The position numbers and the translations under genes were made by a program. Positions 1 through 64,000 of a DNA stretch of 64,000 bases are shown piece after piece; within the stretch, counting starts at the first letter, position 1; each line of letters begins with the position of its first letter. The stretch comes from an uncultured Dehalococcoidia bacterium. Its GTDB lineage: Bacteria > Chloroflexota > Dehalococcoidia > Lucifugimonadales > UBA3495. The notes below the pieces were generated by a model, which searched no databases, had not been told where the DNA came from, and saw only the letters and a list, made by a program, of their open reading frames with translations. Location: positions 2,480,001 through 2,544,000 of the forward strand of contig OY282456.1 in the NCBI GenBank assembly GCA_958296225.1, in the 5' to 3' direction.

Positions 1-89
1 AGTTTGGCCAGGGCCAGCACCACGAGCCCCAGCGCCACGTAGGCCAGGCCGCGGGGCAGGTAAAGCAGTATGTCAATCAGCGTATCCAC
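1..89 (-). CDS. DUF350-family membrane protein, N-terminal fragment
   Basis: The reading frame runs off the left edge, so only about 29 N-terminal residues are visible: a short acidic start followed by a hydrophobic stretch (ILLYLPRGLAYVALGLVVLA). This resembles the first membrane helix of DUF350 (UPF0719) proteins. The start is taken as GTG because GGGAG lies a few bases upstream. It follows the DUF4178 gene on the same strand by about 40 bases. DUF350 and DUF4178 are known genomic partners in envelope-stress and polyamine-linked clusters. The family call rests on a short stretch plus this neighbour. Confidence 0.55.
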   Translation of the reverse strand, partial: MDTLIDILLYLPRGLAYVALGLVVLALAK

Positions 90-131
90 TTGCGCGCTCC
101 CGGTAACTGCACTGGGCGCCCTGATGCGGGG

Positions 132-761
132 TCAGCGGCGTTGCGGCGGCGTTTCGGGCCGCTCCCCCGGATACAGCAGCACGTTGTCCGGGGAGATGAC
201 GTCGCTGAAGTAGGCTTCAAAGGGCGTCCCCTCGAACTTGGTAATAGCCAGCGTCTGTTGTTCGTGGTCGGCCATAAAGTCCCAGATGTAGAATCCTTCC
301 CCGTCAAACTGGCCGTCCTGGTGGTAGAAAGCCTCGAAACTGTTGCGGTAGGAATAGCGTTGGCCGGCGATGATGACGCCGTTGTTGATGGAATGTTCCT
401 CGTCCAGAGCGACCAGGTCGGCTTCGGTCAGGCCGATGGTTTCCAGCCCCACCGGGCGGCGGTCGGTGGCGGCGGTGACAAAGAGGCCCTCCCGGTCAAC
501 GGACCACTCCAGCCAAACCCGCCGGCCGGCGTCGGCGGCCACCACCTCGCGCCATTCAATGCTGTTGCCGACGCCGGCGTAGCGGTGGACGTGTTCCACG
601 ACCAGATAGGCGTCATCGTAGTCCAGGTGCAGGCCCTGGACAACCACCACGTCGCCGGCGCGGGCGGCGCGGATGGTGGTGTCGGCCAGCCGGCCGGTTT
701 GACCGGAGGGTTGGTAGCGGCGGCGGCCCAGCAGCCTATCTAACAGTGTTCGTTTAGCCAT
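132..761 (-). CDS. DUF4178 domain protein
   Basis: This 209-aa soluble protein has a basic N-terminus (MAKRTLLDRLLGRRR) and then a beta-rich DUF4178-like domain over most of its length, with the usual pattern of a compact N-terminal barrel, a WREV/WLEW segment and an aromatic C-terminal part (SFEAFYHQDGQ). No catalytic motif is evident and its molecular role is unknown. It is transcribed away from the pspA operon, from a start about 160 bp from the 59-aa ORF. DUF4178, DUF350 and PspA are repeatedly found together in bacteria, which supports a role in membrane stress. The ATG start is preceded by a consensus -10 hexamer 57 bases upstream. Confidence 0.75.
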   Translation of the reverse strand: MAKRTLLDRLLGRRRYQPSGQTGRLADTTIRAARAGDVVVVQGLHLDYDDAYLVVEHVHRYAGVGNSIEWREVVAADAGRRVWLEWSVDREGLFVTAATDRRPVGLETIGLTEADLVALDEEHSINNGVIIAGQRYSYRNSFEAFYHQDGQFDGEGFYIWDFMADHEQQTLAITKFEGTPFEAYFSDVISPDNVLLYPGERPETPPQRR

Positions 762-817
762 GGTCGGCGTTGCCTTGCCAGTGTGCGCGGTATCGGGTTG
801 GCATCCCTTTGGCGCCC

Positions 818-823
818 ATTATA
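818..823 (-). promoter_or_regulatory. -10 element (TATAAT) for the DUF4178-DUF350 transcript
   Basis: On the minus strand a perfect TATAAT lies 57 bases before the DUF4178 start. No good -35 was seen at the expected distance. Confidence 0.45.
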
Positions 824-866
824 GCCCGGACTGGCCGCCGCCGCACGCCCGCGCCCGTGAGTATGG

Positions 867-872
867 TATTAT
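867..872 (+). promoter_or_regulatory. Extended -10 (TGGTATTAT) upstream of the pspA operon
   Basis: TATTAT is preceded by TGG, giving an extended -10 about 45 bases before the 59-aa ORF. A similar TGGTATTGT occurs at 5332-5340 in front of the K+ channel gene. No sigma-54 type GG...GC pair was found, so the enterobacterial PspF mode of control is not indicated. Confidence 0.4.
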
Positions 873-917
873 CTGTTCCGGGAAATTGTCGCGGGAGGCG
901 ACCCGTCGGGGGGGACT

Positions 918-1097
918 ATGAAACCGGTCAGCATCTTGATTGGGCTGATTCTACTGCTATTGGGCATCCTGCTGGTGGTCGGCCTGCTGGATTTCCTGTT
1001 GATTCTCTTGCTCCGTCTCCTGGGCGCCATCTGCATCGTGGCAGCGGTGGCGCTGCTGTTCTGGGCATTTATGGGAAACCGGCGCAGCAGCTATTGA
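918..1097 (+). CDS. Small two-helix membrane protein upstream of pspA
   Basis: This is an ATG-started 59-aa ORF ending TGA, too short for routine ORF lists. After MKPVS it is almost entirely hydrophobic: residues about 6-31 and 35-52 form two helices separated by a single Arg (LLLRLLGAI), and the tail is GNRRSSY. It lies 73 bases upstream of pspA, in the same direction and downstream of a plausible promoter. By position it could be a small membrane partner or anchor for PspA, as PspB and PspC are elsewhere, but there is no sequence similarity to those that I can see. No strong ribosome site is visible. Confidence 0.6.
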   Translation: MKPVSILIGLILLLLGILLVVGLLDFLLILLLRLLGAICIVAAVALLFWAFMGNRRSSY

Positions 1098-1170
1098 GCC
1101 CTTTCCCGGCTGCCCGCCGTGGGGCCGGTGGCCCGTCAGCCATACCAACCGTCAGGAGGTAAGTGTAACT

Positions 1171-1914
1171 ATGGGAATGTTTTCCCGGATGTCCACCATC
1201 GTCAAGTCGAAAATGAACCGTATGCTGGATTCCGCCGAGGACCCGCGGGAGACGCTGGACTACTCCTATGAGAAGCAGCTGGAGATGTTGCAGAACGTCA
1301 AGCGCGGGGTGGTGGAGATGGTCACTGCCAAGCGGCGCATCCAGCAGCAGGCCAATAAGGTGAAGGACAATATTTCCCGGCTGGACCGCCAGGCCCGCCA
1401 GGCGGTGGACGCCGGCCGGGACGACCTGGCCCGGCTGGCCCTGCAACGCAAGCAAAGCGCCCTGATGGAGCTGGAAGGGCTGGACGAGCAGATTGCGGGC
1501 ATGGAGCAGGAGCAGGAAAAGCTGACCCAGGCCGAGCAGCGCCTGCAAGCCAAGGTGGATGCCTTCCGCAACAAGAAGGAAATCATCAAGGCGCAGTATT
1601 CGGCGGCCCAGGCCCAGGTGCGCATTGGCTCCGCGCTGGGCGGCATCTCCGAGGAGATGGGCGACGTTTCGCTGGCTATGCAGCGCGCCGAGAACAAGAC
1701 CGACCAGATGCGCGCCAAAGCCGGGGCCATCGACGAGCTGGTAGCCACCGGGGTACTCGACGACATCACCGGCCCCAAGGACGACATCGACCGGGAGCTG
1801 GAGCAGATTACGACCTCCAGCAGCGTGGAGGCTGAGCTGGCCGCGCTGAAGGGCAACGGTTCCCCGGCTCCCGCCGCCGCCGAAGCCGCCGCCAACCCGG
1901 AGCGCGGAGTATGA
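1171..1914 (+). CDS. pspA: PspA/IM30 family envelope-stress protein
   Basis: This 247-aa protein has typical PspA length and layout: an amphipathic N-terminal helix (MFSRMSTIVKSKMNRMLD), the family motif DPRETLDYSYEKQLEMLQNVKRG at about residues 24-46 with the conserved DP pair, then long coiled coils to about residue 220. PspA/Vipp1 proteins assemble on stressed membranes as ESCRT-III-like polymers. A strong AGGAGGT lies just before the ATG. The stop overlaps the next start (ATGA). The Ala/Pro-rich tail (SPAPAAAEAAANPERGV) follows a conserved VEAELAALK segment that recurs in the next protein. Confidence 0.93.
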   Translation: MGMFSRMSTIVKSKMNRMLDSAEDPRETLDYSYEKQLEMLQNVKRGVVEMVTAKRRIQQQANKVKDNISRLDRQARQAVDAGRDDLARLALQRKQSALMELEGLDEQIAGMEQEQEKLTQAEQRLQAKVDAFRNKKEIIKAQYSAAQAQVRIGSALGGISEEMGDVSLAMQRAENKTDQMRAKAGAIDELVATGVLDDITGPKDDIDRELEQITTSSSVEAELAALKGNGSPAPAAAEAAANPERGV

Positions 1915-2489
1915 TTGCGGGGACACCCGGCGCGGGGCGGTTCACCCCGCCGGGTCCGGGCATTGACCAGCTCAGCGATATTGACCGCCGGATGGCGGAA
2001 GCGGTGGCTGAGGCGGACTGGCTCCGGTTTCAGTCCCTGTTGGACGAGCTGCTTAGTCTGCCGGATGACCTGGGCGAGCCGGCGCCGGCCGCCGCACTGG
2101 CGGAGTGGGCCCGGATTTTGCCGGAGCGGTCGCCGGAGCTATTGCAAAGCGTCAAGCGCGGGCTGGTGGAGCTGGTCACCGCCCGGCGGCAAATGCAGCA
2201 GCGGGCGGGCCGGGTGCGGGAGGATATGGCCCGGCTGGACGGCCAGGCCCGCCAGTCGGCGGCCATCGGCCGCGACGACCTGGCCCGGCTGGCCCGCCAG
2301 CAGCAGCAAAATGCCCGGCTGGAACTGGAAGGGCTGGACGCGCAGATTGCCGGCATTGAGCGTCAGCAGGCAAGGTTGACTCAGGCCGTGCGGCGCGCCG
2401 ATGCCGGCCCCGGGAATGATGACACCGTGGAGGCCGAGCTGGCCGCGCTGAAGGCCGCCGCCGCCACGCCACCGGAGCGCAGAGTATGA
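1911..2489 (+). CDS. Chimeric PspAA-PspA protein from a tandem duplication
   Basis: Residues 1-72 of this 192-aa protein align with the PspAA protein encoded just downstream (FTPPGPGIDQLSDIDRRM against FNLPGSVIDGLNDIDNRM). Residues 76-160 align with residues 39-122 of the upstream PspA (LLQSVKRGLVELVTARRQ against MLQNVKRGVVEMVTAKRR). The last 20 residues repeat PspA's VEAELAALK tail. It therefore lacks PspA's N-terminal membrane helix and the coil between residues 123 and 218. The start overlaps the pspA stop and the end overlaps the next start, both as ATGA. A coil-capping or decoy partner of PspA polymers is possible, but this is an inference. Confidence 0.85.
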   Translation: MIAGTPGAGRFTPPGPGIDQLSDIDRRMAEAVAEADWLRFQSLLDELLSLPDDLGEPAPAAALAEWARILPERSPELLQSVKRGLVELVTARRQMQQRAGRVREDMARLDGQARQSAAIGRDDLARLARQQQQNARLELEGLDAQIAGIERQQARLTQAVRRADAGPGNDDTVEAELAALKAAAATPPERRV

Positions 2490-2764
2490 TTGTGCGGATA
2501 CTTGGCGAAGGGCAGTTCAATCTGCCGGGGTCGGTCATTGACGGCCTGAACGATATTGACAACCGGATGGTGGAGGCGGTGGCCGCCGAGGACGGCCCCC
2601 AGTTCCAATCACTGCTGGATGAAATGTTCCGCCTGGTTCGGGAGCAGGGCGAGCCGGTGCCGGTGGACGAACTGGTCGAGTCGGACCTGATTTTGCCGGA
2701 ACTGGATTTGACGCTGGACGAAGCGGAGCATATTTTTATCGGCGACGGCCTGTTGCCCGGCTGA
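2486..2764 (+). CDS. PspAA (PspA-associated domain) protein
   Basis: This 92-aa acidic protein matches the PspAA family: N-terminal MIVRILGEGQF, central DNRMVEAV, and C-terminal SDLILPELDLTLDEAEHIFIGDGLLPG. PspAA genes sit next to pspA in archaea, actinobacteria and Chloroflexota, and the product is thought to act with PspA. The start overlaps the previous stop. Its 3' end overlaps the convergent DUF3326 gene by 29 bases, so the two transcripts share antisense tails. Confidence 0.85.
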   Translation: MIVRILGEGQFNLPGSVIDGLNDIDNRMVEAVAAEDGPQFQSLLDEMFRLVREQGEPVPVDELVESDLILPELDLTLDEAEHIFIGDGLLPG

Positions 2765-4079
2765 CCGTCGCGGCCGGCAGGGGGCGCCGCACTGCCGCCG
2801 GGTCCAGCCCGGCCCGCAGGGCGGCGATTACGCCGGCCGCCTCCCAGTAGTTTTCTACCAGATGGAGCTGGCCGGCGGCCCAGGGCAGTTCGGTCAGGTC
2901 GTTGCCCATCAGGTTCCGGTTTTCCCGCACCGCGATGGTGGGGATGCCCTGCTCCAGGGCGGCCAGGGTGGGCAGGCCCACGCAGCCGTCGGGCAGCACC
3001 AGGCAGGATACGTCGGCGGCGTTCAGGACGCTGTGATGCCGGCGGGCCTCGGGGTCGGCGACCAGCCGGGGGCTGCGCTGCAGGCCCTTGAGGATGCACT
3101 GCACCATCGCCAGGGACACGGCCTCGGCTGCCATCCGGGGGTCAACCACGCCGGGGTCGGCGTTGGCGATTTCCCGGCTCTCCAGCATCGGGGCGTGGGC
3201 CGACGGGACATCGTACAGGGCGGATATGGTGTGCGTCAGCATCGCCTCTACTCCGCCCCAGGGGTTGACCATATCGCCCATCCGGTCGAAGTATTCGAAG
3301 TGGTATCCGGCCGGCGTGTCAATCTGGGAGGTGATGGCCACGGCGTCATACTGGCCCCGGCGCCGTTCCAGCTCGTCCAGCAGTACATCCAAGCCCCACA
3401 CCCGGCCGGCGGCCCGCCCCGACCGGGCGTAGCGGACATCCATCCGCAGGCCCTGGTCCAGCCGGAGAATCTGCGGCGGCAGCAGGCCGTAGGACACGCG
3501 GGCCGCGTTGACGGAGTTGATGGCCGCATTGACGAAAAGTTCGTCGTCGTGAGGGCCGAGCACCACCAGCAGGCGGTTGTTGCGGACTTGCTGTAGGCCC
3601 ACCTGCCCTTGCAGCATCCGGGCGATGGCGCTGCCTTCCACGTACAGCGCGTTGGCCGGCAGTTCAATCAGGTCTGAGGCGTTCAGCACGTTGGGGTGGG
3701 TAATCAGGGTATCGCAGACCGCGGCCAGCAGGGCGGCCACCGGCATCGCGTCTCCGGCGTGGCCGCCGAGCTCCGCGCCGATGCCGGTAGGCACCAGCAG
3801 CACGGCGTTGAAGTTTTGGGTATTCTCAATGGGCCGGCGTTCCAGGCGAAAGATGGACGCCGGGCCGGGGTCTGCGGCCAATCCCCGCAGCAGGCCGACT
3901 TCGCAATGGCAGCCGGCGGGCGACCGGCCCGTTATCGCCAGGCGGATGGGGATTTCCCCCGGCGGGAGCTGCTGCGCTACGGCCCGGCCCAGCTGCCGGA
4001 GGGGGTGGGCTGCCGTGCCGACGTGGGGAACGGTCAGCTCGGTTTCGTACAGTTCGGCGGTGGTCATAGCCCGGCTCAT
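2736..4079 (-). CDS. DUF3326 family protein
   Basis: This protein of about 447 aa has the hallmark DUF3326 core LLVPTGIGAELGGHAGDAMP followed by DTLITHPNVLNASDLIELP and YVEGSAI. The family's function is unknown. The ATG at 4079 is preferred over the upstream alternative at 4088 because it overlaps the stop of the decarboxylase gene (ATGA), implying translational coupling. The pairing suggests a polyamine- or amino-acid-linked role; that is inference only. The 3' end overlaps the PspAA gene tail to tail. Confidence 0.8.
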   Translation of the reverse strand: MSRAMTTAELYETELTVPHVGTAAHPLRQLGRAVAQQLPPGEIPIRLAITGRSPAGCHCEVGLLRGLAADPGPASIFRLERRPIENTQNFNAVLLVPTGIGAELGGHAGDAMPVAALLAAVCDTLITHPNVLNASDLIELPANALYVEGSAIARMLQGQVGLQQVRNNRLLVVLGPHDDELFVNAAINSVNAARVSYGLLPPQILRLDQGLRMDVRYARSGRAAGRVWGLDVLLDELERRRGQYDAVAITSQIDTPAGYHFEYFDRMGDMVNPWGGVEAMLTHTISALYDVPSAHAPMLESREIANADPGVVDPRMAAEAVSLAMVQCILKGLQRSPRLVADPEARRHHSVLNAADVSCLVLPDGCVGLPTLAALEQGIPTIAVRENRNLMGNDLTELPWAAGQLHLVENYWEAAGVIAALRAGLDPAAVRRPLPAATVSRATGRRR

Positions 4080-5269
4080 GCTCCCCACCTGGCCGCGAAG
4101 TCGGCGTAGGTGTATCGTCGCTTCAGCTGCAAGTCGCCCTGCGGGGTGAGGGCGTAAATCGTCGGCAGATTGACGCCGTTGAAGGTGTGGGCCTTGACCA
4201 GGGTGTAGGCCCCGGCGTTGGGAAAGGCCACCCGTTGCCCCACGGCCAGCGGGCGGGCGAAGCGGTACTCGCCGAACACGTCCCCGGCCAGGCAGGTGCA
4301 GCCGGCCAGCGTGGCGGCCCAGGGGGCGTCGTCCCGGTGGCCCAGCACGTCCGGCTCGTACTGGTACTCGAACACTTCCGGCAGGTGGTTGACGGTGGTA
4401 TCAAGGATTGCGGTGCGGCGTCCGTTGCGTTCTTGCAGTTCCAGCACCGTGGCAACCAGGCAGCCGGCGGAACGGATTAGCGCGGCGCCCGGCTCGATGA
4501 TGGCCTCCAGGCCGCAGCGCTGCCGCAAAAACTGCAACGTGCGGTACAGGGGGGCGAGGTTGACGGGGGCGCCGGTTTCGTCCTCAAAGAGGTAGCCGCC
4601 GCCGAGGTTAATCCAGCGCAGGCTGCCATCTTGCAGGCGGCGGCCCAGCCGGTGATGCAGCCGGCGCACGGTGGCCTCCAGCGGGGTGAAATCGGTGGCG
4701 TCGCAGTTGGTGTGGAGGAGCAGGCCGGCGATGGGCTCCGGGCCGTCCAGGATTTGGGCCACCGCGGCCAGGGGCTCGCCCAAGCGGGAATCGGGCCGGC
4801 AGGGGTCATAACGGGGGTCGTCAATTAGGGACAGCTCGGGGTTGACCCGCAGGCCGCCGGCGTCGGGCGCGCGCAGGGCGTCCCGGTGGGCGCGCCACTG
4901 GCTGGCGGAGTTGAAAGCGACGTAATCGCACAGCCGGCCCAGTTCCGCCGCGTCGCCCGGCGGTATGCCGGGGGTGGTCAGGTGCACCGCGCCGCGGTCG
5001 CCCAAGACGGAGCGGGCCAGCCGGGCCTCAAACAGGGAGCTGACGGCGAACCCGTCCAGCTGCGGGGCCAGCAGCGCCAGCGCCGGCCGGAAAGAGAAGG
5101 ACTTGACGGCAAACAGTATCCGGCAGCCGCTATGCTCCCGGATGCCGGACACCGTGCCCAGCAGCCGGGCGATGGCGGCCTCGTCGTAGATGAATGCGGG
5201 TGTCTCCAACGGCACGTCGCCGGCGACGACCGCCGCCAGTGGTTCGGCCCATTGTGTCGCAGCGTTCAT
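4076..5269 (-). CDS. nspC: Carboxynorspermidine/carboxyspermidine decarboxylase-like enzyme
   Basis: This 397-aa fold-type III PLP decarboxylase resembles NspC, which releases CO2 from carboxy(nor)spermidine to make (nor)spermidine. Visible landmarks are the PLP lysine in ILFAVKSFSF (K56), SSLFEARLA, LLLHTNCD, the glycine loop LGGGYLF, EPGAALIR and the catalytic region CLAGDVFGEYRF near the C-terminus. Length is normal for the family. The upstream enzyme (a carboxyspermidine dehydrogenase) is not in the window. It is divergent from the K+ channel gene; polyamines are known channel blockers, so a link is conceivable but unproven. Confidence 0.82.
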   Translation of the reverse strand: MNAATQWAEPLAAVVAGDVPLETPAFIYDEAAIARLLGTVSGIREHSGCRILFAVKSFSFRPALALLAPQLDGFAVSSLFEARLARSVLGDRGAVHLTTPGIPPGDAAELGRLCDYVAFNSASQWRAHRDALRAPDAGGLRVNPELSLIDDPRYDPCRPDSRLGEPLAAVAQILDGPEPIAGLLLHTNCDATDFTPLEATVRRLHHRLGRRLQDGSLRWINLGGGYLFEDETGAPVNLAPLYRTLQFLRQRCGLEAIIEPGAALIRSAGCLVATVLELQERNGRRTAILDTTVNHLPEVFEYQYEPDVLGHRDDAPWAATLAGCTCLAGDVFGEYRFARPLAVGQRVAFPNAGAYTLVKAHTFNGVNLPTIYALTPQGDLQLKRRYTYADFAARWGA

Positions 5270-5405
5270 TGGTCGTCAACTCGGCCGGTGGTGCAGTGTG
5301 GCCAAGGCGGCGGGTTTGCCGCCCTGGGCGGTGGTATTGTACAGTGGGCCGCGCCGCCCACACTAGCGCAGCAGCCGGGCCGGGCCGTGGGAGGACAACA
5401 GCGGA

Positions 5406-6317
5406 ATGGAGACGATTACGAATCCTGATACGCGCGCGGCCCTATCCGCCGGATTTCGCCGCCGGGTGTACGCCGTGCTGGAGTCGCGCGGCGGCGGGCG
5501 GACGGACGGCGAGGCGGCGGCGCGGGCGCCCTACGTGGTGGAGACGCTGCTGGTGCTGGTCATCCTGCTCAACACGGTGTCGCTGATTCTCTGGACGGTG
5601 CCGCGCCTGGAGGCTTCTTATTCCTTATGGTTCCACCTGGTGGAGCATTGCACGGTGGCGGTGTTTGCGGTGGAGTACGGGCTGCGGCTCTGGGCGGCCC
5701 CGGAGGCGGACGCCGGCCGGAACCCCTGGCGGCAGCGTTGGCGTCACGTGGTGGGGGCGACCGCGCTGATTGACCTGGCGGCCCTGCTGCCGTCGGTGGC
5801 GGCGGTGGCCGTCCTGCTGCTTACCGGCGACAGTCTCACGCTCTCATTTCTGCTGGCCTTGCGCATTCTGACCCGGTCGGCCAAGCTGGCCCGCTACTTT
5901 CCCGGCGGCCGGCGGCTGGGGCTGGCCCTGCGGCTGAGAGGCGGGCAGCTGGCGACTGCGGTGGCGGCCCTGCTGGTGGTGCTGGTCATCGCCGCCGCGC
6001 TGATGTACTTTGCGGAATCGGCGGCCCAGCCGGAGGTGTTCAACAGCATTCCGGCGGCGATGTGGTGGAGCGTGGTGACGCTGACCACGGTAGGCTACGG
6101 CGATACGGTGCCGCAGACCGGGGCCGGCCGGCTGCTGGCGGCGGTAATTGCAGTGCTGGGCATCGGCCTGTTCGCGCTGCCGGCGGGCATCCTGAGCGCG
6201 GCGATGATGGAGGCCAACGCGGCCGGCGCGGGCCAGGGTGAAGCGACGGCCGGCGTCTGCCCGCACTGCGGCGAGCCGCTGGGTTCGGGCGCGCCGCTGG
6301 CCGGCACGGATGGGTGA
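5406..6317 (+). CDS. Six-helix K+ channel with C-terminal zinc-ribbon motif
   Basis: This 303-aa protein has six hydrophobic segments and a pore with filter TTVGYGDT (about 227-234), as in voltage-gated-like K+ channels. The S4-like helix (LALRILTRSAKLARYF) carries few regularly spaced arginines, so voltage sensing may be weak. After S6 there is a short tail with CPHCGEPLG (285-293), half of a zinc ribbon; two channel subunits could supply a complete site. The final residues PLAGTDG and the stop are encoded within the first unit of the tandem repeat that follows, so the repeat has shaped the C-terminus. Confidence 0.85.
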   Translation: METITNPDTRAALSAGFRRRVYAVLESRGGGRTDGEAAARAPYVVETLLVLVILLNTVSLILWTVPRLEASYSLWFHLVEHCTVAVFAVEYGLRLWAAPEADAGRNPWRQRWRHVVGATALIDLAALLPSVAAVAVLLLTGDSLTLSFLLALRILTRSAKLARYFPGGRRLGLALRLRGGQLATAVAALLVVLVIAAALMYFAESAAQPEVFNSIPAAMWWSVVTLTTVGYGDTVPQTGAGRLLAAVIAVLGIGLFALPAGILSAAMMEANAAGAGQGEATAGVCPHCGEPLGSGAPLAGTDG

Positions 6318-6320
6318 GGC

Positions 6321-6563
6321 GCGTTGCATCCGCAGCGGGGCCGGCATCTTTACTGGTAGATGGTCGTGGGGATGATGGGCGCGTTGCATCCGCAGCGGGG
6401 CCGGTTTGGCCGGCACGGATGGGTGAGGCACGTTGCATCCGCAGCGGGGCCGGTTTGGCCGGCACGGATGGGTGAGGCACGTTGCATCCGCAGCGGGGCC
6501 GGCATCTTTACTGGTAGATGGTCGTGGGGATGATGGGCGCGTGGCATCCGCAGCGGGGCCGGT
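6321..6563 (+). repeat. Five-copy intergenic tandem repeat
   Basis: A 23-base core beginning CGTTGCATCCGCAGCGGGGC recurs at 6322, 6382, 6431, 6480 and 6540 (the last with one change). Spacing alternates 60, 49, 49 and 60, because two different spacers are used: one starting CATCTTTACTGG, the other TTTGGCCGGCACGG. The second spacer also matches the 3' end of the channel gene. Confidence 0.85.
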
Positions 6564-7320
6564 TTGGCGGGGCTGCAATTCAGGCGGTCGCGCCGGGCCG
6601 TCATTCCGGCCAAAGCCGGGAGCCACTAAATCCCGATAGGAAAATCCGGTCTATCCTGCCCATAGATGCTGTCCATAAGATGCTGTCCATAGCTGTGAAA
6701 ATCCATAGATGCGGTTCATAGCTGTGAAAATCCATTGATGTAAAAAGCGGACTCAAACCGCCCGAATCGGGACGCGGCCGGGCCGGGACGCTGCATTTGG
6801 ATTGCGTTACAGCGGCCATTGGCGGCGGCAAAGATTTGGCGGCGGCGGCTGAGTTGGCGTTGGCGGTTGATGCGGTTGATGGGGCGACAGTCAGGCGAAA
6901 GGCTGCCACTGGGGGCGGTTCGGCTAGGTTGGCATAGGCTGCTCCTTTGGCTCGGTGCGGTTAGGATTTGGCGATGTTGGAATGGCAGCTCCTTTGGCTC
7001 GGTGCGGTTAGGATTTGGCGAGGCGAAGGGTTTGCGGTGGACCGGGTTTCAGGGGTTATCAGCCCTACGGCCGGAGGTTGTGCGCGGGGTTTTTAGCTCG
7101 GATTTTCCATGCCCGGAGCATGGGGCGCTGTGGCGGACGCCGTGGCCGAGGGGACTACGCCGGTTAAAGCGGTCGGCGGCAGTCTCCTGCGATAGCCGGT
7201 GCGACTTGGATACTGATGGGGTTGGCCGTGATTACCTGAAACCCGGTCGGGGTCTTGACTTTTCGCCTGACGTGGCTATGATAGCACGGGAGTTCTGGCG
7301 GGCGCAAGGGGTGGTTTGAC
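6564..7320. other. Non-coding region with small direct repeats
   Basis: No convincing gene was found. There are short duplicated phrases, including AGCTGTGAAAATCCAT twice at about 6690-6735, and a 34-base direct repeat starting GCTCCTTTGGCTCGGTGCGG at 6941 and again at 6988. The segment around 7045-7110 resembles 22800-22860, so part of it belongs to a dispersed repeat family. Confidence 0.6.
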
Positions 7321-7342
7321 AGCGGCAGGGGCAGGAGGGCTA

Positions 7343-7680
7343 CCCCTCTCCCAACCCTCTCCCACAGGGGGAGAGGGCTACCTGCGCCGGGCGGAGGGCT
7401 ACCCGGTGGCTTTTGACCGTCATCGTGCGTTCAATTGGGCTACCTGCGCCGGGCGGAGGGCTACCCCTCTCCCAACCCTCTCCCACAGGGGGAGAGGGCT
7501 ACCTGCGCCGGGCGGAGGGCTACCCGGTGGCTTTTGACCGTCATCGTGCGTTCAATTGGGCTACCTGCGCCGGGCGGAGGGCTACCCGGTGGCTTTTGAC
7601 CGTCATCGTGCGTTCAAGGGGCTACCTGCGCCGGGCGGAGGGCTGCCCCTCTCCCAACCCTCTCCCACGGGGGGAGAGGG
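7343..7680. repeat. REP-like CTCTCCC palindromes in a 121-bp tandem repeat
   Basis: A palindromic phrase (CCCCTCTCCC...GGGAGAGGG) occurs at 7343, 7464 and 7646. It is embedded in repeats with the phrases CCTGCGCCGGGCGGAGGGCT and TTTTGACCGTCATCGTGCGT at a period of about 121 bp. Another copy of the palindrome is at 23159. These can form strong hairpins in transcripts from either side. Confidence 0.8.
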
Positions 7681-7722
7681 CTTTAATGACTTTGCAAAGC
7701 CCCGACCACTTACAGCAGCAGC

Positions 7723-7783
7723 GTTGCAATTCAGGTGGTTGGAGTCCGTTTTTTGCAGGGATGTAAAGGATGTAAAGGATTTT
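7723..7783. repeat. Dispersed repeat (GTTGCAATTCAGGTGGTTGG... GTAAAGGAT)
   Basis: This is one copy of a family whose left end resembles GCGTTGCAATTCAGGTGGTT and whose right part holds GGATGTAAAGGATGTAAAGG. Relatives lie at 10112, 10190, 22690 (left end only), 27069 and 38547. Confidence 0.65.
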
Positions 7784-7903
7784 TGGATTGGGCTTTGGCG
7801 GGTTGCGGCGCGTTGGGGATTAGGGTTGCCGGCGGCGGCGGAAAATTGGGGCTTGGCAAAGGCGCCGGCCTTTTGACTTTGTGGTAGAATGCCGGACGCT
7901 ATG

Positions 7904-8028
7904 CCTATGCAGTGTGACCATCAATACTGCGCTATACTCACTGCGGCTTGGAGGACTCGCCAATGCTAACCGGAGCCAGACACACCGTGATAGTGCAAAT
8001 GTTTGTGGTTTGTGGTAGGAGTGAAATA
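7904..8028 (+). promoter_or_regulatory. Conserved leader of the surface-protein gene
   Basis: The stretch from about 7904 to 7966 closely matches the leader of the larger surface gene (minus strand, 27010 to 26951): GCAGTGTGACCATCAA, a -10-like TATACT at 7932, then GGCTTGGAGGACT and an ATG at 7963. In this copy the leader ATG is in frame with the main start at 8029, so an N-terminally extended form is possible. Confidence 0.5.
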
Positions 8029-10068
8029 ATGTTCTGCCGCCGTACCCTCACCGCATTGGCCGGCGTGGTTTCGCTGCTGCTGCTGGCCGGGCTGGCCCTG
8101 GCCTTGTTGGGCGGCGCCGGCGATGCGTCCGCCCAAGGTACTACCGACTACGACACCAATAACAACGGCCTCATCGACGTCACCACGCTGGCCCAGCTCA
8201 ACGCCATCCGCTACGACCTGGACGGCAATGGCGATGCTACCCACGCCGACTACGTGGCCGCTTTTCCCAACCGTGTCACCGGGATGGGCTGCCAGTCCAC
8301 CTGCGCCGGCTACGAGCTGAGGGCCGACCTGGACTTTGACGACAACAACAGCGGCAGCGTGGGCGCCGGCGATACCTACCCCAACTGGACGCCCATCGGC
8401 ACCACCGCGACCAGCACCGAGGCTTTCACCAGCACCTTCCAGGGCAACGACCACACCATCGCCAATATGACTATCAGCTCTGCCAACTTCCGACGGGTGG
8501 GGCTGTTCGGCTCGGTCAATGGCACTATTGAGGGCGTGAGGATGACCGGCGTGGCCATAACGGCCAGTTACACCAACAGCTCCTCGGCTAGTTTCGATGT
8601 CGGCGGGCTGGTCGGCTATAGCGACGGCACAGTGCGGGCCAGCTCGGCCACGGGCATGATTGCGCCCTCCGCCGGAGCCGGCCAGGTATACATCAGAGCG
8701 GGGGGACTGGTGGGCCATGCCGTCGTGGGTAGCAGCGTTGCCGCCAGCTACGCGGAGGTTGACGTAACTGCTACCTCCAGCTCCACGTCGGCGCTGCCGG
8801 ATAACGTCGGCGGGCTGGTGGGATCTTTTGCCGGTACCGCTATGGCGCCGAGCTCACTGGCCGCCACTTATGCGAGGGGGAACGTATCGGCCGACCGTTC
8901 CGGCGCCAACGTCGGCGGGCTAATCGGCCTGACCGGGAACATGACGGTGACCGCCAGCTACGCCACCGGAACGGTTGCCGGCTCCGCGGGCGCAACGCGC
9001 GGGCTGATTGGCGACATCTCCCCCGCCGCCACCGTAACCGCCAGCTATTGGGACACCGTTACCAGCGGCATCGACGACGACGCCGACTCCCCCGCCGCTC
9101 CGCCGGAGGGCAAGACCACCACCGAATTGCAATCGCCCACCGGGTACACCGGCATTTACGCCAACTGGAACGTGGACGTGGACGGCGAAAACGGGGCCGA
9201 CGACCCTTGGGACTTTGGCACCAACACCCAATACCCGGTTCTGAAATACGGCCGCCAGGACATCGCCGGGCCGGTGGATCCGATGGAGGGGGTGGACGCG
9301 CCGCCGATTATCTACAATCTGAACATCCGGTTTGACGCCCGGCGCATTGCGTTGCCGGAAGGCCATACCGCCAGCTACCGGGTGCGTCTGGCCGGCCCGC
9401 CGTCCGGCAGTTCCAAAATCAGCATCCGCAGCGACAACCCGGACGTAAGGCCGTCTCCCGCCGAGCTGACTTTCACCGCCGCCAACTGGAACCAGTGGCA
9501 AACAGTGAAAATCAGCGTCGCCGGCGACGCCAATAGCACGGACGAAAGCGCGACGCTGGCGCACTACGGCCCCAATCGCGGCTACGGCTCCGTGCTGGTG
9601 TCGGTAACGGACACCGGGGACAGCCGGCAGGCTGGCGACACGCCCCCGCCGGCGCTGGCGGTAATCACGGAGCCGGGAGCGCGCTGGGGCGTAACCGTAG
9701 CGGCAACCGTGCCGGCGGATTTGGCGGCGGACGGCGTGGTACGGGTGTCGTCGGCCTACGCCATCCCTCGCACGGCGACGGGCTACAGCCTGGGGCGGAG
9801 CGGCGTGGCGCAGGCCATCGTCAGCATCGCCGGGCCGGCGGACGTGCCGGCATCGGGCTTGACCGTCTGCCTGCCGGTGGCGCGGGCGCTGGCGGACGAA
9901 GCCGGGGAACGCCGGCTGACGCTGCTGCGTTATGTTGATGCCGGAGACGATGGCGCATCCTGGCAGGCGGTGTCGGGCGCGGAGTATGACGCCGTGGGGC
10001 GGAGGGTTTGCGCCGGCGGGGTGACCGAGTTCGGGGTCTTTGCGGCGGCCTACGTACTGCCGCAATAG
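8029..10068 (+). CDS. Secreted GLUG-repeat surface protein
   Basis: This protein of about 679 aa starts at an ATG preceded by AGGAG. The N-terminus is a clear signal peptide (basic MFCRRT, then a Leu/Ala core, cleavage near ASAQ). Next comes a module opening YDTNNNGLIDVTTLAQLNAI and containing GLUG-type repeats (VGGLVGYSDGTVRASSATG, GGLIGLTGNMTVTASYATG), closed by DDPWDFGTNTQYPVLKYG. The C-terminal 250 residues (from IIYNLNIRFDARRIALPEGH) are nearly identical to those of the 1224-aa protein encoded at 23221-26892. A cell-surface or adhesive role is likely. In-frame extension to upstream starts is possible. Confidence 0.82.
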   Translation: MFCRRTLTALAGVVSLLLLAGLALALLGGAGDASAQGTTDYDTNNNGLIDVTTLAQLNAIRYDLDGNGDATHADYVAAFPNRVTGMGCQSTCAGYELRADLDFDDNNSGSVGAGDTYPNWTPIGTTATSTEAFTSTFQGNDHTIANMTISSANFRRVGLFGSVNGTIEGVRMTGVAITASYTNSSSASFDVGGLVGYSDGTVRASSATGMIAPSAGAGQVYIRAGGLVGHAVVGSSVAASYAEVDVTATSSSTSALPDNVGGLVGSFAGTAMAPSSLAATYARGNVSADRSGANVGGLIGLTGNMTVTASYATGTVAGSAGATRGLIGDISPAATVTASYWDTVTSGIDDDADSPAAPPEGKTTTELQSPTGYTGIYANWNVDVDGENGADDPWDFGTNTQYPVLKYGRQDIAGPVDPMEGVDAPPIIYNLNIRFDARRIALPEGHTASYRVRLAGPPSGSSKISIRSDNPDVRPSPAELTFTAANWNQWQTVKISVAGDANSTDESATLAHYGPNRGYGSVLVSVTDTGDSRQAGDTPPPALAVITEPGARWGVTVAATVPADLAADGVVRVSSAYAIPRTATGYSLGRSGVAQAIVSIAGPADVPASGLTVCLPVARALADEAGERRLTLLRYVDAGDDGASWQAVSGAEYDAVGRRVCAGGVTEFGVFAAAYVLPQ

Positions 10069-10082
10069 CCGGCCGTGACCGT

Positions 10083-10114
10083 GCGGCCCGCCCGGATGGA
10101 GCCGGGCGGGCCGC
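10083..10114 (+). terminator. Strong hairpin after the surface-protein gene
   Basis: GCGGCCCGCCCGG and its exact complement CCGGGCGGGCCGC form a 13-bp stem around a 6-base loop, 15 bases after the stop. A T-run appears only 26 bases later (10141-10148), so termination may not be classical. Confidence 0.6.
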
Positions 10115-10240
10115 GTTGCAATTCCGGTGGCTGGAGTTCGTTTTTTTTACAGGGATGTATAGGATGTAAAGGATTTTTCCGTTGGGGATTTGGAGTTCGT
10201 TTTTTACAGGGATGTAAAGGATGTAAAGGATTTTTGATTG
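10112..10240. repeat. Two copies of the GTAAAGGAT dispersed repeat
   Basis: GTTGCAATTCCGGTGGCTGG followed by a T-run and GGATGTAAAGGATTTTT lies at 10112-10178. A second partial copy with GGATGTAAAGGATGTAAAGG lies at 10190-10235. Confidence 0.65.
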
Positions 10241-10338
10241 CGCGATGCCGGCCAACTGGAATTGTGGCCGGGTTTCCAGTATGATGGCGGGAACTTGTCA
10301 ACCTGTGGCTGGGCGCTCCTGAACCAAGGAGGAACGTT

Positions 10339-11886
10339 TTGAAGTACGATGTTATCGTCATCGGCGCCGGTTCGGCCGGCTCTATCGTCGCCACCCGATT
10401 GAGCGAAGACCCAGGCCGCTCGGTGCTGCTGCTGGAGGCCGGGCCGGACTATCCCAACTTTGACCATTTGCCCGATGAGGTCAAGTATGGCTATGCCACG
10501 ACTATTGACGTGATGACCAGCGACCATAACTGGCAGTTCACCGGGCGCGGCACTGACCGGAACCCGGAGATTATGGTGCCCCGGGGCAAAGTTACCGGCG
10601 GTTCCAGCGCCATTAACGGCCAGATGTTTTTGCGCGGGGTGCCCGAGGACTACGACGGCTGGGCCGCCAGGGGCAACGACCAGTGGAGTTTCCAGAACCT
10701 GCTGGGCTGCTTTCGCCGGCTGGAAACCGATACCGACTTTGCCGATGACTTTCACGGCAACGACGGCCCGATCATCGCCCGCCGCTTCAAGCCGGAAGAC
10801 TGGCTGCCGGCCCAGCACGCTTTTTACAATGCCTGCAAAGCCCACGGTTTCGCGGACAGCCCGGACCATAACAGCCCGGACGCATCGGGTATTGGCCCGA
10901 CGCCGTACAACAACCCTAACGGCATCCGCTGGAGCACGGCCCTGGGTTACCTGGACCCGGCCCGGCATCGCCTGAACCTGACCATCCGGCCCAACTGCAC
11001 GGTGCACCGGGTGCTGTTTGACGGCAACCGGGCCACCGGCGCCCTGGTGGAGAGCGGCGGCGACGTCTTTACCGTGACTGGGGAGCAGATAGTGCTCAGC
11101 GGCGGCGCCATCGCATCGCCGCAGCTGCTGATGCTTTCCGGCGTGGGCCCCGCCGAGCATTTGCGCAGCCTGGGGATTCCGGTCGTCCACGACAGCCCCG
11201 GCGTGGGCCAGAACCTGCGCGACCATCCTATCGTGCCGGTAACCTGGCGCACCAAGCCCGGTTTTGACCTGGACGGGTTCGCGCCGCGCAGCCAGCTGTG
11301 CCTGCGCTACACCGCCGAGGGTTCAGACCTGCGCAACGATATGATTATGATTTTCTCCTCCTACGCCACCGACCAGGTTATCCGTGGCGGCAGCCGTATG
11401 GAGCCCGTGGGCATTCGCGCGTCGGTTTCCATTTACCTGGCCGTTGGCGCCGGCGAGCTGCGCCTGAACTCCACTGACCCCAACCAGCAGCCCTACCTGA
11501 ATTACAACTACTTGCAGGAAGACTTCGACCGGCGGCGGCTGCGGGAAGGCGTCCGCATCGCCGCGGGACTGGGCGAGCATGGGGATTTCCGCGACATTAT
11601 TGAAGAGCGCATTGAGCCGACGGACGAGGCCCTGGCATCCGACGATGCCCTGGATGACTGGCTGCTGGGCGTGGTCTCCACGGCGCAGCATATTTCCTGC
11701 ACCTGCAAGATGGGGCCGGACTCGGACCCGATGGCGGTGGTGGACCAGTATGGCAAAGTGCGGGGCCTGGAAAACCTGCGCGTGGTTGACGCCTCCATTA
11801 TGCCGGACTGCATCCGCGCCAACACCAACGTAACCACCATGATGATTGGGGAGCGCGTCTCCGAGTTCATCCTGGGAGGAAATTAG
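10339..11886 (+). CDS. GMC-family FAD oxidoreductase (choline dehydrogenase-like)
   Basis: This 515-aa enzyme begins at TTG with AGGAGG just upstream. The FAD-binding GAGSAG (9-14) and LLLEAG follow the usual spacing. GMC signatures are visible (PRGKVTGGSSAINGQMFLRG and GGAIASPQLLMLSGVGP), as is the C-terminal catalytic region HISCTCKMGPDSDPMAVVD with its His and the later ANTNVT Asn. Members oxidise alcohols such as choline or sugar derivatives; the substrate here is unknown. It heads a four-gene run with DUF1800, NHL and DUF1501 genes. No signal peptide is visible. Confidence 0.9.
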   Translation: MKYDVIVIGAGSAGSIVATRLSEDPGRSVLLLEAGPDYPNFDHLPDEVKYGYATTIDVMTSDHNWQFTGRGTDRNPEIMVPRGKVTGGSSAINGQMFLRGVPEDYDGWAARGNDQWSFQNLLGCFRRLETDTDFADDFHGNDGPIIARRFKPEDWLPAQHAFYNACKAHGFADSPDHNSPDASGIGPTPYNNPNGIRWSTALGYLDPARHRLNLTIRPNCTVHRVLFDGNRATGALVESGGDVFTVTGEQIVLSGGAIASPQLLMLSGVGPAEHLRSLGIPVVHDSPGVGQNLRDHPIVPVTWRTKPGFDLDGFAPRSQLCLRYTAEGSDLRNDMIMIFSSYATDQVIRGGSRMEPVGIRASVSIYLAVGAGELRLNSTDPNQQPYLNYNYLQEDFDRRRLREGVRIAAGLGEHGDFRDIIEERIEPTDEALASDDALDDWLLGVVSTAQHISCTCKMGPDSDPMAVVDQYGKVRGLENLRVVDASIMPDCIRANTNVTTMMIGERVSEFILGGN

Positions 11887-11911
11887 GCAGCGTTGACATT
11901 GGGGGTAACGC

Positions 11912-13327
11912 ATGGCAGACCAAAACATTGAACTGATGGCGCACCTGATGCGGCGCGCCGGCTTCGGCGCCACCCGCGAGCAGCTGGCCGCCGCCGCCGC
12001 CCAGGGTTACGAGGCCACGGTGGAGCAGCTGCTTGACCAGAGCGAGGAGCGCCGGATGGGCGACGACCTCATCCGGCGGTTCCACCCGGAGCTGTCGGGC
12101 ATGATGGGTTCGCTGGGCTCCGGGGAGAACTGGCTGTACCGGATGGCCACCACCACCACGCCGCTGCGGGAGAAGGCGGCGCTGTTCTGGCACGGCATTT
12201 TCGCCACCGGCTACCCCAAGGTCATTCACGGCAAGGCCCTTTCCGACCAGATTCGGATGTTCCGGTATTGCGGCCTGGGCAGCTTCCGCGACCTGCTGGC
12301 GCAGCTTTCCCAGGACCCGGCCATGATTATCTGGCTGGACAACCAGGACAACCACAAGGGCGCCATCAACGAAAACTACGGCCGGGAGCTGCTGGAGCTG
12401 TTCTCCATGGGCGTCGGCAACTACACCGAGAAGGACGTGCAAGAGTGCGCCCGCGCCTTTACCGGCTGGACGCTGGGCAACCGGGAGTATATGGAACTGC
12501 GTTCCATGCGGGACTCCGACTGGCCCTATGGCCGCATCTCCTGGCATTTTGAGTTCCGGCCCGACGACCACGATGACGGCGAAAAGGAGTTTCTGGGGCA
12601 GCGCGGCCGGTTCAACGGCGACGACGTGGTGGATATCATCTGCCAGCAGGAGGCCACGGCGCGGTTTATCTCCCGCCATCTGTACAGCTTTTTTGTGGCC
12701 GACGAGCCGCCCGTCCCGGAGTGGCCCTACACCGAGCCGCAAGACCCGGCGGCCATTGACCTGCTGGTGCGAGCCTACTTTGACAGCGGCTACAACATCA
12801 CCGCCATGCTGCGGGCGCTGTTCAACTCTGACTTTTTCCGTGATGGGTCGGCCTGGTATCGCAAGGTGAAAAGCCCGGTGGAGCTGGTGGCCGGCGTGCT
12901 GCGGCTGACCGGCGAGTTTGACCGGCCCCGCAAGGCAATTCTGGAACGCTACCAGCAGTCGGTTTTTATGGGCCAGTATCTCAACAACCCGCCCAGCGTG
13001 GAGGGCTGGCACCAGGGCACCGACTGGATTGACACCGGCTCCCTGGTGGAGCGGGTCAACTTCGCTTCCCAGCAGCTGGGGGACACGGCCAAACCCGGCG
13101 TCCGCACTATGATTGACCGCATCGCCGGCAACCCGTCGGCGGCGGCGCCGGAGCTGCTGGTTGACGCCTGCCTGGACCAGGTGGGAGCGATTACGGTATC
13201 CGAAGCCACCCGCCGGGAACTGGTCAACTTCGCCGCCGTGGTGGGCAGCCAGGATGACGCCAGCCGTGGGCGCATCGCCGAAGTGCTGCAAATGGTGGCA
13301 TCAACCCACGAGTTCCAACGGGCCTAG
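11912..13327 (+). CDS. DUF1800 family protein
   Basis: This 471-aa protein has the DUF1800 signatures LMRRAGFGATREQL near the N-terminus, FWHGIFATGYPKV, and NYGRELLELFSMGVGNYTEK followed by ARAFTGW. The family commonly pairs with DUF1501 proteins, as here two genes downstream. Biochemical function is unknown. Unlike many relatives it has no visible export signal. It starts 25 bases after the GMC gene stop. Confidence 0.9.
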   Translation: MADQNIELMAHLMRRAGFGATREQLAAAAAQGYEATVEQLLDQSEERRMGDDLIRRFHPELSGMMGSLGSGENWLYRMATTTTPLREKAALFWHGIFATGYPKVIHGKALSDQIRMFRYCGLGSFRDLLAQLSQDPAMIIWLDNQDNHKGAINENYGRELLELFSMGVGNYTEKDVQECARAFTGWTLGNREYMELRSMRDSDWPYGRISWHFEFRPDDHDDGEKEFLGQRGRFNGDDVVDIICQQEATARFISRHLYSFFVADEPPVPEWPYTEPQDPAAIDLLVRAYFDSGYNITAMLRALFNSDFFRDGSAWYRKVKSPVELVAGVLRLTGEFDRPRKAILERYQQSVFMGQYLNNPPSVEGWHQGTDWIDTGSLVERVNFASQQLGDTAKPGVRTMIDRIAGNPSAAAPELLVDACLDQVGAITVSEATRRELVNFAAVVGSQDDASRGRIAEVLQMVASTHEFQRA

Positions 13328-13346
13328 CCTGACCTAACCGGCGTAC

Positions 13347-13390
13347 TTCGCATTGTCATTGCGCGGAGGGCAGCGACGCGGCAATCCCGT
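13347..13390. repeat. REP-like phrase (GTCATTGCGCGGAGGGCAGC)
   Basis: GTCATTGCG...GCGGCAATC is a dispersed phrase seen in many bacterial genomes. A second copy (GTCATTGCGAGCGCAGCGTG) is at 35712. Confidence 0.5.
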
Positions 13391-13422
13391 CAGCTGCCCA
13401 ACCGAACGGGTGCAGAAAGACT

Positions 13423-14457
13423 ATGACCACAATTCAGGACAAATCAATCCGGCTGCTCGAATACCGCCTTACCCTGGGCATGACCACGATGGAGGGGCGA
13501 GGGTTTTACTACCCTACCGACACGGCCATCGCCGACGACGGGCGGATGTACGTCGCCAACCGCTCCCTGGAAAACGTAACCCGCGGCGTCCGCGTAACCA
13601 TGTGCGACATTGAGAGCGAGTATTACGGCACTTTCGGCCCCTATGGCGAGGCTCCCGGCCAGTTCATCTGGCCCTCGGCCTGCACGCTGGACGGCCGGGG
13701 GCGGGTGTACGTCAGCGACGAATACACCCACCGCATCTCCGTGTTTGACCGCGAGGGCGCGCTGCTGTCCACCTGGGGCCGCCACGGGGCCGGCGATGGC
13801 GAGCTGGACACGCCGTCCGGCCTGGCTTTTGACCGGCAGGGCAACCTGTACGTCGCGGACACCTACAACCACCGGGTTCAAAAGTTCACCGCCGATGGCC
13901 GTTTCCTGGCGCGCTTTGGCGGCCAGGGGGACGGGGCCGATGCGCTGAACCTTCCCTGGGGCCTTACCGTGGATAGCCACGGCAACGTGTACGTGGCCGA
14001 TTGGGGCAACGACCGCGTCCAGAAATTTGCCCCCGATGGCGAGCATCTGGCCACCTACGGCCGCGCGGGCCGGGGCGACGGGGAGTTTCGCCGTCCGTCC
14101 GGCGTGGCCGTTGACGCCGCCGGCTACATCTACGTCGCCGACTGGGGCAACGAGCGGGTGCAAGTCCTTGACCCCGACGGCGGCTTTGTGCAGCAGCTGC
14201 GGGGCGAGGCTACCCTCTCCAAGTGGGCCGCCAATTTCCTGGCCGTGAACGTGGAGGAGGGCGCGGCGCGGGCCCGGGCCAACCTGGAGCCTGAGATTGA
14301 TTACTTTATTGACGAACCTCACGAGGAATCGTCCCACATTGAAAAGTATTTCTGGTCGCCCGTGTCGGTCAAACTGGACCGGGACGGGAACCTGTACGTA
14401 ACCGAAAGCAACCGACACCGCATCCAGGTGTATCAGCCCGGCGTTGAGGAGGATTGA
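13423..14457 (+). CDS. NHL-repeat beta-propeller protein
   Basis: This 344-aa protein is made of repeated NHL blades, each with a phrase such as GNLYVADTYNHRVQKF, GNVYVADWGNDRVQKF or GYIYVADWGNERVQVL, about five or six in total. This predicts a beta-propeller that binds partners or substrates. No signal peptide is seen. Its place between the DUF1800 and DUF1501 genes suggests it works with their products. A 95-bp gap with a REP-like phrase precedes it. Confidence 0.88.
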   Translation: MTTIQDKSIRLLEYRLTLGMTTMEGRGFYYPTDTAIADDGRMYVANRSLENVTRGVRVTMCDIESEYYGTFGPYGEAPGQFIWPSACTLDGRGRVYVSDEYTHRISVFDREGALLSTWGRHGAGDGELDTPSGLAFDRQGNLYVADTYNHRVQKFTADGRFLARFGGQGDGADALNLPWGLTVDSHGNVYVADWGNDRVQKFAPDGEHLATYGRAGRGDGEFRRPSGVAVDAAGYIYVADWGNERVQVLDPDGGFVQQLRGEATLSKWAANFLAVNVEEGAARARANLEPEIDYFIDEPHEESSHIEKYFWSPVSVKLDRDGNLYVTESNRHRIQVYQPGVEED

Positions 14458-14461
14458 CCCA

Positions 14462-15589
14462 ATGACTGCCATCAAGAAGGAACGGTCGGTAGTTGTGATT
14501 GAGCTGCAGGGCGGCAACGATGCCCTGAACACGGTAATCCCGTACAACAACCCGCTCTACTACGACTTCCGCAGCAACGTTGGCATACCGGAAGGCGAAG
14601 TGCTGCACCTGGACGGCGAAGTGGGTTTCAACCCCAGCCTGGCGCCCTTGAAGCAGCTCTGGGACGAGGGCAAGTTCGCCGTCATCAACGGCATTGGCTA
14701 CCCCAATCCGAACCGCTCGCACTTTCGTTCCCGCGACGTGTGGTACACGGCGGAGTCGGAAAAGATTGGGGCCGACGGGTGGCTGGGCGCGGCCATTCGC
14801 GACCTGGACGCCAGAGGGGAAAACGTGCTGACCGGGGTGAACTTCGGGCGGGGCCTGCCCCGGGCGATGGTCTGCAAGGGGGTGCCCGTGGCGTCGGTGG
14901 GCAACCTGGAAACCTACGGCCTGCTGCCCGACATCCAGGATGAGAAGGCGCGGCAGTATGCGCTGGAGGCATTCAGCCGCATCTACGGCCCCACGGAGCA
15001 CCGGGACACCGTGGCCCAGGTATTGGGGGAGACCGGCTCTAACGCGCTCAAAGGCGCCGACCGCCTGCGCACCGCGCCGGAGCTGTATTCGTCCACCGTT
15101 GAGTACGCGGACACTCCCATCAGCCAGTCGCTCAAAAACATGGCGCAGGTGATGTCGGCCGGCCTGGGGACTCGCATCTACTACACCCAGCACGGCAGTT
15201 TTGACACCCACAGCAACGAGCTGCCGGCCCACGCCAAGCTCTGGACGGACGTTTCCACCGCCATTGCCGACTTCACCGGCGACCTGGAGGAGCACGGCCT
15301 GGCCGACGACACGCTCATCCTGGTTTTCTCCGAGTTCGGCCGGCGCATCAGGGACAACGGCACCGGCACCGACCACGGTTCCGGCGGCGTTGCCTTCGTC
15401 ATCGGCGGTTCGGTCAACGGCGGGCTGTACGGCGAATATCCGTCGCTGCGCCCCGAAGACCACTCGGAAGGCGACCTCCACTTCACTAACGACTTTCGCT
15501 CCACCTACGCCACCATCCTGAACCGCTGGCTGGAGCTGGACCCGGCGCCCATCGTGCACGGCGACTACGAGCAGTTCGGCTTCGTGTAA
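14462..15589 (+). CDS. DUF1501 family (sulfatase-like fold) protein
   Basis: This 375-aa protein starts at ATG just after the NHL gene stop. DUF1501 features are VVVIELQGGNDALNTVIPY at the N-terminus, TQHGSFDTHSNE in the middle, and FSEFGRRIRDNGTGTDHGSG. These echo the alkaline-phosphatase/sulfatase fold metal sites (D, H, GTDHG). The family is usually exported by Tat, but no twin-arginine signal is visible here. The gene ends the GMC/DUF1800/NHL/DUF1501 run. Confidence 0.88.
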   Translation: MTAIKKERSVVVIELQGGNDALNTVIPYNNPLYYDFRSNVGIPEGEVLHLDGEVGFNPSLAPLKQLWDEGKFAVINGIGYPNPNRSHFRSRDVWYTAESEKIGADGWLGAAIRDLDARGENVLTGVNFGRGLPRAMVCKGVPVASVGNLETYGLLPDIQDEKARQYALEAFSRIYGPTEHRDTVAQVLGETGSNALKGADRLRTAPELYSSTVEYADTPISQSLKNMAQVMSAGLGTRIYYTQHGSFDTHSNELPAHAKLWTDVSTAIADFTGDLEEHGLADDTLILVFSEFGRRIRDNGTGTDHGSGGVAFVIGGSVNGGLYGEYPSLRPEDHSEGDLHFTNDFRSTYATILNRWLELDPAPIVHGDYEQFGFV

Positions 15590-15622
15590 AACAGCCCTGG
15601 CGATGCGATACGCGAAACTGTA

Positions 15623-15644
15623 GGGGCGAATAATTATTCGCCCC
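15623..15644. repeat. Perfect 22-bp palindrome between convergent genes
   Basis: GGGGCGAATAA and its exact inverse form a perfect 22-bp palindrome between the DUF1501 and nitroreductase 3' ends. A similar imperfect element is at 50977-51006. It could serve as a bidirectional transcript end, but there is no T-run. Confidence 0.55.
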
Positions 15645-15678
15645 GGCGGGTGGCACGCGGCCAGGGTCTCCCGCGGCC

Positions 15679-16320
15679 TTAATCTGGCAGGTAACTTTCT
15701 CCCCAGCGGTCCAGATACACCACGTCGGTCAGCGGCCCGCGTCGCACCGGGCCAAAGTTGCCCAGGGGGTAGCCGATGGGCAGGATGGCGTAGGAATGCA
15801 CGCCGGGGGGCAGGCCGAGGATGGCCTCGACCTCTGTTTCGTGGCGCAAATGCCGGCTGGTCAGGGTTGCGCCCAGGCCCAGGGCGCGGGCCGCCAGCAG
15901 CATATTTTGGACGGCGGGGTAGATGGACGCGCCGGACGCGCGGGTAGGCGTTTCCGCACCGTCGTCCTGGCAGGCCACAATCCAGACCGGGGCATCGTGG
16001 TAGTGTTCGGTCAGGTACTGCACGGCGTCGTGCTGGCGGCGGTAGCGTCCCGCACTGGAACCGGGCGGCGGTTCGCTGCTGCGGTAGCGGGGGCCAACCA
16101 CCTCGTCAAAGGCTTTTTGATACCACTGCTGCACCTGTTCCTTGATGCTGCGGTCTTTGAGCACCAGGAACCGCCAGCGCTGGTTGGCGCCACCGTTGGC
16201 GGCGCAGACGCCGGCTTCCAGGATGCGCCGGATGAGTGCGTCGGGCACCGGGTCGGGCTTCAGGCGTCGCATGGCCCGGGTAGTGCGGATAATGTCAAAC
16301 AGGTCGGCGCTATCGGTCAT
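15679..16320 (-). CDS. Nitroreductase family protein
   Basis: This 213-aa flavoprotein has the N-terminal RTTRAMRRLKPDPVPDALIRRIL, with the family's FMN-contacting arginines, then AANGGANQRWRFLVL, and a C-terminal GATLTSRH...LGLPPGVHSYAILPIGYP. These fit FMN-dependent NAD(P)H nitroreductases. The ATG at 16320 is chosen because GGAGG precedes it and it overlaps the stop of the enoyl-CoA hydratase gene by one base, implying an operon. Confidence 0.88.
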   Translation of the reverse strand: MTDSADLFDIIRTTRAMRRLKPDPVPDALIRRILEAGVCAANGGANQRWRFLVLKDRSIKEQVQQWYQKAFDEVVGPRYRSSEPPPGSSAGRYRRQHDAVQYLTEHYHDAPVWIVACQDDGAETPTRASGASIYPAVQNMLLAARALGLGATLTSRHLRHETEVEAILGLPPGVHSYAILPIGYPLGNFGPVRRGPLTDVVYLDRWGESYLPD

Positions 16321-17111
16321 TAGGTTATTCCTCCTGCGTCCTGAAATCGCGGCGTCCGTTTCTCCAGAAAGGCGGTCATCGCCTCGTGGGGGTGCGGCGT
16401 AGCGAAGCACAGCGCGAACGCCTTGATGCTGTATTCCGCAGCCTCGGCCGCGCCCAGTTCCAGCCACTGGGAGACGATTTGCTTCTGCGTGCCGAGGATG
16501 TAGCGGCTCATCCCCAGGAATTCCCGCGCCGCAGCCAGGGCGACATCCGGTAGCTCATTTCCGGTGACCACCCGGTCAACCAGGCCAATCCGCAGGGCCT
16601 CGGCCGCGTCGATGGTTTCGCCGGTGAGTATCAGCCGGCGCGCGCGTCCCAGGCCCACGGTGGGCGGCAGCAGCGAGGCTTCGATGACGGACGGCAGCCC
16701 TACCCGCACTTCCGGCAAGCCGAAGCTGGCGTCAGCGGCGGCGATGCGGATGTCGCAGGCCAGGGCCAGTTCCAGCGCGCCGCCGAGGCACGGCCCCCGG
16801 ATGGCGGCCACCACCGGCAGCGGGACATTGAGCAGGCCGCGGGCGGCGTGATGCAGACTGCGGATGAATTTTTCGGCGGTTAACGGCTCCAGGTCTTTCA
16901 TTTCATGGAGGTCAACGCCGGCCGAAAAGGCCCGCGCGCCGGCGCCGCGCAACACGATGGCGCGCAGCGTGTCATCCTGGCCGCACTGGTCGAGCCGCTG
17001 GCTCAGGGCGCGGAAAACGGCCGCGCCCAGCAGGTTCAGGTCGGTTCTGCCCTGTATCGCGAGGGTGGCGATGCCATCCTGCCGTTCCAGGGATACGCCG
17101 GTGGTGGTCAT
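16320..17111 (-). CDS. Enoyl-CoA hydratase/isomerase (crotonase) family protein
   Basis: This protein of about 263 aa carries crotonase landmarks: the oxyanion region AFSAGVDLHEMKD, GPCLGGALELALACDIRIAA, and GLPEVRVGLPS, whose Glu matches one catalytic Glu. The second canonical Glu region (GGTQRL in hydratases) reads PPTVGLGRA, so the exact reaction is uncertain. The ATG at 17111 has GGAGG upstream. It lies between a nitroreductase and an alpha/beta hydrolase on the same strand. Confidence 0.87.
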   Translation of the reverse strand: MTTTGVSLERQDGIATLAIQGRTDLNLLGAAVFRALSQRLDQCGQDDTLRAIVLRGAGARAFSAGVDLHEMKDLEPLTAEKFIRSLHHAARGLLNVPLPVVAAIRGPCLGGALELALACDIRIAAADASFGLPEVRVGLPSVIEASLLPPTVGLGRARRLILTGETIDAAEALRIGLVDRVVTGNELPDVALAAAREFLGMSRYILGTQKQIVSQWLELGAAEAAEYSIKAFALCFATPHPHEAMTAFLEKRTPRFQDAGGIT

Positions 17112-17141
17112 ATCAGCCTCCGCCTCCGCGCGACGCATCCG

Positions 17142-17948
17142 CTAAACGCCGGCGGCGACGGCGGCGGGCGTTGAGGCCGCGGCGGCGGCGCTTTCGATAA
17201 ATCGCAGAACCTCAAAGTTGAAGATGTCCGGCTTTTCGAAATATACCGAGTGCCCGGCCTCCGGCACCTTGAGCAGCCGGGCGCCGGGGATGGCCCGCGC
17301 GCCGGCGGCGATAACCGGCGGCGGCGAAATCTGGTCGTCCTCGCCGACGAAGAAGAGCGTCGGCACGTTCAGGTTAGCCAGGTCGGATGCCGTGGGGCCG
17401 GGGGGCTGGCCTCCCGGCGGGTCGTGCCGGGGCGGGTTGGTGCGGGACACCTGCAAGTACAGGTTGGCCAGGTTGGGGTTTCTTTGCACGAACAGAGGCG
17501 AGACGGCGCGGAAGCCTATTTCGCCGCCGGGGGGGTGGCTTTCCTGCCAGCGGCGCTGCTGCGCCAGCACTTCCGGCGCCTGCATCCCGCCCACGGTATC
17601 GGCCATCACCAGGCTTTTGACCCGATGGGGATAGGCCACGGCAAACCCCAGCATAGTGCGGCCGCCCATAGACTGGGCCACCAGGTGGGCCGACTCTATT
17701 CCCAGGTGGTCGAGCAGGCCGCGCAGGTCAGCGACGAAGGCTGCGGCCCCCGGCCCGCCGGGAGTGTCCAGCGAGTGGCCGAAGCCGCGATGGTCAAAGG
17801 CAACGCACCGGTAGCGCGGGGAGAAGAAGGGTATCTGCTGCCACCAGCTGAGCAGATTGCCGCCGGCGCCGTGGGCGAATATGATGGCGTCGCCTTCGCC
17901 GTAGCTCTGGTATTGCAGGTCAATTCCGTTGATTCTGGCGCTGCTCAC
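17142..17948 (-). CDS. Alpha/beta hydrolase
   Basis: A 268-aa hydrolase begins at GTG with GAGAGG upstream. It has the oxyanion motif HGAGGN, nucleophile elbow AQSMGG, acid GEDDQISPP and catalytic His in AGHSVYFEKP. Substrate is unknown; epoxide hydrolase- or ring-cleavage-type hydrolases look similar. It is first in a three-gene run with crotonase and nitroreductase and diverges from the coiled-coil gene. Confidence 0.85.
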   Translation of the reverse strand: MSSARINGIDLQYQSYGEGDAIIFAHGAGGNLLSWWQQIPFFSPRYRCVAFDHRGFGHSLDTPGGPGAAAFVADLRGLLDHLGIESAHLVAQSMGGRTMLGFAVAYPHRVKSLVMADTVGGMQAPEVLAQQRRWQESHPPGGEIGFRAVSPLFVQRNPNLANLYLQVSRTNPPRHDPPGGQPPGPTASDLANLNVPTLFFVGEDDQISPPPVIAAGARAIPGARLLKVPEAGHSVYFEKPDIFNFEVLRFIESAAAAASTPAAVAAGV

Positions 17949-18118
17949 GTTGCACCTCTCAGGCGGGGATTGGGAGCCGGTTCGGTTGGTTCGCCGGGAT
18001 TTTAGCACGGATTGACGCCCGTGGCGGGGCGACCCCGGTGGCGATGTTTTATCCACGTCGTTCACACCTGTTACAATAGGTTCGGCTGTTACAACAGACT
18101 CGGCGCTGGCGGCTGATT

Positions 18119-19084
18119 ATGACCACCATCAACAACATTGAAGACTTGGCCCGGATACTGGAGACCCAACCCCACTGGGTTGCCACGTTGCGGACGCTGC
18201 TGTTGAGCGAGGAACTGCTGGCTTTGCCGGAAACCGTCGCGAATCTGACCGCAGCCGTTCAGGAACTCCAGGAAGGGCAAGCGCGTCTTGTAGAAGGGCA
18301 GGCGCGTCTCACTGATGCCGTTCAGGAACTCCGGGATGCCGTTCAGGAACTCCGGGAAGGTTATGCGCGTCTGACCGCCGCCGTTCAGGAACTCCAGGAA
18401 GGGCAAGCGCGTCTGACCGCCGCCGTTCAGGAACTCCAGGAAGGGCAAGCGCGTCTCACCGCCGCCGTCCAGGAACTCAGGGAAGGGCAGGCGCGTCTGA
18501 CCGATGCCGTCCAGGAACTCCGGGAAGGGCACGCGAGCCTTGTGGAAGGGCACGCGCGCCTTGTGGAAGGGCAAGCGCGCCTCGAAGCCAGGCAAGACCG
18601 CCTCGAAGCCAACCAGGCGCGGATGGAGACTACCCTCGGCTATCTCGTTGGCTCCGACCTGGAGGCCAGGCTGCATCGCCGCGTGAGGTCCCTGCTCAGC
18701 CAGCAGATTGGCTTGCGGCAGTCTTTCCTGATACAGAGCACGCTGGTGGACGCCAATAGCGATTTTTATAATGACGTTACCCAGGCTTATGAAAGCGGTT
18801 TGATTACTCCGGCTCAGGAACAGCGCATCAGTGAGACCGACCTTATCTTGCACGCCCAGCGTCGCGCTGACGATGCGCAGGTCTGGGTGGCCGCGGAGGC
18901 GGCCAACCGCCTGGATGAGTCCGACATCAACCGCGTCCGTGATACTGCCGACGCCCTGACCATCATATACGGCGAGGAAGCCATTCCGGTGGTCATTGGA
19001 TACCGGATTGACGAACCGGACCGGGAGCGCGCCGAGGCCGCCGGCGTCCTGGTTATCACAATCCGGCCGGTTTTCCCGCCGTAG
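18119..19084 (+). CDS. Repeat-built coiled-coil protein with nuclease-like C-terminus
   Basis: Residues about 43-185 of this 321-aa protein are near-perfect 14-residue repeats (LTAAVQELQEGQAR and variants), two heptads each, predicting a long coiled coil. The C-terminal about 130 residues (SDLEARLHRRVRSLL...QVWVAAEAANRLDESDINRVRDTADAL...AIPVVIGYRI) resemble the DUF3782-type PD-(D/E)XK-like domain that often follows such coils, although the usual ExK is not evident. It overlaps the convergent MFS gene by 29 bases. Confidence 0.65.
   Translation: MTTINNIEDLARILETQPHWVATLRTLLLSEELLALPETVANLTAAVQELQEGQARLVEGQARLTDAVQELRDAVQELREGYARLTAAVQELQEGQARLTAAVQELQEGQARLTAAVQELREGQARLTDAVQELREGHASLVEGHARLVEGQARLEARQDRLEANQARMETTLGYLVGSDLEARLHRRVRSLLSQQIGLRQSFLIQSTLVDANSDFYNDVTQAYESGLITPAQEQRISETDLILHAQRRADDAQVWVAAEAANRLDESDINRVRDTADALTIIYGEEAIPVVIGYRIDEPDRERAEAAGVLVITIRPVFPP
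18245..18600 (+). repeat. 42-bp coding repeats
   Basis: The phrase GCCGTTCAGGAACTCCAGGA and variants recur at mostly 42-bp steps within the coiled-coil gene, making it prone to in-frame length change. Confidence 0.85.
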
Positions 19085-20444
19085 GAACGGACGGGCGCCG
19101 GGCCAGCAGGTAGCAGAGGCCGGACGCGAGTTGCAGGGGCGCGGCGGCCAGCAGGGCGGTGGCGTAAGTTCCGGTCTGGTCAAAGACCCAGCCGGCGGCC
19201 ACGGGCGCGGCCAGGGAGCCGACGCCGAAGCACACCGTCATTATGCCGACCAGGGAGCCGAAACTGCGCCGGCCGAAGTACTCGCCCACGGCCAGCCAGC
19301 CCAGCGTGGCGATGCCCTCGGTGGCCGCGATGGAGAGCACGAACATGGCCGCCGCCGGGTAGCCCGACCACAGCAGAAAGGTAACCGTGCCCAGCGCGCC
19401 CACGGCCATGCCGCCGCAAAGCAGCCAGCGGGACGGCATTACGGTGGCGGCCAAGCCCATGGCGAACCGCAGCGGGATTATCGCCAGGAAGGTCAGCGAA
19501 AGGTAATAGGCCGCCTGCTCCTCCGGGATGCCCTTCCACATCAGCATGGAAATCTGGTTGATAACCAGGGCGTCGGCTGCGGAGATGCGGAGCGTTACGG
19601 CGGCGGCCATCATCCAGAAGGCAGGGGTGGCGACGGCCTGGCGGACGGTGAAATCCGATGCCGAATAGGCCGGCGCAATGCGCCGGGGGCGGGCCGGATT
19701 GGGGCCGCCGTCGGCACGAGCTCTATCGGAGCGAACTTCGCCGGCGCGAACTTCATCGGCACGAACTTCATCGGCACGAACTTCATCGGCACGAATTTCG
19801 CCGGCGCGAACCCCGTCGGGACGCGCGCCGTCGGGCAGGAACCCCAGGTCTTCGGGGCGACTGCGGATGACCAGGGCGGCCCCGGCGGTCAGCAGGGCAA
19901 CCAGCGCGCCGGCCCCCAGGATGGTGGCGCGCCAGCCGAACTGTCCCTCACAGTAAGCCAGCAGAGGAACCATCAGCGCGGCCCCGCCGGCAAAAGCGGT
20001 GTTCAGCAGGGTCATCGTCAGGGCTTTGCGCCGGATAAACCATTGATTGACAATGGTCATCAGATTGGGAACCACGCCAATGCCGCGCCCGACGGCGGAG
20101 ACGCCGGCATACGCCAGCAGCAGCTGCCAGTAGGAGTTGACCGAGGCCACCGCGCCAAAACCCGCGCAGCTCAGCAAACCGCCAATCAAAACCAGTCGCC
20201 GGCCGCCGTAGCGGTCGGCCAGCCAACCCGCCCCCAGCGAGGCCACGTTGCCCACGGCCCAGGCGGCGCCCACCACGAAGGCGAACTGGGCCGAGCTGAT
20301 GTCCAGCTCGCCGCGAATGGGCAGCGCAAACACCAGAAAGCCGGGGATAATCGCGCCGAATCCCAGGAAACCCATGGCGCCGGCGGCGAGCAGCACCCAC
20401 CAGCCATAGTAGATGCCATCCACGCGGGCCGCCCGTCGCATCAT
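19056..20444 (-). CDS. MFS transporter, monocarboxylate-type (copy 1)
   Basis: This transporter of about 462 aa has 12 hydrophobic segments. It opens YYGWWVLLAAGAMGFLGFGAIIPGFLVF and has GWLADRYGGRRLVLIGG after helix 2, the classical MFS loop. It closely resembles the adjacent copy. The central loop contains an unusual run of five-residue repeats (ADEVR, AGEVR, AGEIR). The start is uncertain: ATG at 20444 or 20441 or GTG at 20450, all within a 20-bp tandem repeat and without a clear ribosome site. Confidence 0.85.
   Translation of the reverse strand: MMRRAARVDGIYYGWWVLLAAGAMGFLGFGAIIPGFLVFALPIRGELDISSAQFAFVVGAAWAVGNVASLGAGWLADRYGGRRLVLIGGLLSCAGFGAVASVNSYWQLLLAYAGVSAVGRGIGVVPNLMTIVNQWFIRRKALTMTLLNTAFAGGAALMVPLLAYCEGQFGWRATILGAGALVALLTAGAALVIRSRPEDLGFLPDGARPDGVRAGEIRADEVRADEVRADEVRAGEVRSDRARADGGPNPARPRRIAPAYSASDFTVRQAVATPAFWMMAAAVTLRISAADALVINQISMLMWKGIPEEQAAYYLSLTFLAIIPLRFAMGLAATVMPSRWLLCGGMAVGALGTVTFLLWSGYPAAAMFVLSIAATEGIATLGWLAVGEYFGRRSFGSLVGIMTVCFGVGSLAAPVAAGWVFDQTGTYATALLAAAPLQLASGLCYLLARRPSVPTAGKPAGL
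19725..19830. repeat. 15-bp coding repeat in the MFS central loop
   Basis: The phrase AACTTCATCGGCACG and relatives repeat every 15 bp, encoding tandem ADEVR-like pentapeptides on the minus strand. The second MFS copy has no such repeat. Confidence 0.8.
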
Positions 20445-20520
20445 TCGCACGCCGGGCTCATCGTTCGCACGCCGGGCTCATCGTTCGCACGCCGGGCTCA
20501 TCGTTCGCACGCCGGGCTCA
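20441..20520. repeat. Four 20-bp tandem repeats between the two MFS genes
   Basis: TCGTTCGCACGCCGGGCTCA is repeated four times (the first with one change), exactly from the stop codon of copy 2 to the start codon of copy 1. Confidence 0.9.
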
Positions 20521-21810
20521 GGCGGCCGCCGCCGCGGCCCGGGCGGCCGGGCGCCGCACCAGGAAGAACGACGCGGCGGATAGGGCCTGCAATACTGCAA
20601 GGACCGCTAACACCGGAAGGAAGCTGCCGGTGCGGTCGAACACGGAGCCGGCAACGGCGGGCACTATCAGCCCGCTGACTCCGTAGAACACCGTCATCAT
20701 TCCCACCAGCGTGCCGAAACTGCGCCGCCCGAAGTATTCGCCCACCGCAATCCACGCCAGCGCGCTGGTGCCCTGTCCTGTGGCCGACGCGATAATCAGA
20801 AACCAGGCCACCGTGTCGCCCCCCAGCAGCAGCGCCGCTATGGTACACAGGGCGACCACTATCATGCCGCCGCCCAGCAGCCAGCGCGGCGCAACCCACA
20901 AAGCCGCCAACCCCATGCCGAACCGGGCGGGAATGGTGGCGAAGTACGTCAGCGACAGATAGAAGGCGGTACGCTCCTCGGCAACGCCTTTCCAAATCAG
21001 AATCGGAATCTGGTTGATTACCAGCACGTCGGAGGTTACGGTGCGCAGGATTGCGCCCACTGAGATAGCGCAGAAAGTCAGCGTTGCCAGGGCTTGGGAT
21101 ACCGTGTAATCGGGCGGGCGGGCGGCGGCCCGGGGCCGGTTCCGCGCCGGGGCCGGCGCCGCGCCGTAGGGCTGCAATCCCAGATCCTCGGGCCGGCTGC
21201 GGATGATGGCGGCCGCCGGCAACGTCAGGGCGCACACCAGCGCGCCGAATAGAAACGCGCCCGCGCGCCACCCGATTTGCGATGCGGCCAGGTTCATCGT
21301 CGGCAGCAGCGCCGCCGCTCCGGCGGTAACGGACGTGTTGATGATGGCGATGACCAGCGCTTTGCGTTGGTCGAACCACTGGTTCACCACGGTCATCAAA
21401 GTAGGGAACACGCCCAAGCCGCGCCCCACCGACGCCGTGAACGAATAGGCGAGCGCGATGGCCCAGAAGGAATGGGCCAGCCCCAAAGCGGCGAATCCGA
21501 TGCCGCAGAGCAGGCCGCCAATGAGTACCAGCCGCCGCGCTCCATAGCGGTCGGCGAGCCAGCCCGCCGCCAGCGAGGTGATGTCGCCCACGCCCCAGGC
21601 CGCCCCCACGATGAAAGCCGCCTGCCCGGAGGTCAGCTCCAGCTCGGCGCGTATCGGCACCGAGAAGGCCAGAAAGCCCGGTATGACGACGCCGAAAGCG
21701 AAGAACCCCAGGCCGCACGCCGTCGCCAGCACCCACCAGCCATAAAAGACGCCGCCGCGGCCGGGCGCACCGGCGGAGCGGCTCCGGCCGGGAAAGCGCG
21801 GCGGACGCAC
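20518..21810 (-). CDS. MFS transporter, monocarboxylate-type (copy 2)
   Basis: This 430-aa, 12-helix transporter is paralogous to the next gene (FYGWWVLATACGLGFFAFGVVIPGFLAF; GWLADRYGARRLVLIGG; GEYFGRRSFGTLVGMMTVFYGVSG). The start is GTG at 21810. The C-terminus is an alanine run. The two genes look like a tandem duplication that has since diverged; substrates are probably organic acids, by family only. The cupin gene upstream is on the same strand. Confidence 0.87.
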   Translation of the reverse strand: MRPPRFPGRSRSAGAPGRGGVFYGWWVLATACGLGFFAFGVVIPGFLAFSVPIRAELELTSGQAAFIVGAAWGVGDITSLAAGWLADRYGARRLVLIGGLLCGIGFAALGLAHSFWAIALAYSFTASVGRGLGVFPTLMTVVNQWFDQRKALVIAIINTSVTAGAAALLPTMNLAASQIGWRAGAFLFGALVCALTLPAAAIIRSRPEDLGLQPYGAAPAPARNRPRAAARPPDYTVSQALATLTFCAISVGAILRTVTSDVLVINQIPILIWKGVAEERTAFYLSLTYFATIPARFGMGLAALWVAPRWLLGGGMIVVALCTIAALLLGGDTVAWFLIIASATGQGTSALAWIAVGEYFGRRSFGTLVGMMTVFYGVSGLIVPAVAGSVFDRTGSFLPVLAVLAVLQALSAASFFLVRRPAARAAAAAA

Positions 21811-21844
21811 GGCGGGACGGCAGCAGGCGATGCCGGAAAGGTTG

Positions 21845-22213
21845 TCAGTCGGCCAGGGGGATTACCAGATAGACGCGCTCGGCGCCACCTACCACGCGGG
21901 TAGTATGTCCCTGCCCGGTCAGGTCTTCGGCCAGCAGCACGTCGCCCGGCCCGACGCGGTGGGTGGCGCCGTCGCTCAGGCCAATCTCAGCCTGGCCGGC
22001 CAGCGTTACCGTGTACTGGCGGCGCGGGGCGCAGTGGAAATCCAGGAAATAATCGGGCGGCGAGATGCGAATGGTCAGGCCGGCGGTGGGCTGCAAAGGG
22101 GTGCCCCGTCCGTAAGCGCCCTCGGTGTCGATAAAGTCCTCAAAGGGCGGCTCGTAGGATTCAAGGCGGGATTGGCCGTCGGGTCCGGTATAAACGCGCA
22201 GGAATTGGGGCAT
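21845..22213 (-). CDS. Small cupin protein
   Basis: A 122-aa single-domain cupin. Visible parts are FLDFHCAPRRQYTVTLAGQAEIGLSDG, matching cupin motif 1 with weakened metal ligands, and GPGDVLLAEDLTGQGH. An AAGGAG lies upstream of the ATG. The function is unknown; it precedes two transporter genes and could sense or process their substrate. Confidence 0.75.
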   Translation of the reverse strand: MPQFLRVYTGPDGQSRLESYEPPFEDFIDTEGAYGRGTPLQPTAGLTIRISPPDYFLDFHCAPRRQYTVTLAGQAEIGLSDGATHRVGPGDVLLAEDLTGQGHTTRVVGGAERVYLVIPLAD

Positions 22214-22303
22214 GGGATGCTTGCTCCTTGCCGGTGGATTGATTCACCATCCGCTCCGGGCGGGCGGCGTTGGGAGTGCCATTATACCCAAAGCAGGCGA
22301 CGA

Positions 22304-22636
22304 CTACTCCCCCGTTTGCTCATCCGTGGCGGCCCGCCGGGTAACCCACGACTGCCCTTCGCCGTCGCCGGCCGCCGGGCGGGCGCGTCGGATGTAATCC
22401 AGCGCACGGTTGAGGATGGCAGCCACAATCAACCCGGCCGCCGCGCCCAGGGGGATGGCCAGCAACCCCCCGGCGACGCACAGCACGATGAGCACGTGTG
22501 GCTCCACGATGGCCCGGTCGTTGAGGGCGGCGAGGTGGGCGAAACGGGAGGCGATGGCCCAGGCCACGTACCCGCCGGCCGCGCCGCCACCAATGACGGC
22601 TCCGATGATGTAGAACAGTTTCGTTGGCGTGAACAT
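22304..22636 (-). CDS. Two-helix membrane protein, unknown
   Basis: A 110-aa protein with two hydrophobic segments (LFYIIGAVIGGGAAGGYVAW and VLIVLCVAGGLLAIPLGAAA) and a charged C-terminus (RRARPAAGDGEG). No family recognised. Confidence 0.6.
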   Translation of the reverse strand: MFTPTKLFYIIGAVIGGGAAGGYVAWAIASRFAHLAALNDRAIVEPHVLIVLCVAGGLLAIPLGAAAGLIVAAILNRALDYIRRARPAAGDGEGQSWVTRRAATDEQTGE

Positions 22637-23158
22637 TGCTGCGTATTATACTACACGACTTACGCCGTGAGGATGCGCTCCTTCGGAGAGGCAGCGTTCC
22701 GTTTCAGGTGGTTTGGTTATTCCGCTGAGGTGGTGGGCTGGGTTCATTGGCAATGCGTCCTTTTGCTGGTTCAGGCGGTTGGCGGGATACGGTGTGCGAG
22801 CCAGAGGTTACCGGTCATTGTCAGCCCCACGGCCGGGGGTTTTACGCAAAGTTTTGCTCCGATGGTTCGTGAACTGCGCTTTAAGGGCGCAGCCACGCAG
22901 CGCGGTGGCAGTCGCTGTTGGCCGGTTAGACCGTTCTCGCGTAAGCATTGGACGAGGGGTCTCCACGACGCCGGTATGCGATTTTGTGCTGACTGGCCGT
23001 TGACGGCCGGTTGACCTCTGGCAGGACTGAGATTCACGTGACGGGGTACAGTATAGGTCTTATGTTCGCTGTTGTCAAAGGGGGGTTGTCAGTGGGCAGG
23101 GACAAAGTGCGGGCGGCGGGTTTTGCGGGCGGCGGATTTCCCTGACGCCGGAGCGCTA
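22637..23158. other. Non-coding region with dispersed-repeat fragments
   Basis: No gene is supported. Around 22690 it contains the left end of the dispersed family (GCAGCGTTCCGTTTCAGGTG). At 22810-22860 the phrase CAGCCCCACGGCCGG resembles 7060-7100. Confidence 0.55.
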
Positions 23159-23194
23159 CCCCTCTCCCAACCCTCTCCCACAGGGGGAGAGGGC
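23159..23194. repeat. REP-like CTCTCCC palindrome
   Basis: Same palindrome as at 7343, here just beyond the 3' end of the large surface gene. The two surface genes thus both have a copy nearby: upstream of one, downstream of the other. Confidence 0.75.
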
Positions 23195-23220
23195 TTTGCG
23201 GGTGCGGGATGGTTGGCGGG

Positions 23221-26200
23221 TTATTGCGGCAGTGCGTAGGCCGCCGCGAAGGGGCCGAATCCGGTTACGCCGGCGGCGCAGACGCTGCGGGCGGCGGCGT
23301 TATGCTCCGCGCCGGATACGGGCTGCCAGGCGGCGCCATCGTCTGCGGCGCCATCGTCTGCGGCAGCAGCGTAGCGCAGCAGTGTTAGCGGGCGTTCCCC
23401 GGCTTCGTCCGCCAGGGCCCGGGCTACGGGCAGGCAGACGGTCAGGCCCGAGGCCGGCACGTCGTCCGGGGCGGCGATGCTGACGATGGCTTGCGCGGCG
23501 CCGCTGCGGCCCAGGTTGTAGCCCGTGGCCGTGCGCGGCAGGCCATAGGCCGACGATACCCGTACCACGCCGTGCGCCGCCAAATCGGCCGGCACGGTTG
23601 GCGTTACGGTTACTCCCCAGCGCGCGCCCGGCTCCGTGATTACCGTCAGCGCCGGCGGGGGCGTGTCGCCAGCCTGCCGGCTGTCCCCGGTGTCCGTTAC
23701 CGACACCAGCACGGAGCCGTAGCCGCGGTTGGGGCCGTAATGGGCCAGGGTGGCGCTTTCGTCGGTGCTATTGGCGTCGCCGGCGATGCTGATTTTCACT
23801 GTCTGCCACTGGTTCCAGTTGGCGGCGGTGAAAGTCAGTTCGGCGGGGGACGGGGTTACGTCCGGGTTGTCGCTGCGGATTCTGATTTTGGAACTGCCGG
23901 ACGGCGGGCCGGCCAGGCGCACCCGGTAGCTGGCCTGGTGGCCCTCGGGCAGGGCGATGCGTCGGGCGTCAAAGCGGATGTTGAGGTTGTAGATAATGGG
24001 CGGCGCTTCCGGCGCCTCAGCCTCCGCCGGCGCCTCAGGCTCCACCGGCGCCACGAGGCACACCCGCCCCTGCTGGCAAATGTCCTGGTCGCCGTATTTC
24101 AGCACCGGGTATTGGGTGTTGGTGCCAAAGTCCCACGGGTCATCGTTGCCGTCAGCATCTCCAGTGTCGGGGTCGCCGTCCACGTTCACGTTCCAGCTGG
24201 CGTAGATAGGCGGCGTGCTGGTTGCGCTGCCGTAGTCGGTGGGCCATTGCAGTTCGCCGGTGGTCTTGCCCTCCGGCGCGTCGTCGCCGTCGTCGTCGGG
24301 AATGCCGCTGGTGGTGGTATCCCAATAGCTGGCGGTTACGGTGTGGGTAGTGCCGGAGATACTGCCAATCAGCCCCCGCGTCGCGGAAGTGGAACCCGTA
24401 ACCGTTCCGGTGGCATAGCTGGCGGACACATCCGATGTATTAATATGGCCGGCCAGCCCGCCGACCTGTGCGCCGGTCCGGTCGGCTGCTACATTCCCCA
24501 GCGCGTAAGAGGCGGTCAGTGAGCTCCGACCAAGGAAGCCGTCCAACTGCCCCACCAGGCCGCCGACCTGGTCCACTAGCGTAGCAGTGGCGGTTGAGTT
24601 CACCGTTACGTCAACCGACGCATAGTTGTTGGCAATGCTGCTGCCCCCTAACGCGCTCCCTACCAGGCCACCGGCGTGGCTGACAACCATGTCGCCGGCC
24701 GTGGTCGTAATCCGGCCCGTAACCGAACTGGCCCGCACTGCGCCATAGCTCGCGCCCGCCAGCCCGCCCACGTGGTGACTAATCAAGCTGCTACTGGTGT
24801 AGCTGGTCGCTATGTCCACATCGGTTAGCCGCACACCGTCAATTGGGCCTTCAACCACCCCGCCAAACAGTCCTACCCCGGCAACGTTGGTGGAGTTGAT
24901 AAACAGGTTGGCGATGGTATGCCCGTTGCCCCGGAAAACGCCGGTGTAGGCGCCCAACAAATCGGAAGCGCCGATGGGCACCCAGCCGGCGCCGCCGTTG
25001 TAATACGTGTCGTCGGTGCGGTCGTCGGCGTTGCCGGTGTCAAAGTCCAGGTCGTTCAGCAGCTCGTAGCCGGCGCAGGTGGCGGGGCAGCCCATGCCGG
25101 CGGTGAGGCCGGGGAACGCCGCCGCGTAGCCGGCGCTGTCACTCCCCCTGGCCATGGCGCCGTCGCCGTCCAGGTCGTAGCGGATGCCGTTGAGATTGTC
25201 CAGCGTGGTAATGTCAATCAGGTTGTTGTTGTTGCCGTCGTAGTCCTTGCCGGGGTTGCCGCGCTGCCGGTCGATGGCGACGGCATCGCGGTCGTATTGG
25301 AGGACGGGGTATTGGGCGGCGGTGCCGAAGTCCCAGGGGTCGTCGCCGCCCATCGTGCCGTCAATGTCCACGTTCCAGTTGGCGTAGAGGCCGGATCCGT
25401 ATTCGGTGGGCGTCTGCAAATCGCCGGTGCTCCGGCCCTCCGGGGCGTTGGTGTCGATGTCGTCGGCAATGTTGCTGGCGGTGACGTCCCAATAGCTGTT
25501 GACGGCCGATGCGCTACTGTCAAGTTCCCCGACCAGCCCGGTGTTGCTGGCGCGCGTGCCGGTGACCCTGCCTGTTGAGTAAGACGCCGTGATGACGGCC
25601 CCGCTTCCGGTGGCAAAGCCAACCAGGCCGCCGGTGTTAGCGTTTCTGCCCGAGCTGCCGGCTACGGCGCCGGTAGCGTAACTGGCCGTTACCGGATGGC
25701 TGTCGAGGTGTCCAACCAGGCCGCCGCTGTCAACTGAGGCGGCGGTCGAGTGTGCGGTTACCGACACCCTGGCATAGCTGGCCCGCACCGGGCCGAGGGC
25801 GTAACCCACCAGGCCGCCGATGATTCTAAACTGGGTGGTAGTGGAGCTGGAGGTCAGGCTGCCCGCGGCCCAGGACGAAGTTACCGACCCGCCGGTGAGC
25901 AGGTTGCCGACCAGCGCGCCGGCATAAAGACTGGAGCCACGGGCCGAGGTCACGCTGACGCCGGGCAGGCCCATGTTGGAGATGGCCCCGCTGGCGGCGC
26001 CGAACAGCCCCACCCGATTAACGCTCGTCGAGGAGTCGGTGTCGTTGATAGTCAAGTTAGCGATGGTATGGCCGTTGCCGTCAAAGGCGCCGCTGTACGC
26101 CGTAGCAGCGTCGCCGATGGGCGTCCAGCTGGCGTAGGGGGCGTCGGCCACGTCATCATTGCCGCTGGTGTCAAAGTCCAGGTTGTTCCGCAGCTCGTAG

Positions 26201-26892
26201 CCGGCGCAGGTGGTAGAGCAGCCCATCCGTCCGGTGGCAAGGTCCTGGCGGTTCGGAAAAGCGGTGTTGTAAGCGGTAGTCCCCGCTCCGGAGGCGGGGT
26301 CGCCGTTGCCGTCCAGGTCATGGCGGATGGCGTTGAGCTGGGCCAGCGTGGTGATGTCGATGCGGTTGTTGTCGTTGGTGTCGTAATCGGTAGCAGGAGC
26401 GTTGACCTTGTGCGACGCCTGGGCTGTAGTCAGGGCCCCGGTGATGCTGGGGCTGCCGTGGTCATGTGCGCTAAGCACGCAGCTTACGTGATTGGAGGTA
26501 TTCCAGGTGCCGGAGAGGGCGTTGGCGGCCACGGTAATGCCGTCGGTGTCCACGTCGCCGCCAACGACCGTATAAGAGAAGTCAACACTAGTTGAGTTGG
26601 TGCGGATGGTCGGGGTGGCGCTGCGGTTGCGGGAGCCAATGGTGACCGCGAGCGCGCCGCCGGTGTGGCCAATGACGCAATGATCGGCGAAAGCCACCCG
26701 CAGGGTGATGGTATCGCCTAAGCCGTAGGTGTTATCCGGGCCGGCGTCGCTGGTGATGACGACGGAACTGGCCCGGAAAGTGCCGGTGGCCGCGGCGGGC
26801 GTGGCCTCCGGCAGCAGCCAGCCGGCCAGCGCGATAAACAGGGCGAGGGCAGCGCCGGCCAGCGCGCTGCGGGTGCAGCGGCGGGCCATCAT
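23221..26892 (-). CDS. Large secreted GLUG-repeat surface protein, two modules
   Basis: About 1224 aa from ATG-ATG at 26892/26889. After MMARRCTRSALAG there is a hydrophobic signal peptide and cleavage near PAAATG. An N-terminal beta domain (GLGDTITLRVAFADH) is followed by two GLUG modules, opening YDTNDNNRIDITTLAQLNAI and YDGNNNNLIDITTLDNLNGI and closing at WDFGTAAQYPVLQY and WDFGTNTQYPVLKY. A C-terminal domain is nearly identical to that of the protein at 8029-10068. An 11-G tract lies immediately upstream of the start and may vary in length. Likely a cell-surface protein. Confidence 0.82.
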   Translation of the reverse strand: MMARRCTRSALAGAALALFIALAGWLLPEATPAAATGTFRASSVVITSDAGPDNTYGLGDTITLRVAFADHCVIGHTGGALAVTIGSRNRSATPTIRTNSTSVDFSYTVVGGDVDTDGITVAANALSGTWNTSNHVSCVLSAHDHGSPSITGALTTAQASHKVNAPATDYDTNDNNRIDITTLAQLNAIRHDLDGNGDPASGAGTTAYNTAFPNRQDLATGRMGCSTTCAGYELRNNLDFDTSGNDDVADAPYASWTPIGDAATAYSGAFDGNGHTIANLTINDTDSSTSVNRVGLFGAASGAISNMGLPGVSVTSARGSSLYAGALVGNLLTGGSVTSSWAAGSLTSSSTTTQFRIIGGLVGYALGPVRASYARVSVTAHSTAASVDSGGLVGHLDSHPVTASYATGAVAGSSGRNANTGGLVGFATGSGAVITASYSTGRVTGTRASNTGLVGELDSSASAVNSYWDVTASNIADDIDTNAPEGRSTGDLQTPTEYGSGLYANWNVDIDGTMGGDDPWDFGTAAQYPVLQYDRDAVAIDRQRGNPGKDYDGNNNNLIDITTLDNLNGIRYDLDGDGAMARGSDSAGYAAAFPGLTAGMGCPATCAGYELLNDLDFDTGNADDRTDDTYYNGGAGWVPIGASDLLGAYTGVFRGNGHTIANLFINSTNVAGVGLFGGVVEGPIDGVRLTDVDIATSYTSSSLISHHVGGLAGASYGAVRASSVTGRITTTAGDMVVSHAGGLVGSALGGSSIANNYASVDVTVNSTATATLVDQVGGLVGQLDGFLGRSSLTASYALGNVAADRTGAQVGGLAGHINTSDVSASYATGTVTGSTSATRGLIGSISGTTHTVTASYWDTTTSGIPDDDGDDAPEGKTTGELQWPTDYGSATSTPPIYASWNVNVDGDPDTGDADGNDDPWDFGTNTQYPVLKYGDQDICQQGRVCLVAPVEPEAPAEAEAPEAPPIIYNLNIRFDARRIALPEGHQASYRVRLAGPPSGSSKIRIRSDNPDVTPSPAELTFTAANWNQWQTVKISIAGDANSTDESATLAHYGPNRGYGSVLVSVTDTGDSRQAGDTPPPALTVITEPGARWGVTVTPTVPADLAAHGVVRVSSAYGLPRTATGYNLGRSGAAQAIVSIAAPDDVPASGLTVCLPVARALADEAGERPLTLLRYAAAADDGAADDGAAWQPVSGAEHNAAARSVCAAGVTGFGPFAAAYALPQ

Positions 26893-26896
26893 TCTG

Positions 26897-26907
26897 CCCC
26901 CCCCCCC
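26897..26907 (-). repeat. Poly-G tract (11 G) at the start of the surface gene
   Basis: Eleven consecutive Gs on the coding strand lie between the conserved leader ATG (26953) and the main ATG (26892). With 11 Gs the leader frame is out of phase with the main frame; with 10 or 13 it would be in phase. Confidence 0.7.
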
Positions 26908-26950
26908 GAACACTCGTACTATGCAGCGTGAGGTGTCTAATTTTGACTGG

Positions 26951-27010
26951 CATTAGCAAGTCCTCCAAGCCACAGTGGGCATTGTGTAGTGTTGATGGTT
27001 ACACTGCATC
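26951..27010 (-). promoter_or_regulatory. Conserved leader of the large surface gene
   Basis: Matches the leader at 7904-7966: GCAGTGTAACCATCAA, then TGGCTTGGAGGACTTGC and an ATG (26953) preceded by GGAGG. The leader ATG opens a frame (MPVKIRHLTLHST) that runs into the poly-G tract. Confidence 0.5.
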
Positions 27011-27170
27011 GCGACGGGCATTTTAGCACAAAGGCGGGGGCATTGGGGACAGGGGCTTGGCCAAAGGGCAGCGTTACGATTCAGGTGGTTGGAGTCCGTT
27101 TTTTACAGGGATGGAATCGTTCGATGCACGCAATGACATTCTGGCAGGGGCCTGCGCGGTGGGGTTTGCG
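27011..27170. repeat. Dispersed-repeat fragment upstream of the surface gene
   Basis: CAGCGTTACGATTCAGGTGG and GGAGTCCGTTTTTTACAGGG at 27069-27112 match the family at 7723. No gene seen. Confidence 0.55.
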
Positions 27171-28025
27171 CTACCGGCGGCCCGGCCAGCTTACTTTATG
27201 GTCGTGGTGGTGGAGGGCGTAGGCGCCGCCGGCGGTGTGGACGACCAGTTGGTGGCCGAATACGTCGGCGAGGACGGATTCGCGGAGGACTTCTTCCGGG
27301 GGGCCGTAGGCTATGAGGCGGCCGTTGATGAGGGCGACGTCGCTGGCGCGGGCGGAGACGCAGGTTAGGTTGTGGGTGCTCATAATGACGGTGGCGCCGT
27401 TGGCGCGCAGGCGGTCGAGGATGTCGAGGAAGCGGTGCTGGGCGTTGGGGTCGAGGCCGCTCATGGGTTCGTCCAGCAGGAGGACGGAAGGGTGGGCGGC
27501 GATGGCGCGGGCAAGCAGGGTGAGGCGGCGCTGGCCGCCGGAGAGTTCGCCGATGGAGCGGCGGCGCAAATCGGCCAGGTCAACGGTGGCCAGGGCCGCG
27601 GCGGCGGCTTCGCGGTTGGCCCGGCTGTGGGAGCGGAACAGGCCGCGCTGGGGCGTCAGTCCCATCATCACCACGTCCCACACGGACACCGGGAAGTTCC
27701 AGTCCACCTGCTCCAGCTGGGGGACGAAGCCGATTTGCTTGCGCATTGCGGCGCTGGGGCGGCCGTGGACACGGACGGCGCCCTGGTTGGGTTTCACCAG
27801 GCCGACCACGGATTTGAGCAGGGTGGATTTGCCGCTGCCGTTGGGGCCGACGACACCGGAGAGGCTGCCGCTTTCTACGGAAAAGGACACGTCCTGCAAG
27901 GCTACGGTGGGGCCGTAGCGCACCCCCAGGTTCTGGAAAGCAACGGCTTGCGGGGCGCAGCCGTGGTGGGTATGAGTCTGCCCGTCCCGGGAGTGGGTGT
28001 GGCTGTGGGCGGCGGGCGGCTGCAT
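27171..28025 (-). CDS. ABC transporter ATPase, zinc/manganese type, orphan
   Basis: A 284-aa ATPase with Walker A GPNGSGKST (60-68), signature LSGGQRR and Walker B VLLLDEPMSGLD, most like ZnuC/MntB ATPases (VPQLEQVDWNFPVSVWDVVMMG is typical). It starts with a His-rich stretch (HSHTHSRDGQTHTHHGC) and ends with HHHDHK, suggesting metal binding. No permease or substrate-binding gene adjoins it, which is unusual. A 17-bp tandem repeat separates it from the VOC gene upstream. Confidence 0.85.
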   Translation of the reverse strand: MQPPAAHSHTHSRDGQTHTHHGCAPQAVAFQNLGVRYGPTVALQDVSFSVESGSLSGVVGPNGSGKSTLLKSVVGLVKPNQGAVRVHGRPSAAMRKQIGFVPQLEQVDWNFPVSVWDVVMMGLTPQRGLFRSHSRANREAAAAALATVDLADLRRRSIGELSGGQRRLTLLARAIAAHPSVLLLDEPMSGLDPNAQHRFLDILDRLRANGATVIMSTHNLTCVSARASDVALINGRLIAYGPPEEVLRESVLADVFGHQLVVHTAGGAYALHHHDHKVSWPGRR

Positions 28026-28096
28026 CGGGCTAGTGACTGCAAGGGGTTATTGATTGCAGGGGGCTTTGATTGCAAGGGGGCATTGATTGCAGGGGG
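28026..28096. repeat. About 17-bp tandem repeat, four copies
   Basis: Variants of TTGATTGCAAGGGGG repeat four times between the VOC and ABC genes. Confidence 0.75.
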
Positions 28097-29014
28097 TTAC
28101 GGGCGGAACCAGTCATCGCCGGCGGGGGGCCAGGGGTTTGCGTCGTCCAGCACCTGGGAGAGTTGGGTGAACGCGCCCTTGAAGGTGGCCGGGTGCAGCC
28201 AGATGCTGTTGAAGCCGAGGTTGACGTAGTTATCAGTGCGGCGGGAGGTGGTGAAACGGATGCCGTCCAGAGTTTGCAGGTAGGCGTCGGTGGCGAGGGA
28301 GTCGGCAATCTCATAGATAGTCAGGTAGATGCCCTCGCCATAGCGAGCCAGGAACCGGCCGGAGGGGGAGTTTTCGCTGGTCGGCTGGGCCAGTTCGATG
28401 AAGGTGTCGCCGCCGGTCAGGGGAAGGACGGCAATCTCCAGGTCGGTGAAGCTGATTGCAAAGCGGCGGGTGGGCTGCAATCCGAACATCCGGCTCCAGT
28501 GTGCGATGGCGGCGTCCAGGTCGCGCACGATGACGGCTATCTGGCGGAGCTGGGTAGCGCCGGGTTGGTGGGTTGCCGACTGCCAGTCCGGGCCGGCCGC
28601 CGGCCAGGGGTTGGCCGGGCCGGTTACTTCGACTATTTCCAGGAACGCGCCGTTGCAGGATGCCGGATGCAGGAAGGCGGAACGGGAATTTGCGTGCCGG
28701 GTTTCGGCGGTAATGCGGACGCCGAGGTTGCGCAAGTGAGGGATGAGGCGGTCGTATTCGGTGGTCTCAAAGATGATGAGGTAGGGGGCCTCGCCGCGGC
28801 GTTGCAGGAAACGCGCGCCGGCGGAGGCGTCGTCGGCAGGGGCCAGCAGTTCGACGAAGGTGCCGTTGCCGGCGGGCAGGACGGCGTTGTGCAGGCCGAA
28901 CTGGGGCAGGGCGCCGGTGCGGGACGGCGCCATGCCGAGGACACGCCGGTAAAGGCTGATGCCCTCGGGGAGGTCGTTCACCATCATTGCGATTTGGCGG
29001 AGTTTGTGGAGCAT
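28097..29014 (-). CDS. Two-domain VOC (glyoxalase/dioxygenase-fold) protein
   Basis: A 305-aa protein made of two VOC modules: MLHKLRQIAMMVNDLPEGISLY to about 130, and TQLRQIAVIVRDLDAAIAHW from about 152. Each ends with an EL/EI motif (FVELLAP; FIELAQP) and a later metal-type Glu or His. Members include extradiol dioxygenases, glyoxalases and epimerases; the reaction is unknown. Its 5' end was copied in the tandem duplication just upstream. Confidence 0.82.
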   Translation of the reverse strand: MLHKLRQIAMMVNDLPEGISLYRRVLGMAPSRTGALPQFGLHNAVLPAGNGTFVELLAPADDASAGARFLQRRGEAPYLIIFETTEYDRLIPHLRNLGVRITAETRHANSRSAFLHPASCNGAFLEIVEVTGPANPWPAAGPDWQSATHQPGATQLRQIAVIVRDLDAAIAHWSRMFGLQPTRRFAISFTDLEIAVLPLTGGDTFIELAQPTSENSPSGRFLARYGEGIYLTIYEIADSLATDAYLQTLDGIRFTTSRRTDNYVNLGFNSIWLHPATFKGAFTQLSQVLDDANPWPPAGDDWFRP

Positions 29015-29029
29015 AACGGTTGCGGCCTC

Positions 29030-29275
29030 TTAGCGGAGACGGCGACGACGGCGGCGGGAGCCGTTGGCCGGTTCCTGCTGGGCTTTCAAGAGCCGCAGTT
29101 CAACTTCGGCGGCAGTGGCGCGCAGTTCGGCTTCATGGCGCAGTTTTTCGGATTCCTGGCGTTGCCTTTCGGATTCCCGGCGTTGTCTTTCGGATTCCTG
29201 CCGCTGCTTTTCAGATTCCTGGCGCTGCCTTTCGGATTCCTGAATCTGGCGGGCGTAGAGATAGGTTGACAGCAC
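29030..29275 (-). pseudogene. Truncated copy of the coiled-coil membrane protein
   Basis: An 81-aa frame equals the C-terminal half of the protein encoded at 29379-29903, with different heptads (RQRQESEKQRQESERQRRE). It lacks the membrane part. A GTG with GGAGG upstream exists, so a short coiled-coil peptide could still be made. Created by the tandem duplication. Confidence 0.7.
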
Positions 29276-29303
29276 GGTTACGACACCTCCGGGCAGGGTG
29301 ATG

Positions 29304-29364
29304 GGCTGATACCCTCAGGGAGGTCGTTCACCATCATTGCGATTGGGCGGAGTTTGTGGAGCAT
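29304..29364 (-). pseudogene. 5' fragment of the VOC gene
   Basis: About 20 codons identical in sense to the start of the VOC gene (MLHKLRPIAMMVNDLPEGI-type), ending at the duplication junction. Confidence 0.7.
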
Positions 29365-29378
29365 AACGGTGCGGCCTC

Positions 29379-29903
29379 TTAGCGGAGGCGGCGACGACGG
29401 CGGCGACGGGAGCCGTTGGCCGGTTCCTGTTGGGCTTTCAGGAGCCGCAGTTCAGCTTCGGCGGCAGTGGCGCGCAGTTCGGCTTCCTGGCGCAGTCGGG
29501 ATTCCTCCAGGCGCAGTCTTTCTGATTCCTGACGCAGTCGGGATTCCTCCTGCCACAGCCTTTCAGATTCCTGGCGTTGCCTTTCGGATTCCTGAATCCG
29601 GCGGGCGTAAAAATAGGTTGACAGCACGGTCACGACACCTCCTGGCAAGGTGATGGTGGGGCTGACGATTTGGAATATCCGAATCCAGGTCCAGCCAGCC
29701 CCGCCGCGGGTGATGCTGTCATCCAGCATCGGGATTGCGTAGTAGATGGCGATGGTCATACCGGTTGCCGAAGTATGGAACAGGATAAAATCTACCACAA
29801 CCAGCAGGGCGGCGGCAAAGTGATGCAGCAGGAGCGACCGGGAGCCGAGGTTGGACGATGGCGTATTGGCGTTCTGGCCGGCGGTGTTGTTTCCGTCCGT
29901 CAT
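29379..29903 (-). CDS. Membrane protein with C-terminal heptad coiled coil
   Basis: About 174 aa starting at the ATG preceded by AGGT. It has a hydrophobic segment (LLLHHFAAALLVVVDFILFH), a second (MTIAIYYAIPML) and a third around ISPTITLPGGVVTVLSTYFY, then perfect heptads (IQESERQRQESERLW) and a basic RRRRRRR end. No family recognised. It lies between the MaoC genes and the duplicated region. Confidence 0.65.
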   Translation of the reverse strand: MTDGNNTAGQNANTPSSNLGSRSLLLHHFAAALLVVVDFILFHTSATGMTIAIYYAIPMLDDSITRGGAGWTWIRIFQIVSPTITLPGGVVTVLSTYFYARRIQESERQRQESERLWQEESRLRQESERLRLEESRLRQEAELRATAAEAELRLLKAQQEPANGSRRRRRRRLR

Positions 29904-29937
29904 CAGCAACTACCTGGATTGCGCGAGGCCGGGGCAG

Positions 29938-30378
29938 TCACGGGCGAGAGGGCAGGGTGAGGAGCGCGGTGCCGATGATGTAGGGCCGGTCAGGCACGGG
30001 GCCGGTCATGGTGATGTCGCACTGGACATGGTTGCCATCGTCGTCCTGGGTGGTGTCGCTAATCTGGATGCCAACGTGCAGGGGTTGGTTGTGGGGAATG
30101 GTGCCGCGAAAAACCAGGTCCAGGTCGGCAACCGCGCCGGCGCCGGCCCAGTCGGTCAGGACACGGGAGACGAGAGCCATTGACATAATGCCCGGAACGA
30201 TGGGGCCATCAAGGCCGATGCGCTCAGCCTCCGCCTGGTCGGTGAAGCGATTGGGCGCGGGGTTGCCCCACAGGGCGCAGAAGTCCACAACCTGGTCATC
30301 GGAGACGGTGAGGATGATGGGGCCGATTTCGTCGCCCAGTTCCACGTCTTCAAAGTAGAGTCCGGCGGGTGAAGTCAT
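29938..30378 (-). CDS. MaoC-like dehydratase (hot-dog fold), subunit 2
   Basis: A 146-aa hot-dog protein with FEDVELGDEIGP at the N-terminus and the MaoC/hydratase 2-type core NPAPNRFTDQAEAERIGLDGPIVPGIMSMAL, in which the usual D-x4-H is altered (N-x3-F-x-D). It overlaps no gene but directly follows a FAS1-like dehydratase gene, the typical two-subunit arrangement for enoyl-CoA hydratases of 3-hydroxyacyl-CoA or C4/C5 acyl substrates. Confidence 0.8.
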   Translation of the reverse strand: MTSPAGLYFEDVELGDEIGPIILTVSDDQVVDFCALWGNPAPNRFTDQAEAERIGLDGPIVPGIMSMALVSRVLTDWAGAGAVADLDLVFRGTIPHNQPLHVGIQISDTTQDDDGNHVQCDITMTGPVPDRPYIIGTALLTLPSRP

Positions 30379-30385
30379 CAGAACG

Positions 30386-30838
30386 TTACTCCCGCACTAC
30401 CTGGGCGCGCTGGACATCGGCGACTACTACGCCGTCCTGGTTGCGGAAGGTAGTTTCCCATACTACGTGAACCATAGTCCCGGAGCGGCCGGTTTTGGCG
30501 TACACGTCTTTGAGGTGGGAGGATGCGGTGAGGCGGTCGCCGGCGACGACGGGGGCGCGGGGTTCGACGCGCTGGCCGCCGTGGAACTGGCGGCGCCCGA
30601 ACTGCAGCTTGATGTCGGGCAGTTCGCCGCGCTCGAACAGGGCGCACAGGGTGGGCGGCGCAACCTGATTGGCGTAGCCGGCGGCGCGGGCGGCCGCGGC
30701 GTCGGTGAATACGGGGTTATCCTCGCCCACGCTGCGGGTGTAGGTGTCGATAATCTCTTTGGTGACCGCGAAGGGGCCGGATTCGTGTTCCACGCCGTAC
30801 AGCGAGCGGTCGTATTCGTACTCAATATCGGTGGGCAT
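30386..30838 (-). CDS. FAS1-like (MaoC N-terminal) dehydratase, subunit 1
   Basis: About 150 aa with YGVEHESGPFAVTKEIIDTYTRSVGEDNPVFTD followed by GYANQVAPPTLCALF, the FAS1-like dehydratase pattern. The ATG at 30838 is preceded by AAGGAG. It pairs with the MaoC-like gene 7 bases downstream, and together they probably form a heteromeric hydratase. Confidence 0.82.
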   Translation of the reverse strand: MPTDIEYEYDRSLYGVEHESGPFAVTKEIIDTYTRSVGEDNPVFTDAAAARAAGYANQVAPPTLCALFERGELPDIKLQFGRRQFHGGQRVEPRAPVVAGDRLTASSHLKDVYAKTGRSGTMVHVVWETTFRNQDGVVVADVQRAQVVRE

Positions 30839-30869
30839 TGGCGCGCTCCTTATTGCTTGCGGGGTTGGA

Positions 30870-31535
30870 CTAGCCGACGGGGGCGGCCGCGGTTTCCTCA
30901 ATATAGACGGGGCGGAAGTCGCCGGAGATGAGGGCGGCGACGAGTTCGGGTTCGGTGCGGACTTGGGCCCGGAACTCGGTTACGGCGCGGCCGACGTGGC
31001 TGGCCAGGTGGGCGTCGCTGCCGGCGGTGCCCAGGCAGCCGGTTTGCCGGCATAGTTCGTCGGCGCGTTCGTTCTCCTCAGGTTTGCTGCCGGCGTTGAC
31101 GCGCTCCACGATGGACACGTCGGGGAAGGCTTCGCCCTGCGCCATGTATTCTACCAGGCCGATGCCGAAGCGGCCGGGGTGGGCCGGCACTACAAAACCC
31201 CCGTGGTGGCGGGCGGCCTTGATGAGCTCCCGCCCGTCCATTTTGACGTCGGCAAAGTCAATATCGCGGGCCAGGCCGGGGGTGATGTTATAGACCAGCA
31301 TATGGCCGAAGCAGGTATCCAGCTCGGCGCCCTTGAGGACGATGACGCCGTACTCGGCGGCCAGTTGGGAATAGTCGGCGTCAAAGTCAAACTGGCGGTG
31401 TTCGGTAAGCACGATGCCGTCGATGGTGAACCCGCGCTTGCGGAGTACGTTAATCCATTTCAGATACTGCTCCACGGTGGCGCGGGAATCGTCGGATGCC
31501 ACGGAATGGCAGTGCAGGTCGAGGTAGGTAGTCAA
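30870..31535 (-). CDS. PHP-domain phosphoesterase
   Basis: A 221-aa PHP protein with metal-binding motifs LHCHSVASDDS, LTEHRQFD, KGAELD, VPAHPGRFG and AGSDAHL in the family order. Substrate could be a small phosphate ester; unknown. Originally it seems to have stood about 85 bases downstream of the TPP enzyme gene, before the duplication and insertion described below. Confidence 0.85.
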   Translation of the reverse strand: MTTYLDLHCHSVASDDSRATVEQYLKWINVLRKRGFTIDGIVLTEHRQFDFDADYSQLAAEYGVIVLKGAELDTCFGHMLVYNITPGLARDIDFADVKMDGRELIKAARHHGGFVVPAHPGRFGIGLVEYMAQGEAFPDVSIVERVNAGSKPEENERADELCRQTGCLGTAGSDAHLASHVGRAVTEFRAQVRTEPELVAALISGDFRPVYIEETAAAPVG

Positions 31536-31620
31536 AAGGGGGCCTCCCGGCGGCCCGTTGGCAGCGACCGCCAGCGCAGAATTATATGGCGCAGCGGTAG
31601 CCGATGCAACCGCCGGTCAG

Positions 31621-31776
31621 TCAGCCCACGGACTGGAGCCACCGGGTGAAATCGTGGCCCAGGGTAACCGGGTCGTCCAGCAGCAGGGGGATGCCGGCGG
31701 CGTTGCCGGGGGCGATGCGCATATGGACGAATGCCGGGCCGGGGGTGGCGGCGGCTTCGGTAAGGGACTGTCGCAG
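31621..31776 (-). pseudogene. Duplicated 3' end of the TPP-enzyme gene
   Basis: 31624-31776 is about 96% identical to 32653-32805, encoding AAATPGPAFVHMRIAPGNAA and the following residues to the stop. It forms a chimeric frame with upstream unrelated sequence and is not a functional enzyme. Confidence 0.85.
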
Positions 31777-32111
31777 TAGAAATATTGTGTCCACGGTCAA
31801 GCGGCTGGACGTCAACATTCGTCCACTTACCTGCCTAGGAGCTGCGGGTGGCTTTGATGCGGAACTGGATTTAATACTCTTCAATTGCTGTATCGGAATC
31901 AGGCCGTTCCCAAGACACTGAGATTGCAACCGGCGGTTCGTCGTCAGTCCTTAAAAACCAGCCAAGTCATCTGTACCGGCGTTTTGTTTTGCCGGTTGCT
32001 CTGCCGGCGGTTAAAGCTGCGACTGGCACTTGCCGAACTTCTAGGGTTACATACGGGTTCGCCATTTGCTATGACCTTCTTTGAGGTTCGTACCCATCGT
32101 GTAGGGGCACT
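31777..32111. other. A+T-richer non-coding part of a small island
   Basis: No gene is supported. Composition is visibly richer in A and T than the neighbourhood. It lies between the duplicated TPP 3' end and the nuclease-like gene. Confidence 0.5.
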
Positions 32112-32591
32112 TTACCACCAAATGCGCTTGCTCAACGCCTGGTTCAACGCTCGCGCCGCTTGACGGGAGCTATCGTTGTATATGTCTACCGTTTCCATGT
32201 GCTTATTTGCGAACCGGCCGCGTTTGCCGAGGTCGTACAAGTGCCACATTTGCCCGTCGGTCAATACACCGATTCCGTTCCCAATGCCCCTAGCATAGCC
32301 GGCAAGTTGTTCCTCGAAGTTCGCTGAATTCCGGTCCAGCCGTTTGGCCTCAATCAGGATGACGTGCTTGCCATCACGGTCAAACAGGGCGTAGTCCACA
32401 CGCCCCTGCTGACCGCGTTGGCACTCTACTCCGCACTCGTTGGGTTCGTGGGTTTTCCACCCCAAGGCCCAGATGATAGGGTCAATGATGGTGTAACGGG
32501 TGTAGGTTTCATGACCGCATACCAAATCCCAATGTTCGTCCATTACTTTGATGCCGTGCTTGATGGCGGCCTCTACATCTTTTATGGCCAT
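32112..32591 (-). CDS. Type I restriction-like (HsdR_N) nuclease domain protein
   Basis: A 159-aa protein with a PD-(D/E)XK-type core: VDYALFDRDGKHVILIEAKRLD (about 67-88), where D and E-x-K are the catalytic pattern, preceded by NECGVECQRGQQGR. It ends with LTDGQMWHLYDLGKRGRF. Such standalone HsdR N-terminal-like proteins are common on mobile islands. No methylase or specificity gene is nearby. It is bracketed by 153-bp direct repeats. Confidence 0.75.
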   Translation of the reverse strand: MAIKDVEAAIKHGIKVMDEHWDLVCGHETYTRYTIIDPIIWALGWKTHEPNECGVECQRGQQGRVDYALFDRDGKHVILIEAKRLDRNSANFEEQLAGYARGIGNGIGVLTDGQMWHLYDLGKRGRFANKHMETVDIYNDSSRQAARALNQALSKRIWW

Positions 32592-32646
32592 GTCGGTTTG
32601 TCTCTTCCCGGCCGGTTCAACGGAGTGGTTTCCTGCCCCTATATTG

Positions 32647-33243
32647 TTATTGCCCGACGGACTGGAGCCACTGGGTGAAATCGTGGCCCAGGGTAACCGG
32701 GTCGTCCAGCAGCAGAGGGATGCCGGCGGCGTTGCCGGGGGCGATGCGCATATGGACGAATGCCGGGCCGGGGGTGGCGGCGGCTTCGGTAAGGGACTGT
32801 TGCAGGGATTCCAGGTCGGCGGCGCGCCAGACTTTGAGGTTGCAGGCGGCGGCGATGTCGGCCAGGTCCAGGCGGGTGGTGAAGGTGGCCTGGCCGCCGG
32901 TGGAGGCGTACTCCTGGTTGTCCAGCACGATAAGCAGCAGGTTGTCGGGCTGCAGATAGCCGATGCTGGTGAGAGCGTTGAGGTTCATCAGCATTCCGCC
33001 GTCGCCTTCCACGCCGACAATTTTGCGATAGGGGGTCGGGCGATGGCCGGCGGATTCCAGGCCGAGGCTGAGGCCGAGGAGGATGCTGCTGACCAGGCCC
33101 ATAGAATCGACGACGTAGAGGTGGTTGGGCCGGCGGGCCAAGTCGGCCATCTCGCGGCTGGTGGAGCCGCAGGTGAAAACCACCGGCTCGGCAGTGAACT
33201 CGGAGGCGATGATTTGGAGGGCGTCGATGCGGGGTGTGGTCAT
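32647..33243 (-). CDS. TPP-dependent decarboxylase beta subunit (sulfopyruvate/phosphonopyruvate type)
   Basis: A 198-aa protein equal to the TPP-binding half of decarboxylases: VEGDGGMLMNLNALTSI is the GDG...N thiamine pyrophosphate motif, followed by LLLIVLDNQEYASTGGQ. The N-terminal VVFTCGSTSREMADL is typical of ComE-like subunits. With the next gene it should form a two-subunit enzyme that decarboxylates a 2-oxoacid such as sulfopyruvate or phosphonopyruvate. The 3' end is duplicated around a nuclease island. Confidence 0.82.
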   Translation of the reverse strand: MTTPRIDALQIIASEFTAEPVVFTCGSTSREMADLARRPNHLYVVDSMGLVSSILLGLSLGLESAGHRPTPYRKIVGVEGDGGMLMNLNALTSIGYLQPDNLLLIVLDNQEYASTGGQATFTTRLDLADIAAACNLKVWRAADLESLQQSLTEAAATPGPAFVHMRIAPGNAAGIPLLLDDPVTLGHDFTQWLQSVGQ

Positions 33244-33295
33244 ATCGTATTGACAGGGATATGCAGGATGGGCAAGGTTTTGATGATTGCGCCGG

Positions 33296-33823
33296 TCAGT
33301 CTTTGAGGTTCAGGAATACTACGATGGGGCGGCGGGTCATTTGGGCGTAGTCATAGGCGGACTTGATGACGCCGGGCCACTGGTCAAAGGGAACGCGGTA
33401 GTCCAGGGCGGAGGCTTTGATTTTCATGGACTCTACCATCTCAATGGCGGTTTCGGAGTAGTTATGCACGGCGGCGTTGAATTCGCCAAAGCCGCCGCGG
33501 CGGATGGCCAGGATGAGCATAGGCATATGGTAGGCCATGGCGAAGGTGGTGAGGGCGACCATAGAGTTGCCCAGGCCCACGTCCTGGATGAACATTACGC
33601 CCTTGCGCCCGGACATCGCCAGGCCAGAGAGGATGCCGATGCCCTCTTCCTCGCGGGCTACGGGGAAGCAGCGCACGCCTTCGGCGGCCTCAAAGTGGGC
33701 GACGACGGGCGCGCCGAAGCTGTCGGGGATGTGGATGACGTATGCGACGCCGATGGCCTCCAGGCCGGCGATGACGGCGGCGCAGGCGGCGGCGGGGTAG
33801 GCGGTGGCAGGCAGGGAAGTCAT
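33296..33823 (-). CDS. TPP-dependent decarboxylase alpha subunit (ComD-like)
   Basis: A 175-aa protein matching the pyrimidine-binding half: GVAYVIHIPDSFGAPVV, then FPVAREEEGIGILSGLAMSG with the catalytic Glu, and FIQDVGLGNSMVALTTFAMAY. Gene order alpha-beta with a 52-base gap. The gap contains a short copy of the CAGGGATATGCAGGAT-type phrase. Sulfopyruvate or phosphonopyruvate decarboxylase are the likeliest roles; no adjacent gene settles the substrate. Confidence 0.82.
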   Translation of the reverse strand: MTSLPATAYPAAACAAVIAGLEAIGVAYVIHIPDSFGAPVVAHFEAAEGVRCFPVAREEEGIGILSGLAMSGRKGVMFIQDVGLGNSMVALTTFAMAYHMPMLILAIRRGGFGEFNAAVHNYSETAIEMVESMKIKASALDYRVPFDQWPGVIKSAYDYAQMTRRPIVVFLNLKD

Positions 33824-33839
33824 TTGATTATTCCGGCAG

Positions 33840-34340
33840 TCAGTCGTTGGCAGGTTCGGGCAGTACGTAGGCCCAACCTCCGGCGGTGGTTCTGTTGGGC
33901 GACAGCGGGCGGGAATCGCTTTTCAGTATCAGCCGGTCGACTCGAAATGGAGATTCCAGTCGTTTCATGTGTGATACGTAAAGCAAATTGCAGCTGAAGC
34001 CGTCTTCAGGTATGTTGTACAGACCGCCCTCGCCGGGTTGGTAATCCGCCAAGGTTTTCTCGATGCCCTTACGCAGCTCACTACCGTGAGGTATCTTGCT
34101 TTTATCTCTCCAACTAATGATATTGGCGGTGTAGCGGACGTGCTGCAAGTCGGTGGAGACAGAAGCGTAGAGTTTCACAGGGTCACTGGGGGATGGCAGG
34201 TTATCTCTCAGATAGACGATGGGAGAGGCAGAATGGGGCTGCATAAACAGCGCCCAGTGGGGGATTTGGCATTGTGTCGCCACTATCTCATCAAGGACGC
34301 TTTGGAACACGCCGTTCAGGTAAATAGCTTGGTCACGCAT
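33840..34340 (-). CDS. Hypothetical protein, unknown
   Basis: A 166-aa soluble protein not recognised. The middle (KLYASVSTDLQHVRYTANIISWRD) and the ending (ILKSDSRPLSPN) suggest a mixed alpha/beta fold. Composition is A+T-richer than neighbouring metabolic genes. It follows a 138-aa hypothetical gene by 14 bases, so the two may be an acquired pair. Confidence 0.55.
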   Translation of the reverse strand: MRDQAIYLNGVFQSVLDEIVATQCQIPHWALFMQPHSASPIVYLRDNLPSPSDPVKLYASVSTDLQHVRYTANIISWRDKSKIPHGSELRKGIEKTLADYQPGEGGLYNIPEDGFSCNLLYVSHMKRLESPFRVDRLILKSDSRPLSPNRTTAGGWAYVLPEPAND

Positions 34341-34354
34341 GGCTCCTGCCTCTA

Positions 34355-34771
34355 TTATTTTTCGGGACGTTTGTTGTCGGCGTCATTGCCGTTGTTGAAG
34401 TTGGGCAGTGGCTGCCCGGTGTCCGGGTCGATACCGTTGCGGAGCAGCATTTCGCGCAAACGCTGGATTTCCGACCGGACGGCGCAGCCCGGTGCATAAC
34501 TGCCACTGCCAGGCGCGCTGCGCCAATGGGCTGCGTCATAGCCGGCGGAAACATCCCGTTTCGCCTGGGCTACGGCGCAAGCCTCAGTATAGGCTATTTC
34601 CGTTACCAGCTTTCCGGTACGCCGGGAGAGGCGCCCGCAGAACAGAATCTCGGCGTAGGCAGCTTTGATGGTCATTTCCGTCAGTGGCGTGGCATAGCCT
34701 TCGGCGCGGGCGTTCTCCGCCGCTTTTACGGAATCATCCTCCAACAGGTTTTTCAGCTTTGCCATTGCCAT
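34355..34771 (-). CDS. Hypothetical protein, unknown
   Basis: About 138 aa from the ATG at 34771, with AGGAGG 11 bases upstream. It is helical and charged, with an internal SAPGSGSYAPG linker and an Asn-rich end (PNFNNGNDADN). No family recognised. Likely co-transcribed with the downstream 166-aa gene. Confidence 0.55.
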   Translation of the reverse strand: MAMAKLKNLLEDDSVKAAENARAEGYATPLTEMTIKAAYAEILFCGRLSRRTGKLVTEIAYTEACAVAQAKRDVSAGYDAAHWRSAPGSGSYAPGCAVRSEIQRLREMLLRNGIDPDTGQPLPNFNNGNDADNKRPEK

Positions 34772-34826
34772 ACCGTACTGCACCTCCTGACGCCGGGGTT
34801 ATTGTAGCACGGCGGGCGGGTAGGTG

Positions 34827-35600
34827 TCAGGCGCGGAGGTCGGACAGGAAGCGGGCGGCGCTTTGGCGCACGAAGTCCTGGAGGTTCACCGACATAAGGT
34901 GGACGCCGCGCGCGGCGAACTGGCGGTAGCGGGCTACGTTGTCCACGGTCATGCCGGCGCCGGCGACGCCGATGATTTTGCCCGCGGCCAGCGTACTATC
35001 AATGACCTGGGAGATGGCGGCGTCCACGTCGGCCGGCGGGGGCATTCCCATGGCCTGGGTGAGGTCGCTGCTGCCGACGAGGATGGCGTCCACGCCGTTA
35101 ACGCTGGCGATGTCTGGGACGTTGGCGACGGCTTCGGGGGTTTCGACCATGCAGATGACCAGCGTTTCCCGGTTGGCGGCTGCGTAGTATTCGGCCGGCG
35201 GGAGGCCGCTGCCCAGGCGGTTAGTGCGTCCGCCGGTGGCGCTGCTGCGGTCGCCCAGGGGGTAGTAGTGGGAGGCTTTGGCGACGGCCGCGGCCGCGGC
35301 GCGGGTGTTGACGTGGGGGACGATGAGGCCCTGCGCGCCCCGGTCGAGGAAACGGAGCAGGGTGGACGGCTCAGCGTTGGGCACCCGCACTACCGGCGTG
35401 ATGTCGTGGAGTTCGGCGGCGCGAATCATGTTCTCCGATTCGGAGTCGTTGGATGATCCGTGCTCGCAGTCAATCCAGACCCAATCGAAGCCGAGGACGC
35501 CGTAGAGTTCGACAATGACGGGGGCGTAGAAGTTGACGCTGCCGCCGACGGCGATTTCGCCGGCGAGGAGTTTGGCTTTGGCGCGGTTGGTGCGGACCAT
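34827..35600 (-). CDS. HpcH/HpaI-type class II aldolase
   Basis: A 258-aa enzyme with WIDCEHGSSND (metal and catalytic region), RGAQGLIVPHVNT, CMVETPEAV and ILVGSSDLTQAMG, all in the order of HpcH/HpaI aldolases. These cleave 4-hydroxy-2-oxoacids to pyruvate and an aldehyde. AAGGAGG precedes the ATG. A 2-oxoacid link with the TPP decarboxylase on the same strand is possible. Confidence 0.88.
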   Translation of the reverse strand: MVRTNRAKAKLLAGEIAVGGSVNFYAPVIVELYGVLGFDWVWIDCEHGSSNDSESENMIRAAELHDITPVVRVPNAEPSTLLRFLDRGAQGLIVPHVNTRAAAAAVAKASHYYPLGDRSSATGGRTNRLGSGLPPAEYYAAANRETLVICMVETPEAVANVPDIASVNGVDAILVGSSDLTQAMGMPPPADVDAAISQVIDSTLAAGKIIGVAGAGMTVDNVARYRQFAARGVHLMSVNLQDFVRQSAARFLSDLRA

Positions 35601-35711
35601 TTGGGCCTCCTTGGGAAAGGACGGGGCAGGGGGACAAAGACAGGGCAGGGGGTTGCGAATTGGCGGGGAGGTACAGGATAGACCGGATTTTGCCTCAAGT
35701 GTACCCGCCTG

Positions 35712-35738
35712 GTCATTGCGAGCGCAGCGTGGCAATCG
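35712..35738. repeat. REP-like phrase (GTCATTGCGAGCGCAGCGTG)
   Basis: Second copy of the dispersed phrase at 13347, in the gap upstream of the aldolase. Confidence 0.5.
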
Positions 35739-35760
35739 GGCCGGCGCAGAACGGGCGGGC

Positions 35761-38022
35761 TCAGTGCGGGCGGATTGTCCCTTCCCAGAGGTTGTTGAAA
35801 CCGTCCGCGGTGCGTACATACTGGCCGGTGCGGATGGCGGCGATGTCATAATCCGGCAGCTCCCGGATGGCGACGCAGGTTTCCCCGAATTGGAGGCCGT
35901 GCGCGACGAAACGGAAGTCCAGGTTGTCAAACCCGAAGGGCTGGCGACGGGCCGGCAAGTCGACCCGGTGAACCGGGGTCAAATGCAGGAAGAAACGATG
36001 GGCCACAGCGGCGGCGGCGCACGGCTCCTTTACGTAGATGAGGCGGTTGTTGTTGACATAGACATCGTAATCGGAACGAATCGCTGGCGGGCCGCTTCCG
36101 ACCAGTAGTCCGGCAACGTAATCCCTGGCCGGCATCGTCGCAACCTGCAACGTAGGCCGCGCATCGCGGGGCAGCACGAGCGCGTCCGCGCATAACCCCG
36201 TCTGGGTGTTCGTCCAGGGGCTGCCTACCGTTTCATCCGGTTCGCCGCCCCAAGACCAAACCGCCAGCGCGTCCGGCGCGCAGTTTCCGGTGAACGCCTG
36301 CGCCAGCCGGCCATCCACGATAAGCCCGACGCCAGCGGACTGGTAGGCAAAGTGGGGTTCTAATCTTTCCCAGAACCGGGCGGCGGTGTAGGCATTTTCC
36401 AACGACTCAACAGACCAGAGGTTGAAGCGCCTTTCGGTATCATCGGGGCCCGCTACCGTAAGGTTAGCCAAGTGGGTTATTCCGAACTCTCGATAAAGGG
36501 GAATGAATTTGGCGTTCCGGGAGGCATATCCATTCCCGGCTGCGTTGGTATCGTGAAAATAGTCGTAGGAATTGACCAGGCCATCCAGGTTCACCACCGG
36601 AAAGCGCGAAAAGTACCCGACGATGCCGGCGTCCCACGACCCGACCACGCTGTTATCGGGAAGTACCCGGTTTATAACCTGCGCACCCCCATAAAAGTCG
36701 GAACCCCATTTGCCGATAGTGCCGGTTGACTCGCTGTTCCGGTCAACAAAACGGAACGGCCCGGTGAAATCCGCCTTTGCCAGCAGGAAGACCGCGGCGG
36801 CGACGACAATGCCCACGCTCAGCAGGTTGGCCGTGCGGCGCCATCCTGGCCTGATGTAACGGCGGATAAAGTAAATGGCGACGTAGCAGTTCAGGGGAAC
36901 TACCAGCGCCATCATCAGGTACGCCGGCACGAAGTACCAGAGAGCACCCCCCTGGATGAAGGGGTGCACGGTGAGCACGGTTTGCGCGAACTTCGCCAGG
37001 TGGCCGGCGGCCAGGCCGAACACGCCCACCAGAAAGACCAGCAGCAGCCAGTCCCGCTCCTCCCGGGTGCGGCGGGCGAACCACCAGACCAGCAGGAGGA
37101 TGACGCAGACCCCCAACGCTACCAGCAGCTCAAAGTCGAAGACCGGAATCTGCAATACGTCCCGGAAGTTCTGCGTGAGGCTGTACCCGCCTTCCTGCTC
37201 CCACCAGACCTGGGACCAGGCGGCTTTGGTGGCGCCGCTTACCGGCACGATGCCGCCGAACACCAGCCCGTTATAGAGGAAGTAGGCCAGGATGCCGGCA
37301 ATGGCGCTGCTGATTAGAACTAGTGTACGGGGGGGGGCAGAAAGTATCAGGCTGCGCCACGACGCGCCGGCCGGCCGCTCCCGCCACGACCATTCAATGA
37401 CGCACAACGCTACCGTCGCCGCCAGCGATATGGCGACGTACTCCAGCCGCACCCAGGGCAGCGCAAAGGCGACGGCGGCCAGCGGCCATTGCCACCGGGC
37501 CGGATTGCGCGCGTAGAGTACCAGGGCCAACATAAACAGCCCCAGCATAAACAGCGCGGCGGCCGCTTCCATGCCGAGGAATATGCCCCAGTTTTGGTAG
37601 AGCAGCGGCAGCGTGGCGAAAAGCAGAATCCAGGGCAGGCGCGCCAGCCGGGCCGCCGCGACGATACAGGCGACGGCCCCGGCGATGAGCATAATCTCAA
37701 AAGCCTTGATGCCGAACAGCGCCGTTTCCTTATCAAATATCCAGTAGAACGGCGTGATGGCAAACATCCAGAGGGGATGGTAGCCGTTGGTGCGGGTGAT
37801 GCCGCCGTCAAAGGTGGAGAACTTCCCTTCCGCCAAGTGGTAGGCTATCTGGAAATAGTAGTAATCATCATCGGCGCTCACGTCGCGGATGAGGTTGATG
37901 AGGTCGAAGTTGGCCAGCATATAGCCGGCGAACCCGGCGCCGTAGGCCAGGATGCCGGCGATAAACAGGACAAAAAGGGCGTGACGGAGGTTATCGGAGC
38001 GGAGGTTCAGCATCGGGTGCAC
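35761..38022 (-). CDS. GT-C-like multispanning membrane protein
   Basis: A 753-aa protein with about ten hydrophobic helices in the first 450 residues and a soluble C-terminal part. The first loop has SADDDYYYFQIAYHLAEGKF, matching the acidic DxD-type motif of GT-C glycosyltransferases, followed by TRTNGYHPLW. It may transfer a lipid-linked sugar. The start is GTG at 38022 or ATG at 38013; neither has a clear ribosome site. It begins only 16-25 bases after the 3' end of the RNase P RNA. Confidence 0.72.
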   Translation of the reverse strand: MHPMLNLRSDNLRHALFVLFIAGILAYGAGFAGYMLANFDLINLIRDVSADDDYYYFQIAYHLAEGKFSTFDGGITRTNGYHPLWMFAITPFYWIFDKETALFGIKAFEIMLIAGAVACIVAAARLARLPWILLFATLPLLYQNWGIFLGMEAAAALFMLGLFMLALVLYARNPARWQWPLAAVAFALPWVRLEYVAISLAATVALCVIEWSWRERPAGASWRSLILSAPPRTLVLISSAIAGILAYFLYNGLVFGGIVPVSGATKAAWSQVWWEQEGGYSLTQNFRDVLQIPVFDFELLVALGVCVILLLVWWFARRTREERDWLLLVFLVGVFGLAAGHLAKFAQTVLTVHPFIQGGALWYFVPAYLMMALVVPLNCYVAIYFIRRYIRPGWRRTANLLSVGIVVAAAVFLLAKADFTGPFRFVDRNSESTGTIGKWGSDFYGGAQVINRVLPDNSVVGSWDAGIVGYFSRFPVVNLDGLVNSYDYFHDTNAAGNGYASRNAKFIPLYREFGITHLANLTVAGPDDTERRFNLWSVESLENAYTAARFWERLEPHFAYQSAGVGLIVDGRLAQAFTGNCAPDALAVWSWGGEPDETVGSPWTNTQTGLCADALVLPRDARPTLQVATMPARDYVAGLLVGSGPPAIRSDYDVYVNNNRLIYVKEPCAAAAVAHRFFLHLTPVHRVDLPARRQPFGFDNLDFRFVAHGLQFGETCVAIRELPDYDIAAIRTGQYVRTADGFNNLWEGTIRPH

Positions 38023-38038
38023 GCGGTTTTATAGCGGT

Positions 38039-38496
38039 GGAGAATGCCGGGCGGCCTGTAAGCCGGGTTCTGTATCCGCCGCCAACGCAGGCTGACGGCA
38101 GGATGGCGGCCATCTATCTAGCCCCGCAGCGGGTGGCCCCGATGCGCCCGGAGCCGGACGCGCCGGCGGCGGGCAGCGTTGCCGCTGGGGTCGAGCGGCC
38201 AACCCGGGGACGGGCCGGACACCCATAGTCCCTCTATTTGGCCTTGCTCCAGGTGGGGTTTGGCCGCCGGTGCGTCGCCACAGCCGGCCGGGCGCTCTTA
38301 CCGCCCGATTTCACCCTTGCCGCCGTGGGCCGAGGCCCGTGGGCGGCGGTATGTTTCTGTGCCACTTTCCGTCACCGGCGCGCACGGCGCGCCGACGCCT
38401 GGGGGTTACCCAGCACCCCGTCCGGTGGAGCCCGGACTTTCCTCCCCGAGACGACCAGCGTCTCGCGGCGGCCACCCGGCCAGCCCAGCACTCTCC
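38039..38496 (-). ncRNA. rnpB: RNase P RNA (type A)
   Basis: On the minus strand the conserved blocks of bacterial RNase P RNA occur in order: GAGGAAAGTCCGGGCTCC (38445 downwards), GGCACAGAAACATACCG, GGTAAGAGCGC, AGATAGATGGCC and ACAGAACCCGGCTTACAG (38073-38057). The ends pair: GGAGAGTGCTGGGC (38496-38483) with GCCCGGCATTCTCC (38052-38039) gives helix P1. The RNA processes tRNA 5' ends. Several GC-rich helices are enlarged. It is preceded by a good promoter. Confidence 0.95.
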
Positions 38497-38503
38497 AGCA
38501 CCG

Positions 38504-38532
38504 AGGCTAGCATAGGGGCTGGCGGGGGTCAA
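38504..38532 (-). promoter_or_regulatory. rnpB promoter
   Basis: TTGACC, a 17-base spacer ending TGC (extended -10), then TAGCCT. The predicted transcription start falls about seven bases later, at the first base pair of P1. Confidence 0.75.
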
Positions 38533-38546
38533 GGAAATGAAGCCGT

Positions 38547-38671
38547 GGGTAGCGTTTCGATTTAGGTGGTTTAACATTCGGAACGGTAGGGGCGACCTCA
38601 TGAGTCGTGCCTATGCCCGCCGTCAAAACGACGGTATCGCGCCTCAAACCACCTAAAACGAAAGGCTACCC
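38547..38671. mobile_element. MITE-like element with 26-bp terminal inverted repeats
   Basis: GGGTAGCGTTTCGATTTAGG begins the left end; the right end is its complement with 24 of 26 positions matching. The 125-bp element has a small internal hairpin (CCGTC...GACGG). Relatives of one end occur at 7723, 10112, 22690 and 27069. No target-site duplication was found. Confidence 0.65.
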
Positions 38672-38773
38672 GGTATGCCTCGTAAGCCCTGCGGTCGTCC
38701 GGAGCAACGCCCCGCTGCAGCCGCTCGCCAAGCTCATCAAGTTTCGCAGCGGAGAAATTCGTCGCCACAATTT

Positions 38774-40036
38774 TCATCTCCCGGCATCGCCGTTGTACCC
38801 CGGATTTTTCGGAAACAGCGCCGCCGCCACGACTCCCAACCCGGTCAGCCCCGCTACGCTCAAAACCCCCGTAACCAGTGACCCTGATACCTCTGCGATT
38901 GCCCCGGCAACCACCGGCCCGCCGCCAAATCCAACCGCGCCGAAAGTCAGAATCAAAGCCGCCAGCACCGACACTTCCCGCGCCTTGATGCCCCTGAACT
39001 CAAAGGGCAGAATCTCCATTGCGGGCACAAACACCCACACCAGCCCCAACCCCGTTAGCGACGCGGCCGCCAGAACCTCATTGCCCGCCAGCAGCGCTCC
39101 GAAAGTGAAAATGGTGTTAAACACCGCGGGCAGCAGCACCATCAGCCGCCGGTTGGTGACGTACTTAAAAATCCTGCTCCCAACCAGGGCCCCCGGTATC
39201 AGCGCGTAATACAAAAACCCGAACAGAATGCTCCCGGAGGAAATCGCAATCCCCCGTTCCTCTTCCAGTATCGTCGGCAGAAACGTCAGCGCCGTTGTCC
39301 ACGATGCCGACAGACACAGCATGATTCCACCCAGCAGCCATGCCTGCGGATATGACAGCAGCGCTCTAATCACCGGCACATCCTCCTCTCCCGGGTCGGA
39401 TGCCGCGCCGCGCGCCTGCGACGAGGGTGCGTTCAATGCGGAGGGCGCCTTCCAGGTCAGCGCCGCCCACACCAGGAGTTGCCCGGCCAGTAACCCGCCT
39501 TGCAGAAAGTACGCCAACCGCCAGCTTTGCAGCGCCACGATAATCAGCGGGCTGAACGTCAACACGGCTGCCATCCAGGTCGAGTGCAGCGACAATCCCG
39601 CCGACGTTACGGTGGAATACTGCGCCGGCGCTGCCCACAGTCTTAACAATAGAGGCCGTGCCGGGGCCATCGTCGCCTGGGTCAATACCGTCAGGAATCG
39701 CGCTGCCAGCAGTGTCCAGAACCCCACCGCCAAACCCTGAGTGAACACGAAGGGCGTAATCAGCGCCAGCGCCGCCAGCACCCGCCGGTTCGGGTTGAAC
39801 CTGCCCAACAGCACGCTGAACGGCACCAGAAACACCGCCGACGCTGCCCACCACACGCCCTGCAAAACCCCGATTTCCAGGTAGCTCAGCCCCAAATCGG
39901 CCCGGACGAAGGGCAGGAACAGCCCGAAGGCGAATGATGACAGCACCACCGAACTGTAGTGCAGGCGGTTGAGCAACAGGACAGCCCATCCGCGCCGGGA
40001 TGTGGTGGCGAATTCTGCGGAATGCGCTCCGTCCAC
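38774..40036 (-). CDS. MFS transporter
   Basis: A 420-aa, 12-helix protein: RLHYSSVVLSSFAFGLFLPFVRADLG, then LEIGVLQGVWWAASAVFLVPFSVLLGRFNPNRRVLA, an MFS loop 2-3. The start is GTG directly after the oxidase stop. It follows the FAD oxidase gene and may import or export that enzyme's substrate. Confidence 0.83.
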   Translation of the reverse strand: MDGAHSAEFATTSRRGWAVLLLNRLHYSSVVLSSFAFGLFLPFVRADLGLSYLEIGVLQGVWWAASAVFLVPFSVLLGRFNPNRRVLAALALITPFVFTQGLAVGFWTLLAARFLTVLTQATMAPARPLLLRLWAAPAQYSTVTSAGLSLHSTWMAAVLTFSPLIIVALQSWRLAYFLQGGLLAGQLLVWAALTWKAPSALNAPSSQARGAASDPGEEDVPVIRALLSYPQAWLLGGIMLCLSASWTTALTFLPTILEEERGIAISSGSILFGFLYYALIPGALVGSRIFKYVTNRRLMVLLPAVFNTIFTFGALLAGNEVLAAASLTGLGLVWVFVPAMEILPFEFRGIKAREVSVLAALILTFGAVGFGGGPVVAGAIAEVSGSLVTGVLSVAGLTGLGVVAAALFPKNPGYNGDAGR

Positions 40037-41206
40037 CTACCGATGCCCTGCTCGCGGGTGGGGCATCTCGCTGCGCTGCTGCTCCGTCAGATTCGCAAAC
40101 CGCTCCGGGCGATAGGGCCCCAGCACCGCGTCAGCCCGCACCCCGTCGCAGATTTCCAGCGCCGCCAGCTGGCTCACCACCGGCGCCAGCGTAACCCCGC
40201 TGTGGGTCAGAGCGACGTACAGGTTAGGCGCTCCGGGCGCGAATCCCAGCGCCGGGTAGCCGTCCAGAGGCATGGGGCGCCAGCCCACGGGGACGGGAAT
40301 AGCCCGCGCCCCGGCCAAACCCGGCAGGTAGCGGCCGGCGCGGGCCAGCAGGTCATCGGCGTGGGCCTGGCTGTCGTCTTCGGCCAGACTTTCCTGGTCG
40401 CCCTCGCCAATCATAAAACTGCCGTCGGCGCACTGGCGCAGGTGAATCTCCCGCCGGCCGTCGCCCAGCGGCGGGGCGTACACTACCGGAATATTTGGCA
40501 GCAACGGCGGCAACGGCGTGGTTCTGATGACGACGCCCGGGCTTTGCGCCTGGGGCACGTTGACGCCGGCCAGCGCGGCCAGCGCCGTAGTATCGACGCC
40601 GGCCGCCAGGACCACCGCGTCGCAAGGCAGACGCCCCGCGTCGGTCAGCACGGCGCGGATGGCGCCGTCAGCGCGCCGCTCCAGTCCCTCTACGATAGCG
40701 CCGATGACGATATTCGGATATTGCTCCAACCGGCGGATGCACGCATCCACCACCAGCTGCGGCTCCACCTGTCCTTCGTTTTCGCTATACTCGGCGGCGG
40801 CCACCGGCCCTACGTCCAGCGACGGCTCTAACTCCGCCAACTCCTCAGCCGACACTAACCGGCTCGGGTAGCCCCAGGACTGCAGCTGCCGCACCCGCGC
40901 TACCAGCTTTTCGGCGGCGCCGGGTTCGGCTTCCCAGGACACTTTGCCACCCCAGCGCAAGCCGACTTCACCATCCAGCAGTTCGGCAAAGCGCGGCCAC
41001 ATTTCCAGCGCGCGACGGTTCAGGTTGTGGTAGCCGACAGGCTCTTTCGCGCCGGCGTTAATCCAGGCGAAGCTGTGGCTGGAAGCGCCGCTGCCGGGCT
41101 CCGCCTTGTCGATTACGGTAACCCGCACCCCACGGGCGGCGATGCGCCAGCCAATGGTCGCGCCAACTATGCCGGCGCCGATAACGGCCACGTGGCGCAG
41201 AGTCAT
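40037..41206 (-). CDS. FAD-dependent D-amino-acid-oxidase-family enzyme
   Basis: A 389-aa flavoprotein with GAGIVGATIGWRIAARGVRV (FAD Rossmann), ASSHSFAWINAG, and the C-terminal PVGWRPMPLDGYPALGF followed by LYVALTHSGVTLAP, as in glycine oxidase/DAO proteins. Substrate unknown, probably an amine or amino acid. Its ATG lies one base after the stop of the MoxR gene. Confidence 0.87.
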   Translation of the reverse strand: MTLRHVAVIGAGIVGATIGWRIAARGVRVTVIDKAEPGSGASSHSFAWINAGAKEPVGYHNLNRRALEMWPRFAELLDGEVGLRWGGKVSWEAEPGAAEKLVARVRQLQSWGYPSRLVSAEELAELEPSLDVGPVAAAEYSENEGQVEPQLVVDACIRRLEQYPNIVIGAIVEGLERRADGAIRAVLTDAGRLPCDAVVLAAGVDTTALAALAGVNVPQAQSPGVVIRTTPLPPLLPNIPVVYAPPLGDGRREIHLRQCADGSFMIGEGDQESLAEDDSQAHADDLLARAGRYLPGLAGARAIPVPVGWRPMPLDGYPALGFAPGAPNLYVALTHSGVTLAPVVSQLAALEICDGVRADAVLGPYRPERFANLTEQQRSEMPHPRAGHR

Positions 41207-41207
41207 T

Positions 41208-42164
41208 TTACCCCCGTCGTCCGCCGCGCCGGGGCCCCCGGTGGCGAGAGCGTTCCAACAGCGCCCGCACCGGCTCGCCCCGCACCGCTTCGATGTCGTC
41301 CTGATACTTCAGCATAATGCCCAACGTATCGTCAATGACCTCCGGTTCCAGCTCCCGCATATTGAGCGCCAGCAGCGCCGATGTCCAGTCCAGCGTTTCG
41401 GATACGCCGGGGATTTTGTACAGTTCGGTTTCCCGCAATTCCTGGATGAATGACGTTACCTGCTGGGCCAGTTGCCGGGGCGCATCGGGCAGGCGGGCCG
41501 ACACGATTTGCAGTTCCTTCTGATAGTCCGGGTAATCAACCCAATAGTACAAACAACGCCGTTTCAGAGCGTCATGCACTTCGCGCGTCCGGTTGGACGT
41601 AATCACAACCACCGGCGGATAGGCGGCGTGGAACGTGCCCAGCTCCGGTATGGTGATTTGGTAGTCGGCCAGCAATTCCAGCAGAAAGCCCTCAAACTCC
41701 TCATCGGCCCGGTCCAGCTCGTCAATCAGCAGCACCGGCGCCCGTTCCCGGCTTTCGTCAATCGCTGCCAGCAGTGGGCGTTTGATGAGAAACTGCGGAC
41801 TGAACAGGTCAAGGCCGCCATCGGCAGCCCCGTCCCCACTGCCGCGTCGCGCCTCCAGCAACCGGATTTCCAACAGCTGCCGGGTGTGATTCCACTCGTA
41901 AACCGCGTGGTTCACATCCAATCCTTCGTAGCATTGCAACCGAATCAAATCCGTATGCAAGCCGGCGGCCAGCGCGCGGGCGATTTCCGTCTTGCCGACG
42001 CCGGCTTCCCCCTCCAGGAACAGCGGTCGCCGCAGTTTCAGCGCCAGGTAAATGGCAATCGCCAACCCCCGGTCGGTGATATAAGCCTGGTCCCGCAGCA
42101 GCCCTTGCACATCCTCTACGGATGCGGGAGCCAAAAGGTCGTCGTCAGTGTGAACAGCAGTCAC
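41208..42164 (-). CDS. MoxR-type AAA+ ATPase
   Basis: About 318 aa from GTG at 42164, chosen because GGAG lies seven bases upstream; a longer frame opens at 42227. Walker A is GEAGVGKTEIA and Walker B APVLLIDELDRADEEFEGF; SNRTREVHDALKRRCLYYW is the sensor/arginine-finger region. MoxR/CoxD proteins act as maturation chaperones, often with VWA partners, but no VWA gene is nearby. Confidence 0.87.
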   Translation of the reverse strand: MTAVHTDDDLLAPASVEDVQGLLRDQAYITDRGLAIAIYLALKLRRPLFLEGEAGVGKTEIARALAAGLHTDLIRLQCYEGLDVNHAVYEWNHTRQLLEIRLLEARRGSGDGAADGGLDLFSPQFLIKRPLLAAIDESRERAPVLLIDELDRADEEFEGFLLELLADYQITIPELGTFHAAYPPVVVITSNRTREVHDALKRRCLYYWVDYPDYQKELQIVSARLPDAPRQLAQQVTSFIQELRETELYKIPGVSETLDWTSALLALNMRELEPEVIDDTLGIMLKYQDDIEAVRGEPVRALLERSRHRGPRRGGRRG

Positions 42165-42231
42165 CGGAAAACTCCGTTGGACAGGATAGGTGCAGGGGCA
42201 TTGTAACCCATTTTGCCGCCGGCCCAACCAT

Positions 42232-42870
42232 TCACCCTAACCAATGCGGCACAAACTCCCGCACCAGCCGCCGCAGCGTTTCCCAATGGTCTCCCAGCCC
42301 GGCCCGCTCCACCTCGGTCAGCCGGTCGTAAGTCCGCCCATACTCGGCGAAATGCCACAGGGGGAATACCCAGAAGCCGTTGCCGTCGGCAGCAGCGCCG
42401 CCGGCATCCGCCAGCGTATCCACGATGCGCCCGGTCGCGCCCCGGACTTCCCACGATGCCACCGTCTGACCGCCTTCCGCGATGGCCAGCCCTTCGACGA
42501 AAGCGGCGTTGCGGTCATCGCCGGCATAGGGTTCCAGCAGGGCGAGCAGGCGGCGCTGCCTCTCGGCATCATCCGCCGCCGGCCCGGCGAAACGGCGGGT
42601 ATAGCGACTTTCCCAATTAGCGCCCAGCGACGGGAGCAGCAGTCCCCCATCGCTGGCGATGGCGGGCATCCCGGCCACCCGTGACCACTCTTGGGCCTTG
42701 GCTTGCGCGATGGCCTCATGGGTGTCACCGGACTCATCCGGCGCGGCGAAAACGCCCAACTGGGCCGGCAGCGCCGGGGTGACCGGCAATCCTTCCAGCA
42801 GCCGGCGCAGCATCCGCTGTTTGTCAGCGTTGCCCGTGGCCAGCAGTATGGCGGGCGAGGACACCGGCAA
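42232..42870 (-). CDS. Non-canonical purine NTP pyrophosphatase-like protein (RdgB/HAM1)
   Basis: A 212-aa protein with LLATGNADKQRMLRRLLEG matching the N-terminal NTP-binding motif, then ASDGGLLLPSLG and RYTRRFAG in the order of RdgB/HAM1 proteins, and a central EGLAIA. The likely role is removal of deaminated or oxidised purine nucleotides. The start codon is TTG (42870) or GTG (42864). Confidence 0.72.
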   Translation of the reverse strand: MPVSSPAILLATGNADKQRMLRRLLEGLPVTPALPAQLGVFAAPDESGDTHEAIAQAKAQEWSRVAGMPAIASDGGLLLPSLGANWESRYTRRFAGPAADDAERQRRLLALLEPYAGDDRNAAFVEGLAIAEGGQTVASWEVRGATGRIVDTLADAGGAAADGNGFWVFPLWHFAEYGRTYDRLTEVERAGLGDHWETLRRLVREFVPHWLG

Positions 42871-42878
42871 GCCACCCG

Positions 42879-43274
42879 TCAGGAACGGACGCTGACGTTG
42901 AGGGGCAGCCGCGCCATCTCGTTGCCGTCAATGGCGACGTGAAAGGCGTGGGGGCCGGCCTGGTGAAACGTGAGGCTGTTCACTTCGGCGATGATGCGGG
43001 CGTTGGCGTCCACAATGCCGGCCCGGGACGGGAAAGAAATAACCTGCTCCACCGGCGGCATGGCATCCTGGGCATCGGGGTCGAGCAGGCGGATTGCCAT
43101 ACGCTTGTCGCCCGTCTCAACGGCGGAGTAGCGCACGACGCAGACCACCACGAAACGGGGGTGGGTCATCGGCAGCGCGTTGCCCTGCACACCGTCAATG
43201 CCGATACCCAGCGCGTGCAGCTTGCCCCGGTCGTCCAGCGCGGAGTCACAGAGGAAGGCCAGTTCGGTATTCAT
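42879..43274 (-). CDS. DUF6941 family protein
   Basis: A 131-aa protein beginning MNTELAFLCDSALDDRGKLHALGIGIDG and including HPRFVVVCVVRYSAVETG, the pattern of DUF6941 proteins, which are beta-rich and of unknown function. The ATG at 43274 is the first in frame with this homology. Confidence 0.7.
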   Translation of the reverse strand: MNTELAFLCDSALDDRGKLHALGIGIDGVQGNALPMTHPRFVVVCVVRYSAVETGDKRMAIRLLDPDAQDAMPPVEQVISFPSRAGIVDANARIIAEVNSLTFHQAGPHAFHVAIDGNEMARLPLNVSVRS

Positions 43275-43288
43275 TACACTATCCGGCT

Positions 43289-44686
43289 CTAGTTGCCGTC
43301 CCCGCCCACGTTGCCAAAGGCGACTCCGGTAGCCGCCGCGGCCGGCGGAGCTACGGCCGGCGCCTGGGCCGTCCGCGCTTCCGGCGGCAGCTGGTCCTCC
43401 CAGTTGGGGATTAGCTGCCGTTTTGTGGTTTCCAGCGTCAATATGATGATGACTCCCAGGCTGCTGAACGTCATTGACAGGATGAACGCCGGGATGTAGC
43501 CGATGAAGTGGATGATGATGCCCGCCACCAACGTTGAGATGAAGTGTCCCATCATCGCGCCGGAAATCTGGAAGCCGTACACCGTCGCCACCGGCCCGGT
43601 CCCGAAGTACTGGCGGTTCACCACCGGATAGGCCGACATCTCGCCGCCGAATCCCAACCCGAACACGCAGGCGAAGAGGTAGAAGGCCCAAATATCGCCG
43701 GCGAACAACAGGATTGCCACCGACCCGGCCTGAATCGCCAGGGCGGTCGCCATAATCAGTTTGCCGCCGATGCGCTCGGTTACGATGGGCACCACGAACC
43801 GACCCGCGATGCTGAACACGTTTATCAGCGTCAGAATCACCGCCGCGGTAGTAAATTCAATATTGCGAGTAACGGCGAAGTCCACCACAAAGATGAGCAC
43901 GATGCCGTGGCCGGCGCAGCCCATGCCGTGAATGACGGGCAAGTTCCAGAAGGCCCGGGTATGTTTCATCTGCCGTTGGAACACCCGCAGCCGCAGCTTG
44001 GCCGCCGAGGCATCAAACTTGACCGGCGGCGGGTCATCGGCAGTAGCGCCGTAGGCCAGTATCCCCTTTTCCGAGGGCTGGTTACGGAAGAAGGGAAGCA
44101 ACCCCAGCGTGGCCCCGCCGCCCACCAGTCCAATGACGACAAAGGTAGCCGTCCAGCCGAAATTGACCAGCAGCAGCGAATAGACCGGCGCCAATGCCGC
44201 TGCGCCCACGCCGCCGGCGGCCCACATCAACCCGATGCCCAAGCCCAGCCGCTGCTTGAACCAGGGGTTCACCGCCGCCATCAACGGCACCATAGCGATA
44301 GCCGAGGTCAACGCCAGCATCACGCTGTACACCAGGAAGAATTGCCAGACGTGGGTGATAAACCCAATCAGCACCATGCTCACGCCGAACAGCACGCCCC
44401 CGGCGAATAACAGCTTGCGCGCCCCCAATATGTCCCCAAACCGGCCGCTGAAGGGCGAGGTCAGAGAGCCAACCAGGTAGTACCCGGCCAGTGCAAACCC
44501 AATGATGGCCGGCGACCACCCGAAACGGCCGCCCTCGTCCAGCGGCGTCCGCAGTTCGGGCACCATAATGCCCGCCGACATAGAAATCGACTGACCGAAA
44601 ATTTGCACCACCGCCAGGATGGCGATGATTACCCAGGCGTAGTGAAAACCGCCGGTGGGTCGGCGAACGGAAGTGTGGATGGCCAT
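43289..44686 (-). CDS. MFS transporter, oxalate/formate or monocarboxylate type
   Basis: A 465-aa transporter of the OFA kind: FHYAWVIIAILAVVQIFGQSISMSAGIMVP, then GRFGDILGARKLLFAGG between helices 2 and 3, and IAGRFVVPIVTERIGGK in the second half. GGGAGG lies 11 bases before the ATG. A Pro/Ala-rich tail follows the last helix. Probably imports a carboxylic acid. Confidence 0.87.
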   Translation of the reverse strand: MAIHTSVRRPTGGFHYAWVIIAILAVVQIFGQSISMSAGIMVPELRTPLDEGGRFGWSPAIIGFALAGYYLVGSLTSPFSGRFGDILGARKLLFAGGVLFGVSMVLIGFITHVWQFFLVYSVMLALTSAIAMVPLMAAVNPWFKQRLGLGIGLMWAAGGVGAAALAPVYSLLLVNFGWTATFVVIGLVGGGATLGLLPFFRNQPSEKGILAYGATADDPPPVKFDASAAKLRLRVFQRQMKHTRAFWNLPVIHGMGCAGHGIVLIFVVDFAVTRNIEFTTAAVILTLINVFSIAGRFVVPIVTERIGGKLIMATALAIQAGSVAILLFAGDIWAFYLFACVFGLGFGGEMSAYPVVNRQYFGTGPVATVYGFQISGAMMGHFISTLVAGIIIHFIGYIPAFILSMTFSSLGVIIILTLETTKRQLIPNWEDQLPPEARTAQAPAVAPPAAAATGVAFGNVGGDGN

Positions 44687-44722
44687 TAAGGGAATGCCTC
44701 CCCGGGTGTAGGTCAGTCGTAG

Positions 44723-45037
44723 CTAATGCAGCGGGCAGGCAACTAGGAATGCCTTGCCCCACCAGGTTTCGGTGACGCCGCCGCCGGACGCCGCCGCCGT
44801 GGCCAGGCGCGGCGCCGAGTCGGGGTCTGCGGCGGAAGCGCTCCGCCCGGATTGAACCGACTGCGGAGATACGCTGCCGCTGAATCCCGACGTGGCGCCG
44901 GACAGCAGGCTTTGTACGCCGGATTCGCCGCTGGCGGATACCGCCCAGGCGCCGAAAAAGATAATCAGCAGCACAGAGACCACCATCGCCCCGACGGAAG
45001 TCAGTATCGCTACATTTCGTCTTGCGTAAGCAATCAT
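44723..45037 (-). CDS. Single-helix membrane protein, unknown
   Basis: A 104-aa protein with one hydrophobic helix (ILTSVGAMVVSVLLIIFFGA) followed by a Ser/Gly/Ala-rich low-complexity segment. No family recognised. Its promoter predicts a leaderless transcript. Confidence 0.55.
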   Translation of the reverse strand: MIAYARRNVAILTSVGAMVVSVLLIIFFGAWAVSASGESGVQSLLSGATSGFSGSVSPQSVQSGRSASAADPDSAPRLATAAASGGGVTETWWGKAFLVACPLH

Positions 45038-45045
45038 AGCGCGGC

Positions 45046-45075
45046 CATTGTACTACTTACCGTCAAACCCGCCAA
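45046..45075 (-). promoter_or_regulatory. Promoter TTGGCG-17-TACAAT, probably leaderless
   Basis: On the minus strand TTGGCG is followed by exactly 17 bases and TACAAT. The -10 ends nine bases before the ATG of the 104-aa gene, so the transcript would start at or next to the start codon. Confidence 0.5.
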
Positions 45076-45100
45076 CCGCGGCCGGCGCCCGTCATCGCTT

Positions 45101-46255
45101 TTACTCCGCCAGGCTCTGCTGGAATACCTGGTCCCAGGCCAGCGCCCACGGCGGACGCAGGTAGCCCAGCGCGCGCGCGTCGTCGTACCACACCGACAGC
45201 GGCGAGTAGCGGGTGTAGGCGCTGCCGCCCGTCAGCTTGCACAGCCGCCCCAGGCAATCCTCTGACAGGCGGGCGACGCTTTCTTTCGCCAGCAGCAGCT
45301 CCCGCCGGCCCGTATTCGTTTCCAGGCAGCGAATCGCCCCTTCCCACGCCTGCCCGATGAGCCAGGCTTCCTGCTCGGCGTGCGCCCACTCCACTTGCTG
45401 GAATGCCCGCAGTCCGGGGTCGGAAGCCATGCCGTTTTTGATGCGCGGACGCACGTAGTCCATCGCCGCATCCACCACGCCGACAATTACCGACAGGAAA
45501 GCCGCCGCTCCCAGGCCGCCGTTGGCGCCCATCAGCTCGGCCTGGTGGTTCGGCCACGCCACCCGCGTCGCCGGAAAATCGGCGAACTCGAAAGCATGGC
45601 TGTTGGTGGATTTCATACCGTGGCCGCGCCATTCGGCGGTCAAAGTCAGGCCGCTGGAGCCGTCCCAGGGATGGTTGCGCACCTCCATAAAGAACAAATC
45701 CGGCGCCGTTTCCCCGGCGGCCAGCGCCCGCGTGGTCATAAAGGAGGTGAGGCCGGAACCGCTGCCAAAATGTTTCTGCCCGGATATGCGATACCCGAAC
45801 TCGCTGCGGCCGTCCGGTTCGCATACGCTGGCGGTGCGCGCGGTATCGCCGCCGGAACCCGGTTCGCTGACGATGGTGCCCCACCAGCAGCCGCTATGTA
45901 CGCTGTCGAACACCTGGCGGCGCTGCTTCACCCAGCCGTCGGTGAACGGCTCCGGCACCGTGGGCAGCCGCCACGAGGCCAGCACCAGATGGTGCATCGC
46001 GCTGGCCAGAGTAATTGACGGGTCCCCCGTCGCCAGTGTCCGCAGCATCGCGCAGATGGGCCGCGCCGACTGCTCAATGCTCTCCCAGGTGCCGCCCAGG
46101 TCGGTCGGCACCGCCAGCAGCGGCACGCCGATTTGAGCCAGCCGGTCGTAATCGGCAGGGTCGGCTTTGGTGCGCTGCTGGCGGTCAGTGAGATTTTCGG
46201 CCCACTCCGCAGCCACCACCGGGGCTTGGTCCAGTATGGATGAGATGGTGGTCAT
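45101..46255 (-). CDS. Acyl-CoA dehydrogenase family protein
   Basis: A 384-aa flavoenzyme with GTIVSEPGSGGDTARTA and GYRISGQKHFGSGSGLT, the FAD-contacting strands of the family, and a C-terminal four-helix part (LCKLTGGSAYTRYSPL). The expected catalytic Glu could not be assigned by eye, so a monooxygenase-like role (DszC/ACAD-like) is also possible. Confidence 0.82.
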   Translation of the reverse strand: MTTISSILDQAPVVAAEWAENLTDRQQRTKADPADYDRLAQIGVPLLAVPTDLGGTWESIEQSARPICAMLRTLATGDPSITLASAMHHLVLASWRLPTVPEPFTDGWVKQRRQVFDSVHSGCWWGTIVSEPGSGGDTARTASVCEPDGRSEFGYRISGQKHFGSGSGLTSFMTTRALAAGETAPDLFFMEVRNHPWDGSSGLTLTAEWRGHGMKSTNSHAFEFADFPATRVAWPNHQAELMGANGGLGAAAFLSVIVGVVDAAMDYVRPRIKNGMASDPGLRAFQQVEWAHAEQEAWLIGQAWEGAIRCLETNTGRRELLLAKESVARLSEDCLGRLCKLTGGSAYTRYSPLSVWYDDARALGYLRPPWALAWDQVFQQSLAE

Positions 46256-46259
46256 ACTT

Positions 46260-46958
46260 TTAATCTCCGTCGTGGGACAACTCGCGGTAGCGAGCGAATA
46301 TCAGCCGGCCGGCTTCGAACACGAACCCGGGCAGCACATCCTCTCCCGATAGTGTCTCCGGGTTATCCAACACGGCAACGTTTTGGCCGGCCCGGTAGAT
46401 ATAAACGCGCCGCCGGTAAGGGTCAATGTACCAACCCAGCCTGGCGCCGCCGGCCATCCATTCCTCCATCCTGGCGAGGCCGGCGGCCACACTGTCGGTG
46501 GGTGAGCGCACTTCAACCACGGAATCCGGCGCGCCGTCGATGACGCTCCGATATTCCTGCGCGAGCAGTTCGTCGTAGCGTTCCTGTGTAATCCAGGACC
46601 CATCCGGCATCAGGTGAGCGCCGTTAGGCAGGCGGAACATCACCGTGGGCGGAAAACCGGCGCCGCCGTTGTCCTCTTGCCATACGCCAACCCTGGTGTT
46701 AACTGCTTGCTCATTAGCGCCGCTGTCCCAACCTGATGGCGGCATTAGGACTAGTTCTCCCGGCGCTGCAAACTCAAAGTCGTAGGGTTCGTTGTCCCGC
46801 GACAGTTGGCAAAGCCGCTCTCCGAAATCCGGCGCGCCGGCGTCAACGCCCAGCGCCGCCAGATTTAACCGCAGCCGTCCCGCCAGTTGCAGCGGCGGAA
46901 TATCGGCATCGTTCACCGGGGCGGCAACGATGCCGTCGGGTTTCGCCGTCGTCGTCAT
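46260..46958 (-). CDS. Uma2-family protein (PD-(D/E)XK-like), copy 1
   Basis: A 232-aa protein with MPDGSWITQERYDEL, DSVVEVRSPTDSVAAGLARM and ARLGWYIDPYRRRVYIYR, the DUF820/Uma2 pattern of PD-(D/E)XK fold proteins found in many copies in cyanobacteria and Chloroflexota. It starts inside the stop of the molybdoenzyme gene (ATGA). A related copy is at 48608. Confidence 0.87.
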   Translation of the reverse strand: MTTTAKPDGIVAAPVNDADIPPLQLAGRLRLNLAALGVDAGAPDFGERLCQLSRDNEPYDFEFAAPGELVLMPPSGWDSGANEQAVNTRVGVWQEDNGGAGFPPTVMFRLPNGAHLMPDGSWITQERYDELLAQEYRSVIDGAPDSVVEVRSPTDSVAAGLARMEEWMAGGARLGWYIDPYRRRVYIYRAGQNVAVLDNPETLSGEDVLPGFVFEAGRLIFARYRELSHDGD

Positions 46959-48166
46959 GGCGATGCCACCGTGATGTCATACCCGACGATGGCGCTGAAG
47001 TTTTTCCGCATATTGTTGTAGCGCGGCTCGTGGGACTGCACCTGACCTACGCTGTCCGTGGCCCGCGACATCACGTTGTACTGGCCTGGCGCGGCGTTCC
47101 AAACCCACGACCAGCGCCGCCACATCCAACGCTCCGACGGCTCTTCCAGCCGGGCCGGATGCCACGTTTTCCCGCCGTCCACGCTGACGTCCACCTGCGT
47201 GATGGCCCCGCCGCCGCTCCAGGCATAGCCGCGCACCACGTGTTCCCCAGGGGGCAGCGTCCGGGTATCATCGTTGGGCTGCGCCACCAGGGACTTGACG
47301 CCGATGGTGGTAATCAGCTCCTTGTTGGGGTCGTCGGGCGAGTCGCCGTAGTAATAGAAGTTGTAGTGATACCAGCAGTCCGGCTCGTGGTCCAGCACTT
47401 CCAGCCGCCGCAGCCACTTGACCGACCAGTTGCCCGACCAGCCCGGCACCAGCAGCCTGACGGGCGCGCCGTGCAGGTGTTCCAGAACCTGCCCGTTCTG
47501 CGCGTAGGCCAGAATGGTATCGGGATGCAGCGCTTTTTGCAGCGGCAGCCCCTTGTCGTAGAGGAACGGCTCCGTGCCTTCGGCGGCGGTGGCCGGCACG
47601 CCTTCATCCCAGCCCTCGGCCCGGATATGGGTTGCCCTGCCGGTCAACCCGGCCGCGTTGAGAATCGCGGCCAGGGGCACGCCCGTCCACTCGCTGCCCG
47701 ACAGAATCATCCGCTCCTGAGTGCGGGAGGGACGCGGGCCCTCACCCTTGAAATACTCGAAATAGGTGGCGTCGCTGCCCGAACATTCCATTACCGTCCG
47801 CACCGAGCGCGACGGAAAGCGCCGCACGTCGTCGTAGTTCAGGCGCAGGGGCTTTTTGACTTCGCCATCCACCGCCAACGACCAGTCCGCGGCGGGCACG
47901 GGTTCCGGGATGCCAAAATGCTGCACCACGTAATGCAGTTCGGTGGGCGTAATCAGCCCTTCCAGCTCCATTACCGGAGTGCGGACGCGCTCCGTCTTGC
48001 CGTCGGGCCGTTGCAGTGTAACCGGCTCGATTTTCCGGTGGGGCCAGCCGTACCAGGTTTCCGAGTCATCGGGAGCGGCGGACGATTGCGCTCCGTCCAT
48101 TTGCAGGAAGTCGGGCCGGGCGGTATCGCTGGCTGGCGTTTCGGACGGGTTTTGCGGGGTAGTCAT
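46955..48166 (-). CDS. Sulfite-oxidase-like molybdopterin enzyme
   Basis: A 403-aa enzyme. VRTVMECSGSDATYFEYF carries the molybdenum-binding Cys (C128), GSEWTGVPLAAILNAAGL follows, and QNGQVLEHLHGAPVRLLVPGWSGNWSVKWL continues the core; the C-terminal part (TQVDVSVDGGKTWHPARL) is the dimerisation fold. AAGGAG precedes the ATG. No Tat signal is visible, so it looks cytoplasmic. With the nearby rhodanese and cysteine-dioxygenase-like genes it may oxidise sulfite from organosulfur breakdown (inference). Confidence 0.88.
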   Translation of the reverse strand: MTTPQNPSETPASDTARPDFLQMDGAQSSAAPDDSETWYGWPHRKIEPVTLQRPDGKTERVRTPVMELEGLITPTELHYVVQHFGIPEPVPAADWSLAVDGEVKKPLRLNYDDVRRFPSRSVRTVMECSGSDATYFEYFKGEGPRPSRTQERMILSGSEWTGVPLAAILNAAGLTGRATHIRAEGWDEGVPATAAEGTEPFLYDKGLPLQKALHPDTILAYAQNGQVLEHLHGAPVRLLVPGWSGNWSVKWLRRLEVLDHEPDCWYHYNFYYYGDSPDDPNKELITTIGVKSLVAQPNDDTRTLPPGEHVVRGYAWSGGGAITQVDVSVDGGKTWHPARLEEPSERWMWRRWSWVWNAAPGQYNVMSRATDSVGQVQSHEPRYNNMRKNFSAIVGYDITVASP

Positions 48167-48260
48167 CGCGTTAGCTCCTTCCGGTTTATTGCGGGCCGGC
48201 CGGCGCCGGCGCATCGCCAGTTTCCCACGCCGGCGGCCCATCGGCAAGACCTGGCCCAAC

Positions 48261-48313
48261 TTTCCGTTTGACACGCCTTTCCGTTTGACACGCCGCCGTC
48301 GAACGGCAACAAT
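48261..48313 (+). promoter_or_regulatory. Duplicated -35 box region upstream of the 85-aa gene
   Basis: A 17-base phrase, TTTCCGTTTGACACGCC, occurs twice in tandem, giving two TTGACA boxes. The second is 17 bases from AACAAT. It drives the small gene at 48354. Confidence 0.45.
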
Positions 48314-48353
48314 CGTGTGCGCCGACAGCCGCCAACTACGTCAGGAGACGACG

Positions 48354-48611
48354 ATGACCACCTTGCATATTATAGTAGAGATTGCCGAGCAGGTTCCCAC
48401 GGGGCGCACCGAGTGGCGCGCCGATTGCGCCGAATGTGGCTGGTATGACATATTCGATGACCGGGGCCGCGCGGAGGACGGCGCCACCCGCCACGTTGGC
48501 GACGCGCACACCACCGAGGCCACTTACAACCGCATCATCCAAACCCTGCGCATTGAGCCCAACCCGGAGGAAAGCGACCTGGTGGAAACGGCGCGAGACG
48601 AGGGCGGTTAA
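48354..48611 (+). CDS. Small CxxC protein, unknown
   Basis: An 85-aa protein with TEWRADCAECGWYDIFDD, a likely zinc or redox CxxC, and a helical C-terminus. AGGAG precedes the ATG. It lies between the molybdoenzyme and a convergent Uma2 gene whose 3' end overlaps it by four bases. No family recognised. Confidence 0.65.
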   Translation: MTTLHIIVEIAEQVPTGRTEWRADCAECGWYDIFDDRGRAEDGATRHVGDAHTTEATYNRIIQTLRIEPNPEESDLVETARDEGG

Positions 48612-49306
48612 ACGCCGGCGCCCTCGTAACGAGCGAATATAAGGCGGTTCACCTCAAACACAAAACCGGGCAGCACGTCCTCGCCGGACAGGGTATCCGG
48701 GTTCTCCAGTATCTCAACATCGTCCTGTCCGGCCCGGTACACATAGACGCGCCGCCGCCGGGGGTGAATGTACCAGCCCAGCTTTGCGCCGCCGTCCATC
48801 CAGTCCCGCATTTTGGCCAGGCCCTCCCGCAATCTGTCGGACCAGGAATGCACCTCAACGACAAAATCGGGCGCGCCGTTGATGGTGCCTCCCTTTTCCG
48901 CCGCGGTAAGGCGGTCGTAACGTTCCTGGGAAATCCAGGAGGCGTCGGGCAGATACAAGGCGCCGCTGGGCAGTCGGAACTGCACCGTTTGGGAGTAGGT
49001 ATGACCGGGGTTGTCCAAACCCCAAAAGAACATTGGAGCGTTGATTCCCTGTTCGCCGTCGTTGCTGATGGGGCCGGTCGGTGGCATTACAATCAACTCT
49101 CCTTGCGCCGAGTATTCAAAACGGCAATGGGGGTTGTCGTTGGCGAAGCGGAAAAACCGTTCGTTGAAATCAGGCGCGCCGGCGTCAATGCCTAACGCCG
49201 ACAGGTTCAGCCGCAGCGGGCCGACCAGGGGCCGGGGCGCCGCCGCGTCGTCCGGGTAATCGGAGGCCGCGGCGGTGGCCGGCGTAGTCGGGGTTAGCGT
49301 AGTCAT
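48608..49306 (-). CDS. Uma2-family protein (PD-(D/E)XK-like), copy 2
   Basis: A 232-aa paralogue of the copy at 46260 (LPDASWISQERYDRL, DFVVEVHSWSDRLREGL, KLGWYIHPRRRRVYVYR). Note HSWSD instead of RSPTD at the active-site strand. The role of the family is unknown; nuclease activity has been suggested from the fold. Confidence 0.87.
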   Translation of the reverse strand: MTTLTPTTPATAAASDYPDDAAAPRPLVGPLRLNLSALGIDAGAPDFNERFFRFANDNPHCRFEYSAQGELIVMPPTGPISNDGEQGINAPMFFWGLDNPGHTYSQTVQFRLPSGALYLPDASWISQERYDRLTAAEKGGTINGAPDFVVEVHSWSDRLREGLAKMRDWMDGGAKLGWYIHPRRRRVYVYRAGQDDVEILENPDTLSGEDVLPGFVFEVNRLIFARYEGAGV

Positions 49307-49333
49307 AATGCCGTCCTCGGGGCGGGGAGAGCG

Positions 49334-50953
49334 TCAACCGGCGGCAGCGTACTTGACGCCCAGCTCGGTTTCCCAGCGGAGGTAGTGCTGCATATCGGCG
49401 AAGGTGCGGTCGGGGCCGCTGAACACCACGTCGGCGGGAGTGCGTATCACTCCGGTCAAACCCTCCTCTAACGGCTGGCCGGCCGCGCGCCATGCCGCCA
49501 TGCCGCCCGCCAACGCCACCACGTTAGAATATCCCAGCTCGCGCAGCGTGGCTGCGGCCAGCAGCGATTGCCGCCCGTCGCCGCAGGTAACTGCTACCGG
49601 CGCGTCGGCGGACGGCACATAGTCGGCCGCCTGCCATTCCAGCCATCCCCGGGGAACCCAGCGCGCGCCGGGCACGTGGCCACGGGCAAAATCCTGGCTG
49701 GTGTCCACAAACAGGATAGCGGCGGGCGGATGGTCGCGCAGCGCCTGGGCCGTTACGACCGGCACGGAGTCGCGCGCCGCCGTCAGCAAGGCCGGTTCGC
49801 CGGCGCCGCCCACCGACCCGTCAGCGCGCGCGCCTACACTGGTTCCCGACTCCAGGGGCCGGCCGGCCGCAGCCCAGGCCCCGGCGCCGCCGTCCAGCGC
49901 ATATACCTCGCCATAGCCCAGCTGCCGATACCAGGAAGCGGCGAGCGCAGCCCGGGCCTTGCCGTCGCAGCAGAACACAATCGGGGCGTTTTTCACCACG
50001 GCCACGTCGTCGCTGCGCTGTACGCACTGGCCGCCGGGGAACCAGCGGAAACCGGCGATATGGCCGGCGGCATACTCCCCGGCGGTGCGCACGTCAATGA
50101 AGTACACGCTTTCGTTGCCGCTGCGCGCTATCAGCGCATCCACCCCGGCCACGTCCAGGAAACGGACGCCATCCTCGGCAGCGCAGCGGTCGGCGTAGGA
50201 TTCGGCGGCGGCGCGGCCGGCGGCCGACACCGCCGGCAGTTCGTCCCGGTCGGCCCCGGATTCCAGCGAATAGCCGGCCAGCACCCAGCCGGAAGTGCCG
50301 TTTTTCAGGCCGACGACCTCGCGCTCCAGCCCCATGCGCTGCAGCGCTCGGGTTCCAATGATGCTGCGGGTGCGGCCGGCGCAGTTGACGACCACGGTGG
50401 TATCAGGGTCCAGGTCAGCGGTAACGTCCGTGATGCGGAGGGCCAGCTCGCCGCCGGGCAGGCTGCGGCCGCCGGGGATGCAAAAGCGGCGGTACTCCTC
50501 CGGCGTGCGCGTATCCAGAATTACCATCTTGTCGCCCCGTTCCATACGGGCGCGCAGCTCGATGGCGTCAATTTCGGGCACGTGGTGAACCACTTCCATC
50601 TTTTCGCCAAAGTCCTTGCTGGGCACGTTGACGCCCCACTCCGTGGGATAATCCAGGCTCATCCAACGGTTCACGCCCCCGTCCAGCCAGGCGACGTTGG
50701 AGAAGCCCATGGCTTCGGCGGTTGCCACGGCGCGGGACACCCGCCGGCCGTCATCGTCGCACAGGACGGTCAGCGTTCCCGGGTGGGGCACCGCCACCGG
50801 GAGGTCGAACTCCAGCATCCGGCGGGGTATCAGGCTGCTGCCGGGGATGTGGCTGGCGTTGTACTCGCCGGGTTCGCGGACGTCAATCAGGGCAAAGGGA
50901 GCGTCGCCGTTGAACAGGGCGTCCAGCCGGACGGGGGTTATCGGTTGGGCCAT
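49334..50953 (-). CDS. Four-domain rhodanese
   Basis: A 539-aa protein built of four rhodanese domains, each with its own active-site loop Cys: C65 (LCDDDGRR), C191 (NCAGRTRS), C329 (CDGKAR) and C457 (CGDGRQS). Each domain has the DVR/DTR and HIPG-type strand motifs. All four loops keep Cys, so all may carry persulfide. It precedes, on the same strand, the Uma2 gene and follows the cysteine-dioxygenase-like gene, forming a probable sulfur-transfer module. Confidence 0.92.
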   Translation of the reverse strand: MAQPITPVRLDALFNGDAPFALIDVREPGEYNASHIPGSSLIPRRMLEFDLPVAVPHPGTLTVLCDDDGRRVSRAVATAEAMGFSNVAWLDGGVNRWMSLDYPTEWGVNVPSKDFGEKMEVVHHVPEIDAIELRARMERGDKMVILDTRTPEEYRRFCIPGGRSLPGGELALRITDVTADLDPDTTVVVNCAGRTRSIIGTRALQRMGLEREVVGLKNGTSGWVLAGYSLESGADRDELPAVSAAGRAAAESYADRCAAEDGVRFLDVAGVDALIARSGNESVYFIDVRTAGEYAAGHIAGFRWFPGGQCVQRSDDVAVVKNAPIVFCCDGKARAALAASWYRQLGYGEVYALDGGAGAWAAAGRPLESGTSVGARADGSVGGAGEPALLTAARDSVPVVTAQALRDHPPAAILFVDTSQDFARGHVPGARWVPRGWLEWQAADYVPSADAPVAVTCGDGRQSLLAAATLRELGYSNVVALAGGMAAWRAAGQPLEEGLTGVIRTPADVVFSGPDRTFADMQHYLRWETELGVKYAAAG

Positions 50954-50976
50954 CAGAGCATCTCCGTATCGGTGGC

Positions 50977-51006
50977 GGCAGGGGCGAATGATGATTCGCC
51001 TCTGCC
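50977..51006. repeat. Imperfect GGGGCGAAT...ATTCGCC palindrome
   Basis: Relative of the palindrome at 15623, here between the rhodanese and the cysteine-dioxygenase-like gene (GCAGGGGCGAAT and its inverse). Confidence 0.5.
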
Positions 51007-51028
51007 GGCCGGCAATGGCGGACTGGAA

Positions 51029-51616
51029 CTAGCAGTTGTCGTACTTTTCGGTCATCATCTGCCGGATGGCGCCGGTTTCCAGGTCGTAGCGGACGCGCTC
51101 CAGGCCGCGGAGGTCGTGGCCGTAAACGTGTACTTCGACGGTGGGCCGGTCGGTGAAGTTGTCCATTTGATGGATTTCGTCCACCTCCGGGATGAGCAGG
51201 CTGACTTCGCCGGGCTTGACCACGGCGGAACGGTCCTGCTCCAGCCGGGCCCAGTCGTCCCGCTGCCGGTCGTCCACCCGTCGGAACCGGGTTTCGGTGA
51301 GGGCGTTGTCCATTACGCCAATCATCCCCCAGGTGCGATGGTCGTGGGGCGCGGCGTGGTCGCCCGGCCCCCAGACGACGGCGGTGACCAGCAGGCCGCT
51401 GTCGGGGCTGTGGTGCAGCAGCCAGGAGCCGTGATTGGCCCGACGCCCCACGCCCACCGGCTGCCGGAACCGCTCCGGAATCGCCTCGGGATTGGCGATG
51501 AGCCGGGACAGATAGTCGGAGCCACGGTCGAATATCTTTTCATCGTTGGGCTGGGTGGACAGCAATGCTTCCATTTCGTGAACGAAATCGTCCAGGGTGT
51601 ATTTGACGGCTGCCAT
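51029..51616 (-). CDS. Cysteine dioxygenase-like cupin
   Basis: A 195-aa enzyme from the ATG preceded by GGAGG. Iron ligands fit PHDHRTWGMIGVMDN (H91, H93) and EIHQMDN (H149), the CDO/3-mercaptopropionate dioxygenase pattern. Such enzymes oxidise a thiol to a sulfinate. It lies directly upstream of the four-domain rhodanese, a pairing known in bacteria. Confidence 0.85.
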   Translation of the reverse strand: MAAVKYTLDDFVHEMEALLSTQPNDEKIFDRGSDYLSRLIANPEAIPERFRQPVGVGRRANHGSWLLHHSPDSGLLVTAVVWGPGDHAAPHDHRTWGMIGVMDNALTETRFRRVDDRQRDDWARLEQDRSAVVKPGEVSLLIPEVDEIHQMDNFTDRPTVEVHVYGHDLRGLERVRYDLETGAIRQMMTEKYDNC

Positions 51617-51738
51617 AATGGGGCCTCCAGTTTTATTGGATGGTGGCAGTGTAATGCGGACGGCGGGCAGTGGCAAGGACTGGCGGAGGCAGAGCAAAGA
51701 CGGGCCGGCCCATCATTCTCTCTCCGTTTCTCGCGCGA

Positions 51739-51774
51739 TAGCCGGCGGCGGCCGGGCCGGGTAGAATGGGCGCA
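51739..51774 (+). repeat. 36-bp direct repeat, left copy, with -10-like TAGAAT
   Basis: Begins TAGCCGGCGGCGGCCGGGCC and ends TAGAATGGGCGCA. One base differs from the copy at 52560. A TAGAAT -10-like box stands about 70 bases before the DUF5678 gene. Confidence 0.85.
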
Positions 51775-51837
51775 GTGCGGTACTGCGGCGCGATGACTGG
51801 CGCCGCAAAGGAATGGCTATGGCAAAGGAGGCGGACG

Positions 51838-52161
51838 ATGATTAACGGCGCAGAGCCGCTGCTAGTCGGCGGCGCAGAAATAACAGGGGACATGATAACG
51901 CAGTCGGCCGACGCCCCGGAGGTAAGGGAGCAGGTGCGCCGATTCCGCGACTACGAAGCGCGCTCCGAGCGCCTGCTGAATATGCGGGCCGAATTGATAC
52001 GGAAATACCCTGACCAGTGGGTAGCGCTGACCGAGGGGGGAACGCTGGTAGCTGCCGAATCGGTTGCTGAAATGGTGGCGCAAATCAAGCAGCTCGGCGA
52101 GCGCCCCGGCTACGCAGCGGCCGAGTTCCTGAATACCCGGCCGCGCCGGTGGATTCTGTGA
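51838..52161 (+). CDS. DUF5678 protein
   Basis: A 107-aa protein whose second half (LIRKYPDQWVALTEGGTLVAAESVAEMVAQIKQLGE) matches DUF5678. AAAGGAGG precedes the ATG. Its stop overlaps the start region of the protease gene, the arrangement usual for DUF5678-retropepsin pairs. Confidence 0.82.
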   Translation: MINGAEPLLVGGAEITGDMITQSADAPEVREQVRRFRDYEARSERLLNMRAELIRKYPDQWVALTEGGTLVAAESVAEMVAQIKQLGERPGYAAAEFLNTRPRRWIL

Positions 52162-52562
52162 TTGCCGGCTACTTTAGCGCGGATGAACGCCCCTATGTGC
52201 GCGCTGACCTGACCCTGCCTCGCCTCGGCGTTGCCGGGGCGGTGCAATTTCTGGTTGATACCGGGGCGCATAAAACCGTCCTGAACCCCGATACCGGGAC
52301 CCGCATCGACTGTCCGTTTGATGCGCTGGTCAATCCGATTGAATTTGCCGGCGTTGGCGGGGGACACATCTATTATAGAGAAGTTGCTATCGTCACGTTT
52401 TACGACCGCGGTCGGCGGCACAACTTCCCCATTGAGCTGGGCATTGCGAAGCCGCACCCGGCGGCCAACGGGCTGGATTCGCTGCTGGGGCGGGACATAT
52501 TGAACCGGCTGGGGATGGAGTACGACTTTCCGCAGGGGCGGCTCCGGTTCCGCGCGCAGTAG
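52149..52562 (+). CDS. Retropepsin-like aspartic protease
   Basis: A protein of about 137 aa with AVQFLVDTGAHKTVL, the catalytic D-T-G motif of retropepsins (residues 37-39), a flap-like region GVGGGHIYYREV and a C-terminal LLGRDILNRLGMEYDF typical of the family. It probably dimerises. The start is GTG at 52149, or at 52158 with a GTGA overlap. The stop codon lies within the right copy of the 36-bp direct repeat. Confidence 0.82.
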   Translation: MDSVIAGYFSADERPYVRADLTLPRLGVAGAVQFLVDTGAHKTVLNPDTGTRIDCPFDALVNPIEFAGVGGGHIYYREVAIVTFYDRGRRHNFPIELGIAKPHPAANGLDSLLGRDILNRLGMEYDFPQGRLRFRAQ

Positions 52563-52595
52563 CCGGCGGCGGCCGGGCCGCGTAGAATGGGCGCA
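52560..52595 (+). repeat. 36-bp direct repeat, right copy
   Basis: Same sequence as 51739-51774 with one change, carrying TAGAAT 40 bases before the luciferase-like gene. The two copies bracket the DUF5678-protease pair at an 821-bp period. Confidence 0.85.
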
Positions 52596-52632
52596 ATCTC
52601 CGGCCCGCGCCGGATGTAGGGAGGCAGTCCTG

Positions 52633-53685
52633 ATGTCCGACTCCATCAAAATCTCCATGCGCGTTCCCGGCACTTCGCCCATGCCCGAGCTGCTGGACAT
52701 GATTCGGCAAATCGAGCAGTCCGGCTTTGACGGCGCCGGCATCCTGGACAGCCAGATGATTTGCCGCGATACCTTCGTGACGATGGGTCTGGCGGCCAGC
52801 GCCACCAGCACTTTGCGCCTGTTCCCGGCGGTAACCAACCCTTTCGGACGCATTCCGTCGGTGCTGGCCGGCGCGGCCCAGACCGTGGCCGAGCTGGCGC
52901 CGGGCCGAACCCGGTTCATCATCGGCACCGGCTACACCTCGGCCAGCACCATCGGACGCCGACCGGCCACCCTGCGCCAGATGCGCCGCTGCATCACCGA
53001 GGTCAAGGCGCTGCTGGCCGGCGAGACGGTGGATTACAACGGGATGTCCAACCGGCTGGACTTCGCCGGCAGCGACGGCGGCCACGGCGTGCCGGTGCTG
53101 ATGGCGGCGTCGGGGCCGCGCTCGCTGGAACTGGCCGGCGAGGTGGCCGACGGCGCGCTGGCGCTGGTGGGCTACACCCCCGGCATCGTGGGCCAGGCGC
53201 TGGAGCATCTGGAAACCGGCGCCAAACGCAGCGGGCGCACGCTGGAGGACCTGGACATCGTGTTTGCCGTCCGCACCTGCGTGGCCGATTCCAACGATGA
53301 GGCGCGACGGCTGGCCCGCCCCGTCGCCGTCCATTGGGGCCTGCTGTGGGGCGGCCCCAACTGGCTGCCGTACTCGGATATTGAGATGCCCGACTACGAA
53401 ATCCCGCAGGCCGTGCGCGACGTTTATCCCGATTTGGGCCACGCGCCCAACTGGGAGGAGGCCATTGAGCTGACCCAGTTCGTGAGCGACGACGTGAACA
53501 CGCAGCTTTGCGACGCGCTGGGGCTGATTGGGACGGCAGAGCATTGTACGCAGCGGATTATGGAGATGGCGCGGCACGGGGTTAAGCAGCTGTACCTGAT
53601 GCCCTGCCTGACCTTTGCGCCGCCGCACGCGGAGGTGCGGGCGTTTGGGGAGCGGATTATACCGGCGCTGGCGGGCAACCTTTAG
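52633..53685 (+). CDS. Luciferase-like (LLM) flavin-dependent oxidoreductase
   Basis: A 350-aa TIM-barrel oxidoreductase: MRVPGTSPMPELLDMIRQIEQSGFDGAGILDSQ at the N-terminus, the family's LATFVTMGLAASATSTLRLFPAVTNPFGR-like region, and VAELAPGRTRFIIGTGYTSA, as in F420- or FMN-dependent LLM enzymes. AGGGAGG precedes the ATG. Substrate unknown. Confidence 0.88.
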   Translation: MSDSIKISMRVPGTSPMPELLDMIRQIEQSGFDGAGILDSQMICRDTFVTMGLAASATSTLRLFPAVTNPFGRIPSVLAGAAQTVAELAPGRTRFIIGTGYTSASTIGRRPATLRQMRRCITEVKALLAGETVDYNGMSNRLDFAGSDGGHGVPVLMAASGPRSLELAGEVADGALALVGYTPGIVGQALEHLETGAKRSGRTLEDLDIVFAVRTCVADSNDEARRLARPVAVHWGLLWGGPNWLPYSDIEMPDYEIPQAVRDVYPDLGHAPNWEEAIELTQFVSDDVNTQLCDALGLIGTAEHCTQRIMEMARHGVKQLYLMPCLTFAPPHAEVRAFGERIIPALAGNL

Positions 53686-53761
53686 CAGGATGAACGATAT
53701 TCCGGCGATTTACAGGCACGCACGCCGGATGCAATGCTGTCAACGCAGGGGAGGTATAGCT

Positions 53762-54085
53762 ATGGCTGAAATCACTCAGGTCTTGACCGAAGCGGATTAT
53801 GAGGCGGCGCTGGCGCGCGTTTCCGAGTTGTTGGGCGCTGAACCGTATAGTTCGGGAGATGAGGAACTTGACCGGCTGTCCACTTTGGTGGAAATCTACG
53901 AAGCTGAGCATTATCCGATTGAGCAGCCTGAACCGGCGGCAGTGCTCGAATTTCTGCTCGACCAGGAAATGGTAACCAGGCAGCATATGCTCGCGCTGGT
54001 CGGCAGTGATGCTAACCTTGACGCGATACTGGCCGAGCAGGAGCCGATTCCGCCGGGTTTGGCGCAATTGCTGTACGAGGGTTAG
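53762..54085 (+). CDS. HigA-like antitoxin N-terminal domain, orphan
   Basis: A 107-aa protein (YEAALARVSELLGAEPYSSGDEELDRLSTLVEIYEAEHYPIEQPEPAAVLEFLLDQ) equal to the N-terminal part of HigA/MqsA-type antitoxins, including the first half of the helix-turn-helix. The recognition helix region after ALVGSDANLDAILAEQ is degenerate and the usual C-terminus is missing. GGGAGG precedes the ATG. No toxin gene is adjacent. Confidence 0.72.
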   Translation: MAEITQVLTEADYEAALARVSELLGAEPYSSGDEELDRLSTLVEIYEAEHYPIEQPEPAAVLEFLLDQEMVTRQHMLALVGSDANLDAILAEQEPIPPGLAQLLYEG

Positions 54086-54242
54086 GTATCATTACTGAGG
54101 CCCTGCTTATGCCAGGCGCAGCAGAAGGCGGCCACGCAGTCCCTCTGAAACGGCAAGCACCGCCGAAGTAGTGACGTTGCCCCGCTTGACCTGGCCCCGC
54201 AATTAGCGCTAATGTACTGGCAATCCAGCCAGAGGAAAAGCA

Positions 54243-54512
54243 ATGCCCATCAACATCGTTACCTATACTTATCACGCCGCCGCAGAAGGGAATGTCCGGG
54301 ATTTCGTCAATGGTCCGGCCCTCCTGAATTACTGCGCTGGCAACCTCAACCCGTTAGTGCTAACGCCAATTGACGCCGAGGACTTTGAGGATTTCCTTGA
54401 CGAATGCGTTGCAGATGGTAGCATCAGTGACGATCACCGTCGCGCCGTGATTGACTGGCTCAAGAGCGTTGCTCCAGACAAAAACACGCTCATAGGTGTA
54501 CTGGAATCCTAG
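54243..54512 (+). CDS. Small acidic protein, unknown
   Basis: An 89-aa protein with a central acidic stretch (DAEDFEDFLDECVADGSISDDHRRAVIDWLKSV). GAGGAAAA precedes the ATG. Composition is A+T-richer than the surroundings. Not recognised; it stands between an antitoxin-like gene and a PLD-like nuclease gene. Confidence 0.55.
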   Translation: MPINIVTYTYHAAAEGNVRDFVNGPALLNYCAGNLNPLVLTPIDAEDFEDFLDECVADGSISDDHRRAVIDWLKSVAPDKNTLIGVLES

Positions 54513-54608
54513 CAAGCTTTCAGCCGGGGCGCAGTTGCTCGTCAATAAGTGGGGATGCCGTCGGCTATGACAGTGCGGGGTTGCTTGCTCGTTTATTGAG
54601 GTAGCAAG

Positions 54609-55484
54609 ATGCAGTCAATCAAATCGCCGTGGGCTGGCACGTTTGATGAGTTCGTCGGCTCAATTCGGGAGTCGGCAATTATCGCCGCCCCTTATATCAC
54701 CCGCTCGCCGGTGGAACGACTAGTGAGGCAACTGCGTTTGCGGCACAACTCAGTGCGTCTTGATGTGCTTACGAACTTGCACCCGGATAATTCGGACGCA
54801 AGTTCGTTGGACATCGGAGCGTTGGCCTGGTTGTGTCAGCAGATTCCTGGCGCCACTGTCCGGCATCTGCGCTACCTGCACGCTAAAGCCTATGTTGCCG
54901 ACGCGCATAGGGCTATCGTTACTTCCGCAAACCTTACCGATGGCGGTTTGTGGCGTAACAAGGAGTTAGGCGTCATCATCACGGACCCGCAGGCCGTGAA
55001 TGAGATAGCGGACGATTTGCAGGAATACGGCAATTTGGGGGTTCCGGTTCCACCGGACGCACTGGTTGAACTGGATGGCATGGCGCAACAAGCCCGACAG
55101 AGCAAGGCAAAGATGGATGCCGAATCTAGCATCGCAAAAGATGAACATAACGCTATTCGGGGCGATATGAGCAGGTTACTGGCCGGACTGCGAACGGCGG
55201 GCGAAGAATTCAGTACCAATCCAAAAGCGGCGCTGACTGCCCAATTTGCTGATGTCGTCAAATATGTTTTGCGTAGCTATGGCCCCACGCGTACTACGGA
55301 TATGTACTCTTTGGCGCAAACGCTGAAGCCTGAGCTGTGTTCTGACGATACCGACATTATCATCAACGGCGAGAACTTTGGCAGAAATTGGAAGCGCACT
55401 TTACGGAATGCGCAGCAGGAGTTGAAGCGCAGTGGAGTAGTACTCCACGATGGCGGTCGCAACGGCCTGTGGCGGCTACTGTAA
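54609..55484 (+). CDS. PLD-family nuclease with winged-helix-like C-terminus
   Basis: A 291-aa protein with one HKD-type motif, RYLHAKAYVADAHRAIVTSANLT (H91, K93, D98, N108), as in single-motif PLD nucleases that dimerise. Residues about 230-291 (YGPTRTTDMYSLAQ... WKRTLRNAQQELKRSGVVL... GLWRLL) look like a winged helix that could read DNA. A+T-richer than its neighbours. A restriction or defence role is possible; other PLD substrates cannot be excluded. Confidence 0.7.
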   Translation: MQSIKSPWAGTFDEFVGSIRESAIIAAPYITRSPVERLVRQLRLRHNSVRLDVLTNLHPDNSDASSLDIGALAWLCQQIPGATVRHLRYLHAKAYVADAHRAIVTSANLTDGGLWRNKELGVIITDPQAVNEIADDLQEYGNLGVPVPPDALVELDGMAQQARQSKAKMDAESSIAKDEHNAIRGDMSRLLAGLRTAGEEFSTNPKAALTAQFADVVKYVLRSYGPTRTTDMYSLAQTLKPELCSDDTDIIINGENFGRNWKRTLRNAQQELKRSGVVLHDGGRNGLWRLL

Positions 55485-55596
55485 GTCGGATGCCGGCACT
55501 TACCTCTACAATGCAATCGCAAACCCGGCCATCCCTTATTACAGATTTGCCCGTAACGGGTACAATGCTTGGCAACCTCCATTATGGGCAAGGGTT

Positions 55597-57225
55597 ATGA
55601 CTATCAATAACGACAGCTACCGCACTCTCTCCAATATTCCCATCGCCCCCCTGTACTCCCCGGAGCAACTGGCCGCCGCCGATTTTGACCCCGCCAGCGA
55701 CTTGGGCAGCCCTGGCGAGTTTCCTTTTACGCGGGGAGCCTATCCGACTATGTACCGGGGGCGGCTGTGGACGCGGCGGCAGATTGCGGGGTTTGGGACG
55801 GCGCGGGCTACTAATGAGCGCTACCGTTTTTTGCTGGCCCACGGGCAGACCGGGTTGAGCACCGATTTTGACCATCCGACGCTGACCGGCTACGACTCTG
55901 ACCACGAGCTGGCCGAGGGGGAGGTGGGGCGGCTGGGCGTCGCCATTGACACCGCCGCCGATATGGGGGAGCTGTTTGACGGCATCCCGCTGGATAAAGC
56001 CAGCGTATCGCTGACGATTAATCATCCGGCCATTGTCCTGCTGGCGATGTTTCTGCACACCGCCGAGCGGCGGGGCACGCCCTGGCCGGCGCTGCGGGGG
56101 ACGGTGCAGAACGACTCGCTCAAGGAGTTTCACGGGCAGAAAACCTTTGCCCTGCCGCCCGGCCCGGCCCTCAAGCTCACCACCGACGTGGTGGAGTTTT
56201 GCGCGCAGCACGTGCCTAACTGGTACACCATTTCTATTAGCGGCTACCATACCCGGGAGGCCGGCTCGGACGCCGTGCAGGAGTTGGCCTTTACCATCGC
56301 CCAGGGCATGGCTTACGTGGAGTCGGCGCTGCGGCGGGGGCTGCCGGTGGACGCCTTTGCGGCGCGGCTGTCGCACTTTTTCGGCGTCCACAACGACTTT
56401 TTCGAGGAGATTGCCAAGTTCCGCGCCGCCCGCCGGATGTGGGCCCGCATTATGCGCGACCGCTATGGCGCCACCCGCCTCGAGTCTATGCGGATGCGGT
56501 TTCACACGCAGACCCTCGGCTCCACGCTGGTGCGGCAAGACCCGCTGAACAACATCCTGCGCGGCGGCTTGCAGGCGCTGGCCGCCGTGCTGGGCGGCAC
56601 GCAGTCGCTGCACGTCAGCGGCTACGATGAGGCTTACGACATCCCGTCGGAAGAGGCTATGCGCATCTCACTGGCCACGCAGATGATTCTGGCCAACGAG
56701 TCGGGGGTTGCCGCCACCCCGGACCCGCTGGGCGGGTCGGCGTACCTGGAAACGCTGACCAACCAACTGGAAGAGGCGGCCCTGGCTTACATCGCCCGCA
56801 TTGACGAAATGGGCAACGGCAGTATGCAGGACGGGATGCTGGAGGCCATCGGCAACGGCTACATTGAAAGCGAAATTGCCCAGGCATCGTATCGCTACCA
56901 GCAGCGCGTGGAGAGCGGCGACTATACCATCGTGGGCGTCAACGACGGGTACAGCGGCGACGCCGCAACGGCCGGGTCGCTGGAGCTGTTTGAGTTTGAC
57001 CACGCGGAGGAGCAGCGGCAGATTGGGCGGCTGACTCAAATCCGCCGCGGCCGCAGCGAGGCCGATGCCGCCGCGGCGCGGCGCCAAATCGTCAGAACCG
57101 CCCGCGCGGACGGGAACCTGCTGCCGGCCATACTGCCCGCCGTGGCCGCCGGCGTAACGGAGGGGGAGATAATGGGCGCGCTACGGGAAGAATGGGGGGA
57201 GTACGTGGACCCGGGGGTGTTTTAA
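55597..57225 (+). CDS. hcmA: 2-Hydroxyisobutyryl-CoA mutase-type large subunit (B12-dependent)
   Basis: A 542-aa CoA mutase without a B12 domain, ending WGEYVDPGVF like the large subunit HcmA. The substrate-site strand reads RRQIAGFGT and GQTGLSTDFDHPT: Ile63 and Asp90 stand where methylmalonyl-CoA mutases have Tyr and Ala. The Ile/Asp pair, 27 residues apart, is the published hallmark of 2-hydroxyisobutyryl-CoA mutase, which interconverts 2-hydroxyisobutyryl- and 3-hydroxybutyryl-CoA. FARMS typical of the family (ISISGYHTREAGSDAVQELAF) is present. The ATG is preceded by AAGGG. The B12 subunit gene is 1.1 kb downstream, separated by two switch-like genes. Confidence 0.82.
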   Translation: MTINNDSYRTLSNIPIAPLYSPEQLAAADFDPASDLGSPGEFPFTRGAYPTMYRGRLWTRRQIAGFGTARATNERYRFLLAHGQTGLSTDFDHPTLTGYDSDHELAEGEVGRLGVAIDTAADMGELFDGIPLDKASVSLTINHPAIVLLAMFLHTAERRGTPWPALRGTVQNDSLKEFHGQKTFALPPGPALKLTTDVVEFCAQHVPNWYTISISGYHTREAGSDAVQELAFTIAQGMAYVESALRRGLPVDAFAARLSHFFGVHNDFFEEIAKFRAARRMWARIMRDRYGATRLESMRMRFHTQTLGSTLVRQDPLNNILRGGLQALAAVLGGTQSLHVSGYDEAYDIPSEEAMRISLATQMILANESGVAATPDPLGGSAYLETLTNQLEEAALAYIARIDEMGNGSMQDGMLEAIGNGYIESEIAQASYRYQQRVESGDYTIVGVNDGYSGDAATAGSLELFEFDHAEEQRQIGRLTQIRRGRSEADAAAARRQIVRTARADGNLLPAILPAVAAGVTEGEIMGALREEWGEYVDPGVF

Positions 57226-57237
57226 GGGGGCAGTGGG

Positions 57238-57957
57238 ATGTGCTATGATGTATTAGTGATGGACGGCATTTTTGGCGGCCCTAGCCGGACGTTGCATCTC
57301 GAGATGGCTCGCCGGCTGATGATATTAGTTGCGCTGCGGGCCAGTGATGGGGCGCTATCCGAGTTGCGCGGCGAATTTGGTTTGCCTGGCAACGGATTGG
57401 GCACGGTTACGCAGGCGCTGCCGCTGACGCGCTTTGCCAGCGTTGACGACGTTGATCGCATCGCGAATGATTTGGAGCTGGCCGCCGGCCACGGGCAGAC
57501 GGGCACGCACGCGGAGATGTGCGGCGTTTGCTACGAGTTGGCGCTGAATGCAGTCCAGCATTCGCAATCAGCGGCCGGATGCTATGTTATTTTGGAGCGC
57601 GGCAGGGATAGCGACGGCGGGGTGTCGCACGTTCTCGGTGTTGCGGATTGCGGGATGGGGATTCCGGCATCTTTGCGCCAGAACCCGGATTTGGCACACG
57701 TTCAGAATGATGATGACGCGATTGCGCTGGCTATGGAACTGCATATTACCGGAACAAATGAAGCGCATAGAGGATTGGGTTTGTATCATGTTATGAATGT
57801 GGTAAAGGATTGGGGCGGTGATTGCAGCGTTATTTCAGGGCGAGGTTATCTGAATGTGAAGCACGGCATAGAGGTTATAAAGGGCAGTCTAAAACCAACA
57901 GACCGCATTGCCGGCACTGTTGCCGTAGTTACTTTGTCAGTACCGGCTATGAGGTGA
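57238..57957 (+). CDS. GHKL-type ATPase
   Basis: A 239-aa protein with the N-box CYELALNAVQHSQS (N104), the G1 box VADCGMGIP (137-143) and the G2-like RGLGLYHV, so it is a histidine-kinase-type ATPase without a kinase dimerisation domain. It is A+T-richer than the flanking mutase genes. It starts 12 bases after hcmA and is paired with a DUF4325 gene, a known two-component switch-like combination. Confidence 0.82.
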   Translation: MCYDVLVMDGIFGGPSRTLHLEMARRLMILVALRASDGALSELRGEFGLPGNGLGTVTQALPLTRFASVDDVDRIANDLELAAGHGQTGTHAEMCGVCYELALNAVQHSQSAAGCYVILERGRDSDGGVSHVLGVADCGMGIPASLRQNPDLAHVQNDDDAIALAMELHITGTNEAHRGLGLYHVMNVVKDWGGDCSVISGRGYLNVKHGIEVIKGSLKPTDRIAGTVAVVTLSVPAMR

Positions 57958-57961
57958 GATT

Positions 57962-58306
57962 ATGGCAATGGTGAAATTGTCCCGGCAAGCGGGCAAATCG
58001 GTGCTGATTACGCGGCCGGCGGCGCGTCTGGTGGCGCCGGCGATGCGGGAGGCGTCTCACGACGGGACGATTACGCTGGATACCGAGGGCGTTTTGCGGA
58101 TTGGGGTTTCGTTTTTTGACGAGGCGCTGCTGGTGTTCAACGAAATCATCGCCGAGACGGGGAATGACCGGTTGCGGCTGGTCTATCGCAAGGCGCCGAC
58201 GATGCAGTCACTGAAAAGGCTGGCGGGGAACCGGGGGTTTGTTTTGTCGGAAAGGGCGGGGGATTGGGTGATTGTGCCCGGCGGCGGCGCAGAGGACGGC
58301 GGCTGA
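57962..58306 (+). CDS. DUF4325 (STAS-like) protein
   Basis: A 114-aa protein with [28 protein letters not shown], the STAS-like DUF4325 core. It follows the GHKL ATPase after four bases and overlaps the B12 subunit start by one base (TGATG). DUF4325 proteins commonly pair with GHKL ATPases, by analogy with anti-sigma factor/antagonist pairs. Confidence 0.82.
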
Positions 58307-58746
58307 TGGCGGCGCACGTGGCAAGCCGGAGCCAACCGCCCCGCGTCCTCCTGGCCAAGCTGGGGCTGGATGGGCATGACCGGGGGGTGAAAGTTATTGC
58401 GCGGGCTTTGCGGGATGCCGGGATGGAGGTGGTGTATCTGGGGATGCGCGTAACCGCCGACCAGGTGGCCGCGGCGGCGGCGCAGGAGGATGTGGACGTG
58501 GTGGGTATCAGTATCCTTTCCGGCGCGCACCTGCGGCTCATCCCGCGCCTTGCCGACGCGCTGGGACGCCACGGATTGCGCGGCGACGGAGTGGATGACA
58601 ACGTAATCCTGCTGGTCGGCGGCACCATTCCCGACGGCGACGTAGAGCCGTTGCGAAAGATGGGGGTGGACGGCGTCTTTCCGGTGGGCAGTTTCACCGG
58701 GCAGATGGTGGATTTTATCCGCGAGGCACTCGCGCGCCCGGCGTAG
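58306..58746 (+). CDS. hcmB: B12-binding subunit of the CoA mutase
   Basis: A 146-aa cobalamin-binding protein with the DxHxxG motif [10 protein letters not shown] (H24), the GGTIP loop and [17 protein letters not shown]. This is the small subunit of two-subunit mutases such as HcmB. Start ATG overlaps the previous stop. Confidence 0.85.
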
Positions 58747-58811
58747 GGACGGCCAGTTTTGACGCAGAGGCGCAGAGTTGGATTGAGCCGGTGCGCGTTG
58801 AGGGTAAAGCT

Positions 58812-60212
58812 ATGACGGAATGGCCGCCGATTTATGACGCCGGGTATGTGCCGGATGCCAGAGCGGAGCACTGGGACACGCGGCGGGAAACGATGCCGGC
58901 GGCGGAGCGCGACGGCGTCATCCTGGAAAAGCTGCGGGGACAGGTTCGCTATGCCTGGGAGCATAGCGGGTTTTACCGCGACTTCTGGAGCGACGCGCCC
59001 GTTGACCCGGCCAACATCCGCAGCCTCGCTGAGTTTGCCCGGCTACCGATTCTGACCAAGGACGACGTGCGCCTGGAGCAGGAAGCCTATCCCCCTTATG
59101 GCCGTTTGCTTTGCATCCCGCCGGAGCAGGTGTACCGGATTCATGGGACGTCGGGGACTACGGGGCGACCTACGGTTTTTGGCATCAGCCGGGGGGATTG
59201 GGAGCGGATTGGAGAGGCGCACGCGCGTATTCTGTGGGCCGCCGGCGTGCGGCCCGGCGATACCGTTATGGTGTCTGCCGTGTTCAGTCTGTACGTGGGC
59301 AGCTGGGGCGCGCTGGCGGGGGCGGAGCGGCTGGGCGCGGCCTGCTTTCCCTTTGGCGCCGGCGCGCCCGGGCAGACGGAGCGGGCGGTGGAGTGGGCGC
59401 AGCTGGTGCGTCCTACCGCCCTGTACGCCACGCCGTCCTATGCGTTGTATCTGGCGGAAACGGCGCGGGAGATGGGCGTTGACCCGCGCGCCGATTTCGC
59501 CTTCCGCCTGATGTTCTTTAGCGGCGAACCGGGCGCCAGCGTGCCGGCCACCCGTCAGGCCATTGAGGACGCTTTCGGCTGCTATGTGGTTGACCAGGGC
59601 AGCATGGCCGAAATGACGCCCTGGATGACCAACGGGGGCTGCCGTCATATGGAGCGGGGGATGCACCTGTGGCAGGATATTGTGTACACTGAGCTGGTGG
59701 ATGCCGAAACCCGCCAACCCGTGCCGACGGGCGGCGAGGGAGTGCCGGTCTATTCTCACCTGGAGCGCGAATCGCAGCCAATGATACGGTACTGGTCGGG
59801 GGACATTGCCCGCTGGGATGTGGTGGACTGCCCCTGCGGACGCACCTATCCGACCCTGCCGCTGGGCATCTACGGGCGGGCTGACGATATGCTGATCATA
59901 CGCGGGCAGAACGTGTTCCCGTCGCGAATTGAGGACGTATTGCGCGCGCTGGACGAGTTCGGCGGCGAGTTCCGGCTGGTAGTGGCGCGGGAACGGGGCT
60001 ACCTGGACCGGCTGACGGTGCAGACCGAGGTGTCGGCCGCAGTCTGGGCGTCGGCGGGCGAAGCCGGGCCGGCCGGGTTGGAGCCGCTGCGCCGCCGGGT
60101 GTCCGACACGCTGCGGCGGGCGCTGGGCGTGGGCGTCGCCGTGGAGTTACGACCGGAGGGCGAGTTCGAGCGGACGCAGTTCAAGGCCCGGCGCGTCATC
60201 GACCTGCGGTAG
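58812..60212 (+). CDS. Phenylacetate-CoA ligase family acyl-CoA synthetase
   Basis: A 466-aa adenylate-forming enzyme with the family's P-loop-like YRIHGTSGTTGRPTVFG and downstream YRSGDIA-like YWSGDIARWDVVDCPCGRTYPTL, GRADDMLIIRGQNVFPSRIEDV. The Cys pair CPCG is usual in phenylacetate-CoA ligases. Known 2-hydroxyisobutyrate-CoA ligases belong to this family and lie next to hcmA and hcmB, so activation of 2-hydroxyisobutyrate is the best guess. GAGGG precedes the ATG. Confidence 0.83.
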   Translation: MTEWPPIYDAGYVPDARAEHWDTRRETMPAAERDGVILEKLRGQVRYAWEHSGFYRDFWSDAPVDPANIRSLAEFARLPILTKDDVRLEQEAYPPYGRLLCIPPEQVYRIHGTSGTTGRPTVFGISRGDWERIGEAHARILWAAGVRPGDTVMVSAVFSLYVGSWGALAGAERLGAACFPFGAGAPGQTERAVEWAQLVRPTALYATPSYALYLAETAREMGVDPRADFAFRLMFFSGEPGASVPATRQAIEDAFGCYVVDQGSMAEMTPWMTNGGCRHMERGMHLWQDIVYTELVDAETRQPVPTGGEGVPVYSHLERESQPMIRYWSGDIARWDVVDCPCGRTYPTLPLGIYGRADDMLIIRGQNVFPSRIEDVLRALDEFGGEFRLVVARERGYLDRLTVQTEVSAAVWASAGEAGPAGLEPLRRRVSDTLRRALGVGVAVELRPEGEFERTQFKARRVIDLR

Positions 60213-60221
60213 GCGGTGGTG

Positions 60222-60995
60222 ATGGCCGGAGTTTCCTTGCATCGCCGGCCAGGCATACCCGGGCCAAGGGCGTCAATTGGCGAGATTGTTCCCGGCCTTT
60301 ACCAGCGGGCTTTGTTCACCACCAGCGCTTTTATCGTGGCGACGCCGGATGAGGCGACCGGCGCGTGGTCGGTGGCGGTAATTGACGCCGGCTGGCGGCA
60401 TTTTCACAACCGCCCGGTGCTGAATTACCTGCGGCGGTTGGGGCATAGGCCGGAATCGGTGCAGCGGCTGATTGCTACGCACTGGCATCCGGACCATATT
60501 GGCGGGATGTCGGGCCTGCAACGGGCGACCGGCGCGGCGGTGGCGGCGCACCGGCTGGAGGCGCCCTATCTGGCCGGCGAAGCCGGGCGGGTCATTCCGC
60601 ATCCGGCCAACCGGCGGTGGATGCGCCCGCTGCTGTGGCCTTTGCTGGCGCCGCTAAGGCCGCCGCGCTTTCCGGTGGCGTCGGCGCTGGACGACGGCGA
60701 TGTGCTGCCGCTGCTAAACGGCGCGCGGGTTATCCATACGCCGGGACATACGCCGGGGAGCATCAGCCTGCATTTTCCCGACGACGGCGTGCTGCTGGTG
60801 GGCGACGCGCTGCAACGGGTCGGCAGCCGGCTGACACTGCCCACCCGCTGGTTTTCCAGCGATCTGGAGGCGGCGAAAGGGTCGGTGCGGAAACTGGCCG
60901 GGCTTGATTTTGAGGTGATTTGCTTTAGCCACTTCCAGCCGCTGCGACAGCGGGCGCCGGCTGCGCTGCGTTCACTGGCCGAGTATGTGGGATAA
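60222..60995 (+). CDS. MBL-fold metallohydrolase
   Basis: A protein of about 257 aa with the MBL zinc motif THWHPDHIGG, then HTPGHTPGSISLHF and VGDALQRVG and the final SHFQPL. It follows the ligase gene by nine bases. A thioesterase or hydroxyacid hydrolase role within the operon is possible. Confidence 0.83.
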   Translation: MAGVSLHRRPGIPGPRASIGEIVPGLYQRALFTTSAFIVATPDEATGAWSVAVIDAGWRHFHNRPVLNYLRRLGHRPESVQRLIATHWHPDHIGGMSGLQRATGAAVAAHRLEAPYLAGEAGRVIPHPANRRWMRPLLWPLLAPLRPPRFPVASALDDGDVLPLLNGARVIHTPGHTPGSISLHFPDDGVLLVGDALQRVGSRLTLPTRWFSSDLEAAKGSVRKLAGLDFEVICFSHFQPLRQRAPAALRSLAEYVG

Positions 60996-61047
60996 TGCGG
61001 CGGCTCCGGAACGCACGGGGCAATAATGATTGCGGAGGTGTTTTCCG

Positions 61048-62313
61048 ATGTCCGCTGACGGTAATACGGTTTCTGCCGGCCGGGGCCGGCTGCCTTTGCC
61101 CCTGGAGGGCATTCGGGTGCTGGATGCCACCCACATCGTCGCCGGCCCTTTCTGCTCGCTGATCCTGGCCGATATGGGCGCGGAGGTGATCAAGATTGAG
61201 CGGCCCCGCACCGGCGACCTGGCCCGCGGGCGCGGCCCTTTTACCGGCGATGCCGATACCGGCCGGGTCAGCAGCCGTTTCCTGGGGGTCAATCGCAACA
61301 AAAAGTCGGTTACTCTGGACCTGCGAAACCCGACTTGCAAAGGGGCTTTCGAGACGCTGGCCGCCAAGTCGGACGTGCTGTTGGACAACTGGGGGCCGGG
61401 GGCGTTCCGGCGGCTGGGGCTGGGTTATGACCGGCTGCGGGAAATCAATCCCCGCCTGATTTACGCCGAGATTACGGGCTACGGCGACGGCGACGGCGCG
61501 GCGGGACGCGGGCCTTACTCGGACTGGCCGGCCAACAACCTGGCGATTCAGGCGATGTCGGGCTGGATGGAGATTACGGGCGCTCCCGGCGGGACGCCGC
61601 AGGCCGTTGGCGACAACATGGGCGACTCGGTGCCCGGCGTCTGGGCGGCTCTGGGCGTGGTGCTGGCGCTGGAAACCCGCCGGCAGACCGGCGTCGGGCA
61701 GCACGTTGACGTGGCAATGTACGAGTGCATGGCCGCCCACGTCATCAGCAATATGAACGCCTATCAGGCCACCGGCGACGTTCCCGGCCGCACCCGCGCG
61801 GCGTCCCTCGGCCCCGGCCTGGCGTTCCGGGCCGCCGACGGCTATGTCATTATGGCCGGCGTCCGCAGTCCGCAGCGACTGGCCGCCCTGTGGGAGTTGG
61901 TGGGCCGCCCCGATTTGCCGGCGGCGGATACGCGCTATCTGCAACAGTTCCCCGACGCCGATTTTGTGTTCGAGCAGGTGATACCGGCGATTGAAGGATG
62001 GTCGTCGCAACGGCCCCGGTGGGAAGTGGCCGGCCGGCTCACCGAATTGGGCTTTTCCATGGGGGTTACGCAGACCGTGGCCGACCTGGCGGACTGCCCG
62101 CAACTGGCGGCGCGGGGTATGTACGTTGACACCGGGGACACTTTGGGCGGAACTTTCCGCTCCCTGGCGACGCCAATACGACTGACGGCGTGCCGGCCGT
62201 CGGAGGCGGGCACGCCGCCGGCGCTGGGGGAGCACAATGCCGAGGTTCTGACCACGCTGGGCGGGTTGACGGTCGAGGAACTGGCCGCGCTGGAGGGAGA
62301 GGGAGCGGTGTAA
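61048..62313 (+). CDS. Class III CoA-transferase (CaiB/BaiF family)
   Basis: A 421-aa enzyme: LEGIRVLDATHIVAGPFCSLILADMGAEVIKIERP at the N-terminus, and the catalytic aspartate region VGDNMGDSVPG. Class III transferases move CoA between carboxylic acids such as formyl-CoA and oxalate. GGAGG precedes the ATG. It closes the mutase operon and could exchange CoA with the hydroxyacid substrates. Confidence 0.87.
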   Translation: MSADGNTVSAGRGRLPLPLEGIRVLDATHIVAGPFCSLILADMGAEVIKIERPRTGDLARGRGPFTGDADTGRVSSRFLGVNRNKKSVTLDLRNPTCKGAFETLAAKSDVLLDNWGPGAFRRLGLGYDRLREINPRLIYAEITGYGDGDGAAGRGPYSDWPANNLAIQAMSGWMEITGAPGGTPQAVGDNMGDSVPGVWAALGVVLALETRRQTGVGQHVDVAMYECMAAHVISNMNAYQATGDVPGRTRAASLGPGLAFRAADGYVIMAGVRSPQRLAALWELVGRPDLPAADTRYLQQFPDADFVFEQVIPAIEGWSSQRPRWEVAGRLTELGFSMGVTQTVADLADCPQLAARGMYVDTGDTLGGTFRSLATPIRLTACRPSEAGTPPALGEHNAEVLTTLGGLTVEELAALEGEGAV

Positions 62314-62394
62314 GCCGAGGGGCGCAAGCCGGCATCAGGCGGTCATTCCGCTAAATGCGCCGGCGGTGGTTTGGCGATAACGTGGGTATCCGGC

Positions 62395-62423
62395 TTGACT
62401 CTCATTGACTGCGTTACTATAGA
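62395..62423 (+). promoter_or_regulatory. alaS promoter
   Basis: TTGACT, exactly 17 bases, TATAGA. The start codon is about 335 bases downstream, so the mRNA has a long leader. Confidence 0.7.
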
Positions 62424-62589
62424 GAACATACCAAAGCCGGATGTCGAGGCTGGGTTGCGTAATGCAACCCGCGACTGCGCCAAAGGAGCGTCCAGCAAGA
62501 AAAACCATGCCACGACCGACCTGCGGCAGCGGATTGACCTTTCGGCAGTAGCAGCGGCCTGGTCCCAACTTCGCCCGCCTGGCGGCATT

Positions 62590-62692
62590 GCGTTGGGCCG
62601 GCCGCCGCCCGGCCCAACGCGAGGCTGGCCAGGCTGAAGCTAACGCGCGGCTGGACGCCGCAATGCCGGCCGGCCGCCGCCCGGCCCAACGC
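62590..62692. repeat. Repeated hairpin in the alaS leader
   Basis: GCGTTGGGCC and GGCCCAACGC (62590-62620) form a 10-bp perfect hairpin. The right part, GGCCGCCGCCCGGCCCAACG, recurs at about 62672. No T-box consensus (AGGGTGGNACCGCG) was found in the leader. Confidence 0.65.
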
Positions 62693-62760
62693 AGTTGTTG
62701 ACGCTGCCCGGGGGCCGCCCTACAATCTTGGCTACCCCATCCCACCGGAGTCTTACCGCT

Positions 62761-64000
62761 ATGGACGGCGACAGCATTCGCAATTCCTTTCGCAGCTTTT
62801 TTGAGGAACGGGGGCATCTGCCGATGCCGTCGGCCTCGTTGATTCCGGCCGGCGACCCGACGCTGCTGTTCACCTCGGCCGGCATGGTGCCTTTCAAGCC
62901 CTTTTTTATGGGGGAGCAGACGCCGCCGCGGCGTCGTCTTACCAGCTGCCAGAAGTCTTTTCGCACCACCGACATTGACGAGGTGGGGGACCACAAGCAC
63001 CTGACCTTTTTCGAGATGCTGGGCAATTTCAGCATCGGCGACTATTTCAAAAAGGACGCGGTGGCCCTGGCCTGGGAACTGTGCACCGGCCGGTTCCGGC
63101 TGGAGCCGGAGCGGATGTACGTTACCGTCCACCTGGACGACGATGAGGCTTATGACCTGTGGCGCAAGGACATTGGCGTGCCGCCGGAGCGGATTTATCG
63201 CTATGGGAACGCGGATAACTGGTGGGGGCCGGCCGGTTTGGAGGGGCCTACCGGGCCCTGCTCGGAGCTGCATTATGACGGGGGCGCCGGAAAGGGCATC
63301 GGCCAGCATCCCGTTACCGACGCGATGATGGCTCCCGATGCGCTGACCGCAATGCTGCGGCGCGAGGCGGAGGGCGGGCCGCCGGCCGCGCCCGGCGGCT
63401 GCCATCCCAACTGCGACTGCGAGCGGTTCGTAGAGTTGTGGAACCTGGTTTTTATGCAGTTTTACCAGGATTTGGAGGGCGTCCGCACGCCGCTGCCGGC
63501 GCCGAGCGTGGATACGGGGATGGGTTTGGAGCGGGCCGCCGCCGTGCTGCAGGGCAAGCCCAACGTCTATGAGACCGACCTGTTCCGCCCTATCATTGAC
63601 ACCGTGTGCCGGCTCACGGGGCGGCAGTACGGCGCGGATGCCGATACCGATTACGCTATCCGTGTCGTTGCGGAACACGCGCGGGCGGCGGCGTTTCTCA
63701 TCGGCGACGGCGTGGCGCCTTCCAACAGCGAGCGGGGCTACGTGCTGCGGCGCATCATCCGCCGCGCCATCCGCTACGGGCGGCAGCTGGGGCTGGACCG
63801 GCCCTTTATGACCGAGGTTGCCGCCGCCGTAGGCGAACGCTTTGCCGCCGCATACCCGGCCCTGTCGGAAAACGGCGACTTCATCCGCCGCGTTATCGGG
63901 CTGGAGGAAAACCAGTTCCTGGACAACATCCGGCACGGGATGCCGATACTTGAAAATACCCTGCACGACCTGAAAGCCGGCGCGGCGGGGGCCATTCCCG
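62761..64000 (+). CDS. alaS: Alanyl-tRNA synthetase, N-terminal part
   Basis: The frame from ATG runs off the right edge. Residues visible (about 413) contain the class II motifs: TSAGMVPFKPFF, RLTSCQKSFRTTDIDEVGDHKHLTFFEMLGNFSIGDYFK (motif 2 region), EGPTGPCSELHYD and VELWNLVFMQFYQD, then DTGMGLERAAAVLQG (motif 3). It charges tRNA-Ala. The strong promoter, the long leader and the standard start leave no doubt about identity. Confidence 0.97.
   Translation, partial: MDGDSIRNSFRSFFEERGHLPMPSASLIPAGDPTLLFTSAGMVPFKPFFMGEQTPPRRRLTSCQKSFRTTDIDEVGDHKHLTFFEMLGNFSIGDYFKKDAVALAWELCTGRFRLEPERMYVTVHLDDDEAYDLWRKDIGVPPERIYRYGNADNWWGPAGLEGPTGPCSELHYDGGAGKGIGQHPVTDAMMAPDALTAMLRREAEGGPPAAPGGCHPNCDCERFVELWNLVFMQFYQDLEGVRTPLPAPSVDTGMGLERAAAVLQGKPNVYETDLFRPIIDTVCRLTGRQYGADADTDYAIRVVAEHARAAAFLIGDGVAPSNSERGYVLRRIIRRAIRYGRQLGLDRPFMTEVAAAVGERFAAAYPALSENGDFIRRVIGLEENQFLDNIRHGMPILENTLHDLKAGAAGAIP

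Follow-up and report, generated by a model that had tools for sequence, protein, structure and literature searches.

A PspAA-PspA chimera between intact pspA and pspAA genes of a Dehalococcoidia bacterium, apparently derived by tandem duplication and internal deletion

Between an intact pspA gene and an intact pspAA gene, a 64,000-nucleotide stretch of an uncultured Dehalococcoidia genome (contig OY282456.1, hereafter the window) carries a reading frame that joins parts of both, which raises the questions of how this middle gene arose and whether its product still has a role. The order in 1171-2764 is pspA, chimera, pspAA, with a 4-nt ATGA overlap at each junction (Table 1). The pspA gene is 85-88% identical to its orthologues in the genus, and pspAA has a GGAG ribosome-binding site of its own.

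Table 1. Positions in the window of the three psp genes, the parts of the chimera and the small upstream gene.
Feature	Position (nt)	Strand	Remarks
59-aa hydrophobic (TM) protein, upstream of pspA	918-1097	+	ORF; no Pfam family
pspA, 247 aa	1171-1914	+	Intact PspA/IM30, ESCRT-III superfamily; PF04012 98.5 bits over 1-216 of 220
PspAA-PspA chimera, 192 aa, in-frame	1911-2489	+	ATGA overlap with both neighbours
Chimera, PspAA-derived half (residues 1-72 of 92), decayed	1911-2125	+	72% DNA identity to 2486-2700
Chimera, PspA alpha1-alpha2 hairpin part (PspA residues ~37-125)	2132-2396	+	79% DNA identity to 1278-1542
Chimera, PspA tail motif VEAELAALK (helix alpha5 region)	2421-2456	+	86% DNA identity to 1819-1854
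pspAA, 92 aa, intact	2486-2764	+	PF22743 110.9 bits, 1-92 of 92

The chimera runs from PspAA residues 1-72 through PspA residues ~37-125 to the PspA tail and a duplicate of the junction between pspA and pspAA. The sequence-only reading had described the middle gene in just this way, as the front of PspAA followed by the interior and the tail of PspA, and the reading frames, the DNA repeats and the segment map all confirm it. Specifically, 1911-2123/2125 corresponds to pspAA 2486-2698/2700, 2124/2135-2395 to pspA 1270/1281-1541, 2421-2456 to pspA 1819-1854 and 2454-2489 to pspA 1879-1914, with a joint of ~25 nt (2396-2420) between the mapped pspA segments. The repeat pairs are 1278-1542 with 2132-2396 (79% identity), 1879-2125 with 2454-2700 (72%) and 1821-1871 with 2423-2473 (78%), and since these matches span hundreds of bases, with 72-79% identity over 213-270 nt, they lie far above chance. 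The two start contexts (1893-1917 and 2468-2492) share almost the same sequence, GGAGCGC[G/A]GAGTATGATTG, again as the earlier reading had it.

At the protein level, the PspAA profile (PF22743) scores 28.8 bits over residues 7-77, marginally above its cut-off of 27, and the PspA_IM30 profile (PF04012) matches positions 39-126 with 20.2 bits, below its curated cut-off of 33.9. Compared with PspAA, the chimera lacks the last 20 residues. With the PspA/IM30/Vipp1 proteins, the bacterial ESCRT-III family, it shares the hairpin and the alpha5 motif, the latter identical to PspA in 9/9 residues, but it is without the start of alpha1, the end of alpha3 and the alpha4 (elbow) region, and the hairpin is shortened. 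The N-terminal amphipathic helix alpha0 is also gone: PspA residues 1 to ~36 are missing in both the Pfam match and the segment map, so the claim that the middle gene has lost its membrane helix stands.

A chimera flanked by its own parents, and seen in one genome only, could in principle be an assembly or sequencing artefact at the repeat. We reject this explanation, and consider it extremely improbable: the chimeric and parental copies differ by 21-29% in DNA, which is compatible neither with an assembly artefact nor with a collapsed repeat, the frame is open, and the window sits within a single 3.97-Mb contig. The sequence-only reading had named two things that would together count against it, the absence of the chimera from all relatives and an assembly error at the repeat; the former is what we find among the relatives searched, whereas the latter is excluded by the divergence of the copies.

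Relatives were searched with one genome per species, the named ones being SAR202/Dehalococcoidia MAGs. The sequence-only reading had suggested a look for the same chimera in related genomes, and none was found in the other 13 members of the genus, in the rest of the family set (50 genomes in all), in samples of the class (393 genomes) and the phylum (400 genomes), or in direct scans of genome contigs and viral contigs. Two class-level matches (G485 and G487) appear to span the chimera join, and they contain a stop codon. All fused reading frames resolved in the phylum sample have PspA first and PspAA second. The PspAA-PspA fusion is real, so far unique, and unusual in its order.

Within the genus, pspA and pspAA are both present in 5/14 genomes and both absent from the other nine. 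The adjacent DUF3326 gene follows the same pattern, as if the three came and went as one block. In the window, 132-6317 holds a syntenic set of DUF4178, pspA, pspAA, DUF3326, an ornithine/DAP/arginine decarboxylase-like gene and an ion channel. The neighbourhood DUF4178, small TM protein, pspA, pspAA, DUF3326, decarboxylase and ion channel is common to the other four pspA-bearing members of the genus, in one of which (L059) the ion channel is matched over a short stretch only. This set recalls the PSP neighbourhoods with polyamine genes, DUF4178 and a K+ channel in the portion of Ravi et al. (2024; PMC11237479) that describes them, here with PspAA. The 59-aa membrane protein has homologues, ~51-58% identical, upstream of pspA in the same four genomes, and is a candidate membrane partner of PspA.

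The junctions differ between the window genome and its sister species. In the four sister species pspA and pspAA are separated by a gap of 79-83 nt, while in the window genome the pspA/chimera and chimera/pspAA junctions carry the same derived ATGA overlap. The pspA C-terminus of the window genome (1855-1914) reads into the next start, and pspA of the sister species stops 79-83 nt before pspAA. A tree that places the chimera beside the genes of its own genome is better by 3.0-3.9 lnL than alternatives in which an older, shared duplication puts it outside the genus or with the other species; with bootstrap values of 64-75 for the placement, this rejection is not decisive alone. The shared ATGA state of the two junctions agrees with the tree, however, and together they point to a duplication that is probably specific to the lineage of the window genome, followed by deletions.

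Repeats, segment map, junctions and tree therefore give good support to the origin that had been proposed from the sequence alone, tandem duplication with internal deletion. In the scheme that we infer, the pspA-pspAA unit would have been duplicated in tandem, most likely after the split from the sequenced sister species, and deletions would then have joined codons 1-72 of the first pspAA copy to the second copy of pspA at its hairpin part. The deletions would have taken out alpha0 and early alpha1, most of alpha3 and all of alpha4, leaving the last pspA codons in place. While the anatomy is seen directly in the DNA, the order of the duplication and deletion events is reconstructed from it, with no intermediate observed.

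Predicted structures treat the two halves of the chimera very differently. The model of intact PspAA (mean pLDDT 89.5) has the order beta1-beta2-alpha1-alpha2-beta3-beta4-alpha3 and fits the published description. In the model of the chimera no strands are predicted, the third PspAA helix is absent and only the two middle helices are left of the PspAA elements, with residues 1-12 at pLDDT <50, so that the PspAA half seems to have lost its ability to fold as PspAA does. The PspA half, by contrast, is modelled as a plausible PspA-like helical hairpin, with helices at 75-118 and 122-164 (pLDDT 93-98 over their middle) and a further helix at 170-185 of moderate confidence. The best Foldseek matches of the chimera include Vipp1, E. 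coli PspA (4whe) and Snf7, but these matches are weak (E-values of at least 0.085), and with a helical hairpin as the query they add little support.

To what extent selection still acts on the chimera can be estimated with a codon model, for which we used our own GY94-type script to obtain branch dN/dS values. The ratio is 0.062 for the background and parent genes and 0.554 for the chimera branch, or 0.857 when both copies are constrained to the same time. Forcing a single ratio on all branches costs 20.6 lnL, whereas fixing the chimera at 1 costs only 1.5 lnL, i.e., its ratio is not separable from 1. Identity to the parent is also near-flat over codon positions 1/2/3, at 0.81/0.77/0.77 and 0.85/0.62/0.68; the corresponding values for true orthologues in the genus are 0.85-0.93/0.92-0.95/0.61-0.67.

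The PspAA half is neutral in every measure and has decayed. Its amino acid identity to the parent is 38/71, compared with 36-39 expected from simulations without selection, its radical changes match the neutral expectation of the simulations, and half of the conserved sites are changed (11/22 kept, against 26/49 at other sites). It is this equal retention of conserved and variable sites, with the loss of the beta-sheet from the predicted model, that identifies the half as decayed. For the PspA half the amino acid identity, at 54 where 52-56 would be expected under neutrality, is likewise not raised, but the changes are conservative, with a mean BLOSUM62 score of 0.47 compared with -0.40 in the neutral simulation (P ~0.001), and conserved sites are kept more often than others (30/39 compared with 21/45, for which simulation gives P 0.03, or 0.01 if the alpha5 motif is included, in a range of about 0.01 to 0.05). 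Because several related tests and simple mutation models underlie these P values, the signal is one of weak residual constraint rather than proof of function. Conservative change, a confidently predicted hairpin and a retained VEAELAALK motif thus suggest that weak constraint on the PspA half may remain.

The reading frame itself must also be explained. Over 465 aligned nt, in which its branch carries ~98 changes, the chimera shows neither a stop nor a gap. Under neutrality a stop would fail to arise with a probability of 0.20-0.55 in the hairpin part and 0.29-0.64 in the PspAA part, values that are not small, the DNA being GC-rich, so that selection for the frame is only moderately supported. 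The chance of no indel is 5e-5 to 0.04, assuming that indels are 1/10 to 1/30 as frequent as substitutions, and under these ratios the absence of indels adds to the evidence from the open frame. A plain pseudogene, its frame open by chance and with no role either in translation or as a protein, is compatible with the dN/dS, with the neutral behaviour of the PspAA half and with the sizeable no-stop probability. It is nevertheless a doubtful explanation, because indels are lacking, both ATGA overlaps are intact and the hairpin half has changed in a non-random, conservative way.

A reading to which we give about an even chance of being correct is that the chimera is mostly a non-essential, co-translated relic of duplication and deletion, whose frame is possibly kept open by its place between two coupled genes. 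With a start signal that would be inherited from pspAA and an end that falls on the start codon of pspAA itself, the chimera is presumably translated together with both neighbours. Any stop or shift of frame in it would then interfere with translation into pspAA, which would hold the frame open, while since the fusion the residues themselves would have evolved with almost no constraint; at most, the product may pack weakly with PspA through its hairpin and alpha5. Against this relic stand the conservative change and the better retention of conserved sites in the hairpin half, and also the fact that stop-free neutral evolution is not very unlikely in such DNA. Moreover, because pspAA keeps its own GGAG site, coupling to the chimera is not required.

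The alternative is that the chimera serves as a PspA-like subunit lacking alpha0 and alpha4, a cap, size limiter or dominant negative that binds PspA polymers through the hairpin tip and alpha5 and cannot extend them. The chimera does retain both of these elements, which form Interface 1 of ESCRT-III (PMC8281802), the alpha5 motif without a single change, and it is still in the operon and in frame; the conservative changes, conserved-site retention and confident hairpin of its PspA half fit as well. A PspA-binding role is therefore possible. The functional subunit as a whole is still unlikely, considering that PspA-half identity is no higher than neutral, that dN/dS cannot be told from 1, that the gene occurs in one species only and that the PspAA half is degenerate. 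Of the sequence-only interpretation, then, duplication, deletion and loss of the helix hold up, but a cap or dominant-negative role is no more than possible, given near-neutral dN/dS and a decayed PspAA half. Its bolder form, a newly born bacterial ESCRT-III regulator in which a hairpin and alpha5 duplicate, with both elements of the interface that forms the polymer but no membrane helix, would be co-translated with PspA and would limit or cap its polymers, is likewise unlikely. The loss of alpha0 alone does not settle whether the chimera binds membranes, since IM30 alpha1-3 does so without alpha0 (PMC12636044).

Fusions of the same two domains are known. PspA-PspAA fusions, with PspA N-terminal, are reported for Actinobacteria and Chloroflexi in the relevant part of Ravi et al. 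(2024; PMC11237479), and like the chimera they combine both domains in one polypeptide, in the same phylum. Compared with the fusions described there, the chimera is reversed, with PspAA first, both of its domains are truncated, and it is a recent duplicate that adjoins intact pspA and pspAA genes. The same paper describes tandem or fused PspA/Vipp1 paralogues in cyanobacteria, as dyads or triads, which resemble the chimera in being local psp gene duplications, but its account of these paralogues mentions no truncated fusion with PspAA first. Another Chloroflexota genome (locus L102, G126:C229) has two adjacent stand-alone pspAA genes beside one pspA, probably an independent tandem duplication, and at two further loci (L100 and L113) a second, separate PspA-like reading frame lies downstream of a PspA-PspAA fusion gene.

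The chimera is a clear snapshot of the birth of a domain fusion in a stress operon, with duplication, deletion and an unequal loss of constraint in its two halves. Should its PspA-derived hairpin prove to bind PspA, the chimera would offer a natural, minimal modulator of ESCRT-III; otherwise, it is a warning that fused reading frames in operons may be relics held open by their position.
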